In this document: piece by piece, positions 1 to 64,000 of the stretch
Position numbering within the stretch: the first letter of the stretch is position 1
Layout of the letters: the number at the start of each line of letters is the position of its first letter
Origin: Dioscorea cayenensis subsp. rotundata
Lineage: Eukaryota; Streptophyta; Magnoliopsida; Dioscoreales; Dioscoreaceae
Direction: 5' to 3'
DNA length: 64,000 nucleotides
Assembly (NCBI RefSeq): GCF_009730915.1
Contig: NC_052481.1
Coordinates: forward strand, 21,922,461 to 21,986,460
Position numbers and translations under genes: made by a program
Notes under the pieces: model-generated
The model's database searches: none
What the model was told of the DNA's origin: nothing
Seen by the model: only the letters and a program-made list of their open reading frames with translations

Positions 1-372
1 GTACACCAGTATGGACAGATGTATCAAGGTTCATATTAGACAGAAAACAAAAAAGAAAGTGCTGCAGCATGATATGTATCATACAACAATCAGAATTTCC
101 TACAGATTATTACTGAAACAAAAACAAAAAAAAAACATACACAACAGAATCGAAACCGGCTCTGTGTTATACCAGTTCATCACAGACAGACAGATAGACA
201 GAAAATCTCGATTTAATTTTGTGAATTTCAGTTCCAGCCAGTAGGTGTAAACAATCCATCCCTCCATCTTCATTCACATGAAGATCACCATCTCGGCCAG
301 CATGAAGTTCGGATCTTTGATTCCGGTTGAAGATGCCAAATTGAGTAGCTGAGAGAGTTTTTGTCTCGCAAA
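1..372. other. Downstream flank of the HRGP-like gene
   Basis: No gene is visible. The right part, up to the stop codon at 373-375, is probably the 3' untranslated region of the minus-strand gene that follows. The short open frame near the left edge is low-complexity A-rich sequence and shows no domain. Confidence 0.4.
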
Positions 373-2653
373 TTAGCTGACCCCCGGTTGTATCATAGGG
401 AAGAATGTCCAGTTCTTCTTGGCTACAACTTCTGTTCCAGCAACCTTCTCATTTGCCCACCAGTCTGAACCTACCACACCAGGCTCTGAAGAAGCCCCAT
501 CTGCATTGTCAAATTTGAATTCTTTGGCAGCTTGAAGACCAGTAGAAGACTGTATTCTCACAGGCAAATCATGATAGGTTTCATCAACACAAAGTATGCT
601 ATTGTTGGCTGTTGTTTCATCAGAATTTCCGTTACTTGCAGCTGTTTCCGTGGTTGCAGCTAATCGAGGTTCTAATGTAAGTTCTCCGGAGAAGAAAGGC
701 TTCTTGGCAATGCAAAGGGCAACATCTTCTGCAGTCAACTCAAATGACAGCCGGTGATTGGCATCAGCCTCACCATTCTGTGATTCTGTAGTTGGATCCC
801 TCCTTGGTGAGATCGCTGATATCTGACCATCCAGAATTGAACCACCATCTCGAGCAGCATGAAGAGAGGTCAGCTTACGCAAAGCAAGACCTTCGCCAGA
901 CAAGATTTTGGGTGGTTCACCAATGGGGAATACTGGTAAGGAGATGCCACCAGACAAAGAGTACTCCGCATCAGGTAAAGGAGATGAGGTTCCTGAACAG
1001 GCAGAGCTTGGTGATATAAGGTGACCTATTGGACTCCCTGGGTAAAGCTGATACGAATTGAATTCCCAGACTTCGCCCTTGCTGCAGTTGGCATTGAGCG
1101 AAGAGGCCAGGAGTCTTGCAAATGGCACCTCTGGCGATGAGGGAGTGGTCAGATGCAAAGGTTCCGGGGGAGGAGTGAAGTTTGCGGTGGATGGTTCTGT
1201 GGTGAACGTTGAGAAGACAGGTGGAGAGACTAACTGGGTCTCATGTGCATATGGCCCAATTGCAAAGATGGATGCAGGGCCAGTAGGTGAGTAGGCACTT
1301 GCCGCAAAAGTAGCACGGGATATGGGGCCTGCCGGTGATAAAGTGGCAGATGATGGTTCTGACTGGAGAAAAGAAACAGGAGATGAAGGTGGGGCGATGA
1401 AAGGTAGAACTAATGCTGGTGGATTGTTTTGGTTCTCAGGTGCAGGAGCTTCAGACCCAGGCAATGTCGGCTCGGGAACAAGAACTGCATGATTGACACG
1501 TTTGCTGTGCCTCGGAGGCTTAAAGCACCAGTATGCACTAAAACAAGTTCTCCATCTCCTCCTCTGCCAAAAAGAGGAATCAATAAATCAGATTTCAGAG
1601 AAAAGAAAAACTACCGAAACATGATAAATTAGTAAACTCAGCTTATATAGTATCAGATCTAGATATTTGCTTAATGAAAGCACAAAACAGTAGGATATAC
1701 CAAAATTTGGTGTAAATTAATTATTCATAATGCCAGTTATTCAGTCATGCGGCAGGAGATAAAAAGACAACACCAAAAGAAGAGCATAGATCATGCATTC
1801 TAGAACTTCGAGTTATGGAATTTCAATAATGAAGGTGCTATGTAACAAGATATTGGAAGCAATGAACAAGTGTGTAAGCCGTCAATGAAGAATAAAAGAG
1901 AAGAAACAGATTGAAAATGTGATCACCAAGAAAGAATTTTTTTCAACTTACAAAATGGAGTTGGGACTTAAACATGGAAGAAAACAACAAATTGGGAGTA
2001 CAGTAAAAAAATGGAAAAATGAAAATTATCCTCTCTTACCCAAATTATCACATTTCCGAAATCTAGAATATTTTCATTTTACTAAAGGATTCACTGATGA
2101 AACACATAGCAGTATCAACGATTCAACATTAATAGAGAATAGCATAAATTATATTAAAAAAACCAAAAAAATTAAGAAGAAAAGATCAGAAATCGGAGAC
2201 CTTGTAATTAGCTTTGGATGTAAGCAATAAAAAGGATTTGGGGCACAATTTCGAATTCTAAAATCGACACCTTGATCAAAATCCAACACCCAAATCTTTC
2301 CACTCAGATCCATAAATTCCCTTCAAAATCCCAGCACAAAGGATAAATTACCTAACTCCAGCCATCCAAACCTACAAACTTGGCAATTATTCCATCTTAA
2401 TTCCACAAAACTCCACCATTTCCAAATCCTAAAACCTCTTAATTACCCTAATTCCAGTAAGAAAAAAACAACAAAAAATTCCAAAAGCCACAAAAGGTCA
2501 AAAGATAAAAAAATGAATCAAAAACACAAAAAAGGAAGGCCTGCGAATCTCAGGATATACCTCAACGGCGATTTGCTGAACCCGACTCTCCGCAGAGACG
2601 ATCGCCGTCGCGGCGGCATTCACCGTCTCCACGCTATTATTCACCCCACTCAT
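373..2653 (-). CDS. Hydroxyproline-rich glycoprotein family-like protein (At5g52430/At4g25620 type)
   Basis: Two coding exons on the minus strand: 2653-2561 (31 codons) and 1563-373. The intron 2560-1564 has GT donor and CAG acceptor, phase 0, giving about 427 residues. The first exon begins MSGVNNSVETVNAAATAI and the second begins with a Trp/Cys-rich block (RRRWRTCFSAYWCF) followed by a basic stretch and VNHAVLVPEP. This N-terminal arrangement is what I know from the plant proteins labelled hydroxyproline-rich glycoprotein family. The rest is Ser/Pro-rich and disordered, ending WTFFPMIQPGVS, a conserved-looking tail. I see no signal peptide or membrane span, so the family name, which suggests a wall protein, is doubtful; the function is unknown. 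The start is the first ATG that gives the conserved N-terminus. An apparent internal start at 1464 is a TTG inside exon 2. Confidence 0.85.
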
Positions 2654-3499
2654 CCTCAAAAAACCCACCAAAAACCCCCAAATCTTCTCCAATTCAAGCC
2701 AAAACACCACAAATCCAGCCAGAAAACAATCCAAAATCCACTAAAAACCCATCAAAATCACACCAAAACCTCCTCAAAATCCCAATCCCAGCCCAAACCG
2801 AAGCCAATCCCCAACGAAAGCTCCAATTTTGGGCAACTTTTTGGTGTAAATTTTTTCCAACGAAGAGATATAGCTCTGCAAGCAATGAAGGTCAAACACG
2901 GCGTCACGCGAACTTAGAGAGAGAAAGTGAAGAGAGAGAAAGCCCAATAATCACATAATTATTACAATAAAATTAATCTTATTTTATTATTACGTCATCA
3001 TAACTAATCGTAGCCGTCCGATAGACTATAATTAGGAGGATAACATTGTAAATTTGAAAAGATAAAAGGGTAAAATTGGAAAATCGGTCATTTAGTTTAT
3101 TTAGGCCTGAGACGTGGCGGGATTGTTTATTTGCCACTCGTGTGGTTAAACTGGTTAGGTTGGACCGTTATTGTGATATTTTTTCATTTAACCCCCTGAT
3201 ATTTACTTAAATAACACGTAGGAAAGCTTACTTCCTCTTTTAGTTATTGTTAGTCCTTAGACTTTGAGTTAATTTTCAATTTCATCCTTAAGTTGAAAAA
3301 CTATGATTTTCTTTAATTCATATTAATGTTTTATTCATTTCCATCTCTATATTATTTACATTTGTAATATTATTCGGTGGATAATTTATAAATTATCTCC
3401 ATATAGAGATTTATGGTAATAATAGTTATTCAATCTTATTAGGATATCAGCACTTATCATAGGGTAGTATCTCGTTTTATTACTTTTCTTTTATGGCCA

Positions 3500-3812
3500 C
3501 TTTTTGGGTTGAACACCCAAAAGATTTTTAAGTTTAGTAGAAGTCTTCCCGGAAAAAGTCTTTTCAGGAGTAAGTTAAGCGTTTTTATATTTTTAGTGTT
3601 TGTATCGAACTTTACGTAAAGCGGAAAAGTCGTAAAAATAAAGTTTAAAAAAGCACTTTTTTCGAGTTTGCTCATGACTAAACTTCGGAAAAAGCTGTTT
3701 TTCAGCTTTTCACGACTACTAAAGTTCGATACATAAACAATCTTTTTAATCAGAAGTCTTAATTTATAAAAACACTTCTGGGTTTTCCAAAAGCTCATCC
3801 AAACAAGCCCTA
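3500..3812. mobile_element. Candidate foldback/MITE-like element
   Basis: An imperfect inverted repeat is visible: GTTTGTATCGAACTTTA near 3599 pairs with TAAAGTTCGATACATAAAC near 3719, and GAAGTC blocks occur near both ends. The right end reads, on the minus strand, GGGCTTGTTTGGATGAGC, which resembles termini of plant DNA transposons. I could not define a clean matching left terminus or a target duplication, so the boundaries are approximate. Confidence 0.35.
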
Positions 3813-4842
3813 TATTACTATGTCAGTTCAATCATCACTATAATTTTTTTAATTTTTTATATATTTTATATGACTTATCAACTTTTTAAAAAAAAAATTT
3901 ATGAATGGTCCCTCTTGTAGTTTAAAATCACATAATAGATGAAAAATTGAATAAAATTTAATTATATATACTCATTAAACACATGTTATTCTCACTATAT
4001 ACTATTACAAGGTTTTTTAATATAATGAAAGCTATGATTAGATTAATTGTAGCATATATTAATTAAATGAAGAATGGACCCATCACTAATTAAAAACAAT
4101 GTAGAAATAGTTTATTAGTGAAGAATGCTTGGTTGGGATTTTGGAATAAGACTAGTCATTGGAAAGAGAGGAATTCAATTGAGTTTGGTGTTTGTTTGGT
4201 GTTTCTAATTGATACGGTTTGCACGGGTTTGTGGAACATTAAGATCATAATAAAATTTTGGATTTTGTCCTACCATAATTTATTCACTTATATATATATA
4301 TACATATGTGTGTGTACCTTTCTAATGTTGAATGTGGTTAATGTTAGCCAGCTCAAGTCCTCTTATGTATTAATTTGCTCACAGGGCACTGATTGGTGAG
4401 TTTGTCTTGATTTATTTATTATATCAAGCCAAAAGGAGAGAAAAAGAATTGATGAGAAATAATATAATTTACTTTATGAACATTTAAATTGAATAAAAAA
4501 AAATAACAGTAATAAGATTATATTAATAAAATTTTTTATAGGTACCAATGATTTTTTGATCTATTTGCAGCATTGATACTCTGTGTGAGTGTCCATATCT
4601 TTGCTCAGGAGATGAGTTCAAATCTCAACTTATGCTGATGAGTATATAAATAAATTGAGATATTAACTCCTCACAAATGCAAAGTATAAGTGTGAGTTAC
4701 GGCATGTGTTTTATGTGAATTATGTGTCATCAATTTTACTCTCAGGCCCTCGAAAAGAATGAAAAATTACTTATGTCTCTATCAAAATTGATATTTTTCT
4801 TATACACCTATGTGCCTTGAAACTAGCTTAAAAAGATTTATA

Positions 4843-4862
4843 ATATATATATATATATATAT
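4843..4862. repeat. (AT)n microsatellite
   Basis: About ten AT dinucleotides. Confidence 0.9.
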
Positions 4863-5236
4863 TCTAACTCTTTTATCTGTATTTATTTTCAAGAAAAAAA
4901 TAAAAAAATTATTTTATAAAATTTGTAAGTTGATTTTGAACTATAGAGATATATCGGCAAATAAAAAGGTGTTATAAAAGTATATATACAAATCATAATT
5001 TTTACTAAAATATATTAGCAATTATTTACTTTTGAGGCCATGAGCAAGCAATTTACTTTAATGAGAAGACCATGAATGCATAATTTTATTATCCTCCACC
5101 AATCTAACTTCACATGTTTCATAACATTGCCACATTTTTTTATTTAGACTCTTCATGGTTAAACAAAATACAATTCTCATTTTTTTTTTATTCTCAAATC
5201 TCTATAAATATAAATTTTTAAAATTATTTCTAAATC

Positions 5237-5237
<1 letters not shown>

Positions 5238-5280
<43 letters not shown>
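5238..5280. repeat. (ATT)n microsatellite
   Basis: About fourteen uninterrupted ATT units; likely length-polymorphic. Confidence 0.95.
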
Positions 5281-5281
<1 letters not shown>

Positions 5282-6403
5282 AGGAAAGTCTACATTGTAT
5301 AGCCTGCCTTAAAAGCTATCCAACTAACCAATTATTGTTAGTGCATTGGGTTAGGTCCTTGCACTTTCCACCTATGCTTTACATTTTGCCCAAGGGGATA
5401 AAGGACTGCTAGAGTTAGGTTTGGCGTACTCAACTGTTTTCTTTTTTTTTTCTTTATTAAGTAAATCACAATATATATAAACATATATATTGTTTATTTA
5501 TAACAACCACCCCTAAAATATACCTATATATATATTGTAATATGTAAATAAACATCATTAGAAGTGGAAAGCAACATCACAATAATTTGAATAATAATGA
5601 ACCAAAGAATGAACATTAAATTACAATGAAAGTAACAAGAAACAAGGTATCAAAATCAAAAGAAAAACAATAGAAATGAAGATAATATTAGAATGGAAAG
5701 TGGGGGACAAGGGAGGGGCATGGATTGTTATTGTTGTAAGGGCACATAGGATTTGGAAATGGAGCAGAGACTCACATGGTTCTTTCTTTTTCTCTGATCA
5801 GAATGCAAGAAGATAAACCTTTGTTATACATACAAGTTGGCAAAGAAAGCAACATGAGATGCTATGATATCAACTTATCTTCTTCTCATTGCTTGCTTGC
5901 TTCCTCATATTATCAACATCATGCTCTGAACTTGGGTCAACATGTTTCACAGTTTAGGGTTTTCATCTTCCAAAATTCCTGCTTCAGAGCAATATATATT
6001 ATAACTTTAACATAATGCATGCATCACTCTTTCCGCACCAATACGGTATAACTACAATGACTTAAGAAAAATACATACATACACACATACATATACAGAG
6101 AGAATGCAATATAAGATGAAGTTATATTAGTACATGAAAATGGAGCATTGACTTCATAACTTTCATATCATCATCTGGTTTTGATTTTGTAAGAGAACAA
6201 GATCAATGAATCTATGAAACAGGAAGATTGTATTTCAAATATCTCAACTTAACACAAACCATATCCATGATGAGAGAGCAAACAAGGAAGGTTTGGTCAC
6301 TATAGGGATATTTACATAAGATGAAAGCTAGAGTAGAGTTTTTCTTATGAGTTTTTTCTGATTGTCGTCATCATCATCGTCATCATCATCATGGGTAGTG
6401 TAA

Positions 6404-8037
6404 TTAAAGAACTTGATGGTTGGGCAAGGCCTCGGCACGAACAAGGAGGCTTCGTTGGTGACTGCCAACCAGTATGTCTTTGAAGCGGTTTATCGGTGCT
6501 GTCATCCACTTCATCCTCTGCCAAAGCAACAAAAGTAAGCTACTTTTTAAGTCCGGAAAAAGAGCATCAGTTGATCCCCTCATGAACAAGGGCACATGAA
6601 AAGGTTAACCATGGCAAACTACATATTTGCATTAATGTGATAATTGTTACAGTACATAAGATAAGATAGTGAAATAATTGGAAGTCAAATTAGCAATAAT
6701 ATCAAGTTTCAGTGGATTCTCCATTTGCATATATAAATATATATAGGTTTTGTAGCTCAAAAACAAAACAATCACAATCATGGGCACTGAAAAGGGAAGG
6801 CATCTTTTATGAGATTGCACCCCTTTTTGCAGAGGGAGGGCCTATGCTGATCCATGCTTTTAGGAGAGCAAGTATGTCACAGGAAAAAAGGTGCTCTAAA
6901 TATAATTCTTTTTTGCCAAAAAATACCCACATGTACTGATGTACAAATAAAGATGAACAAAAATTTATAAATTTATCACATAAACTAGATAAGGTCTACA
7001 AACCTCTCTAAATTCACAATACAAGAGTGCCCTGTAGCGATCATAGATATAGCTAAGTTTTTCAGGGTAGAGAGCCCAAGCATCTTTTCAAAACATATGT
7101 AAACAGCAAATGGCATGCAATATGTAAACACAAACAAGAAATTTGAGTGAAGCTCACAGATGACATTGCCAAAATAAGCTACTATACAATTACCATATAA
7201 TAAGGAAAATAAATAAATAAGACGTACCTCAGCATTTATGTTGAATTGCCACTTAAGTTGTTGGAGTTGCAAATTCTCCCGGTGCCAACGCTTCCCCAAA
7301 ATCACCAGCCCCATCAAAGCTGCAGCTACAAAAACAGACCAAAATGTACTCCCTTCTTTCGCATGGTTATACCAAGATGCAGCATGTCTTTTCCACCATG
7401 CTTCACAAGGTAGGCCAGAACCATTATTTTTATTTTGTTTATCCAGCTTTAAAGCATCAGCATCCAGAGAAGGATCATTAGACTCGACGGTATCGGCACT
7501 CTCATCACAAGGGTCGGACATGCTTATCTCTGTTTCACTGTGTAGAGCACCAAATGCAGAAGAACTGTACAAAATGTCCTCTTTCCCAACAAAGCTTAAC
7601 CCACGCAATGACTTGCTATCTCCAAATTCCATGTGGTGAACAGAAACCTGTTCTCCAGAATCAAACATCTGAATCCCTTGCAAGCTCTCATCAGTTTTAG
7701 ACTTCAAATTCTCATCAGCTCCTTTACCATGGTTTTCGTCTTCCTCCAAAACAGAGGCTATATCCTCACCACTAGGTTCATCTTGAATTTCATCGCCATA
7801 ATTTTCTATTGGAAGATTCTCATGTTCGCTAGGTGGGAAAACAAAGTGACCAGACATAAACAATGGATCAGCACGTTGATGTTCATTCTTATCAAAATCC
7901 AAATCCCTACTCTCATCAGGTGATCGAAATCCTTCAGGACCAGGTGCTGCGGCATATGTTGACGCAGTCAGAGAAACAACTTCCCAATCAGCTCCACGGG
8001 AAGCATTCCCCTCTCCACCCTTCTCATCATCCGCCAT
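6404..8037 (-). CDS. ATI1-like: ATG8-interacting protein (ATI1/ATI2-like)
   Basis: Two coding exons: 8037-7228 (270 codons) and 6517-6404; intron 7227-6518 is GT-AG, phase 0; total 307 residues. The N-terminus carries RGADWEVVSLTASTYAAAPGP, in which W18-E-V-V21 is a candidate ATG8-interacting motif (W-x-x-V/L/I). A second conserved block, GHFVFPPSEHENLPI, lies near residue 65. The middle is acidic and disordered. One membrane segment (FWSVFVAAALMGLVILG) sits about 65 residues from the C-terminus and is followed by a conserved W/Q-rich stretch. This matches the plant ATI1/ATI2 family: membrane proteins that mark ER- and plastid-derived bodies and link them to ATG8 for selective autophagy. The start ATG lies 19 bases after a probable 5'-UTR splice acceptor. 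Family assignment is strong; which paralog is unclear. Confidence 0.92.
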
Positions 8038-8056
8038 ACTCAGTATCGAATTGTCA

Positions 8057-9050
8057 CTAAAAAGATCAGGCAAAATGAAAAATTAAATATAAAGAACTCC
8101 CTGAAGGAGTAACTTATAATATTTCTCAGAGAGAGCCAAACAAAATGATACGACAAAATTCCACATGGCATAGGCTTTACAAGAAAGAAAAGAATACTCT
8201 TCATACATAACCAAGCAAAGGAAAGAACCAAAGATACCTTCATACTACATAAAGCAAAACATGTGCATGTGTATTCATTTTGCCACCCTGCTAAAGGTTA
8301 GGTCAAACACGACACAATGGAAATCTTTACCACATTGTCCATATACATCCTTGCAAGTGCCAACATGATAACTAACCCCACACATTCAGTACACTGTTCA
8401 CATCACATAATGATACCGATTGAGAAAATCCATTGTTTTTAACACCATCAAACCACTTGATTTCATGTTTGTTCGGTCGATTCTCTTATCTACTTTCAAT
8501 CAAGTGATATGCTTTTAAAAAAAACGCATTTAATTCCAAAGAACAAGAAAATTAGCAATCAGAGGAATAACAAAAATCCAACAAATGAGCATAGAACATA
8601 GCATGAATAACAAGAAAACGACCGGATTGAAGTATTAAACATACCATTAAAAATCAAAATCTCAGCTTTTTAATGCTCAAACCATCAAAACTACAAATTC
8701 CTCAGTCTAATCACATAAACACGCAACCAAACTCTTCACCAACAAATCTAATACAACAAACAAGAACATCAAAATAGAACCCACATCATCATCATCAAAT
8801 CAAACACAATGAAATCCTATATAGCAAGAAAAATAACAAAACCCCAAATCTCCAAAAGAAAAAAACAGATTAATCCATCAAATCAGATCTAATAACTTCA
8901 AGATCCAACAAAACAATCAATCAAAACCCAAAAAAACACATCAGATCCAATCTTGTAACTTCAATCGATCAATTAATTACCTAAAAGAAGAGATCAAGCC
9001 GGAGAAACCTCCGAACTCCAAGCGATGGCTTCTTCTCTGACAAAAAAGCC
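8057..9050 (-). other. 5' leader and leader intron of the ATI-like gene
   Basis: A splice acceptor (TTTTTAG, minus strand) lies at 8057-8059, 19 bases upstream of the ATG. A matching donor (CTTCTTTTAG|GTAATT) lies at 8980/8979, implying a 924-bp leader intron and a first non-coding exon from 8981 to about 9050. Large leader introns are common in constitutively expressed plant genes. Confidence 0.6.
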
Positions 9051-9661
9051 GGGCAAAGAGAAAACTTTGGGAAAAACTATTTGGGTCCCGGATAAGAGAT
9101 TTTATTATTAAAGAAAATAGTATACCTGATATAGCCGGTAATCATCAACTCAGTGACCGGCTATTGCCAGTAACCTGTGTGATGGGTGCGGGATTATCTC
9201 TAATCGTGGGATGAACTCATGTAAAAATCTTTGTTTGTGGTTAATAAATTTATTAAGATTTAATTATGTATTTCCATTTTTTTTTATAAATTTAGTGATT
9301 TATTTCATTTTTTTAGTTTTTATTAAAAATTAATATATCATAATTTAAACCAGTAAATCCTAACCTGAAATAGATATTTTTGTTGTTAATTTTAATAACA
9401 ATTTTATCTTGAATTCTATACACGTATAATAGAATTGATAATTCATGTTTTTGAAAGCAAAGATTCAAGATACTAAAATGTTAAAGGTTTGTAGATTTTC
9501 TATATTTATTGTAGAATATTGGATTTATGACAAATAATATCTACAACGGTTTTAGAAATATGTATATATATAATATGATAATTCTATTGATTATCAAATC
9601 TCTTCAATTTTTTAATAAAACTAATTAATAATTTATTAACATATATCACTAAGAAATATAG

Positions 9662-9701
<40 letters not shown>

Positions 9702-10816
9702 TCATTTGTGTAGCTAATGACAAGGTTTTGCATTGTGTGTGACAAAAAAAATTTAGATTAAGCATAAATTCTAAATAGATAAATTTTTGATTTTTCATTA
9801 TATTTTATAAATAGATCTTTTACTATGTAGTTGTTGTATGTTTCAAATTATTAAATGACACAAAAAGGATTTTTCCTTTTTATTTTCAATGAAAAAATAA
9901 AAAAACAAAATAATCTTTAATTAAAAATATATATATATACAATAGGATTCTCAACCAGACATGGTATAGGATGCTTTAAAAACAGTGGGAATCCATTCAT
10001 AATCAAAGCTATTCAGAAAGACAAAGCTTGATTTAAATTGATTAACTAACTTCCATTTGGTCCAATAAAGAAGGGCTAATCTCTAATCTTATCCAATATC
10101 TAGGTTGATGCTTCTAGCTTTATAACTCTTTGCCTTCTAATGAATATCTTAAATGTGTATATGCATACACAGTACATGTACATATACACGTACATATATA
10201 TATATATATATGTGTGTGTGTGTATTTAGTGTCAGTTATCATTGTTTGGGTGCTTAACAAGCTTGATGATAAACTCAAAATGAAAAATGCTATTTTTAAC
10301 TTTTTCAATGGAATTAATCCGGAAAAATTATATATAAATCTTTATTGTGGGTTTCCAATCTATTTTTTTTATTCAGAAAAAAAAATAATATAAATTAAAA
10401 ATATTAATAAAATACATGTAATTAATATTATATATATATAGAGAGAGAGAGAGAGAAAGAGTGTCTTATTCGTAGAACATTGTTTTTTTTTTAAAAAAAA
10501 TAAATAAATTATATTTATAAAAAAAATAACGATAATAACACATTCACTAACTGTGTAAATAACAGAAAACACAGATAAAACAATAAGGAACAGAAAAGAA
10601 TAAAATATAATGCATGACAAACAACTTTTTATCCGTAAAAAAATGAAAAATTGACAATATGTTATCACAAATAATAAAATTGGAATGGGATTAATGTCAT
10701 ATTGAACATGAAATTTACTCTTGAAAATAAAGGGTAAAGCAGATGAGAAAACGACAAAATGAGGGATGGACTAGATGAATGAAATCAATAATGGCAGGCG
10801 GCTGCAATTTGTTTGC

Positions 10817-10856
<40 letters not shown>

Positions 10857-12074
10857 TATATACATATTTATATATTGATAAACTACTATTAAATTTAAAT
10901 TTAATATTATATATAAAATTTAATTATAAAATTTACATATAGATAATAATTTTTTAATCTATTAATATCGAGTCTTATATATAAAGTGTTCGTGTCCTAC
11001 TAAAAAAATATATTTGAATTTCAATTTATACAGAGTGAAGACACATATGTATTAAAATATTAATTCTATATATGTATATTGTCCTGATTAATGTTTTGAA
11101 GCCCGAATGTGTAGTATGACCCAATAAAGTTTTTGGGTCATATGGGTGTTACTAAAATTTTTAAAAAAAATATATAATATAAAAATTCAACAAACAAGTA
11201 GTTTTTATTATAATTTATAATATTAATTTAATGTCTTAAATTAAATCTAACTAATAATAATCTAATATAATTTGAAATACAAATAACTGGCATCACTATG
11301 CAAAATATTTAAAATTTTAAATATTCTTCTTTTTTTTTCATCTGGGAAATAGTTTTTCAGTTATTGCTGTAATATTTTTTTAAAAAAAACAAAATTAGGA
11401 TTTATTCATTTTTTATTTAGATATATAAATAAATCTATTTATTTTAATTGTTTTTAGAGGTCCCTCCTCTTGATGACAATGGATATAGATGTCGAAGAAG
11501 AATAACGACAGAGCACGCGTTGATCAAGATTTATTAATTGTAGAGTTTGATGACAATTTCATTTTTTTTCTTTTGAATGAAAAATATCAATGAATATTTA
11601 TTGGTACATTTTTGGTTGCCTTGTGTTTTCATTTCATGTCCCTATCAATATTAACTTACATGCTTGTCAACTTTTTCAAAAACAAACAAACAAATCCAAG
11701 TCATCAGACACAAATTTATTGAGCATTTATCTCTTATATTTCACTTCATTTTTTTTCAGAAAATTATTTAAAAAAAGGAAAACATACAAAAAAATGGTTA
11801 ACCTCCACCACAAAAATAAATAAATAAATAAATTAAATTAACAAAAAATCAATAAATCAAACAAACAACAAAACATACAATTAAAAAATTCACCATAAAT
11901 TTTTTTAACTATTCATCTTAAAACTCATTTATTCTCATTACCACAATTCCCATAAACCATTATTCCAACAACAACAACAATAATAACTTTAATCAATACC
12001 AATAATTAATACCAAACATAACTAAACACATTAACCATCAACATTAAAAATCCCAAACCAACATACCAACTGCT
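9051..12074. other. AT-rich intergenic region
   Basis: No gene is visible. It holds several AT-type microsatellites (9667-9699, about 10195-10222 followed by TG repeats, 10439-10456 GA repeats, about 10819-10850) and A/T homopolymers. The right end includes the 3' flank of the acyltransferase gene. Confidence 0.5.
9667..9699. repeat. (TA)n microsatellite
   Basis: About sixteen TA units. Confidence 0.95.
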
Positions 12075-13534
12075 TCAAGCAAGAGCATTAACAAGAAGGA
12101 ACTCCTCATCCTTCTCCAAGTTCTCCATGGCTTCAAAATCCAAAGTAAGCTCAACGTCAATGCTCCGGCCACCATCCCTCCCCGGATACAAATACATCAT
12201 TCCATCAAACTTATTATTAGAACCACTCATCACTCTCTCCGGCCTCCCAAACCCAAAATCCACATCATAAACCTTGAACCTCGGCGAGCTTCCCACCGCC
12301 ACCGTGTTTATTCCGGCGTCTGAGAAGTAAAACATCTTTGGCTTCTCTTCATACTCAGCCAATCTTGCCGTGATTGCATTGTTATCATGTGAGTTAACCA
12401 CTTTGTGAATCAGCTCAGCGCCGAACTCCGGCGGGTTGGCGAGAAGTAGACCGGAAGCTGTGACAGTGAAGATTGCTTGAATTACATTTCCGAAGTAGTT
12501 ATCAGGCATTGGAGGATCCAGACGTTTCCGGCAATCGGTGAAGACAGCAAAGACAGTAATATCTTCGGCTTTAAGCCGGCGAGCACGGCAAACTGCACGC
12601 CAGACATGAGCTCCGAGGGATTGGAACATCGAAATAGAATTCGAAGTGATCATGTTTGCATTGGCTGAAGCTTTTAATTGATCAATGGCTGATGATGAGA
12701 AGGAGAAGATCTTCGCCGTCAGAGGTTTCTGCGGAGTGTTCGGATCGGCTTTTTCGTGTTCGGCTGCTGTCGGGAGAGTAATTTTCGTCTTGATCGATCT
12801 TGCTTTCGATCGATCATGGAACGGAAAAATGGTTGGAGAAATTGATGACACACGGCATTGTTCAGACCACGCGGTCATGAATTGCCATGTCGAATTGCCG
12901 TCAACCACCGCGTGATTGAATGCTATTCCGACGGCAATTCCGTCTTTCAGTTTTGTAAACTGTGTGCATGAATATGTATGTATTTCATTTAGTATATATC
13001 ACCACACAACATGTTTGTGAATTTTAGTATGGTATCAGAGCAAGTGAACAATATACTAACCTGAATAGCAAGAAGAGGGAGATGTTGACCTTCAAGATTC
13101 ATGACACCAGTGTAAGGGACCACATCCTGCAAAAGAGAAGCAGAAGCAGCAGCATCACCTTCAGAAAGGTCCTGAACAAGGATAGTGTCAGCCATGGCTT
13201 CCACAACCTCAGCACCAATAATTGAGTCTCCATGACACTCTACAACAAGAACACCATCTTCATCTTTGGCTAACCTTCCAGCTAAAGGATAGAAGCTTTC
13301 CAAAACCACAGCAAGACTGTCCTTTAGTTTAGTGACAATGCCTTCAAAGTCATCTTCTGAACACTTGTAAAGCAAGAGCTTTTGGTTGTAGTAGAAGGTG
13401 ATGTAGGGTAAGTCAAAGGTGGTGAGAAGGATGGAAGGTTTGTTTAAGGGATTGGTGGGAAGGACTTTGGTCTTGTTTAGGACTTTTACTTGGGTTTCTT
13501 TGGAGCTTGTCATGGTGCCATTCTCAATAGCCAT
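12075..13534 (-). CDS. DCR-like: BAHD acyltransferase, DCR-like
   Basis: Two exons: 13534-13061 (158 codons) and 12959-12075; intron 13060-12960 is GT-AG, phase 0; total 452 residues, normal for BAHD enzymes. The family motifs are present: HxxxD as H174-AVV-D178 in FNHAVVDG, and the C-terminal DFGWG motif in the form D393-FGFG. TFDLPYITFYYNQKLLLYK and VFTDCRKRLDPPMPDNYFGN match DCR (DEFECTIVE IN CUTICULAR RIDGES) proteins as I know them. DCR transfers acyl groups from CoA during cutin and cuticle formation in epidermal cells, probably in the cytosol. His174 is the expected general base. The Trp-to-Phe change in DFGWG is conservative. No frame break was found. DCR-clade membership is from remembered conservation and should be tested by a tree. 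Confidence 0.92.
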
Positions 13535-13586
13535 GCTGGGAAGAATGAAGTATGAAGGTGAAGAGGAGAAGGAGATGGTGGGTGGG

Positions 13587-13596
13587 TTATATAAAC
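13587..13596 (-). promoter_or_regulatory. Probable TATA box of the DCR-like gene
   Basis: On the minus strand GTTTATATAA lies about 53-62 bases upstream of the ATG at 13534, implying a very short 5' leader. Position and sequence fit a plant TATA element. Confidence 0.6.
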
Positions 13597-13624
13597 TGGG
13601 GTGGCTTGGGATGGGAAGTCATTA

Positions 13625-15789
13625 ATGGACAGCAGGTTGAGTAGTTGAGACAGCACTAAAAACTAGTGGGCGTTGAGCATTACTTTCACTACATACGAAT
13701 ATATAGAGGCAAATCTTCTTCAATTTTTTTTTTTTAAATTGATTTTGTTATTACTTTTTTTCTTTTGAGTTTATTGGAATTATCGTGGAAATTTCTCCCT
13801 TATTGATTATCATTAATAATATTCGTAAGCTTTTTTTTTTATTGAATTTCTGCTGCTTGAGATACATAACAATGTTTTTCTAATGAAATTATTTTATAAA
13901 TTTAATGCTTTCTAAGTTTTTTTGAGTATTAGAATAAAAAGACTTTATTGACATCATAACTTTCCCAATCTTGAGTGGCATGAGTCACTCCACTATTAAT
14001 GCTGAGTAGAGACTCTTGTTATGGTGCGGTTGGGACTTTATTGAGTTAGTTATATTTTTTCCGTTTATTTTTGTATTTATTTTCAATTTATTGAAATAGA
14101 TTAGCATTATTTATGGTTGATTGCTTCCCAATTTTATTTTATTTTTTGTTTTATTTATTTATTTATTTTTTACTACCGTCATACAATGTATGGTGTGTGT
14201 TTTCTCTTTGTTGTGTGGTTGTTTTATCTATATTTTTAATAAATTAGCAATTTATGCATTTTATTAAAAAAACAAAAAAAGTGAAAAACACCCAAAAAGA
14301 AAAGGGGTTTATTGTAATGAAGTATGAATGGCTATTATTACTGTCAACCTTTGCCAACGAGAATAGACGGTGCTATTTAAAACTTTGACGTGAGCTATAA
14401 CTGTGGAGAGAGGATAAAATGTACCTTCGGTTGAAGCTAGATAAATGTGAGTAGAACACGTGTCACTATTCTATTGGTTGTAGTGAGTTAACTTTGGAGA
14501 GTGTAACCACTTTTTGGTATTGTGTTAGCTGTGAGATTTAAGTATATATTGTACCGTGGTGGTTTATGAATTATGAGCGTAAATGCTTTCTTTATTTTTT
14601 AAAATAAATAAATAAGATATAGATATAATAACAATAGTGTCATAATGTTTGTGTTTAAAGTTCACTATTACACTAAAAGAAATTTGTTATTTTGACCATG
14701 TAAAAATCTTTGCTAATGAAATTTTTTTTTAAATCCGATTTCTTATATTCATGTTTTTTATTGTAATAAATTAATAATTTATTCATTTTATGCGGTCCAT
14801 GCCATGATATACACCTCCTCTTTAATTCTGTGACAAGATAGATATGATTCAATAAATGAAAAAGAAAATTCAGCATGAATATTATATTACATGTGAAGTT
14901 ACATAATAATACTTTTATTTTTGTTGCATTTTGCATGTAGATCTACACATTTACATCCCTCTCATTTGGTTGAACAAGTGCACACCGTCACATGAAAGCA
15001 AACATAACTCATTCTCATCTTTTCAAACAAAAGTAAGTAGTTGTTTGGTGGTAGTTAATTAGAAATGAAAGAATCTAGAAAGATGGGATGGCAACCTCCA
15101 TAATCAAACATAACACTATAAATTCAAGTTGAGTACTAAATCAAACATACACTTCATGAGTACTATATTTAAAAATGATTCAATCTATGCAATTTGAATA
15201 TAAATATAAAGAAGTATATAATTTTCAAGTAGAAAATTAAGATATAAATAATGCTGCTTGTTTATTTTCTTAGCTTAGGGCTACAGTATATCAATTTATG
15301 GCAGTGAATAGTCTAAATTTGACAGAGATAACAAGAATTTAGTACTTGGCAAGAATATTTGTTATATATGGCTAAAATGTGAATATTTTTTTAACTTATG
15401 ACTCATTGTCCAGATGGTGTATAACTTGGTCATCTCCATTGTCAATTACACAGTACAGCTCAGTTTCAGTGGACATGACAAGAAACAACCTGTCAATTCA
15501 ATTGCATTTCATCTCATGCAAGTAAAAAGATATCACTTTAATAAAAAAAACACCAAACTAGGAAATGGCATGACAAGAAGTTACAGCAACTGTTTGATGT
15601 AGTACTTATGTAAGCTTTTTGCAATTGATGTACACAGTTGCTTTTAAAAAGCATCCAAGACAAAATGTTTTCCTACAGAATGCCTCCTGTATGATCCATG
15701 GGCATCAAGATTGGTTCATAGTCTCATGTTGAATTGGTTTGATTCAGACAAGGTTGTGTCTGGTTAGGGAGAAATATACATGATTTCTT
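13625..15789. other. AT-rich intergenic region upstream of the DCR-like gene
   Basis: The promoter of the DCR-like gene lies at the left end. The rest is AT-rich sequence without a recognisable gene or RNA. Confidence 0.45.
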
Positions 15790-16075
15790 ATGTTTGATTC
15801 TCAATCAAAACAGTATTAAACAACTAAAACTAACAACATTAAACAATTTTGTTTAACTGATTCAGATATGAATGATGAAAACAACTAAAGCTAACAACAG
15901 TAAACCATTTATTCAAATATGAATGATCAAACAATTAAAACTAACAACATTAAATAATTTTGTGCTAAAATTGAAAGTAACATTTATCCTTAACTTCAAT
16001 TCATTTAAGTGATTCCATCTTGAAACAAACTAATTTACTTTGCAACAAATAATCACATAATTAGTGAAAATAAAA

Positions 16076-16114
<39 letters not shown>

Positions 16115-16645
16115 CCAAAATAATATAATAGCAGAACTAATTAACCTAACATGAGGCAACCATAGTCTTTAATTTCTAGTCAATCCCCCCGGTTCAATCT
16201 AATAATCTAAACACCAACAAAATGATGCCTAAAAAACTCAATAAATTAAAGTCATTGTGTGCCCCTCGAATACAAAGATAGCTAACTCCTCATTTTGACC
16301 TAGTTACCAATTGCATTCACCAGCCTCACCTTATGCACGGAAAACTCACCACCTACACCCACCACAAGAAATCTGTATCTACTCTGTCTTGAACGGAATT
16401 TGAACAAATGTTTAGTTTCCCATATGAGAAACAATGCGCCTTAGAATGTGCTAACCTAATTACCGCTAGGCTAACCTATTTAGGATTTATAACTAGAATT
16501 TTCCTGCACAAATAAAGCTGAGAGTTAAATAATAAATTTTGGTGAACAAAATTAATCAAATATATTTGCCTACAAACAATTAATCATGTTTACCTTTTCC
16601 CCATTCTTCATTCCCGCCCAAAATTAATAAAATATATAACTCGTT
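15790..16645. repeat. Tandem segmental duplication, copy 1
   Basis: This copy aligns by eye with 16646-17680 in the same orientation. Shared landmarks in order are: the TTAAACAACTAAA/CTAACAACA cluster, TTTTGTTTAACTGATTCA, TTTAAGTGATTCCATCT, ATGCCTAAAAAACTC, TTAAAGTCATTGTG, and TAATCATG/CACGTTTACC-like sequence with CCCCATTCTTCAT at the end. A (TA)n run at about 16079-16111 interrupts it. It is non-coding as far as I can see. Confidence 0.75.
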
Positions 16646-17680
16646 ATATTTAATTCTCACCTCAGAACAATATTAAACAACTAAAGCTAACAACAGTAAA
16701 CAATTTTGTTTAACTGATTCAAATACAAATGATCAAACAACTAAAGCTAACAACAGTAGACAATTTATTCAAATATGAATGAACAAACAACAGCTAACAA
16801 CATTAAACAATTTTGTGCTGAAATTGAAAGTAAACTTTATCCTTATTTCAATTCGTTTAAGTGATTCCATCTGAAAACAAGCTAATTTACTTTGCAATAA
16901 ATAATCAAATAATCAATTGAAAAAAAAAAACATAAATCCAAAATAATATAACAGCAGAGCTAATGTAACAAGAGGTAACCATATTCTTCTACTCCCATTC
17001 AATCCCCAGTTCAATCTAATAACCTAAACACCAATCCAAACGATGCCTAAAAAACTCTAACAAATTAAAGTCATTGTGCGCACAGATAGCTTACTCATTC
17101 CCACCTAGTTATATATACATTTATTAAATGAACAAACCATTGTAAGTCAGGGCATATACAAGTGTGTTAAATGCACTATACGCCCTCACCCTATGTACAC
17201 TATCCCTATCTACCGCAGGGAGACACTATCCACTATGCTATAGACGGAAGATCTTACAATATCCCTCATTCTATGTACAAAAAATCCTACACTATCCGTA
17301 TCTACCACAGAGGATTCTATCCACTATACTTTAGACGTGTAATCTTACACTATCCGCATCTGTCACAGGATACTCTATCCATTATACATTAGACGGGATA
17401 TCTTACACTAACCCATCTCTAACAGGGGACTATGTTCACCCATGCTTTAGAGGGGAAATCCCACAATCCACATGTAGGGGACTCTATCCACCTAGATGGG
17501 ATTTAAATGCAAATCCATCTCTTGCCACTAAGCTAATCTAATTATGATTTATAAGTAATAACTAGAATTTGTCTACAAATAAACTTTGGTAAACAAAATT
17601 AGTAAATATTTACCTACAAATAATTAATCACGTCTACTTCTCCCCAATTCTTCATCCCCACCCAATTTTCCCCCTAAATT
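16646..17680. repeat. Tandem segmental duplication, copy 2
   Basis: Second copy of the segment at 15790-16645, same order and orientation. It is about 180 bp longer because a degenerate minisatellite (about 17165-17490) has expanded inside it, where copy 1 has one short related stretch. Confidence 0.75.
17165..17490. repeat. Degenerate minisatellite, unit about 60-66 bp
   Basis: Four to five diverged units share the order: ATCTTACACTATCC, a CATCTNNNACAGG block, a CTCTATCCA block, and a TTAGACGG block before the next ATCTTACA. Units near the right end (AACAGGGGACT, TTTAGAGGGGAAATCCCACA) are the most diverged. Confidence 0.7.
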
Positions 17681-17909
17681 CACACCTAAAATCATCCAAT
17701 TTAGCTAAATCCTATCACAAACAAATGCAGACCAAAAAACACAAGGCAAGAATCTCAACTCGCAAAGTTTCAATCCCACATCTTCTGATAAAAACCCAGC
17801 CCAACAAACTCCACAACCAAACTATTGAAATTTCAAATATTTCAAAAGCATTAAAACATTCACTTTTAGATCACTTATTATGCAGTATTTAATTGGTATT
17901 TTTTTTTTA

Positions 17910-18840
17910 TCAGTAGTCATCGTCACCGTAACTGTAACCAAGATCATCCTCAACCTTCTCCGCAGCATCATCCGCTACCTTGTCCTCCAAGTAATCAACA
18001 CCCTCCGCTAGCGCTAACCCTCCGAGAACCCCAGCGGCCGCTCCAACCGCAAGCCCAGTCCCCATCCCCATCCCCGACTTCTTCTTCTCAACCGGCGCCG
18101 CTCCATACCCTGCCTGACCATATGCACCCATCGGCGGGGGCGGCGGCGCTGTCCCATATCTTGCCTGATCATATGCACCCATCGGCGGGGGCGGCGCCGC
18201 TGTCCCATACCTTGCCTGATCATATGCACCCATCGGCGGGGGCGGCGCCGCTGCCCCATAAGGGTATCCGGACGGAGGCGGAGCAGAAGGGTATCCGGAC
18301 GGAGGTGCAGCGTAAGGGTATCCAGATGGAGGCGGGAGCAGAGTAAGGTTGAGGGGCGTACCCGTAAGGATCGCGATAATCACGGGACACGCCGGCGCCG
18401 TACGGCGCAGGGTAGGGATCGTAGTATCGGGCGGGCTCCTTGACGGCGACCTTGACCTCGATCCGCCCGTGCGGTCTTCCCGACGGGCGCTTAAGCTTGA
18501 GAGATCGGGACACCTTCCCACCAAAACCGCCCTCATCGACGACCTCGCGCAGCGGGAGCCGAGCAGAGCCGATGAGCGGCTTCACATCCTCGGCAGTACC
18601 GGCGTGAACGACATCGATCGAGAGGACAGCATCTTGGATGGATCGATCACCGAGAGGGATGATCAGCTTCTCGTCCCAAACAGGATCGGTGTCGCCGTCG
18701 ACGTCGGCCTTGGTGGAGCTCTTCGCGGCCGGATCGACCCAAACCACGACGTAGGGTTTGAGATCGCCGTGTCGCCAGTTGACGTTCTTGAGGTCTCGGG
18801 CGGAGCTTATCGTGACCTCGACCTCGTAACGAGACGCCAT
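17910..18840 (-). CDS. SRC2-like: C2-domain SRC2-like protein, frameshifted by one base
   Basis: An intronless gene. The N-terminal half in the frame of the ATG at 18840 is a C2 domain ([20 protein letters not shown] at residues 1-20; domain to about 130) followed by a Tyr/Pro-rich stretch. At 18334-18336 the frame shifts. The next frame then gives [16 protein letters not shown]-type repeats, three [11 protein letters not shown] repeats, a Gly/Ala-rich hydrophobic segment ([18 protein letters not shown]) and an acidic tail ending YGDDDY. Together the two halves give the usual SRC2 layout, about 309 residues. SRC2 proteins are cold- and stress-responsive C2 proteins at ER/vacuolar and plasma membranes. 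The shift is one extra G (plus strand) in a GGG run; the neighbouring repeat unit has GCTCCGCCTCC where this one has GCTCCCGCCTCC. It is either a recent lesion or a base-calling error. Confidence 0.88.
18107..18258 (-). repeat. In-frame coding tandem repeat (about 54 bp x 3) in the SRC2-like gene
   Basis: Three nearly identical units encode [17 protein letters not shown]-like peptides. The high identity at the DNA level suggests recent expansion by unequal exchange or slippage. The Pro/Tyr/Gly-rich type is typical of SRC2 linkers. Confidence 0.85.
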
Positions 18841-18903
18841 TGTTGAACCTCTCGAGAAGCTCGCAAAACGAAGAAGATAAGAGGAAAGAGACGGGGAAAT
18901 GGA

Positions 18904-18913
18904 GTTTATATAG
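18904..18913 (-). promoter_or_regulatory. Probable TATA box of the SRC2-like gene
   Basis: CTATATAAA on the minus strand lies about 65-73 bases upstream of the ATG at 18840, a normal plant TATA spacing with a leader of roughly 35-40 bases. Confidence 0.6.
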
Positions 18914-19987
18914 GTCTCTTGGTTTTACTCTTGACCTTAATTTCTAATTTATTTACGGAAATGCCATCCAAGGGTCATGGATGATGCGTAGCCGTTGATC
19001 TTGTTTTGCGAATCTCGAGTAACGTGTTTTACGGTTGTGATTCAATGTTGTAGGTATTATACTGTGGAGGTGGTTTCTTAGGACAAGATGGGAAGGTTCT
19101 GAGTGCGTGAGAGAAGGATATAGTTATTGATTTATTAAGATTATATTCTTAATCAAGTTTATATATTTTATGATTTAATAAATCTTTTTTAAACCCAGTG
19201 AGCAATTATTTAGAGAGGTGGGTTGCATCTAGGAAGGGTATGTATATAGTATATTATTATTGTAGAAAAACCATTGTTGCAATGATGGCAATTTGGTGAA
19301 TTTAAGAAGGAAATTGGGTAGTTTGTCGAAGAATGACTTAGGCCAGAAGGATATTTTTGACCGGTGATTGCCGGTGTCAAGCTTAAAAAGCGAATATTTC
19401 GCGCGTTATTCGTACGCGATGCCAAAGTAAAACGCGTTTTAAACGCGAAAATTATACAGAATAGAAAACAGACAAGACTAAGAAGTGTTTTCTTTTTCGT
19501 TTGCTCGTACTAAAGAAATAATGCAAATAGTTTAATGATAAATCATGGTCTTTTCTTATTATTATTTTTTTCTAATCAATTGATGGTAAAAGAAATGGTC
19601 TAATTCTTGGCCTAAAGAAGGGGAAAAGACTATTAAAAATGAGCAAAATTTCAGTTTGATATCACTGGGTTTTTGTTTAAATTCAACACGAGCATGCACA
19701 AATTTAGTAGGAGTACTGAGACCATCCATCCGTACACAATCACTACTTACACTTTCAGAAATATATATTTGATATTTTACAAGTACGCTAAAAAAAAACT
19801 AATATAACCTTTAATTTTATATTAGCTAATTCCTCCGATAGCAACCAAAATATACAAAAGAACTATTCCCTCTCATGTCAAACCAAAATTCACCACATTG
19901 GAGATGACATGTCTGGTAAGCATTCATATTCAGATGTTCATAATAGTAACAGAAGTAAGACAGTGCACTTACTTCAAACAAAAGGAT
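18914..19987. other. Intergenic region between SRC2-like and fibrillarin-like genes
   Basis: The left part is the SRC2-like promoter; the right part is the 3' flank of the fibrillarin-like gene. A short stretch near 19385-19450 is rich in CG-containing words (CGCGCGTTATTCGTACGCG and related). No gene was seen. Confidence 0.4.
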
Positions 19988-22900
19988 TTAATTTGCTCGC
20001 CTTTGTTTGTTCAGTATCCGGTATCCACCAAAAATGCAGGAATGGTCTCTTGTAAAAGGTTCAAGAGTGGCTTCATCCATAGGTCTAAATTGCTCAGCAT
20101 AAAGTTTTATTATTTCTTGGGCAAAGACTACATCAGCAGGAGCTGTTGGATCTACTCGGTTCGCCTGGAAAAAAAATACATTCAGTTTAGCTATATTTTA
20201 TTGGTATAGAAATCAGAGATGAATATATATTAGATTAGCTTCAACAGCCAAGGTTGGATTTTTTTAATTGTTAATGCAAATGAAAGAGTTTGAGCAAGTG
20301 TAAAGTTTACATTTACTGATATCATAAAACGGCCGTCTTCCTTCAAGAAGTAAGAAGCATTCTGAGCTAAAATCTTTACCTGCATTATTTTGAAAATATT
20401 AGTCCAACATGATCAAGATTTAAGAAAAATTGCTAATTTTGAAAAGGATTTCTTGTCATGTTAATTGACCAGCAAATCTGTTGAATTTAAGAGAAAAATG
20501 TTGGTTTTACTGCTAACACAAACCTTTGCTTCAGTCATAAATAAATATGACCATGATTTTAATTTTACACATTCACGGAATTCACATCTTTGACTCGTTA
20601 TTATCTTAGCATTCAACCAAATTATGATAGCTCAAACCTAATTTTAAACTCGATTATCTAGAGACGCAAATAAAATAATCATAATGGCTCTTTAATAATT
20701 AATAACAATGCACTAGTTTCTAACAAGGAGTAGACCAGAAGTGGCTAAAGATAATTAAAGACTGATGCCTCACCTTCTATTGTATAAAAGAACACAATAT
20801 TAACTGATAAAGTTGATTAAAAGAAGGATTAAATACAATCAGAAGAAAAAAGAAAAAACTGGATCAATGAGCAACCATGTGATTTGCGGTCTTAAATAAG
20901 GATTAAAAGAATGCAGGCAGCCTGGCCAGACAAAGACAAGCTGATGATGCAAAACTATTACAGATTTCAATAAAGAAAATGTAAAAGATAAAATAATTGA
21001 GAGTCATAGTTATGAAATGGTTGGAACTTTGTCATAGAATAATGTCTTGAAGGAGAATCTATGGTTTTTCTCACAAAATTGATACACATGGATAGGGGAA
21101 AGGTGTATAGATGCATAAAATATCAAAAGAAGAATGAGTAGAGCTGTTACTTAATACCAGGCCAGCACCAATAGGATGCTAACCTAGATCTTAATTTCTG
21201 GACTGGATTGTATTAAAAGAATACGACAAGAACGCTCCACGATCATAGTTGTTAAATAGAGATTCGAATTGTGAATCAAATCCTAATTTTGTGAATTGAA
21301 TTGAAATCATAAGATTTAGCAATAATTATCAAAATTAATAAAAAAATACTATACATTATATTCTAAAACTATGTGTTTATAAACTTTTCAGCTTTTATAA
21401 CCTTTAATTTTTTATTTATAAGTCTATATCGTTTGTCTAAACATGAAAAACCGAAAATTCCTTCATCTTAAGCCTCATAGTGTCGTTCATTTGAAAAATA
21501 AAAAGTTTCAAATCTAATAATTTATGCTTTTAAGCTATATTAAATCCATATAACTTCCGAATTCAAGCCCATCATTATCTTCAACTTCTACCATGATCAT
21601 CCCTTCTTGCTCATCTTTTACTAATATTAGTTTTACTATCAATTACTTGTAATTGCTCTTTTTCCTCATCCTTCTCTACAATACCTTTTTCTTTTTTCTT
21701 TCTATCAAAATTTCAAATTTTATAGCCCTATATTAGATTTAGACCCCCTTTAGACATTTCAAACAGCAAATTCCAAATCTATAACAGAAAACATAATAAT
21801 ATATTTAGTTTTAATATTTTTTATATAACATATGGTGAGTGAATCAAAATTATAAAAATATTAATCATAAACAAAGCGGTAAAAATAATCTAAACTACAA
21901 TCTTATTTTATAAATTTTAATCACAAATTTATTAAAACAAATTATTTTATCCTTATCACAAATTATTTTATTTTTATCACAATTCACATGCTCATAAATT
22001 AGGATTTCTTTAAATTTTTAACAACTCCTAAATCAATAAATCCTAATTGGCATAAGTGAATCTGATGAATCTTATGATTCACGTTGATTCCTATGATTCA
22101 CTAACAATTCGTACTAGATTCGATGATATTTCCACTTCCTATATAAGATTCCTTACGTTAGAAGGAATGGACTCGAATCTCACTTTTCGTATGATTCTAA
22201 TAACGGTATCCACAATTTAATTAAGACCGAGTTGAATCAGGATTATACTATAAAATTATAGAATCAACCAAGTATATTTTACAATTGATCTTACCTGAAC
22301 AAAAGGTTAGTTTGCTGTAATTAGTTTTCACATTTAAAAAATCATAGCAATCTTAACCACAATACAGGATAATATGTAATTCAAATACCTGATATGGCTG
22401 AGAAATATCAGAGATGACAACATCTACTACACCAACCAAAGATTGATATTTTAACGGATGCCTGGCATCTTCAATGATTGGGATCACATTGGTTCGCTTC
22501 CTTGCCATGTTAATCAGGTCCCTGGCCTTCCTATCTGAAAATTCAACAGCATACACCATTCCCATCTGCCCATGAAATTTTACATCAACAGAGTTCCACG
22601 TATTGCAATCACATTTCTATCACAAAACTAAGAACAATACACTGACTGACCACACATGAATGAAGCAATGAAACTTACAGGTCCAACAATGTCAGAAACA
22701 TGGGAAACAGTAATCCCAGATCCAGCACCAAGATAAAGCACTTGATCCCCAGGAATCTGGCAAGAAGAGAGCATTTGACCAGAGTAAAGCCACCATAAAC
22801 CATCATTCTTTATCCAAACCATAGCTCAAACTAACATCTAATAAACCATGAGCTTGAGACAAATCAAAATCATGGTTTGAAAACAATGGAAAACAATTTG

Positions 22901-23487
22901 AACATATAATTAAAGAATATCAGCACTCACAATTCCTATATCATAAACATCATCAAGAATAGCAGCAGCTAGCTTGGATTTGAATGGATCCCACAACCTA
23001 TACTCAACCTTTGTCCCATCCTCATTCTGAAAACAATACACAATGATTTTTTTTTTATGGGGAAAAAATTTCAATAACAAGATAGAAATGCATAAATTTA
23101 ACTTGAAACAACCAAAGAATTTCCAAAATTCAGTAAAAAAAAAAATCACAACTTTAACATTCTGATTGATTGCAAACCTGAACAACAACACGATTCTCGC
23201 CATAAACCAACTCTCCAGCAACCAGGCTCTTGGTGCAAAGAGCATACTGCTCCCCTTTTGCGTTGAACACCCCAGCATGTCTATGCGGCTCAACAACAAC
23301 CCCTTCTCCATCCTTAATCCAACCGCTACATCCACTCTTTCCGCCTCTTCTTTCTCCTCTGCTGCCATTGCTAGTGCTCCCAAACACATCACCACCTTGA
23401 GATAAAGATACGTTTCAGAAATTGAGGAAACAAGAGAGAAGATCAAGATCCACAAGAAATTTCACCTCTCTGACGTCCAATCCCCAT
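19988..23487 (-). CDS. FIB-like: Fibrillarin-like rRNA 2'-O-methyltransferase (divergent)
   Basis: Seven coding exons read by eye: 23487-23466, 23395-23178, 23026-22931, 22756-22679, 22565-22389, 20379-20311, 20164-19988, all GT-AG, giving 278 residues with no frame break. Fibrillarin hallmarks in order: [32 protein letters not shown], the SAM-binding loop [48 protein letters not shown], and the C-terminal [16 protein letters not shown]. The first coding exon is only 22 nt. Fibrillarin is the C/D-box snoRNP methyltransferase of the nucleolus and, in plants, also Mediator subunit 36. Oddities: the N-terminal GAR domain is cut to two or three RG/GG bits, and the lysine of the ISIKAN motif is Asn here (ISVNAN). 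Intron 5 is about 2.0 kb. Confidence 0.9.
20380..22388 (-). other. Large intron 5 of the fibrillarin-like gene
   Basis: About 2 kb, AT-rich, with no protein signal. I looked for a C/D-box snoRNA (plant fibrillarin introns can host one) and saw no convincing paired C and D boxes on the gene strand. Around 22060-22260 there are repeated TGATTC/GAATC words of unknown meaning. Confidence 0.4.
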
Positions 23488-23880
23488 GGCTCCGGCGGTC
23501 GAAAGGGGATGGGAGATGGGAGACGCCTAGGGATCCAAGGTGAGTCGAAGGAGTGGGATTTCGAGCTAGGAATTTGGGGATTTGAATTTTAGGGCTTCGA
23601 TGGCCCCCGCCCATTTTGTAACGTCTTCCTTGTCTTTTGACGAAAATGTCCCCGTCCCAACTACCTGTTTTTAACTTTTTAAGAATGCTATGAAGAGGCT
23701 ATTAAGGTAAAAATATTCAATTACCTACCACAAGGTACAAAATTGTGATGACCACGTGTCCTCCGTGTCATGAGACGGAGGAAACAGTGAACCAGATGTT
23801 TGTCACTAGAATATGAACACTATTTTGCCAATATTTTGAATATCTCAAATATTTTTTTTATCTCCTGAGGGAGGTTTGGC
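23488..23880. other. Leader/promoter of the fibrillarin-like gene and spacer
   Basis: The GC-richer stretch at 23488-23620 is the probable 5' leader and proximal promoter of the minus-strand gene. Beyond it is plain spacer DNA. Confidence 0.4.
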
Positions 23881-24990
23881 AGCAAGGGCGACCTTAGGTA
23901 TAGGTCTTGGCCTCCCTTAGCATTGCCGCATAGGTGGCTGAAGCCTATGACTAAGACCCCACAACATCCTAAGACCCTAGAATTCATATATTTTTTTTTA
24001 CCCTAGAATTCATTTAGTAACTATGATTTTGAAAATTTTATTTTTTGATAGTATAAACTTAATTTATGATAATATCAATATATATTAAATTTGACTTACA
24101 CAGGGCCTGTAATTTTTTGGGTCTCACAACTCATGTTTTTCATTTTTTTTTTTTACATATTTAATGTCATCCTATGACAGTTTTTTAAAAAAATATTTAC
24201 TGTCATCCTACGACACTATCCGCAAATTTATTTTTTTATATTTGATAGATAATAGAGCCAAATTTCTCCTTCTCATAACCCTATGGATCTTTTATTCCTT
24301 AAGAGAGGTTTAATCTTTATAGGGAAATGATAATAGGCATGCCGATCCTAGAGCATAGGCATTGGCCTGCCTTAGGCATAAGCGATCAAGGCCTATTCCT
24401 AGGACCCCACAATTCACTGAGACCCTAAAATTCATTTTTTTAAAAATTATATTTAAAATTATCATCTAGTATTATTATTCAATCCACATAACTATGATTT
24501 TGAAAATTTTGTTATTTAAAAGTATAAAATTTAATTTATAATAATATCAATATGCAATAAATTTGTCTTACAACAAGGCCCTGCAATTTTTCTGGGTCTC
24601 ATAATTCATGTTTTTCATTTTTATATTATTTAATGTCATTCTATAATACTATCTACAAAATTATCTTTATGTCCCCCGGGACAATACAACATAGTTGACA
24701 TCTATCATATGGCTTTCTAACTCCATTTCTTTTAAAATTTTAACTTTTTTTTAAACAATAACATTTAACTTATTATAATATCAATATATAATGAATTTGG
24801 TCTTATAATTATAATTAGCCCCTCAATTTTTTATAATTAGCCCCTCAATTTTCTAGGTATCACAATTCTATCCACATAAGTGCTATCTTGAACTATAAGA
24901 TTTAATTTATGATAATATCAAGGGCAATTTGGTCTTATAATATGGCCTCGTGTTTTTTTAGGGCCTTACAATTCATATTATTTTTTCTAA
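23881..24990. repeat. Diverged direct repeats (about 400-460 bp units)
   Basis: Units starting near 23881 and 24345 share the order: TTAGGCATA/GGTCTTGGCCT-like words, ACCCCACAA, AGACCCTA(G/A)AATTCAT, an AT-rich block with TATGATTTTGAAAATTTT, AATATCAATAT, then GGCCCTGCAATTTTT and GGTCTCATAATTCATG. A third, more decayed unit follows from about 24830. They look like old fragments of one transposon family; no coding capacity was seen. Confidence 0.6.
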
Positions 24991-24994
24991 AAAA

Positions 24995-26307
24995 AATTAT
25001 ATTTAAACTTTTTATTTACTATTATATATTATCCACATATTATAATTTTGAAAATTTTAATTATTTTTAAATTAAAAACTTTATCTTATTCAATTGATTT
25101 ATGATAAAATTTAACTTAATTTTATTATATAATTTATTATTTGATAAAAATAATTTAAAAAAACATTTATCATAATTTTGCTCATGGCCCTATTTTCCCG
25201 TAAGAGTTGTTCCTTGTGGGGTTTTGGAAATCTCCTCATTAGGGTTATTTGATGGCTTATTTGGCTAAATTGAAATAATCGTATTTTTAATTACTCAATG
25301 CTTTCATATTTGCTCATTATTTGTAATATTGACCATATGATTTGAGTAAATAAAACTCTAGATGCAAAAAAGGCCAATGTGGATGAGGAGATACCAATAA
25401 TCAAAAGAAGTCTAACTTTCACCGAGAATTCGGTGATGCATGAAAGTCAAGACAAACAACTACAAGGAGAATGTTCTGATAGTCTATTTGCCTCTTTGTC
25501 ATTTTTGTGTTTTGTTGTCTTGTTTTAAAAAAAAGCCTATTTTTCATTGAGATTCGTTGATCCACGAAACTCAACGCAAAATAACAGAGTGGAATGACTG
25601 ACTCCAACACCTGAGGGGAGAATGTTATGATAGTCTATTTGCCTTTTTGTTGTACAGCTGAGGGAGAATTTTCTGATGGTTTATTTGCCTCTTTGTTGTT
25701 TTTATATTTTGTTTTCTTGTTCTAAAAAAAAACCTAACCTTCATTGAGAATTCGCTGATGCATAAAACTCAACACAAAAATGACAGTTTGGAACGACTGA
25801 CTCTAACACATGAGGGGAGAATGTTCTGATAGTCTATTTGCCTCTTTGTTGTATACATGAGGCTGAGAATGTTCTAATAGTCTATTAGCCTTTTTGTTAT
25901 TTTTGTGTGTATTTGTTTTATTTATTTTAATTTCGCTCTCTTATCCACTTTGTTGAAAAAGAACTCTCCATTTAAAAATAATAATGAAACATTTTGTTAT
26001 AAATGAAATTCAAAAACCTTTAACTAACTGTGGAGTTGGAAAGATAATAAATTTATTTAAATAAAAAATAAAATACTAATATATTAATCAATCCAACCAT
26101 ACTTAGTTTTAATTCAGTTTATCGTGAACAAATATATTTTTTGAAATTTATGAAGCTCATCCACGATATATTTTTCTCGCTTCATCGCAAATAAATGTTT
26201 TCTTATTTAAACATGATTTTATTTAAATGAATCCCAATTTTGGATGTGCCACCATGGCAAATGTAAACATGAAAAAAATAATAGAACACTTGTATAATTT
26301 TATAAGG
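24995..26307. repeat. Large direct duplication, copy A
   Basis: It pairs with 26440-27490 in the same orientation. Shared landmarks are TTATTTGATGG.CTATTT (25245 and 26725), GAGTAAATAAAACTCTAGA, the GAGGGGAGAATGTTCTGATAG block, GAAACATTTTGTTATAAATG (25985 and 27158) and GCCACCATGG. Copy A contains extra internal repeats (about 25440-25900) in which the GGGGAGAATGTTCTGATAG block recurs. Confidence 0.75.
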
Positions 26308-26439
26308 CCCCACAATTTTTTTGGTCTCATAATTCATGTTTTCATTTTAAAAAAAAAATTACTGACATCGTGTGGATATTATCCACAAAATTATCTTTTA
26401 TGTTGGATGGATGATATAGCCAAATATTTTCTTTTCTAG

Positions 26440-27490
26440 AAGAAAAATTATTATTAAACTTTCTATTTACTATTATCTTACGATATTATCCGCACGTTAT
26501 ATACGATATTATCCGCACATTATAATTTTGAAAATTTTATTTTATTTTTAAACTATAAAATTTATCTTATTTAATTGATTTATGATAATATTTTTTATTA
26601 TATAATTTATTATTTAATAAAAAAATTTTAAAAAAATATTTATTATGATTTTGTTTAGGGTCTTATTTTCTCTAAGACCCATAATAGTGTTCTTTGTTGG
26701 GCTTGGGGATTTTTCTCATCGGGGTTATTTGATGGGCTATTTAGGTAGAATGAAATAATCACATTTTTAATTACTCAGTGGTTTCATATCTACTAATTAT
26801 TTGTGAAATTGACTATGTGATTTGAGTAAATAAAACTCTAGACTCAAAAAAGGCCAAAGTGAAGGAGGGAATATTGAAAAAAAAAAAAAGCCTAACTTTC
26901 ACCTACAATTCTTTGACGCATGAAACTCAACGCAAAACGACAACATGGAACTACCGACTCCAACACCTGAGGGGAGAATGTTCTGATAGTTTATTTACCT
27001 ATTTGTCGTTTTTGTGCTTTGTTTTTTTAATTTAATTTTCGCTCTTTGTCGTTTTATTTTGATCTCCACGGATGGCAGAATTTTTTTTTACAGTTAATAC
27101 TTTGTTTTTTTCCTAGTTCAATATATTAATGGTTTATTTATATCTAAAAATAATGAAACATTTTGTTATAAATGAAATTCAAAAGATTTGAACTCTAGAG
27201 ATGGAAAAAAATAATAACTTTATTTAAATACAAGATAAAATACTAATTTATTTTTAATTAATCAAACCATAAGTAGTTTTAATTCAGTTTATCGTGAATT
27301 TTTTTTTTTTTTTTGAAATTTATGAAGCTCATCTACGATATGTTTTTCTAGCTTCATCACAAAATAAATGTATTTTTATTTAACCATGATTTTATCTAAA
27401 TGAATCCCATTTCGGATGGGCCACCATGGTAAATGAAAACATAAAAATAAATAAATAAATAAATAAATCACTTGCATATATTTATAAAAG
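26440..27490. repeat. Large direct duplication, copy B
   Basis: Second copy of 24995-26307. The offset falls from about 1478 bp at its left to about 1173 bp at its right, so roughly 300 bp, corresponding to extra internal repeat units in copy A, is absent here. Confidence 0.75.
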
Positions 27491-28019
27491 AAAAAAAAAG
27501 CTTTGTTTCTAAAGGCCACAATATTTCACTTTAAAAATACACAATTGTATATTTTTTACTTAATAAAAATTAAATTTAAAAATAAAACATGATATTTACA
27601 GCCAAATTAAATATAAAAAAGTTTTATAATAATCAATCTTTTATTTTCTCAACATTTTAACAAAAATTTATTTTACATAAGTGAACTAATAAATAAATAT
27701 TGTTTTTTATTAAACTTTCCAAATTCACCTTTGACACGTCATTCATCCGTTTATTAAAAATGAAATACACGTGGCTATCCAGTCATAATTTTTATTTTAA
27801 TCAATAATCACTTGACACTTGTCACAATGCCAGGTAATATATTACAAGGTTCACTGTAAAAGTTCCCACTAAATCAATTTTTTCAAAAGAAAAAAAACTT
27901 CACATTATATTTCATTTTTAAAAACATCCATATTTTAAAAATATTAATTTTACACCCAATTTTCATTTTCCAAAATGATAATAAATTAAATTTTTTTTTT
28001 TCCAAAAATAGTAGTTAAA

Positions 28020-28416
28020 AAACGTTGCTATTTATGGACCAAGGCCCGATTCCAGGTCATCACGTCGTCTCCCATGGTTTCTTACAAAGCTCTCTCAAGA
28101 TAGAGACAGTGGTTTTCCGGCGATCAACGAAGCTCTCATCGGCTTGTTTCTCTCTCAGATCCGGTCTGAGTTCCTTGGAAAAGCTCTTGCCTTTGTTGTT
28201 CGAATTGAGGCACGGTTTTCTAGCGATCGACGTAGTAGTCCGGGACCGGCAATTCTACCCGAGTATCGAGGGGGAGTTCACCGGAATCCGGTCTGAGACG
28301 GTAATTTGGTTTGGAGGTTGTGATCTGAGGAGTAATGGATGTGGTTTGACTGTTTGTAGTGTTCTTTTGAGTGTTGAGATCTCAGTCACTTGAATTCTTA
28401 GCAAGGAACTCTTTCA
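28020..28416 (+). other. 5' leader of the BRAHMA-like gene
   Basis: The base composition changes here from AT-rich repeat DNA to a GC-richer, CT-rich stretch that leads into the ATG at 28417. It contains an upstream ATG frame of 122 codons (28025-28393) without recognisable domains. I take it as untranslated leader; the transcription start is not evident. Confidence 0.5.
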
Positions 28417-31400
28417 ATGCAAGCTCCGGATCCGTCGCCGCCGGCGACGGCCCTTGATTCGATCCGGAAGCAAAAACAGAAACAAGGGTTCGGACAGGTA
28501 AGTGAGATTTCTCGCCCTATTTTTTCTCTAAACTTCTATTGATAACTGTGGTTGTTGCATCACTGCACTGGGATCCAAGAAAAATGTGGCTAAAGTTAAT
28601 TTCTCTTTTCAAATCCAAGGGGAAATTGGCTTGGAATTTTAGGATTTTTCCCTACTTGGATTTCGCTTTACTGCATTCTTATCTCTTTGTTCTCTCATGG
28701 CCTCAATTGCATGGTTTGCAAGTTGCTCAATTCCTGCTTTATTATTTTATTGAGATGATCATGTTCTTCTGGTGAAGAAGTTGTTGGTTCACTCATTTAC
28801 AATTCCATTGTTTTATGAATCTATATCTGTTCTTTGTTTATAAGCGACTTTTATACCAATCAATCCACATTGAGTTCTAGTGTGAGAAATCAGACAGCTT
28901 TGATTTTTTTTTTTTCCTTATTTATCGATGGCCATGAGTGCAGTTGGAAATCTGCACAGAAAAGGCATGTCCTTTTCCACTCTACAGTGAGGTTCTTTTT
29001 CTCTACTTTCTATTTCCACACCCAAAATAAGGGCTTTCAATTGTTCTATCCTTTGTTAGCATATTTGAATGATATCCTTTGTGTATCTAACTAAAAAGAA
29101 GTTAATACATGATCTTGCTACAGGACTGTATCTATTATATATATGGTGAAAGCTTATTTATAGTACTTTAAGTATCCTAAGTTGGTCACTGGTGCAAAAA
29201 CTTCAGGATTTTAAACGCTACAATAGATTACTCGATGAATGTTTCCTCAATGTTAAGTAGGAGAGACCAAATTGTTGGTCTAAATAGATAATGATTTACT
29301 AATAATCATGAAACTGTCTAGTTTTGGTACTTAGTATATGATTTCTATTTTTCTCATGTCAATTGCAGCAACAGGAAAAGGAAGAGCAACAGGAACATGT
29401 GCAACAACTGAGAGGGCCCAGTGGAGAAAATACTCTTCTTGCTTCTAGTGTGCATGAAGTTCAAGGTGGTAGCAACTTAAGACTGTCTTCTGCTGCCATT
29501 CCTTGTTCTCAGTCTTCCGATAAGCATAGTGCTTTATATCAGGAAAACCAGAACGAAGGGGAAGATGTACATCAACATGGCGAATTCCAACAGCAAACCT
29601 ACTACCAACTTGCTCCGCAGACTGCTATCCCACAAAAGTTATATGGAAATCTATGTGTACAGCAATCAGGTCAAAACAGTAAAAGTGGTCTATCCGAAAG
29701 TGATCAGAACCTTCTACAAAGCACTTTCAGAATACAGATGCAGCAAGGCATTGCTTCTGCTGATCGTCCAAATGAGCTAAAACCTTCTCAAGTACCAAGT
29801 CAACAATCACATTCATCAGGCATGATGATGATTGGTCAACAGGTGCCTGTCGACCTGCAAAATATTGCAAATACTCAGTTAAGGGTGCAACTACAAACAA
29901 AAACTTATGCGAGATTAGCTGCAATGAATAGATCTATTGTAACAAGCGTAGGTGGAAGCTGTTCTCACCAGTCTTCATGGCAGGAACGAGCAAGGCCACC
30001 ACTTTCCCTCCCAAATTCAAGACTTGGGACTTCCTTCGGTGCTCTTGTTGCACAAATGGGACATTCGAGTCCCCAGCTGGCAATCCCCCCTGGGTTCCAA
30101 TCAAGTGGAAACGCTACCACTATGCTTAATTCTAACAATTTGCGTATGCAACAACAGCAGCAAGAAGGAGGCCGTCACTCTGATAATCAGAACGGGATGG
30201 TTCCTAAACATCTTGTTGAAAATGTAAATAGAGGGAAGAGCATTGACTTGTCACAATCTTCACGGTTTACAAGCTGTAATGCCATGCAGCTTTCAAGTTC
30301 AAAGAACATGGCTACTCCTCTAGTAACAAGGCGAATGGCAAACTTAATGTCCATGAAGCAGAACGTTCACATGTCTCAAGGTGTAAGTTCTTCCAGTGGG
30401 GGTTCCAGAGTTCAAGCACCATCCCGAGATGAATCTATCCAGCTGCCTCAGCCACGCCTAGGCTTTGGGTTTACAGAGATGCAATATGTTACCTTCAAAA
30501 CACAGGTCTCAGCTTTCAAACGTCTGAGAGTATGCCCACTTCTTTCTCAAACACTTTTTTTATCTTGTTGTGAATGTAGATCATTTGATTTCTAAAACTT
30601 TTATATCTGTGCTTGTCTACAGCGAGGAGACAAAGCCCTGCCTTTTGAAATGCTCATATCCATTACACCCCCTCCTCTTCATTTGTTGCACCGACAAACC
30701 TTCCGGGAACATATTATTGAGAGAACTGATGGAAGACAGGAAAGAGTGGCAAATTTTAACAAAAGTAAAGTTCATGCCTCAGTTAAGGTGGAAAACTTCC
30801 ACGGAAAAGAGAATGTACCATCTTCTGGTCACATGGCAACCATTGAGGAGGGATCTCAGACGTTTCCTGTTCAAGGCTATTGTAATTTTTATCAAGAAAA
30901 CGTTAGTCCTGTAGAAAGTGCACGGTTTCCTACTCTGAGTCCCACTGTTGGCTATGGACAACCGGCATTCACAGGAAGTATAATGGTTCCAAATGATATC
31001 TTCAAAACAAAGAGTCCCGCCCCACATTTGGGGCACTCAAGCTTTACGAGAAATAACAGACATGTTTCCTCCGGAGTGGCAAAAGATGATCCTTCAAAGA
31101 AGCTTAGCTTAGCTTATGACACTAACCATTTGCTCACTGCTGAGGGTATAGCTGTTGTCAATAAGAAAAGAACGGAATTTCTGAATAAGATAGGCAGTTT
31201 ACTTAGCGTTAATTTAGAAAGGAAAAGGATTAAACCTGATGCTATTCTAAGACTACAAATTGAAGAGAAGAAGCTTCGACTTTCAAACTTTCAGGCACGT
31301 CTGAGAGATGAAGTTGCTCAGCGGCAGACGGAAATACTAGCAATGCCTGATAGTATGTATCAAAAGTTCTCTAGGCGGTGTCAACGGCAGAGGACTAATT

Positions 31401-34400
31401 TTTTAAGACAATCTCAGCAAGTTCATGAGAAACTGAGAAAGAGGAAGTTAAAATCAATCAATCTCGGGAGAAAGAAATTTCTGGAGGCTCACTCTGCCAT
31501 TCGAGATGCACGGTCTTTTTGCAACCGAGGAGTAATAAAATTTCATGAAAAGATGTTAAAGAGTTTCCCAAAGAAAAAGGATGAAGATCGAACTAAGAGA
31601 ATGGAGGCATTGAAGAACAATGATGTGGATAGATATCGTGAAATGTTGCTGGAGCAGCAGGTTGGTATTTCTGGTGCTGCAGCAGAGCGTTTCTCTATTT
31701 TATCATCCTTTTTGTCCCAGACAGAGGAGTATATTTTCAAACTTGGACAGAAGTTAATAGCAACAAAGGAACAACAAGAGCAAGAATCGACAGAAAGTGG
31801 TACTGAGGTGGTTGCTCAATCCCAGGTATTCACATCTTTAACTTTATGTTCGGATAAAGTGAACAAAGCTCTGACTATCTCGTGGCAACAGGGCCTTTCA
31901 GAAGAAAATGTCAAGACTGCGGTTGTCTGTGCAAGAGAGGATGTAACTGTCAGAAATAATTTTTGTGCACTGAACGCACAGAAAGAAAGCTCATCCGTCA
32001 GCAAGTAAGTTTGGCGTTATGTTTCAAATTCTCTTCACTCTATGTTTACTCATTAAATCTGCCACCAATGCCAACATTTATTTTACTTTTTCTCTAATAA
32101 CAACAGTAATTTAATGCACATATGTAAGTATTAAATTTAGAGACATGATTTTTTTTTGTTTCAATTTGAATATGTTATAATTTTTTGAGGATGTTATATA
32201 AGTTCCGTATTGGGGCATAGTCCAATGATTCACATCATGTGTTGTGATTGAGGGATCTCGATTTCAATCCCCTCAACTTGTAATGCACAACCTCCCGTGT
32301 AGGAGGTTGGTATGAGAAGTATTTTCTCTCCTCTCTATGATTGTATGATAAGAGAATTTATTTTTGGTTGTGTGGTTATTTCAGACCTTGGTGAAGTGTG
32401 TCGTTGTTGGCGCTGTTTGTTGTCACCTTGGCATGTAACTGCTTTGGCTTTTTAATAAATGTGGTTTATCCACTTTGTCAGAAAAAAAAAAAAAATTATT
32501 TTTTTATAAAATTTATAAGTTACCAAAATTGGTGCATCTATATGCTTTCTTGTTACGTGACTAACAACTCTCTTGTTATTTTTGAAAAAAAAAACAGTTC
32601 TGCATCCTGATTATACTTCTGTTTGTGGCTTAAAAAATTTTGATCAGGTATTATAATCTTGCACATGCTGTGAATGAGACTGTTAGACAACCCTCACTAC
32701 TACAAGGTGGAACGTTAAGAGATTATCAAATTGTATGTTGAAACATCCTAAACACTTTGAATTTACCTTTAGTTGTACATTTTTTAATGTCACTTAATTC
32801 TCACACTGCTTCCCCATGTTCATTTTTCAGGCTGGGTTGAAATGGATGCTTTCATTATATAATAATAAGTTGAATGGAATTTTGGCTGATGAAATGGGCC
32901 TGGGCAAAACTGTGCAGGTTAGTCACATTTTCTGGACTATTTCTATTCGTTTTGAGATCACACACAATCCCACACCGCTTAGTACTTTCCTGTTTCAAAA
33001 TTCCTTGTGTCAGGCCTTATACTATCTTACTTGGATTAACATTAAAATTATCTTTTTATTTAAAAAATTAATAACTCGTATATATTAAAATGAACGTAAG
33101 AAATATATCATTGACTGGTTTTGATTGCTTGCATCCACTGCATGCCCTTTATTTATTTTAATAAAAATAAATTAACAGCTCTGTGTTGAAATAAAAGAAG
33201 ATTACTAACTTCACATTAGTTCTTCCCTTGTCAAGTGGGAGGTTGTGTTTTTTTGTTTGATTACCAAAACTTATTTTGTATTTTGCCATGAATAGAAAGC
33301 ACAACCTCTGATTAGAGCCGAGAACCAAATACTAATTCTCATGTTGTGACAGGGTAGTTTTTTTTCTGTATTTTCTGAAAATTATCATTTAGCTATCTAC
33401 ATTTGTTTTGATAACTGTCATCTTGTCTTTTGGTGAAGGTTATGGCATTGATCGCTTATTTGATGGAATTCAAAGGGAACCATGGACCGCATCTCATTAT
33501 TGTCCCAAATGCCGTCTTAGTAAATTGGAAGGCAAGGCACTCTTCCACTCCTTTATGTTTGTCATGCAGGTTGCTTTGTGTGGTCATCAGCTGACATCTT
33601 TCTGTATCTTTCTTTTCCTTCAGAGTGAGCTGTTTAAATGGCTTCCTTCAGTATCATGCATTTTTTATGTTGGCACCAAGGAACAGAGGCTGAAAATTTT
33701 CTCCGAGGTAAAAAGTTGGTCAGTTATTTTTTTGACCAAAATATCTGCTAAAAGTTGGTCCATTATTTAATTTAAAACCTGTGTAATAATCCAACTCTGT
33801 CACTAGCACAAATGTTACTAGTTCTTTTGAAATTTGAGCACCAAATCATCTGTTTCAGGCGATTTGTGCGGTGAAATTTAATGTGCTTGTAACAAGTTAC
33901 GAGTTTGTCATGCATGACCGTGCAAAGCTATCAAAAGTTGATTGGAATTACATCATTATTGACGAAGCTCAGCGCATGAAGGATAGGGAGTCTGTGTTGG
34001 CACACAATCTGGATAGATATCGTTGCCAAAGACGGCTTCTTCTCACTGGGACTCCTTTACAGGTTTGCATTTGTTACAGAGACTTTTACACTGGAACTAC
34101 TTGCATTATTCATCTGCTTTCTTTGTATAATTGTATTGTAGATAACTAGAATTCACCATGATGGGAACACTTAAGGCAAGTAGTGAAAAAGAAGGTTTCT
34201 TATGATAATGGATCTAGTTTTTGAAATGATCCAGCAATTATTATTAAGAACAATCACAGGACCATCTGGTTATTGAGCATTTAAGTTTATTCAAATTGAA
34301 GAAACATAGAGTTCTAATCTTGAAGACGGTTGCTCTCAATTTAATACAGCAAGAGTAACTTTAGACGCATTGGGAAATAGTGTACATCATTTGACATCCT

Positions 34401-37400
34401 CTTGTTTAACTGCTGAAAGAATTTGAGACGTCAAAGTATGTAGAAGTTTGCTTTTTCTCAGACATGTCAAAACCATGAGAATTTTTTTTTCCTGTTATAT
34501 GTTCCACTTATTTCCTTATCTATAATGGTCATCACTGCACTTGTCTTTCTTCTTTCTTTGGTTATGATATAGTTATTTAGATAAATAAAGTTTAAATGAT
34601 TATGCTCACTCACATGAATAAAAATTCTGATATTATTTTCTGCAGAATAATTTGAAGGAACTTTGGTCTTTGTTGAATCTGCTTCTACCTGAAGTATTTG
34701 ATAACCACAAGACATTTCATGATTGGTTCTCAAAGCCCTTGTGCAAAGTAGCTTCTTCTCATAATTCAGAGGATGAGTGGCTAGAGACCGAAAAGAAGGT
34801 GATTATAATTCACAGGCTTCATCAAATTCTGGAACCATTTGTGTTGAGGCGACGTGTGGAAGATGTTGAAGGTGCACTCCCTCCAAAGGTATTATTATTA
34901 TCTATTATCATTCATCATGACCATCATAATTTTTTGTTCTGCTATGAAATAGATATAGATGGTGAAATATTCATGTGAACCATGGTTACAGGTTTCTGTT
35001 GTTGTGAGATGTAGAATGTCTGCTGTACAGAGTTGCATATATAATTGGATTAGAGACTCAGGTACTATTCGCGTGTATCCTGAGGATGAGATGCGTAAGG
35101 TGCAGAGAAACCCAAACTACAAAGTCAAGAAGTATATGAATCTTACCAACAAATGCATAGAGCTGAGAAAAGTTTGCAATCATCCTTTACTAAACTATCC
35201 ATATTTCAATGATTATTCCAAAGACTTCATTGTCAGGTCTTGTGGGAAGCTCTGGGTCCTTGACAAAATCCTTATGAAACTTAAGAGAGCCGGACACCGT
35301 GTTCTGCTATTTTAGTACCATGACTAGTCTTCTTGATATAGTAGAGGAGCACTTGCAATGGCGGCAGCTCATATATGGAAGAATTGATGGTAAAAGCAGT
35401 CTTCAGGATCGCGAGACAGCAATTACTTATTTCAACAGTCCTGATTCTGATTGCTTCATTTTCTTGCTCAGTATTCGAGCTGCTGGTAAAGGCTTAAATC
35501 TTCAGACAGCAGATACAGTTGTCATATATGATCCTGATCCAAATCCACAAAATGAAGTGCAAGCAATGGCCAGGGTTCATCGAATCGGGCAGATGAGACC
35601 AGTGAAAGTCATTTACATGGAGACAGTTGCAGCAGAGAAAATCTCCAGTACTTCTGAGAAAGATGATGATATGAAGAATGGAGGTACTGGAGATTTAGAA
35701 GATGGTTTTGCTCCTAAGGAAAGATACAAGGCATCCATTGAGAGCCTTATACGTAGCAAAATTCAACAGTACAAGATAAAAATGGCTGATCAGGTCATTA
35801 ATGCTGGTTGTTTTGATCAAATCACAACCCATGAAGAAAGACGCTTGACACTTGAGACTCTGCTCCATGATGAAGAGAGATACCAAGAAACTGATCATGA
35901 TGTTCCTTCACTTAAAGAAGTGAATCGGATGATTGCTCGCAGTGAAGAAGAGATCAAGCTGTTTGATCAAATGGATGAGGAGTTTGATCAGAGTGAGGAA
36001 ATGATCATGAAGCTTCATCAAGTTCCTGAATGGCTTCGTGCTAGTTCTGAAGAATTAAATTCAATTATTTCTACTTCATCTAAGAAAAGATCAAAGAGCA
36101 TTTTAACTGGAAATATTAATGACAAGTCAGGAAAAAAGAGGGGGCGCCCCAAAGGCAGTAAAAATCAGAAAAAAAGTTCTATTCTCAGAGAATTGGATTA
36201 TAAATTTGATGAAGATTCTGGTGCTAGTTCAGAATTGAGAGAATATTCATCAGATGAAGAAGAGGTGGAAATAGGAGACTCTGAAGATGAGAAACTCAGT
36301 GATAAGGATCAATTTGATGAAGTTGATCCTGTTAATGGTCAGCAGCCAAATAAGAAGCTCAAATGCAGCATTCCTAAGAGTGACGTTGTTCAGCATCTTT
36401 CTGAGGCTCCATTGAAGTTGAAGCATGACCATGATATGATGCTAAGGACTCACCCAAAGATTGAGCCGTCTAATGAACCTATTTTAGTTCAGTGCTATAA
36501 AAGAGGCTCATCTTCTTCGAATAAGAAATGCTTCTTTTCGTCGAGAAACCTTTCTCTTACTGCATTTCCAGAGCATCAACCTTTAGGCTTCTTATCTGGA
36601 TTGGCAGATGTCAGTACTCAGGATGCTAACAGTCGCCGGAAAGACTGTGTTGGGGAAAAGATGTCATATAGCACACAAAGAAAGGTATGCAGAATTATTA
36701 TTGGATCACTCATACATTTAATAAACATTTGAACATTTGCTTCTGTGAGATGGATATTGCATACTAGCATCTTTATCTGTTTGAGTTTTGTAATCACATA
36801 TGCAACAATAGTATAATAATGCAAGTACTAAAAACTCAGCTGCATTGTGTAAAGTGTGATGCAACACAGTTAATTATCTCGTTTTGAGCAATTTATATAT
36901 TATTTGAGGAATTGCCTGAGGTGTTTCATTAGTGGAAATACATTCTAGTTTGGCCAATATTTTTCTCTAAGCTATCCTTCTCTAGTATATATATATATAT
37001 ATATATTCGATGCATTGCATGCATGCTATTAATTGAGTCTACAACACAATGCTTTAGATATCAAAATAATCATCATCTCATCGTAATTGTTCAAAGGTTT
37101 GAGAAAAGGCATGGACTTCTCATTTAAAACATTTTAGTTTACTGGCCATCACCCAATGCTTTTTCCCTCTTTTCTGTAGTGTATGTATGTTGTTAGCACT
37201 CTCCGAAGGAGAATCGAGCAAGATGGCAATCAGATTATACCTGCTCTTTCTGTTTTCTGGAAGATGGCTAGTCAGGTTGGAGCCAGCACTACTTTAGATT
37301 TACAGAAAATCAATCAGAAAGTGGAGAGGTCAGAGTATGATAATGTGGTAAATTTCATCGAAGATGTGCAATTAGCATTCAAAATTGCAGTGAAGTTCTA

Positions 37401-37928
37401 CAATTACTCAAACCAGGTACTTCTCTTCTTTCATCACTAATAATAACATTTATATTCCATAAACAACTTCTGCAGATCAAGTTCTTTTGTGTTTCATTAT
37501 TGATGCAGGCAAGATATGAGGCAATGAAACTCAATAAAATTTTCTTCGATATCATGAAGACTTTATTTCCAGAAACAGATATTGAAGCTAGTAAATATTC
37601 AATCATATTCTTCCAACCAGTAGGAGGACTCATAAAAAGCAGAACTAGTGCTCACAAACATGATTCTGAGTTTCATACAGGATCAAACAGCTCTGCAAAT
37701 GTTACTGCAGGTCAGTCTTCACCCCTTTCACTGCTCCTCGGTGATGTCGTCATCGGCAAAAAGAAGAGGAAACAAAGAGAAAGGTCTAGTGTGATGAAGT
37801 GGGTTCCTCTGCAACAACAAGAAGAGCCCAATGGTGGACATGATGGCACCTCTATTGTCTCAGATGTTCAACAGGGTAATCCTGCCAAGAGGATGAGGAC
37901 TGGTGCTGGTAAAAGGAAGGCAAACTAA
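28417..37928 (+). CDS. BRM-like: BRAHMA-type SWI/SNF2 chromatin-remodelling ATPase (one-base frameshift)
   Basis: Exons: 28417-28497, 29369-30529, 30623-31825, 31892-32004, 32648-32732, 32831-32917, 33439-33531, 33624-33707, 33859-34062, 34646-34888, 34992-36684, 37180-37416, 37509-37928; about 1900 codons if the frame were continuous (Arabidopsis BRM is about 2190). In order: Gln-rich N-terminus, a weak QLQ-like segment (390-425), an HSA region (about 650-730), the P-loop in DEMGLGKT (about 899-906), DEAQ box (1004-1007), TGTPLQNN, the helicase C motif HRIGQMRP, an AT-hook ([11 protein letters not shown]) and a C-terminal bromodomain-like region. BRM is the catalytic subunit of plant SWI/SNF complexes in the nucleus. 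At 35310-35313 a TTTT run puts TAG where the family reads LLFSTM; one extra T accounts for it (about codon 1225). The linker before the bromodomain is shorter than in Arabidopsis. Confidence 0.93.
31826..31891 (+). other. 66-nt optional intron (exitron-like) in the BRM-like gene
   Basis: The segment begins GT after CCCAG, ends CAACAG, has length divisible by three and no stop, so it can be spliced or kept. The 22 residues it would add interrupt the expected junction between a Gln-rich stretch and GLSEEN, which is continuous in known BRM proteins, so splicing is the likelier state. Confidence 0.6.
32205..32490 (+). mobile_element. tRNA-derived SINE candidate in a BRM-like intron
   Basis: A possible pol III A box (TAGTCCAATGATT, about 32219) and B box (GATTTCAATCCCC, about 32270) are spaced about 50 bp apart. 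The 3' end reads TTTAATAAATGTGGTTTATC (32452) and then an A-rich tail. The same 3' sequence occurs at the end of the LINE at about 56845-56880, as expected when a SINE borrows a LINE tail. I could not settle the target duplication. Confidence 0.5.
36990..37008. repeat. (TA)n microsatellite in a BRM-like intron
   Basis: About nine TA units, in the intron before the bromodomain exons. Confidence 0.85.
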
Positions 37929-38198
37929 TACAAAGATGAAGCGTTGTAGTTTATGTTTATGGTGGGAAAAGTTTGAAAGATATTTAACTTGTGAAAGCAG
38001 AGATAAATTGGCTTCTTCATGGTCTGCTGCCAATTTATAGTTTTACTGAACTTTCAGAACTTGCAAGACTGATATTAGTGTAGAACTAAGTGTTGTGCTC
38101 TGTTGATGAACTTGGATGTTAAAGTTATTTCTGTTTCTAAAATTATGTATTCGAATTTTTAAATAAGTTAGGCTTATTTTTATTAATATTTATGCAGG

Positions 38199-38240
38199 GT
38201 ATTATTATTATAATTATTATAATAATAATTATTATTATAG
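38199..38240. repeat. ATT/AAT palindromic microsatellite
   Basis: ATTATTATTATAATTATTAT followed by AATAATAATTATTATTATAG forms a near-perfect AT-rich palindrome just downstream of the BRM-like gene, next to the left edge of a probable transposon. Confidence 0.8.
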
Positions 38241-40958
38241 ATTTTAGTGAAAATTGCCAAAAAAACCCTATAAGTTTGTAAAATTGCCAAAAACACCCCG
38301 TTAGTTTTGCAATCCCTAAAAACCCCCTCCTTTTAAACACTATGCTTTTTCAAACCCCAAAAGCTCGTAGACGGATGTGAGCGGAGTGAGTTTCACATTT
38401 TATGGACGAAATGCCCTTGCATGAGGGAGTCATCGGGCTGCAGACCATCTCGGGCGGTTTGAGAGGAAGTGGGGTGGGTTTTCCGTAGGGTAACCCGAGA
38501 GACGAATTTATTGGAGCCGTTTACTTGCTTTTTCTCAACTCGCGTCTTGACTCTTTCCATTTTCAGTCGTCTCGAAGTTGTCTCTCACCGCGAAAGCCTC
38601 GTAATTAGCATTTTCATCGACTTTTTCCCTTTCCACGATATCTCGAAAGGAGAAGTCCCCGCGCAACTAGTTGGCATTTCATCGGGTTTGCAATCTAAGG
38701 TATTGAGTATGGTTTTATGTTAAGCTGTTCATATAAAAGAAAAGATTTTTTTCGGTTTTGTTTTGTGCTCTGCTTTTTATTGGAAGATATTGAAGTCTCG
38801 AGGGGGATTTCTCGGTGGGGTTTTTGTTAGTCTGCAGGGAGATTTCTCGGCTAGGGTTTTTGTTTTGTTTTGCATTTTCGTCTGTATACACTATCGAAAA
38901 AGTTTTTTCGATTGTTATGATTTATGTAATATTTATAATGTACATTTCCCCTTTTTCGTTTTGATATGGTTGCGGTTTTACAAATGAGGTTGGCGTTTAA
39001 GAAATGAGATGTTACTGATTTAAACTTTTGTTGTCTCTGTTTAAGTATTCTCGCCTCTGTTTAAGAAAAATGGGTCTCGTTTAACATTTGATATCTCGTT
39101 TAATAACCGAGAGGTTACCGTTTAAAAACCTTATATTTTCGCTTAAACTTTTGTCAATACCGCATGTTGAATGTGTTGTTATTAGTCGCAGGCTCGTGAT
39201 TATGGCGGTCGACCCTAGTTAATGGGCGATGCTATTTGACACCTGGGTTAGTGGAGACCTTTAGTCGAATTGAAAAGATAACATTACCCTCGACATTGGG
39301 AGATTATTCGAGGACACCGTTTGCTGCGTTCATCGAGATGGAAGCTATATACCAAGAGAGGGTCCTTCTTGATTCTCTTTTTGCAAAGATGCGATGGTCG
39401 CATCCAATAAATTCGAGGATCGGGAAAAGCTCGCTGAGTTTCGAGGCCTCGAGATGTGTCCCTCGTTCTTGAGTGCGTTGCTGATGGCGGCGAGTGCGTG
39501 TTTCGAAGAAGAAAACCCGCTTAGCGTTCGAAGGGCGGTATTTATCAAAAACCTACGAGTGACACAGAGACTCCATCAAGAGCATTCTGGTGCAACTTGT
39601 TTGACAGAGGGGAGAAGAAGATAATTTTGTCAAACTCACGATGGTGTACCTCATGGAGTGCAGTCCTCTTTCCCAAATACATCATGCTCGGTTCGAGCTG
39701 GATCGGGTGATTACGTCGATGATCTACCGGCCATGAGGGCGATACGCATGGGCGCGAGCGACGCACAAGTGGCTTATGGAGGATATTCCCACAGCGGTAC
39801 GCCCGAGTGCAACATAGATGTGCTCGGGAAGAAGACCAACACACGGGTACGATTAAGGGTTGCTCGGTCACGCTTAAGCGTGCGGTTTTACGAGATGGCC
39901 GGAGCGAGGGAAGAAAGTCCACTTTGGCAAGGTCCCAAGGATGTTGTGCTATGGTGAAAGTACTTACCGGAAGCAAGCGATGATAGAAACCAGCTTGTCA
40001 TCGCTCGATGGGAAAGAGGTAATAAATCATGGACAATGTTTAACATAAGTATTTAATGTTTAAACATATTTATTTAATGTTTAACTTTAGTATTTACTGT
40101 TTAAAACTTATTCATACTTGTTTTAAATTATTTTGTTCTCCGCTTTTAATTATATTCTATAACGTTTAAATATATAAACCCTACATGTTTAAATATAGTT
40201 TTTATAGTTTTAAAATGAATGATTTATCTGAAATTGTTTGGTTTTACATATGTTAGTTTTCACAGTGGTTCAAAAGCGAATCTTTGAAGAAGAAATATTT
40301 GTTGAGGGCCAACCGAGCGGACGGATGCTATTGCTCCGGGAACCACTTGCTTTCGAAGGCGGGGATGAGAGGGCGGCCTCATCGTCGTGCGCTTTGGGCC
40401 TTCGTTCTCCTACTTCCAGCCCACCAGCGCCTGCATGATCCTCGAGCCCGGAGAAGCCCTCCCCTACCCCGTGATTGCAACAGCCCCTACCGCGACAACG
40501 ACGGTCCCACGATTGTGGCGGCCCCTACCGCGACCCGTGGCCCGTCGAAATGACACGCCCACTCATTAGGCGAAGATGTCACGCATGACTCTTATCGCGA
40601 GGCATGCGGATATTGATGAGCCGAGTTTCCTCGGCATGTCGCTCGTGTTGAGGCTTTCGGACGGACGTTCTGACAACCCGATCTGCGCCATCCCTCCAGC
40701 TGAAGCACCGGGACGAGCGAGGCGTCGGGAATTTGATAGCGAGCGACATCATCGGGAAGGTCATTCAAAGGCGGCCACATTCGAAGAGACTTGCGAAAAA
40801 GAGGAGAACAATCTCGCCTCGTCTCCACCGCCAGGTGGCGATGAAACAATAGCAACACCATCGGTGGCTGATCTTTCATTCGGAGTCATCGCCGTTGATG
40901 ACATGGCCGTAGCGATGGAGGACATCGTAGATGATGTGGCCGTTACACTGCGTTGAGA
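38241..40958 (+). mobile_element. Degenerate DNA-transposon-like region (possibly Mutator-like), cut by a gap
   Basis: The left edge (38245-38350) has AAAATTGCCAAAAAAACCC and AAAATTGCCAAAAACACCCC, a type of terminal sequence seen in plant Mutator-like elements. Inside are GC-richer broken open frames: 39236-39472, 39394-39624, 39658-39957, 40284-40553 and 40576-40956. They overlap in different frames and look like one coding sequence with indels. I recognise no domain with confidence. Two stretches (39010-39160 and 40030-40210) carry repeated GTTTAA words. The right end is lost in the run of N. Confidence 0.45.
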
Positions 40959-41958
40959 NNNNNNNNNNNNNNNNNNNNNNNNNNNNNNNNNNNNNNNNNN
41001 NNNNNNNNNNNNNNNNNNNNNNNNNNNNNNNNNNNNNNNNNNNNNNNNNNNNNNNNNNNNNNNNNNNNNNNNNNNNNNNNNNNNNNNNNNNNNNNNNNNN
41101 NNNNNNNNNNNNNNNNNNNNNNNNNNNNNNNNNNNNNNNNNNNNNNNNNNNNNNNNNNNNNNNNNNNNNNNNNNNNNNNNNNNNNNNNNNNNNNNNNNNN
41201 NNNNNNNNNNNNNNNNNNNNNNNNNNNNNNNNNNNNNNNNNNNNNNNNNNNNNNNNNNNNNNNNNNNNNNNNNNNNNNNNNNNNNNNNNNNNNNNNNNNN
41301 NNNNNNNNNNNNNNNNNNNNNNNNNNNNNNNNNNNNNNNNNNNNNNNNNNNNNNNNNNNNNNNNNNNNNNNNNNNNNNNNNNNNNNNNNNNNNNNNNNNN
41401 NNNNNNNNNNNNNNNNNNNNNNNNNNNNNNNNNNNNNNNNNNNNNNNNNNNNNNNNNNNNNNNNNNNNNNNNNNNNNNNNNNNNNNNNNNNNNNNNNNNN
41501 NNNNNNNNNNNNNNNNNNNNNNNNNNNNNNNNNNNNNNNNNNNNNNNNNNNNNNNNNNNNNNNNNNNNNNNNNNNNNNNNNNNNNNNNNNNNNNNNNNNN
41601 NNNNNNNNNNNNNNNNNNNNNNNNNNNNNNNNNNNNNNNNNNNNNNNNNNNNNNNNNNNNNNNNNNNNNNNNNNNNNNNNNNNNNNNNNNNNNNNNNNNN
41701 NNNNNNNNNNNNNNNNNNNNNNNNNNNNNNNNNNNNNNNNNNNNNNNNNNNNNNNNNNNNNNNNNNNNNNNNNNNNNNNNNNNNNNNNNNNNNNNNNNNN
41801 NNNNNNNNNNNNNNNNNNNNNNNNNNNNNNNNNNNNNNNNNNNNNNNNNNNNNNNNNNNNNNNNNNNNNNNNNNNNNNNNNNNNNNNNNNNNNNNNNNNN
41901 NNNNNNNNNNNNNNNNNNNNNNNNNNNNNNNNNNNNNNNNNNNNNNNNNNNNNNNNNN
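40959..41958. other. Assembly gap (1000 N)
   Basis: Exactly 1000 N. The round number suggests an unknown-length scaffold gap. Open frames that run through it are artefacts. Confidence 0.98.
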
Positions 41959-42078
41959 TTGTAAGCTCCCTTTTTCATCTAATTTTTTTCACTTAGAATT
42001 ATTGATCATTAATGAGTAAAATTTGGAATTTTAACTTCAAATTTCTAAATGAGGTGCCTTTTTTATATATAATTTTAA
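41959..42078. repeat. Direct repeat flanking the AHL gene, left copy
   Basis: TTGTAAGCTCC, then CATCTAATTTTTT, AAAATTTGGAATTTTAACTT and CAAATTTCTAAATGAGGT, recurs at 45794-45910 in the same orientation, about 3.8 kb away. It begins exactly at the gap edge, so the full extent on the left is unknown. Confidence 0.85.
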
Positions 42079-42689
42079 GTAGGCAAGAACTTGTTCTAGT
42101 TTCCTTTTGAGCCACTAATTTGATATTAGTTTTTTTTCATTTACTTTTAAATATAGCTAATTATGTATCTAACTTCAAAAAAAATACTGTCTAATATCTT
42201 AAACCTACAACAAAAAAAAATATCCATTAACAGAACTTCAATTTTAATCTCATAATTTTTTTGACAAAAATTTATAACAAATAGTACGGTTAAACAAAAT
42301 ATGTCATGCATGCATGTAGTACTATACAAGTAACAAAAATAGTACAAGCATTTATGTTTTGTCTATCTCAAGTTTGGCATCCTGCACACTATCCTCCCCT
42401 GGATACTGAGGCCCGCTTTCGGCGAGCAGGCATGTTGCTTGTTTCAGGTTCAATTTCAAGATCAGTGTCGGTGTTGATTCGGTCTTCTTCTTCTTCAAAA
42501 GAGCACTGAAAACCCCCACAACCACCTGACAGAAAGATTATATATAATGTAAATATGCTAATATGAAATTGATAGTATATACCAGAGTTAATTTTAAGAT
42601 TGATTACTGATTGAGCGCAGTTGACCTGAACACGGGTTGCAGCTATGAGTACATCACCAACACATCCACCGATCACTCTACCATCAGAG

Positions 42690-42697
42690 CTAGAAAG
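42690..42697. repeat. 8-bp target-site duplication, left copy (CTAGAAAG)
   Basis: CTAGAAAG stands directly before the TAGGAATGG terminus and is repeated at 44181-44188 right after the opposite terminus. Confidence 0.9.
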
Positions 42698-44180
42698 TAG
42701 GAATGGGGGTGGGGCGGGGAATCCCCGTTCCCCGCGGGGCCCCGCCCCGACGGGGAGGGGATTCCCCGAAACGTCCCCCCCGTGGGGCGGGGAGCGGGGA
42801 AAAAGTCCTCCCCGCCTAGCGGGCGGGGCGGGCGGGAATGGTCTCCCGCCCCGCTCCCCATGAGGCACGGGCCCCATGCCGCGCCGGATTCCCCGGCCCC
42901 GTGCCCCGCATGGATTCCCCAAAAAAATATAATATATATTTTTAATATATTTATTAAAGATTATTTCAACATTAACATAATATTATATATATATATATAA
43001 TCAATAAATATTTATTTATTAATATTTTTAGTTATTATTATGGAACTCACAATTATTTCATACAACTTATTAACTATTTAAATTTATATATTTCATTAAA
43101 ACATATTTATTTAATAAAATCTTAAATTATTTTAATAAAATTATTATATAATATATCTACAAAATTTAAATTCAAACTTCTATTTTTCAAATTTCTAATA
43201 TTCACAAAAAACTAATTATTTATTTAATTTAAATGAATTGGATAATTAGGTAATTGTCTAGATTTTTTTTATTCAAATATCCCTGTGTTGCTACATATAA
43301 AAGAGTACTGACATATTATTAGATCTTCAATTTTTTTTTTATTAATCATTGGTTGAAAGATATTATTAATATTATTACTTGAATTTATTTCTATTAAGTT
43401 AATGTTATTTGTGAAAAAAAAATTGCTTGTTTATTTATGTATTTCTTTATTTTTGAATATTCATGTTTATGGTCAACAATTCAAGCTATTTGTTCTACAT
43501 TTGATGAAGAGGAGGATGAGAATGATGAGGTAAATATGATTTAATTTTATAAAATTTTATCTTTAATCTTGATATTATTTATAATCTTATTATATATTTA
43601 CAATTTTGTTTATTATTGAAGGGGGAGTTATCATGTCAAGATGCTAGTGGTAGTGGAATTAGATTCTCAATATAAATAATTTGGAGAAAGAACAAAGAAG
43701 AAATTGATGGAAGCATGAAATTATTGTGCTAGTTTTTGCATTATGAATTTTTATTTAATGGATTTGTAATTTTAATTTAGTTTTTAAACTTTATGTTATT
43801 TTGTACCTTTAATGTTGTTGTTTCATCAAACATTATATTACTGACTTTGTTAGGAGAAATATTTTATGTGAATTTTTTTATTTTTATATATGATGTACGT
43901 ATGTTGACTTTGGTTGAGAATTTTTATTTTTATTTCATCATACATTATATTTTTATTTTCAATCAGATATAAGATCTTTAGCGATGAATATAAATCGTCA
44001 TTGAAATATTATAGTTATTTATAGAAAATTTTTTTATATTAATATTTTGGAGCGGGGATCCCTCATGGGAGTGGAGTGGGAGGATTTTTTCGCATGAATT
44101 TTTAACGGGGAATCCCCGCCCGTGGAGAGCGGGGATGGGGACGGGGATCCCATTCCCCGCCCGCCCCACCCCCATTCCTA
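42698..44180. mobile_element. Non-autonomous hAT-type DNA transposon (1483 bp)
   Basis: Perfect terminal inverted repeats of about 21 bp start TAGGAATGGGGGTGGGGC at both ends and are flanked by the 8-bp duplication CTAGAAAG. An 8-bp duplication and TAGG-type ends are hAT features (Ac/Ds have similar ends). The subterminal 150-200 bp on each side are extremely GC-rich, built from GGGGA/TCCCC words in both orientations, while the interior is AT-rich. No transposase is encoded; a short acidic stretch near 43500-43530 (FDEEEDENDE) could be a remnant of an autonomous relative. It has inserted in the PPC-coding exon of the AHL gene. Confidence 0.9.
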
Positions 44181-44188
44181 CTAGAAAG
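44181..44188. repeat. 8-bp target-site duplication, right copy (CTAGAAAG)
   Basis: Matches 42690-42697; in the AHL reading direction this is CTTTCTAG, part of the Leu-Ser-Ser codons. Confidence 0.9.
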
Positions 44189-45136
44189 AGTTATGCTTAA
44201 TCCATCCACACTTATCACTAATTCACCATCTTCATCAGGTGTAAAAGAACCAGACAAGCTAATTATGTCTGGCCTTGTACCCTGCATAGATTCATGAACA
44301 AATTAATTCTATAAAAATTAAATAGTTCAATACACAATTGAGTGCTCTTTCAAAAAAAAAATAATAATAATAAATAAATAAATAAATTCTAGATGTTACA
44401 AAGTACACATCATTCATTAAATTATACAGTTTTGTACTGAACCTCATAAGTGACAACACCACCGGCAGTAGAAGGACGGCGAAGAGTGGCGGAGGAGACA
44501 GAAACGTTCACTGATATGATGCATAAATGCTTTGGACCCTCTTCAGTAAAAGATATTATCTTTTCTGCAATATTCTGCAGAAAAAAGCACATCTTTAGAT
44601 GCAGAAAACAATGTTTCATTGCAGAGAAATCCACATAACAGATTATGAATATCAGATAGACATAAACCAATGTAAAATTTACCAAAGAATTCATACCTCC
44701 CCAACATCAATGATGATCATGTATGAATTCATGAGACCTATTCCAACTGGCCCAGTGACCGAATTCCCTGACAAATTAAGACAGTAAATCAACAGTATCA
44801 AACATCCCAATTTCCAGATACACAAAAGAACATCATCATCATCATCATCAACAACAACAACAGAGTTATAAATCAAGGAATTCATCAGATGAACAACTCA
44901 CCAGGAGAACTCAACCGTTGTCTACTTCCAGAACCAGAAGGCCTTCCACTCCCTCTCCTGGGCAATGGAAATGCATCCATGGCAGCAGCATCAGCTGCAT
45001 AGTTTGATGCCATACCTGGTACATACTTCCTGGGCCTCCCTCTCTTTCTTCTCATTGCTCCCCTTAGGCCACTCCCAATTTCAGCAACGGCCTTCCAACC
45101 TTGAGAAGAGACATTCATGGCTTGCTCCCTTTCCAT

Positions 45137-45793
45137 CACTTTTAGCAACCTGATCAACAAACCATAAAACCCAATAACAAAAAAAAATAAAAAATAAAAA
45201 ATAAAAAAAAGTAAGAAGAATAAAAATAAAAAAAAAGTGAAGATTGAAACCCTAAATTTAGAAAAAAAAAAGTATTATGTATATACTTTCTTTCTTTTTT
45301 CCTATTTGGAAAACAATGGTTTATTTCAAATTTATTAAGTTTGTTACAATAAATTTTTACTAATTAATTTGAATATATGACATTTGTTATAAAATAAATA
45401 TGATAATCAGTACAAAGTTTCACTAGAAACGTATGCGTCCTAAACGACAAAAAATTACAGCAAATAGCACCGTAAGACAGATAATATATCCTGCGTATAG
45501 TACAATTAACATAAATAGTAACGTGCCGCATTATAGTAATGTGAAACTTTAAATAGAGTATACAGAGAAAAATAAACAGAGTAACTTGAACGGTATTCTG
45601 TTCTGTCATAGGATGCTTTGTCATGGAAGAAGAAAGACCATTTACTCACTATTTTTAATTTTTATTAAATTATTTTTTTTTTAAAATGGTTTTCTTGCAT
45701 TATTGATGAAATAATTATAGTAATAATAATAATAATAAATTTGGATGATATAATGTAAATCTGAAACACACTAAAATAAGATGTTTTAAAATA
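45137..45793. other. Upstream region of the AHL gene
   Basis: Directly upstream of the AHL ATG, GTTGATCAG could be a leader splice acceptor. The A-rich run at 45180-45235 and the AT-rich spacer beyond show no further gene. Confidence 0.4.
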
Positions 45794-45910
45794 TTGTAAG
45801 CTCCATTTTCATCTAATTTTTTGTTCAATTAGCATAATTGATCATAAGTAAAATTTGGAATTTTAACTTCAAATTTCTAAATGAGGTCCTTTTTTTATAT
45901 ATAATTTCTA
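45794..45910. repeat. Direct repeat flanking the AHL gene, right copy
   Basis: Same sequence and orientation as 41959-42078. Its right end shows a local duplication of CTAAATGAGGTCCTTTTTTT (about 45878 and 45908). Confidence 0.85.
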
Positions 45911-46017
45911 AATGAGGTCCTTTTTTTATATATAAAGAAGGTGTGACATATATATGTGAAGCTACTCAACATAGTTACATGAGAAAGTTCTCGCGATGAC
46001 TTGAACAGTGACCGACG

Positions 46018-47772
46018 ATGAGATTCCTCGGCAGCTCTCGCGATGGCTTCGCTAGATCAAACGTCGGATCCCGGCAGGTTCGTGGCGGTGCTCGCGGAGG
46101 GTTTTCTGGAAGAGCTCGTAGAAACCCTAGGTCTTACGTCCACCCTTCTAGTTCTTCACGAAGGACCTCCCCTCCTCCTCTTCCTCCTGTTAACCAGGCA
46201 TCACAGAACCCCTCCATCTTCAAAGCCTCTCCTGTGAGAGATGGCATCTCCTTTGCCGAAGTGGTTCGCTCCCCTCCTTCTACTGATCCTCTGCCTCCGT
46301 CCCTTCCAATCTCTCTGAAACGCCGTCGTTCCCCGGAATCTTCTGATACTTGCTCGAAGTGCTTGCGCTCGGGACACAAAGCTGAGGAATGTCGACACCA
46401 ACTCACTTGCAAACGTTGCTCTGGAGTTGGTCATTTCGCTATTCGTTGCCCACTCCGAACCCCGCCCCATCATCCTGATTTCAAGAAGACTAGGATGAGA
46501 TCCAAACACCCTCTTCAGGGAGCCTCCTCCGATCACTTTCCACAGGGAAAATCCTCAGAACTAAAACCTCTACTCCATGTACCCGTGCGCCCTCTTCCTG
46601 CTTCTCTCCGTGTATCCTTGCCCATCACTGAAGCCATATTGAAATCAAAGGAAGACCTGAAAAAAATGGTGGTAATCAAAGTCTTATCCGGCAACGCCAG
46701 CACTCGCTCACTTCATGCCTCTCTCTCTCAATGCTTGAACACAGACCTTTGTGAACATATTACTCCATTCAAAGACGATTTCATCCTCACTTTGGCCACC
46801 GCTAGAGACGCTGCACTGATGGTGAAGAGAAGTCCAATCTCTCTTAACTCCTCTCTTGGACCCTGCTGCATCTCCCTCTCTCTTTGGACTGCTGAATTTG
46901 GATCCCATGCAGTACCGGCTGGCAATTACAACTGGATCAGAATCACTAATCTTCCTCTTCACTGCTGGAATTGGGACTCGATCGTCGAGATCCTCCGGCC
47001 GATTGGCGACCTGATATACGTGCAAAAGAAGGAATACGTTACACTTGAACACCTGCGAACTTTGGTTAGACTCAAACCCTCAGTTCACTTCCCATTGGAG
47101 GTCACGGTGGACGTTGGCGTCAGAAGCTTCCTTGTCAAACTTGAGGATGATGGAGCTCACATACTCCGGTCCAAGGTTGTCCATGGACCAGTTTCTCATC
47201 CTCGCACTCAAATCAAGCCAGCGCCGACTAGTCACAATGCCATTTATGTTCCTAAAACTGATAAGGGTAAGGAACTTCTCATCTCTTCTACGGTGAAACC
47301 GTCGAGCGTCGCTCCGGTTGATATCCCTCCTCCCATCATCTTCTCCTCCGGCGAGACCGTTGAGCGCTGCTCCGGTCTCGGCCAATCGATGAGGACAAAC
47401 ACCAGTGGATCTCAGGGAGACGCTCCTCCTCCCGTCGTTGATCGGCAGCTTGCCGGAATCTCGGAGATCCCACTGGTCCGTTGTGAGAATCCCAAGGAAG
47501 TCGACACACTGTTGTCTAACAGCGGCGACGTTACGATCAGGCTTACACAGGCCGTTCCCTCGCCTCGTGATGAGAACTCCACTTTTTTCCTTGGCTCCTT
47601 GCAATCGGCCGTTCCTTCACGTGATTGCAACCCCAATGATTCCCATAATTCTATTGATTATTTAATCAAACCTCGAGATGAGATCACATCTGATCTCTCT
47701 TTTCCTCGAGATCAGCTTCCTGATCATATCTCCCCTACCCCACTTGATCAGATGCCTCGTGATGGTCATTCC
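46018..47772 (+). CDS. LINE-type retrotransposon first ORF (DUF4283-like, zinc knuckles), truncated by a gap
   Basis: A continuous frame of 585 codons from the ATG at 46018 to the edge of the N run. The start is Arg/Gly-rich. Two CCHC zinc knuckles follow, CSKCLRSGHKAEEC and CKRCSGVGHFAIRC (residues about 120-155), then a DUF4283-like region from about 215 (VVIKVLSGNASTRSLHASLS and WIRITNLPLHCWN) and a Ser/Pro-rich tail. This is the nucleic-acid-binding ORF that precedes the reverse transcriptase in plant L1-type LINEs. The knuckles lie before the DUF4283-like part, the reverse of the second copy at 58942. The GC-rich composition differs from the flanks, as expected for inserted DNA. The rest, and any reverse transcriptase, is lost in the gap. 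Confidence 0.75.
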
Positions 47773-48772
47773 NNNNNNNNNNNNNNNNNNNNNNNNNNNN
47801 NNNNNNNNNNNNNNNNNNNNNNNNNNNNNNNNNNNNNNNNNNNNNNNNNNNNNNNNNNNNNNNNNNNNNNNNNNNNNNNNNNNNNNNNNNNNNNNNNNNN
47901 NNNNNNNNNNNNNNNNNNNNNNNNNNNNNNNNNNNNNNNNNNNNNNNNNNNNNNNNNNNNNNNNNNNNNNNNNNNNNNNNNNNNNNNNNNNNNNNNNNNN
48001 NNNNNNNNNNNNNNNNNNNNNNNNNNNNNNNNNNNNNNNNNNNNNNNNNNNNNNNNNNNNNNNNNNNNNNNNNNNNNNNNNNNNNNNNNNNNNNNNNNNN
48101 NNNNNNNNNNNNNNNNNNNNNNNNNNNNNNNNNNNNNNNNNNNNNNNNNNNNNNNNNNNNNNNNNNNNNNNNNNNNNNNNNNNNNNNNNNNNNNNNNNNN
48201 NNNNNNNNNNNNNNNNNNNNNNNNNNNNNNNNNNNNNNNNNNNNNNNNNNNNNNNNNNNNNNNNNNNNNNNNNNNNNNNNNNNNNNNNNNNNNNNNNNNN
48301 NNNNNNNNNNNNNNNNNNNNNNNNNNNNNNNNNNNNNNNNNNNNNNNNNNNNNNNNNNNNNNNNNNNNNNNNNNNNNNNNNNNNNNNNNNNNNNNNNNNN
48401 NNNNNNNNNNNNNNNNNNNNNNNNNNNNNNNNNNNNNNNNNNNNNNNNNNNNNNNNNNNNNNNNNNNNNNNNNNNNNNNNNNNNNNNNNNNNNNNNNNNN
48501 NNNNNNNNNNNNNNNNNNNNNNNNNNNNNNNNNNNNNNNNNNNNNNNNNNNNNNNNNNNNNNNNNNNNNNNNNNNNNNNNNNNNNNNNNNNNNNNNNNNN
48601 NNNNNNNNNNNNNNNNNNNNNNNNNNNNNNNNNNNNNNNNNNNNNNNNNNNNNNNNNNNNNNNNNNNNNNNNNNNNNNNNNNNNNNNNNNNNNNNNNNNN
48701 NNNNNNNNNNNNNNNNNNNNNNNNNNNNNNNNNNNNNNNNNNNNNNNNNNNNNNNNNNNNNNNNNNNNNNNN
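47773..48772. other. Assembly gap (1000 N)
   Basis: Exactly 1000 N; probably an unknown-length gap inside the LINE. Confidence 0.98.
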
Positions 48773-49307
48773 TAATTAAAAAACAGAGGATGTGATTTGA
48801 GGCTAGAAATCAAGGAGAGTTGTGATCGTGACAGTAGCCATGGCCACCACACCACTATCACACCGGGTTTAAAGAAATTATGAGATGGTGACGCAGCAGA
48901 GACGGCGAGACCCTCTCGGTGGTGAGGGGCTTGCGATAGGGGCACAAATAGAAAGGTGATTGTGGTGTGGTGGCGGTGACATCGGCGACAACACTGGTGG
49001 TGTCAAGCGAGACGACAATCATGGTGTGGGAGGTGTTGTGACAGGGCTTTGGTGTTAACCCCGCATCAAGTGTGATGGTGGCGGTCAGATGATGAAGAAG
49101 AAGAGGTTAGGGTTATTAGTTTTAACTTTTTGGAGGGGTGAGTAGGATAAGTGTGGCACGTGGACCTCCACTTCATTCGGCTGAGTAATTCGGTTGAGGA
49201 ATTCGTCAAATATAGCATTACTCATATAAATATATATAATGAACTACAAACTTGATCTATATTTATTTATTATGGAACACCACAATGCAGTGAAATCTAA
49301 TAAAATT
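48773..49307. other. Spacer between the gap and the MATE gene
   Basis: The first 320 bases are rich in GTGGTG/GGCGGTG words and have no recognisable protein. They may be residue of the element that starts before the gap. The rest is the 3' flank of the MATE gene. Confidence 0.35.
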
Positions 49308-51321
49308 CTACAAAACTGAGGTTTCTTCATTTCCTTTCCACAACCTCACTGTCTCTGAATCCTGAGAAACTTGCATCTCTTGTCCACCCCACAACCTCAC
49401 CCTCTTTGCAGCCTGAGCAGCCTGAAATTTAATTTTAAAAAAATTAAAACTCAAGTTCTCACTTAAATTGGAAACATTTATTCCCAATCTCTTTTACCTC
49501 ATCTTCCCAATTAGTTCTCCAAACGATATAAAGCAATATGAGTGTCTGCAATGCTGTTCCACATAACATACCAGCCCAAATTCCCTGCCATTAAATTCTT
49601 CAGCTTTAGATTCATAAATATAAACATTTTTAATAAAAGATGAACTTACCTCAACTCCCCATTTGACCCAATATCCCAAAACAAATCCTAAAGGAAGTCC
49701 AAATATGTAATAACAACCCAAGTTAATGTATGCTACCAAGGCTTGCCATCCACCTCCAATTGCAACACCTGCAATTCATATGATAATATTCTCATATTCA
49801 TTCATTGCATCACCTCAAATTCAATTCAATTGTGACCTGAAATCACAGGCTGAATGCTGTTGAGAACCATAGTCACTGCAAGAAGGTAAGCAATATGAGC
49901 AACAGCTCGCTGTAACTCTTTATCACTAGTGAAGATCACAGCGAAATAGTCTCGTGCCGCAGGATTATGACCATGAAAAGAATGCCAATCAAAAGTGATT
50001 GAAGAACGACGATGATGACGGAGTATTTAGCCGCTCTCGGGTGACCGGATCCAAGCTCATCTCGATACCCGAACACTGGAAGTAGAACAAGAAATAGTAA
50101 GGTAAGTGACATAGAATTGAAACAACTTCACATTGATAGTATTTACCCAATAGCAGCATTGATTCCCTATGAAAACACGCCTTCCCAACCATTAATGTTC
50201 ATACTGAAACACAAACAAAGAGTTGGGTTATGAATGAATGAATAAAATGAAATGAAATGAATTGAATTGAAGGGACTAACCAGATGGAGAGGGAACCGAC
50301 GTTGATCTCAGCATCGCCGAGGTGACCGGTGAGGACAACCAAGACCATCATGTACCAAACCTCAAGACAAAGCATGACTGCAGAGGCAAGAGACAACTTA
50401 ACAAATGCCCACATATCATTGAAAGCAGACCATGAAAAGCCCTTCCATCCATCCTTGCACCATCCAAAAATATACACAACTTGACCAAGGGCCAACACCC
50501 ATGAAGATATATCATAAGCAAAAGCAGCCCCTGCCAGTCCCCAATGGAACACATAGATGAACAAAGCCAGCAATCCAATATGCATCACAAGAGCAGCAAA
50601 GGCAAGATATGCCAGCACTGAAACCTTGCTCTGAGCCTGCAAAAACTTCTGGGTTGGAAAATTAATGGCTAATGAAAACATCTGTGGAATGATTTCAATT
50701 GTGAATTTCCCAGCAGCATCTGCTATCTGTTCTTCTTGGCCTAAAAGCTTCAGAATAGGAGTTGCAAACAGATAAATAGGACAGAGAATCACCGCAGATG
50801 CAAGAAGTATTATCCATGATCTCTGCATGTAAACACCCAGCATCTCCCACTTGCTCCTGCCCCAAAATGCTTTGCCTACAGTGTCTCCAATGCACTCCCC
50901 ATTCCAAGCTAAACAAAGACATCATGCATTAAAGAAAACCAAAAACAAACAAAGAGAACAATTGAATCAAATGAGATAGAGGGATAGAGGGATAGAGATT
51001 TCTACTTGCCAGGAATCCAAAAGAGAAGTTGGAGATGACAGAGAGGCCAATGGCAGCAGCAGAGAGCTGAAGGTTGCCCAAATGGCCAACAAAAGATTTG
51101 GTGGTAGAATTGATGCCATAGAAACAGAGGATATTGAAGGCTATGGGAGTAGCAATGGACCAGAGTTTCTTAGACTCTTGAACAAACAAGAAGCGTGCAT
51201 CTTTAAAACCATGAACTGGAGGGAAATCCTCAACATTATCACTAGTTCTTTCCTCCCAAGTTTGCAAACTATTGAAGGATACCATGATGGTTGGCTTGGG
51301 TTCTAAGAGAGGAGCTTCCAT
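49308..51321 (-). pseudogene. DTX-like: MATE/DETOXIFICATION transporter (DTX33/35-like) with several frame breaks
   Basis: Seven exons by splice sites and family match: 51321-51010, 50908-50281, 50203-50147, 50075-49837, 49768-49650, 49584-49498, 49421-49308. Conserved MATE segments are clear: SFVGHLGNLQLSAAAIGLSV, LGMGSALETL, MLGVYMQRSW, NFPTQKFLQAQSKV, SICMNINGW, ELGSGHPRAAKYSVI, VLNSIQPVISGVA, VAYINLGCYYIFGLPLGF, ending in a WGGQ-containing tail. MATE proteins are 12-span H+-coupled exporters of flavonoids and other small molecules at vacuolar or plasma membranes. Breaks: a stop after LETL with a lost base near 50877; TAG at 50169-50167; an extra base near 50060; a lost base near 49961, which restores the frame. 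Intron 1 has a GC donor (CTG|GCAAGT). Either a young pseudogene or poor base quality. Confidence 0.85.
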
Positions 51322-51420
51322 GGTTTCCCTCCTCTCTTCTCCTTGTCTTTAGGAGACTGCACTATGTTTAGGGTGCTTGGTTTGGTGGTGAGGAGTGGAG
51401 TTAGGAACACACACACAGAG

Positions 51421-51463
<43 letters not shown>

Positions 51464-51464
51464 A
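51421..51464. repeat. (GAAA)n microsatellite in the MATE gene leader
   Basis: Eleven GAAA units (TTTC on the gene strand), 100-140 bases upstream of the MATE ATG; likely in the 5' leader or core promoter. Confidence 0.95.
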
Positions 51465-51709
51465 AAAGAAACAGAGAGTGTTGTTGAACAGGGGATCTGG
51501 GAAGGAGAGATACGAGGAAACAAACAAACGGTTATTTGTAGCTTGAGGGTGGATTTTGGGAGTTTGGTTTGCTTTTGTGGCTTTGAGGGAGCCCGTGGGT
51601 GGTTAAGAAAGAGCACAGCGATGTAGACTTTGGTCTTTAACCTCTTGTGGACGTGGATCTTTAGTACCTATCCTCCCGGGAATTAAGTGAGGATTTTAAT
51701 GCCAGTGTT

Positions 51710-51736
51710 ATATATATATATATATATATATATATA
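51710..51736. repeat. (TA)n microsatellite
   Basis: About thirteen TA units. Confidence 0.9.
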
Positions 51737-52123
51737 ACATACGTAAACTGCTGGCATTCTGATTGAACACAGTAAACATTAGGAAAATACAGCGCGGGTT
51801 AATTAGTTTTTAGTTGAATTATGATATTGTATTAAAATTAATTAGATGGTTTAAATTAAAATATTGTGCGTTTACTTGTATAAGCTGCTCAATAATATTA
51901 TTTATTATACAATACATAATCATTTGATTTGAAATTTAATAGTTGAAATGAACACCAATTGATTTTTAATCTATAAATGTTTGTAAATAATGGATGTTTA
52001 TATATATACACATAAGTTTTTTTACCGTGAATAATAGAGTGATAATTTATTTTAAATTTTTTTTACTGTGAATAAAAGAGTGGTAATTTGTTTTCATCTA
52101 ATAAATCTGGATTTTGAGAGTTT

Positions 52124-52125
<2 letters not shown>

Positions 52126-52182
<57 letters not shown>

Positions 52183-52183
52183 A
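52126..52183. repeat. Compound (TC)n(AC)n microsatellite
   Basis: About 16 TC units pass directly into about 12 AC units, flanked by AT-rich unique DNA. Confidence 0.95.
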
Positions 52184-52599
52184 ACAATAGTTACATGATA
52201 TAATATGATTTATATTAATTATATATATTGTTTCTTTAAAATTAAAGTAAAGTGGATTAATCGTTGTTGTAGTGAAATAAATAAGAAAAAAAAAACAAAT
52301 AAAGAATTGAACAATGAAATATATGTATATACCACCAGCATATTAAGAGAATTAGTATTTTATTATCTTCTTGATTGAAAAAATTAAATTAGGTTTTGAA
52401 CCACTAAAATTGTGAAAAATAAATAAGACTGTATTAAAAAGATAAATTTTTAAATGATTTTTTTAGAATTGATTTTAGATGAAATCATACAATAAAAAAA
52501 TAATTTTTTTCTTTTGTAGTTGGACAGTGTGGACTAAATGCAATACGTACATTTTTTATTTTTTTTTTTATCATTTCGCTTCAATCATTCTTTGGAAGA

Positions 52600-53035
52600 A
52601 GAACATGCTCTCGAATTTTTATTAGACAATTAAATGTCTTATCGATCAGCATTTACACAAACACAAATATTAAAAAAATAATAAGATATTAAAATTTTAG
52701 ATTTTTTTCATATTTTAAACAATATTTTATATGGTTGTTAATTGATAACATAGATATACATAAAAATTAAATACTTTGGATCAAAAGAAAGCGACATTTT
52801 TTCAAATAAATGGTTCTTAATGTCTTATACGGAAGATTATTGTTTAATTTTGCAGGAAAGCTACAACTAGCCTTAATCACATTAAATGCTAGAAATGATT
52901 TATAACGGTAGGTAATATGTCTAGAAATTATTTATAGTGGTAGGTGATATGCCTAACAATTATTGCAACGTCAACGCAGTATTTCATTGTCTTTTTTTTA
53001 ATATTTATTTGAATTTTAAAAATACATCCCACAAG
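52600..53035. repeat. Repeat block interrupted by the LINE, left part
   Basis: It matches 57225-57820 (landmarks GACAATTAAATGTCTTAT, AAGATATTAAAATTTTAGAT, TTGATAACATAGA, GGAAGATTATTGTTTAATTT, GCAGTATTTCATTGT). It ends with ATCCCACAAG at the LINE's left edge. The other copy reads on without a break, so this is a split copy. Confidence 0.8.
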
Positions 53036-53042
53036 TTTTGAG

Positions 53043-53753
53043 AACCATTTCTTTCGGATCTTTGGTCGTGCGAGAGCTTTTGGGCTTAAAGTGGACCTCA
53101 GGAAGCTGTTTGCCTTCAAGTCTCAAGTTGATCTGTCCTCTTTGGAGCGGCCGTTCACGATGGAGGAGCTTAAATGTGCGGTTTTTGAGTTGGGGCGAGA
53201 CAAAGCGCCGGGGCCGGATGGTTTCCCTTTGGTATTTTTTAGGGAATTCTGGGAATTAACCAAAAACGACTTATGGAAGCTCTGTGAGGATTTTTTTGCG
53301 GGAAAGGCAAATCTCGAAAGAATTAATTGGGCAAATATTGTGCTCATTCCTAAGGTAGACACTCCTACGTCGCTTGGGGATTTTCGACCAATCAGTTTAA
53401 TTAATTCTACTGTAAAGATCATCTCCAAGATGTTGGCTTCCCGATTAGGCAAGGTCATGGATAAGCTTGTGGAGCGTGAACAATCTGCGTTCATGAAAGG
53501 GAGATGTATCCTTGATAACATTGCCACTGCAGAGGAGTTGATTTTCAGTATGCATAAAAATCACTCTGCTGGGCACATTCTGAAAGTTGACTTTGCGAAG
53601 GCGTTTGACACGGTGGACTGGGACTTTTTGTTGGAACTTTTACAGGCTAGGGGCTTTGGGGTCAGATGGGTGGAGTGGATCCAGCGCCTACTATGTTCCT
53701 CTAAGGCCTCGATTCTTATTAATGGGTCTCCAGATGGGCTACATCCCGTGCAG
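53043..53753 (+). pseudogene. LINE reverse transcriptase, N-terminal part
   Basis: The frame encodes the start of a non-LTR reverse transcriptase: DKAPGPDGFPLVFF, LIPKVDTPTSLGDFRPISLI, KGRCILDNIATAEELI and KVDFAKAFDTVDWDFL (the first catalytic Asp region). It ends at TAG 53754-53756, where the next bases still read RVRQGDPLSPLLFALVMD, so the enzyme is broken by a stop. Confidence 0.88.
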
Positions 53754-54881
53754 TAGAGAGTGCGTCAAGGCGATCCCCTCTCCCCCCTTCTCTTTGCGTT
53801 GGTAATGGATGTCTTAAACTCGATGTTTCGGCATGCCTTATACACCAAAGTGTTGGTTGGTGTTCCTCTGGGGGAGTTCGGTAGTAGGTGTAACCTCCAT
53901 TATCGCGGATGATCCTGTCGGTTATTACTACGGGTGGGATGGAGGACCTAAGGGTGGTGAAGCTTATGCTTTATGTGTTTGAAGGTTTGACGGGGTTGGA
54001 GACTAATTTCGCTAAAACTTGTTTGTATTCGAATAAGGTGGGCGTCTTGCACCGCGGCGGCTGAGACGCTAAACTGTGCGATGGGCACTCTCCCCGTTCT
54101 ATATTTGGGTATCCCCATTTCGGGACGTAGGCCTCGCTAAGCAAGGCGGGAAAGTCTCATTCTTAAGATTCGGAGACGGCTGTCGGCTTGGAAGGTTCGC
54201 TACCTGTCGCTCGGGGGTAGACTTACTCTTGTCAATTCCGGTGCTTTCGGCGATTCCCACTTCTTGGATGTCATTGTTTTCGGTTGCCTCAGTTTGGGTG
54301 GTCAGCGCATCGACCAAATTAGGCGTGACTTTTCCGTGGTCGAGGGATCGACTTGAACATCCCGGGTGTCGATTTGTGAGTCGGACAAACTTGTGTCGCC
54401 ATGCGACCCGGGGTGGTTAGGGGCATCCTTGGAATTGACACTTTTAATCAGTATTCTTGGGGAAATGGTGGTGGAAATTCTTAACTTTTCCCGGTTGGTG
54501 TGGGTCGGAGGTTATTCAATTTAATTATGGGATGAATCATTTGGAATATGTTCCCCGGGATTACTTGGGTCGGATCTCTTTTTTTCGGAAAGGTGTCCTT
54601 ACTGCTCTCAGGCGTTTCGTGAGTCGTATTGTGCATAATGTTCAGTCGGGATGGGAAACGCTTTTTTGGAAAGATCAATGGCTTGACGGTAGAGCTCCTA
54701 GGTTCCTGTGGCAGGATAGGTTTGCCAGTTGCCTTCACCCTATCGGTTCAATCCGGGAGCCGAGTGCTCGTTGGAGGCGAGCCTCCGTTCGTTTGTTCTC
54801 TCGAGTGAATCGATCGGAGATACTTTGAGGGCCCCCTAACGATTCGCACTCTGACAAGAAAAATTTGGAGGCTTACTGGTA

Positions 54882-55313
54882 ATGGCGCTGCTCTCTGTGA
54901 AATCTTTCTATTACTTCATTTGTGATGGGGGTGTACGATGTCCTGTCGCGAAGTTCTTCTGGAGTAGCATCTGCCCAAAGAAGATCAATCTCTTCAATTG
55001 GCTAGCGTGGAAGGACAAAATTCTGACATTGGAAAACCTAGCCAAACGGAGATGCAACCGCCTGCCTACTGCTACCTGCGTGCTTTGTCATGAGAACATG
55101 GAATCTGTTGATCATCTTTTTTTACTCTGTCCGGTTGCTCGACAGGTGTGGGCATATTTTGGGCAGACTCTTCGGCTGTCGGAGCCACCTGGATCTTTTT
55201 CCATTGTCTGGGGTGTTTGGAGAACCTCTCTCTTGTCTGGCGTTAGAATTTTTGGGGAATTAGTGATTAAGGCGATTGTTTGGAACATTTGGCTTGCTCG
55301 TAGTGATTGCATG
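54882..55313 (+). pseudogene. LINE C-terminal zf-RVT domain
   Basis: SVKSFYYFICDGGVRCPVAK, FFWSSICPKKINLFNWLAWK and CVLCHENMESVDHLFLLCPV form the zinc-binding zf-RVT module found after the reverse transcriptase in plant LINEs. The frame runs to WNIWLARSDCM, where the solo LTR is inserted, and continues after it (FNANVIPV at 56484). Confidence 0.85.
55309..55313. repeat. 5-bp target-site duplication, left (GCATG)
   Basis: GCATG directly precedes the TGTTAG end of the solo LTR; repeated at 56481-56485. Confidence 0.9.
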
Positions 55314-56480
55314 TGTTAGTTCCTCCGGTGTGGTTTGTGGGTATTAAGTAACACTTAAGCACTCATAGAAGTCTCACACAAACCAATAAAGAAAAAGCAC
55401 ACAAACAAACACAAGAAGACACACAACGTTGGTAACCCAGTTCGGCGTCCACTCGCCTACGTCTGGGGGGCCAAGCCCGGAGATAAACAATCCACTAAAA
55501 GAGGTAAAAATATATGAGTACAAACACTTGTCACTCACACTCTCAACAATGAAGATCACTACCCTCTCTAGATTGTTTAGTGCTCACACACTCTCCTCAA
55601 AGAGTCACTCAAGAGTCACACCTTACAATCTACGAGCAAGGTAACTTATATAGACGCCTCAGCGTCCCCAAATATAGCACATACCTCTTTTTAGAATCTC
55701 TGCGACTACTAATTTAAAAACCGCTGAAATTAGTGCATTGCGACTCACTTGTAACATAAGTTGCAACATGTACTGACTCGCGACTTGGTGAGTTACAGTT
55801 ACGTTGCGGGACGACCTCAAGACCCATCAACCTCCCGGTCATGCTTAGTCCGAGTCGATGCGACTAAATCTCCCGATCCCATTGCCGCAACTAGCCTACC
55901 TCCTCGGGTTCCTCATCACGCGATCCCCTCGCAAAGGCGCACGTCCTTGTGCGTCTTCATGAAACTTGCCAAACTTAGTCTTCAATCTTCCAAGTTTAGT
56001 CTTCAAAGATTCTCCAAACTTGATCTTCGATTCACCCAAGTTTGGTCCTCAAATCTTCTTAGTTAATAGACTTGATGATTCTCATCAAGGATTCTTCAAA
56101 TCATATCTCCTTCAATTAATCTTCATTCACACCATGAATAGATCTTTCCTTAATTAAGCTCCACCATATTTAGTCTTCAATCAAATCATCTAAATATGGT
56201 CTTGATATGATCTTGTCTTCAAATGTAATGCATTGCCAAAAATAACTCCACCAAGATCTTCAAGATAGCTTCACCATGATCTTCAAGATATTTGGCTCCA
56301 TGTTAGAGACTTACTAAAAATAGCTCCATCAAGATCTTCAAGATGTTTGCCTTGCACTCCAAGTCTCCTTGCCATGTCACCATGCTTGCCACATCATCAA
56401 TTATGCTTTGTCACCTTGGTTGCCACGTCACTTGGTCTAGGTGTCAAATCATGCCAATAAATAGTGCGGTTGCACTAACA
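55314..56480. mobile_element. Solo LTR (1167 bp)
   Basis: It begins TGTTAG and ends CTAACA, the short inverted TG...CA ends of an LTR, and lies between GCATG copies. It contains a GTTGGTAACCCAGTTCGGCG / CCTACGTCTGGGGGG-type block common in plant LTRs. There is no primer-binding site, protease or polymerase, so it is a solo LTR left by recombination between two LTRs. The superfamily is uncertain. Confidence 0.9.
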
Positions 56481-56485
56481 GCATG
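56481..56485. repeat. 5-bp target-site duplication, right (GCATG)
   Basis: Matches 55309-55313. Confidence 0.9.
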
Positions 56486-57224
56486 TTTAATGCTAATGTG
56501 ATACCTGTGAACAGTTTATGTTTTAAGATTAATCGTATACTCTTATCCTCGGTTCTCGACTGCCTCGGTGAGCATTCGGGAGAAATTGGAAGGCCCCTAT
56601 ATCGATTGTCGCGTAGCACTAGAGTTCTTGGCTTCATGAGACGGAGGAGATCGCTGGTGTGCCACCTCCGGAGGCTTATACTGATCAGGGCGCTGGATAG
56701 CGGATCTTTGTTTCTGTCCGGTGGGGACCTCTTGGTCCCCTTTTTTGTTTCTGCTCTTGTTCTATTTTTGTTGCTTTTGATCCACAGCTAGTTGGTTTGT
56801 TGCTGTTGTTGTTTCCTGGATCCTGTGTGTTCTTTCTGCGGTTTAATATATGTGGTTTATCCACCTTTTCAAAAAATAAAAATAAAAAAAAAATAAGAAC
56901 CCTTTTGATTTTTACTGTTATAAGTGTTTCACCGATGAATTAATTAATTTTTTTAAAACTAGATTTTTTGCTTTATTGAGATTTTGAGTTTGAAAGTTGT
57001 GTAATCAATTTTTGACAAAACATTAAATATGGTAGAATTTCAAACTGAAAATATTATATATGATAAAAATATCCTTCAAAGTAATTTTTTGGAAGGTTAA
57101 ATGTAGTAGTTTTTGTAACTTAGATGTATTAATCTTTAAAACATATGTAATATTCAATAAAAAATCAAAATATTCTCAAATCTTTGTTTTCGAGGGAAAA
57201 TGCTACATATGAGTAAGGAGAATG

Positions 57225-57820
57225 CACTCTCGATCTTTTGTTGGACAATTAAATGTCTTATTATTTAGTTATTGCATTTACACAAATATTAAAAAAAATT
57301 AAGATATTAAAATTTTAGATTTTTTTCATATTTTAAAAAATATTTCTTTGTGGTTATTAATTGATAACATAGACATATACAAAAATTAGATACTTTGGAT
57401 AAAAAAAAACGAAAAATCACAATAAATTATATATCTTTTTCAAATCAATGCTTCTTAAAATCTCATATGGAAGATTATTGTTTAATTTTATTGAAAACCC
57501 GAAAGTAACCTTGAACATATTAAATGGTTGAAATGATTTATTACGAGTTTCGCTTTGCACGGAAATTAGATATTTTGGACCAAATAAAAATAAAAGTCAC
57601 AAGAAATTATATCATTTTCAAATAAATGCTTCTAATGTATTATATGGAAGATTATTGTTTAATTTTCCAGAAAAGCCTCAAGTAGCCTTGATCACATTAA
57701 ATGGTTGAAATGATTTATTTCAGTAGGTGATATGTTTAACAATCATCCCAACCTCATTGCAGTATTTCATTGTTTTTTTTTTTAAATGTTTATTTGCATT
57801 TTAAAAATTCATCCCCACAA
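57225..57820. repeat. Repeat block, second copy and partial third copy
   Basis: It matches 52600-53035. Within it, 57590-57820 repeats the GGAAGATTATTGTTTAATTT and AAATGGTTGAAATGATTTAT segment again, a further partial tandem copy. Non-coding. Confidence 0.75.
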
Positions 57821-57859
57821 TAAGAGCGCTTCGTTTATAATGTTTCACCAAATAATTTA

Positions 57860-58840
57860 TGTCACGCCCTGAGCCCAAGGCATCGACAAATGACCGCATA
57901 CCCACAGAGCTGAAACCTAGTGGGCACACAAGCCCTTAATATTTGTCTCACAAATATAAGGTATAACAAGGTACCAATATCATAAAAACATAAGAATTTA
58001 AGGGATACAATAACTAGGTTTACAACTATAATTTATGGAAACTAAAAGTGCAAGATACAAAGCTTTAAACAAATAACAAGTTCGAAGTTCACAACAGAAG
58101 GACTATGTACATGCTAACTAACTGGTGTTCACTCAACAATCCCCGCTAAGCTATCCATCACATACATACTCATGATCTGGAAAGGATAAAACCACTATTT
58201 ATAAGCTTGACTAAGCAACCACTAAAAACAACACAAATATAGGGATTACAAAAACTCAATAATTTCAAAAACATGCCCAAAAAAACATAACTTATAGTAT
58301 TCCAACAAACATAATTTTCCAAATAAATGAGTATATATGTCTCCCAAATAACTAATGCCGAAAACAAAATCACAGAATTCATATATTTAAACTCGGTGAC
58401 CCAAGTTGGATTGTCATAGTTCATTTATTAACCCTCGATGACCGAAGCCAGATTATCGAAGGCCGTTATTCTCCATCGATGGAACAATGCAAAACTATGG
58501 TTTCTTATCAGAGTCAAAGATTTATGTCGACATGGTCAGTGTTTAACCCCCAATGACAAAATTATTGCAAAGTTAACTTGGGGACTACAAGCTATATCAA
58601 AATATGTCGGTTCTAAAATTATTGTCAACGCGGAGATACTGAAATTCGATGATCTCATTTGTCTAATGAAAATAATTCTAATTATTTCAAAATAAAATAA
58701 AACTAATATGTGACAAGAATAATTAGAATTCAGTCAAACATGTAATAACAATAATTAAAATATAAGTAATCAATAACTGAATACATAATTAAAGTTATAA
58801 ATCATGATTACTGCAAACCATTCAATACTGAAGTAATAAG
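57860..58840. other. Unclassified repeat-like region
   Basis: TGTCACGCCCTGAGCCC at 57860 resembles the start of some plant LTRs, but no CA end with a matching target duplication was found. A frame of 85 codons at 58438 has no recognisable domain. Confidence 0.35.
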
Positions 58841-58941
58841 TGCTTCTAAAGGTTCAAAGTAAAAAGATATCTCTTCTCCACTCCTGCCTAGAGAACCCCT
58901 CCTCTCTGTTTCTGCTTCATCTTCCTCTTCCCCCTCTTGCT

Positions 58942-60212
58942 ATGGCGAGTGGGGGGCCAGCTCCCTCGCCTGAACCCCTTCGCCCCTCTCCTCCTTCTTG
59001 GGCTCAAATCGCCTCCAATCACACTAAAACTCAAGAAACCTCCCCCCTCCACAATCCTGCAGTCCTTAACAAACTCAAAGAAACTACCACCGATTTCGTT
59101 AAGCTTGATAGCGACACTCTAAATCGTGCCCGCCTGAGATTCCAACACTCACTCTTCGGCAAATTCTTCGGAAAGCCCCCATTATTTGAACAAGTGAAGT
59201 CAATACTCCTGAAGAAATGGGAAAGCTTTGGAGATATCCTGATCTCTGACCTTCCTAATGGTTTTATTCTTATACGTTGTTCTAATGAGTCTGTGATGCA
59301 GCGACTTATCTCTGAAGGACCTTGGACCATTAATGGCATCATTCTTCAGTTGTCTCCCTGGCGACCGTATTTTGAACCTTCGTTCACTAAGCTCACTACG
59401 GCTGCAATATGGATCCAACTTCATAATCTTCCCATTGAGTTCTGGAGTGGAGATACTTTAGAAACCATTACTGGTCAATTAGGTAATCTTCTGAAAATAG
59501 ATGAGCTTACTCTTTCTCTAACCCGTACCAAGTATGCCAGGATCTGCATTGAACTCGATCTTTCTAAACCGCTTTGCAAAGGCTTCTGGCTTGGAGATGA
59601 CTTTCATCGGGTCTTCATCGTTGTCTTGTATGAACGTCTTCCAACATTCTGTTATTCTTGTGGAGTGATAGGGCATGGGTCTAATTTTTGCAACCGCGTT
59701 CCAACAACTGGGAAGGCTAATGTCTATCAGCCCCCTCGTCAGCAGCGAGGGATGGAGGTTAGGCAGGAGCCGTCTCCCATGGCTGTCGGAACCGGTGCAA
59801 GTGATGCTGTCCCCTTCCCTACTCCTAGTGAGATCAATGACCCGTCGTCTTCCTCTATTCCAGAACCTGAATCGGATTTCGGACCATGGTTGCTCGTCTC
59901 TCGCCGGCGTGGCCTTTCCCGTTCTCGCGGTGGCAGTGTTCGCACTCCCTGTGCGGTTGCGGGATCGGCAGCCGACCCGAGAAGCGACGAGCGGTCATCC
60001 CGAGGCAACGATGGTCTGAGCTTACGTGGTGGACTCAGGGGAGGCGCTAGTGGGCGGCGTCACTCTCCCCCTGTCACTTCGCATGATTCCCCGTGTCTGC
60101 AGCTCTCTGTTCATTCTGACTTAGCTGTTGGGGCCGTTCCTCCCGTTGCACTTCCTTTAAAACCTGGGAACTCGGTTTCGCTCCATTCCAATGTCCCTAG
60201 GGACTCCACTAA
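58942..60212 (+). CDS. LINE-type first ORF (DUF4283 plus zinc knuckle), cut by a Harbinger element
   Basis: From the ATG at 58942 (MASGGPAPSPEPLRPSPPSW) the frame encodes a DUF4283 region (ILISDLPNGFILIRCSN, EGPWTINGIILQLSPWRP, IWIQLHNLPIEFWSG) and a CCHC knuckle CYSCGVIGHGSNFC at about residue 237, then a Pro/Ser-rich tail. It belongs to plant L1-type LINE first ORFs but is not a close copy of the one at 46018. It loses homology at the TAATGGGGCGTTTGG junction at about 60212, where a DNA transposon begins; a frame stop follows at 60376. An in-frame upstream ATG (58840) is possible but its extension is not conserved-looking. Confidence 0.75.
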
Positions 60213-60235
60213 TGGGGCGTTTGGATCATGGATTG

Positions 60236-60270
60236 AGGGCTTGGGAATGGGAATCTTATTCCCAAGCCCT
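60236..60270. repeat. Perfect 13-bp hairpin near the Harbinger left end
   Basis: AGGGCTTGGGAAT and ATTCCCAAGCCCT are exact reverse complements separated by nine bases. Subterminal palindromes like this are common in Tourist/Harbinger elements. Confidence 0.85.
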
Positions 60271-61738
60271 TGTTTGGTAACCAGGAGAGGCATAGGTTGC
60301 CTCCATGCATGGGAAGAAGATTACTCCCAGGAGAGGCATCCTATTCCACTCAAAAATGAGAGGAGAAGTATGCCTTAGTTATGAAAGTACTAATTTACCC
60401 TTAGCATATATAAAGCCTCTTTCCTCACTTTCACGATTTTTTCTTTCCCATTCTCCGTGATAGAACCCTACTCGGCCGAACCCTCGCTAATCCCGGTTTT
60501 GCTATCTCGCACCCTCCTGCGCGTCCACGAGGTACTTTTCCTTCCTTCATTTCAAGCTTCTTTGATTTCATTTTATCAAAGTCAATGGATTTTGTGATTG
60601 ATAATGGCCGGCATAGCAGATCACGGAGGCTTGGGGCATTGCCAATCGATCGGATCTCGTCCGGTCCCTATTGTCGTACAATCTCTTTTCCGAGCACAAG
60701 GTATAGATCTAGTATTATATCAAATTTTTTATTATTTATCTATGCGTATGTCTGTGAGGATCTTGTGATTGTGTATTATAATTAAAAATTCTTTTTTTTT
60801 TGTTTTTGAAATCTGTTTGTTTATTGAAGATAAGGTTCACACGGTTTGCTTTGATGGCTGGATCTAGTGTAGAAAGTTTCCATAGTATTTGAAATTAAAT
60901 GGGTCTTCAACATTTGATTCTTTGGTTATATAATTGATGAAAATGTTGGTTTTTATTCTTATAACATTTTACTTGAATTTTATATATTGGGAATTTATCA
61001 GAGTGATGAGTATGATATTATGAATTAGCTTTAACAAGGTGTACAAGATTCTCATACTAGCATACGAAAACTTTTCTTTTTATGGCTAGGATTATTAGCA
61101 TAGTACTAGTGGATAATTTAGTATATAATGGGGGCGAGTGTTGGTAACCCTTGAAGTATGGATGAGAGAAAAACCCTAACCAGTCGGGGATCGACGTGAT
61201 AAGCAGAGACACCAATTGATATGATATTTTTTTAACAAATTATTATTTTTTTATCTTAAGTGTTAATAAAACAAAATAAAAAAAATCAAATCTTAGTACA
61301 AGTACTATTAGATTTTAAAAAGTTAAAACCTTTAGGTTTAAAATTCTCAACCATAATTGAAAAGGATAATGGATAAATAAAGAATATAAATTGTATAATT
61401 TTTGTGTTGACTTAAATGACCCGAGTTTAGGATGATATTTATTTTTTTAAAATTATCACATATTCATGTATTAACAATAATCTTAATTAATTGACATATT
61501 TTTAAAGCGGATCTTCTTTAAAAATTATTAAAATTATTTTAAAATTTTAAATATATATATTATCCTTATAAAAAAATCCAACTTACAACTAATTAGATAA
61601 CTCCATAAATTTTAATTTATTAATTTTGATTTAATTAATACCATTATCATGTTTTTAGATTTTTTTGTTTGGTGCAAACTACATAATAAATATGATATTA
61701 AGTCCCTATATCTTTTTAATAGTTAAAACAAAGATATG

Positions 61739-61758
61739 CTTATATATATATATATATA
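61739..61758. repeat. (TA)n microsatellite inside the Harbinger element
   Basis: About ten TA units. Confidence 0.8.
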
Positions 61759-62345
61759 AAGTCACATCTATTCAGTATAATAGTTTGAAGTTCATACTAT
61801 TTGACTAGAGTTGACACCCACATATGCTAACTAATACCCTGAACAAAGTTGTTACTGCAACATCGTACATTAACAAAGCAATGTCTACATGAGCCTTTTA
61901 CTTCATCCTAGTTCAACAAAAAAGCTGAAATTTCAACATGTAATTCATCCTTATTCAAGAAACCTGCATATACCTTGGCAGAAACAAGAAAACCAAAGAA
62001 TTTAAAAACTGGATTTTTTCCCCAAAGTTTAATGCATGTATGAGAAATGGAAAATTGTTATCTATATATTTCTGCATTTAATATCTCGATTTGGTTCAAT
62101 TATTTGGGGCATGTTTGACAGTAAGCATAGAAAAGAAGGAAAAAAAATTCAAATTTTCCCTAAAATTTGGATTTTTGTTGGTATCTTTCAACATTTTGTT
62201 ACACCTTAAGTGGGTCTCCAATGCAAAACAAACTACGTCATACGTGTTATGGTACTATTAAAAATTACAATTTTAATGTCTATTTGATGTTTTCCTCGAC
62301 ATGAATAAGTTTCTTACAAAATGAATATTGTTTTCTTTATTAGCT

Positions 62346-63722
62346 ATGGATAATGGAAATATGGAAGATGTCCAAGTGGAACAAGTACTTTACATGATGT
62401 ATGCATGCATTTTTTTTGCTGTGAACATCATTATCACTGTATGTGTAATAAGTGAAGAAAGTGATAGAGAAAATGTGATCCATTATGAGATTGAATCAAC
62501 ATCTACTAGACGCCGCAGACAACATGAGTATCTTTATTGGGTAGTTTACGAAAGTGACATAAAGTGTATTGATAAAGTACGCATGGATCGACGTTGTTTT
62601 CATAGCCTATGTCAATTATTAACAATTACCGGTGGGCTACGCGGTACAAGAAATGTCATGGTAGAGGAAATGATAGCAATGTTTCTAAACATTGTGGCCC
62701 ATCATGTGAAAAATAGGATAATTAAATTTGACTTTGTCCGATCGGCTGAAACAGTTAGTAGACACTTCCATGCAGTTTTGAAATCAATTATCCTTTGCCA
62801 TGGTGTCCTGTTGAAGAAACCTGAACCTATTCTTGAAAATTCAGATGATTATAGGTGGAAAATGTTTAAGGTAATACTACTAAATTCATGTTATTTGGAT
62901 TAAAAATACAATAGATTTTTTAGTAGTAATAATTTGTTTTCACAAATGTAGAATTGTCTTGGAGCATTGGATGGAACACATATTCGTGTCAATGTGCCAA
63001 AAGTTGATCGACCAAGATATAGAACAAGAAAATCTGAAATAACTACAAATGTACTCGGTGTTTGCAGTCAAGACATGCAATTTATATATGTCTTGTCCGG
63101 TTGGGAAGGCTCAGCACATGACGGTCGAGTTCTTAGGGATGCCATTACAAAGCCCAACGGTCTAAAGGTTCCAAATGGTAGATAAATGTGTTCTTCAATT
63201 GAATATAACATTACTAATGAAAAAAAATTAACAAAAAACACTAGCTAACATCAACTACTCATTTGTGGTCTAGGTTGTTATTATTTGGTCGATGCTGGAT
63301 ATGCAAATTCACCCGGGTTTCTTGCACCTTTTAGAGGTCAGCGATATCACTTAAGCTCTTGGGCTAATGGTCGACAACCAAATACAGCTCAAGAGTTTTT
63401 TAATATGAAGCATGCTGCGGCTAGAAATGTGATCGAGAGGACATTTGGGCTTCTTAAAATTCGTTGGAAGATTTTAGCAAGTCCAAGTTTTTACAATATT
63501 ATCACTCAAAGGCGTATCATTAACGCATGTTGTTTACTCCACAATTTTATTAGAAGAGAAATGACAGAAGACCCTGCAGAGGATGAAATGAACAATCTAA
63601 TATTTGAGGAGAGCACCGAAGAGGACAACGATAGCATTACAACTATTGAGCCAACTGATGGTTGGACCCAATTTAGGCTAGACATGGCTACGGACATGTT
63701 TAATGTATGGAGATCAAATTGA
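62346..63722 (+). CDS. PIF/Harbinger transposase (DDE_Tnp_4 family)
   Basis: Three exons, 62346-62870, 62952-63177 and 63274-63722, joined by GT-AG introns, give 399 residues with no frame break. The DDE triad is visible: D182 in [10 protein letters not shown]257 in [11 protein letters not shown] and E305 in [11 protein letters not shown]. The second and third are 47 residues apart, the DD47E spacing of PIF-like transposases. [11 protein letters not shown] and [13 protein letters not shown] are further family blocks. The protein would cut and rejoin the element's terminal repeats, normally with a Myb-like partner encoded by the same element. The chosen ATG follows a likely leader acceptor (TTTCTTTATTAG). 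The intact triad and frame suggest a young, potentially autonomous copy. Confidence 0.92.
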
Positions 63723-64000
63723 TCCAAAAAAATAGGATGCATGTACTAAATATGGATGCTTTTGTGCAATGTGCATAATGGACACACTGGTGTTTTTGTA
63801 ATTTGTTTATTTTGCAAATATGCTTTTATGAATGTAAGGTAGTGGTAATGTTCTTTGAGCTAGATACATACATAAAAATAAATGAAGCTTGCAACTTTGT
63901 TTTATATATATATACATACAAATAAATGAATGTTACTTTGTGTGTGTTGCTGAATGCTTACTAGTACTATATAATTAATGAGTGTATTATTCCTTTTTAA
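63723..64000. other. 3' flank of the transposase
   Basis: AT-rich sequence still expected to be inside the Harbinger element. No second ORF starts before the window ends. Confidence 0.4.

Follow-up and report, generated by a model that had tools for sequence, protein, structure and literature searches.

A non-autonomous hAT insertion in an AHL-type gene of Dioscorea cayenensis subsp. rotundata, apparently one of several independent losses in a small gene family

The locus described here raises the question of whether a transposable element has recently knocked out a chromatin-associated regulator, as a sequence-only reading had proposed, or whether it landed in a gene whose loss mattered little. 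In the window, by which we mean the whole stretch of 64,000 nucleotides analysed, exon 4 of a five-exon AHL-type gene (minus strand, 45136–42352) is split by a 1,483-bp element at 42698–44180. The outer 21 bp of the element are perfectly inverted, and an exact 8-bp duplication, CTAGAAAG, lies on both sides of it at 42690–42697 and 44181–44188. Size, inverted ends and duplication are as the sequence-only reading gave them, its positions 42697 and 44181 being the inner bases of the two duplications. The features are as follows:

42352–42525, minus strand: AHL exon 5 with the stop codon (frame reading)
42626–42697, minus strand: AHL exon 4, 3' part after the insertion, one duplication included (frame reading)
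42690–42697, no strand: target site duplication CTAGAAAG, first copy (present once at the empty site of each of three paralogs)
42698–44180, plus strand (that of the transposase of a longer relative): non-autonomous hAT element, 1,483 bp (ends, duplication, genomic relatives and a longer relative with hAT domains)
42698–42718, plus strand: left terminal inverted repeat, 21 bp (end comparison)
44160–44180, minus strand: right terminal inverted repeat, 21 bp (end comparison)
44181–44188, no strand: target site duplication CTAGAAAG, second copy (repeat search)
44181–44281, minus strand: AHL exon 4, 5' part up to the insertion, the other duplication included (frame reading)
44443–44574, minus strand: AHL exon 3 (frame reading)
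44697–44767, minus strand: AHL exon 2 (frame reading)
44902–45136, minus strand: AHL exon 1 with the AT-hook KRGRPRKY (frame reading)

This is the only place in the window where an 8-bp direct repeat surrounds inverted ends of at least 11 bp lying 100–8,000 bp apart; in 30 first-order Markov controls such places occurred 0.03 times per window on average, and the longest inverted end was 11 bp.

Removal of the element and one duplication (together 1,491 bp, a multiple of three) leaves an exon 4 of 165 nt, or 55 codons, and the claimed restoration of phase is borne out. The five exons (45136–44902, 44767–44697, 44574–44443, the interrupted 44281–42626, and 42525–42352), separated by four GT-AG introns, then form a frame of 777 nt with no internal stop, encoding 258 residues. 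As expected of an AHL protein, the AT-hook of exon 1 is followed by a PPC domain (Pfam PCC/PPC, residues 93–208, E 6e-16); a search of PDB chains with the 258-residue protein gave no match up to E 1. The AT-hook, the PPC domain and the four introns are shared with the AHL genes of clade B, which is the intron-containing clade according to the accessible part of PMC5241283, and the gene is 40–56% identical per exon to the nearest intron-type relatives examined. It departs from clade B in that it reads RPDII, within GTRPDII, where RFEIL or RFELL stands in all six of the other AHL matches spanning the motif (seven loci examined), and in that all four close copies found are disrupted. RPDII in this position marks the gene as AHL-like but diverged, so that it may have ceased to work as an AHL. 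Deletion of GRFEIL turns AHL15 dominant negative, as stated in the portion of PMC9540020 available.

The host genome (584 Mb) was searched with the element plus one flanking base on each side, yielding 80 match rows; 40 of 898 first-look candidates were scored, so that the copy number is a lower bound only. Full-length matches ended at query bases 1–2 and 1484–1485, and the boundaries that the sequence-only reading had drawn are therefore those that related genomic copies have in common. Among the scored candidates were four near-full copies, 87–90% identical by BLAST, while partial or short rows reached 95%. An exact 8-bp duplication was found beside matching ends in 14 of 24 fetched copies and one with a single mismatch in five more; in one copy (L028) the duplication does not match, and for L010, L052, L053 and L054 the end search found no pair, the left end of L053 lying beyond the part fetched. 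When more than one pair of ends came into question, the one with the best duplication was chosen, which biases these counts toward matches.

A longer relative (L009, contig C16) measures 5,784 bp between the copies of an exact duplication, GTCTGAAT, and contains three separate plus-strand frames, the middle one without a family match, with domain matches to zf-BED (8.1e-7), hAT-like_RNase-H (7.3e-11) and Dimer_Tnp_hAT (4.8e-31). The assignment to the hAT type is upheld by these domains in a relative with the same ends, by the 8-bp duplications, and by 21-bp perfect inverted repeats, which fall within the 10–25 bp range given for hAT elements in the available text of PMC3942097. As to the Ac family within hAT, the window target fits the consensus nTnnnnAn, quoted for hobo in the accessible part of PMC8961557, but T at position 2 and A at position 7 occur together in only 4 of 15 exact targets, and T at position 2 in 11 of the 15.

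The window element aligns to bases 1–653 and 4918–5784 of L009 at 88–89% identity, both ends being common to the two. The BLAST blocks cover element bases 1–655 and 651–1483 against L009, and 5–655 and 651–1483 against L053. Since it matches the two outer parts of the longer element, the window element is an internally deleted, non-autonomous derivative of such an element, with two further features:

43348–43352, plus strand: internal deletion junction (element bases 651–655), where blocks about 4.26 kb apart in L009 meet (overlapping BLAST blocks against L009 and L053)
43350–43382, plus strand: remnant of the transposase C-terminus, WLKDIINIIT and stop (the L009 frame ends DWLKGIINIIT)

Of the dimerisation frame, only the final ten codons survive. 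The region at about 43440–43676 was considered as the transposase C-terminus and rejected: neither of two peptides taken from it matched a Pfam family up to E 1, and against L009 the remnant falls at 43350–43382. Because alignments of the four near-full copies run through the junction, the internal deletion probably predates the insertion in the window. No donor copy was found among these four.

A protein search of the host genome for AHL copies, in which all 60 candidates were scored, gave three close copies besides that of the window, at C11:21728829-21730093, C11:21561521-21562832 and scaffold C1503:1056-2280 (L049, L050 and L051 below, the last being on C1503). A DNA search with the upstream flank, in which 40 of 71 candidates were scored, found the same three gene copies again; none of its matches was a near-identical second haplotype. 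As C1503 is unplaced, L051 may represent an allele of L050 instead of a fourth locus. All three close paralogs carry one CTTTCTAG at the site, with no element and no scar. The insertion is therefore derived and is not an ancestral intron; the same sequence as a spliced intron in all related genomes was one objection that the sequence-only reading had raised against itself.

From the nearest paralog, L049, the window copy differs at 24 of 1,253 aligned sites, 18 of them among 766 in exons and 6 among 487 in introns. The empty site in L049 places the insertion after the split of these two copies, unless L049 lost the element precisely; the 1.2% difference in introns, at an assumed 7e-9 substitutions per site and year, puts this split very roughly at 0.9 My. 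The insertion may be called recent, as had been suggested, only in the sense that it followed this split; the intact ends, on which the suggestion was based, and the duplication by themselves date almost nothing. Dating by the duplication alone was abandoned: with assumed rates of 1e-9 to 7e-9 it gives a 95% bound of 27–187 My. Against a very young age stand the private differences of the window element (39 of 1,383 sites), which are no fewer than in its four near-full relatives (17–37), although they may have arisen in an unsampled donor.

Each of the paralogs is broken in its own way, as judged from pairwise alignment. Exon 4 of L049 carries an 11-bp deletion, and a 1-bp change sits at the extreme end of its exon 5; the reading frame is shifted in exons 3, 4 and 5 of L050 and in exons 1 and 5 of L051. 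In the window copy the element is the sole clear lesion. A 1-bp difference at window position 42474, in exon 5, separates the window copy and L049 from L050 and L051, so that the tail is already out of frame in one of these subclades. Between the subclades exon divergence (0.055–0.063) is like intron divergence (0.062–0.064; Fisher p 0.54–1), and dN/dS is 1.03, 0.82, 1.06 and 0.70 in the four comparisons; on these figures the copies appear to diverge with no sign of purifying selection. Inside the subclades dN/dS is 0.43 (window and L049) and 1.07, with exons more diverged than introns, though not significantly (p 0.21 and 0.36). The value of 0.43 rests on 6.5 silent and 8.5 replacement changes (Fisher on rounded counts p 0.22), which leaves room for constraint on the branch of the window copy and L049. 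The AHL family is probably redundant or relaxed, and we read the hAT insertion as one of several independent losses within it. The claimed knockout of a chromatin-associated regulator is thereby weakened: the element does interrupt the exon of the PPC domain, but in one of four close copies found, the other three of which are disabled by lesions of their own; between the two subclades of these copies exons diverge about as much as introns.

Were the element retained in the message, translation would yield 180 native and 25 foreign residues before a stop 1,476 nt ahead of the exon 4 donor:

44102–44104, minus strand: premature stop codon inside the element, if unspliced (frame reading)

On the gene strand AATAAA occurs 16 times in the element, which makes early polyadenylation possible as well. 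The message would be lost by nonsense-mediated decay or would stop short within the AT-rich element; a protein, if made, would keep the AT-hook but lack the last ~28 of the 116 PPC residues.

It is very probable, in our estimation, that a deleted hAT derivative was moved by a foreign transposase into exon 4 of one member of the AHL cluster. An Ac-like hAT transposase from another element would have mobilised the 1,483-bp derivative of a ~5.8-kb hAT element, which on landing in one member of this small gene cluster would have duplicated the 8-bp target. The copies being redundant or already relaxed, the insertion would have mattered little, and the duplicate that it hit was probably of this kind. 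A different view, that this insertion came first and itself caused the loss of a regulator that was working and under constraint, while the other copies decayed earlier or independently, seems to us unlikely. It draws on the open frame of 777 nt in the window copy apart from the element and on the low dN/dS to the nearest paralog, but that ratio is indistinguishable from 1, the comparisons between subclades (0.70–1.06, with exon divergence equal to that of introns) point the other way, the GRFEIL motif is replaced in the window copy, and in one subclade the tail had already lost its frame.

Still less credit is due to the possibility that the element is spliced out and a near-normal protein still made. 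Splicing of Ds1 from maize exons offers a precedent (titles of works cited in PMC3260210), and a passable acceptor, TTCCTACTTTCTAG, is present at the junction. Yet the best of the 27 donor-acceptor pairs that keep the frame open has a summed score of 1.0, against 10.5, 10.3, 3.7 and 6.3 for the gene's own introns, all scored with approximate matrices, and none of the pairs tried restores the native protein. That the insertion is older than the cluster and was lost from the paralogs by precise excision or gene conversion is very improbable. Sequence by itself cannot separate precise excision from insertion, as the available portion of PMC4423477 notes, but two or three precise losses would be needed in place of one insertion, and the paralogs show a single unscarred target; according to the same portion, most excisions leave scars, with 8 perfect cases out of 94 putative ones, where perfect means that both duplications are kept. 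Equally remote is the idea of a lineage-specific AHL subfamily without GRFEIL, spread by local duplication, whose copies would now encode truncated AT-hook proteins at most, in the window because of the hAT insertion; if it were true, these products could serve as natural dominant-negative modulators of other AHL proteins, and truncation would have been selected rather than tolerated. The reading of a short hAT insertion into a redundant or relaxed duplicate accommodates the close copies found being broken too, each differently, and the case resembles an everyday insertion into a gene family in decay more than the removal of a key regulator.

Closest among known elements are Ds and Ds-like elements of maize, from the hAT superfamily, which have the same short inverted ends, 8-bp duplication and deletion derivatives that need foreign transposase (accessible part of PMC3260210). 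The first 11 bases of the window element match the maize sequence TAGGGATGAAA at 7 of 11 positions, its ends are dense in CGGGG/CCCCG words where Ac has AAACGG repeats, and the longer relative measures 5.8 kb against 4.6 kb for Ac. In rice, too, an exonic DNA transposon was identified from an empty site with one copy of the target; of the 487 transposon polymorphisms compared there, a single one, a Mariner, disrupted a gene, and recently active elements were overwhelmingly non-autonomous (all from the available text of PMC4423477). Here, unlike the rice Mariner, a hAT element sits in a decaying duplicate. Judged by titles and the beginnings of abstracts, in literature lacking most subscription journals, there was no report of a transposon insertion in an AHL gene, and searches with five end-like sequences, judged in the same way, returned no published work concerning this element. 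The locus offers a well resolved exonic insertion of a non-autonomous hAT element, for which one genome supplies empty sites, a longer relative bearing a transposase, and a family of copies. A further lesson is that a striking insertion needs a check of paralogs before it is labelled a regulatory knockout, the three other close copies found being disabled here by lesions of their own.

Several observations concern the surroundings. A direct repeat of ~119 bp (88% identical; 41959–42075 and 45794–45907) flanks the AHL gene, and parts of this repeat, as well as of the upstream flank, are found again next to L049, which suggests duplication of the gene by unequal exchange between such repeats. 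Assembly gaps of exactly 1,000 N lie on either side of the gene (40959–41958 and 47773–48772). At 45187–45234, 31–48 bp separate the upstream flank from the gene, compared with ~575–1,230 bp in the three paralogs; this reflects either a deletion in the window or insertions in the paralogs. Rfam gave no match in the window at gathering scores. LINE-like frames at 46012–47769, 53013–53753 and 58840–60375 show DUF4283 with zinc-knuckle (weak in the first) and reverse transcriptase matches, the first opening ~0.9 kb upstream of the AHL start codon. A transposase frame at 63249–63719, which we take to be probably of Harbinger type, matches DDE_Tnp_4 (E 1.6e-14) and Plant_tran, and dense diverged direct repeats, with pieces 75–100% identical, occupy 24018–27454.
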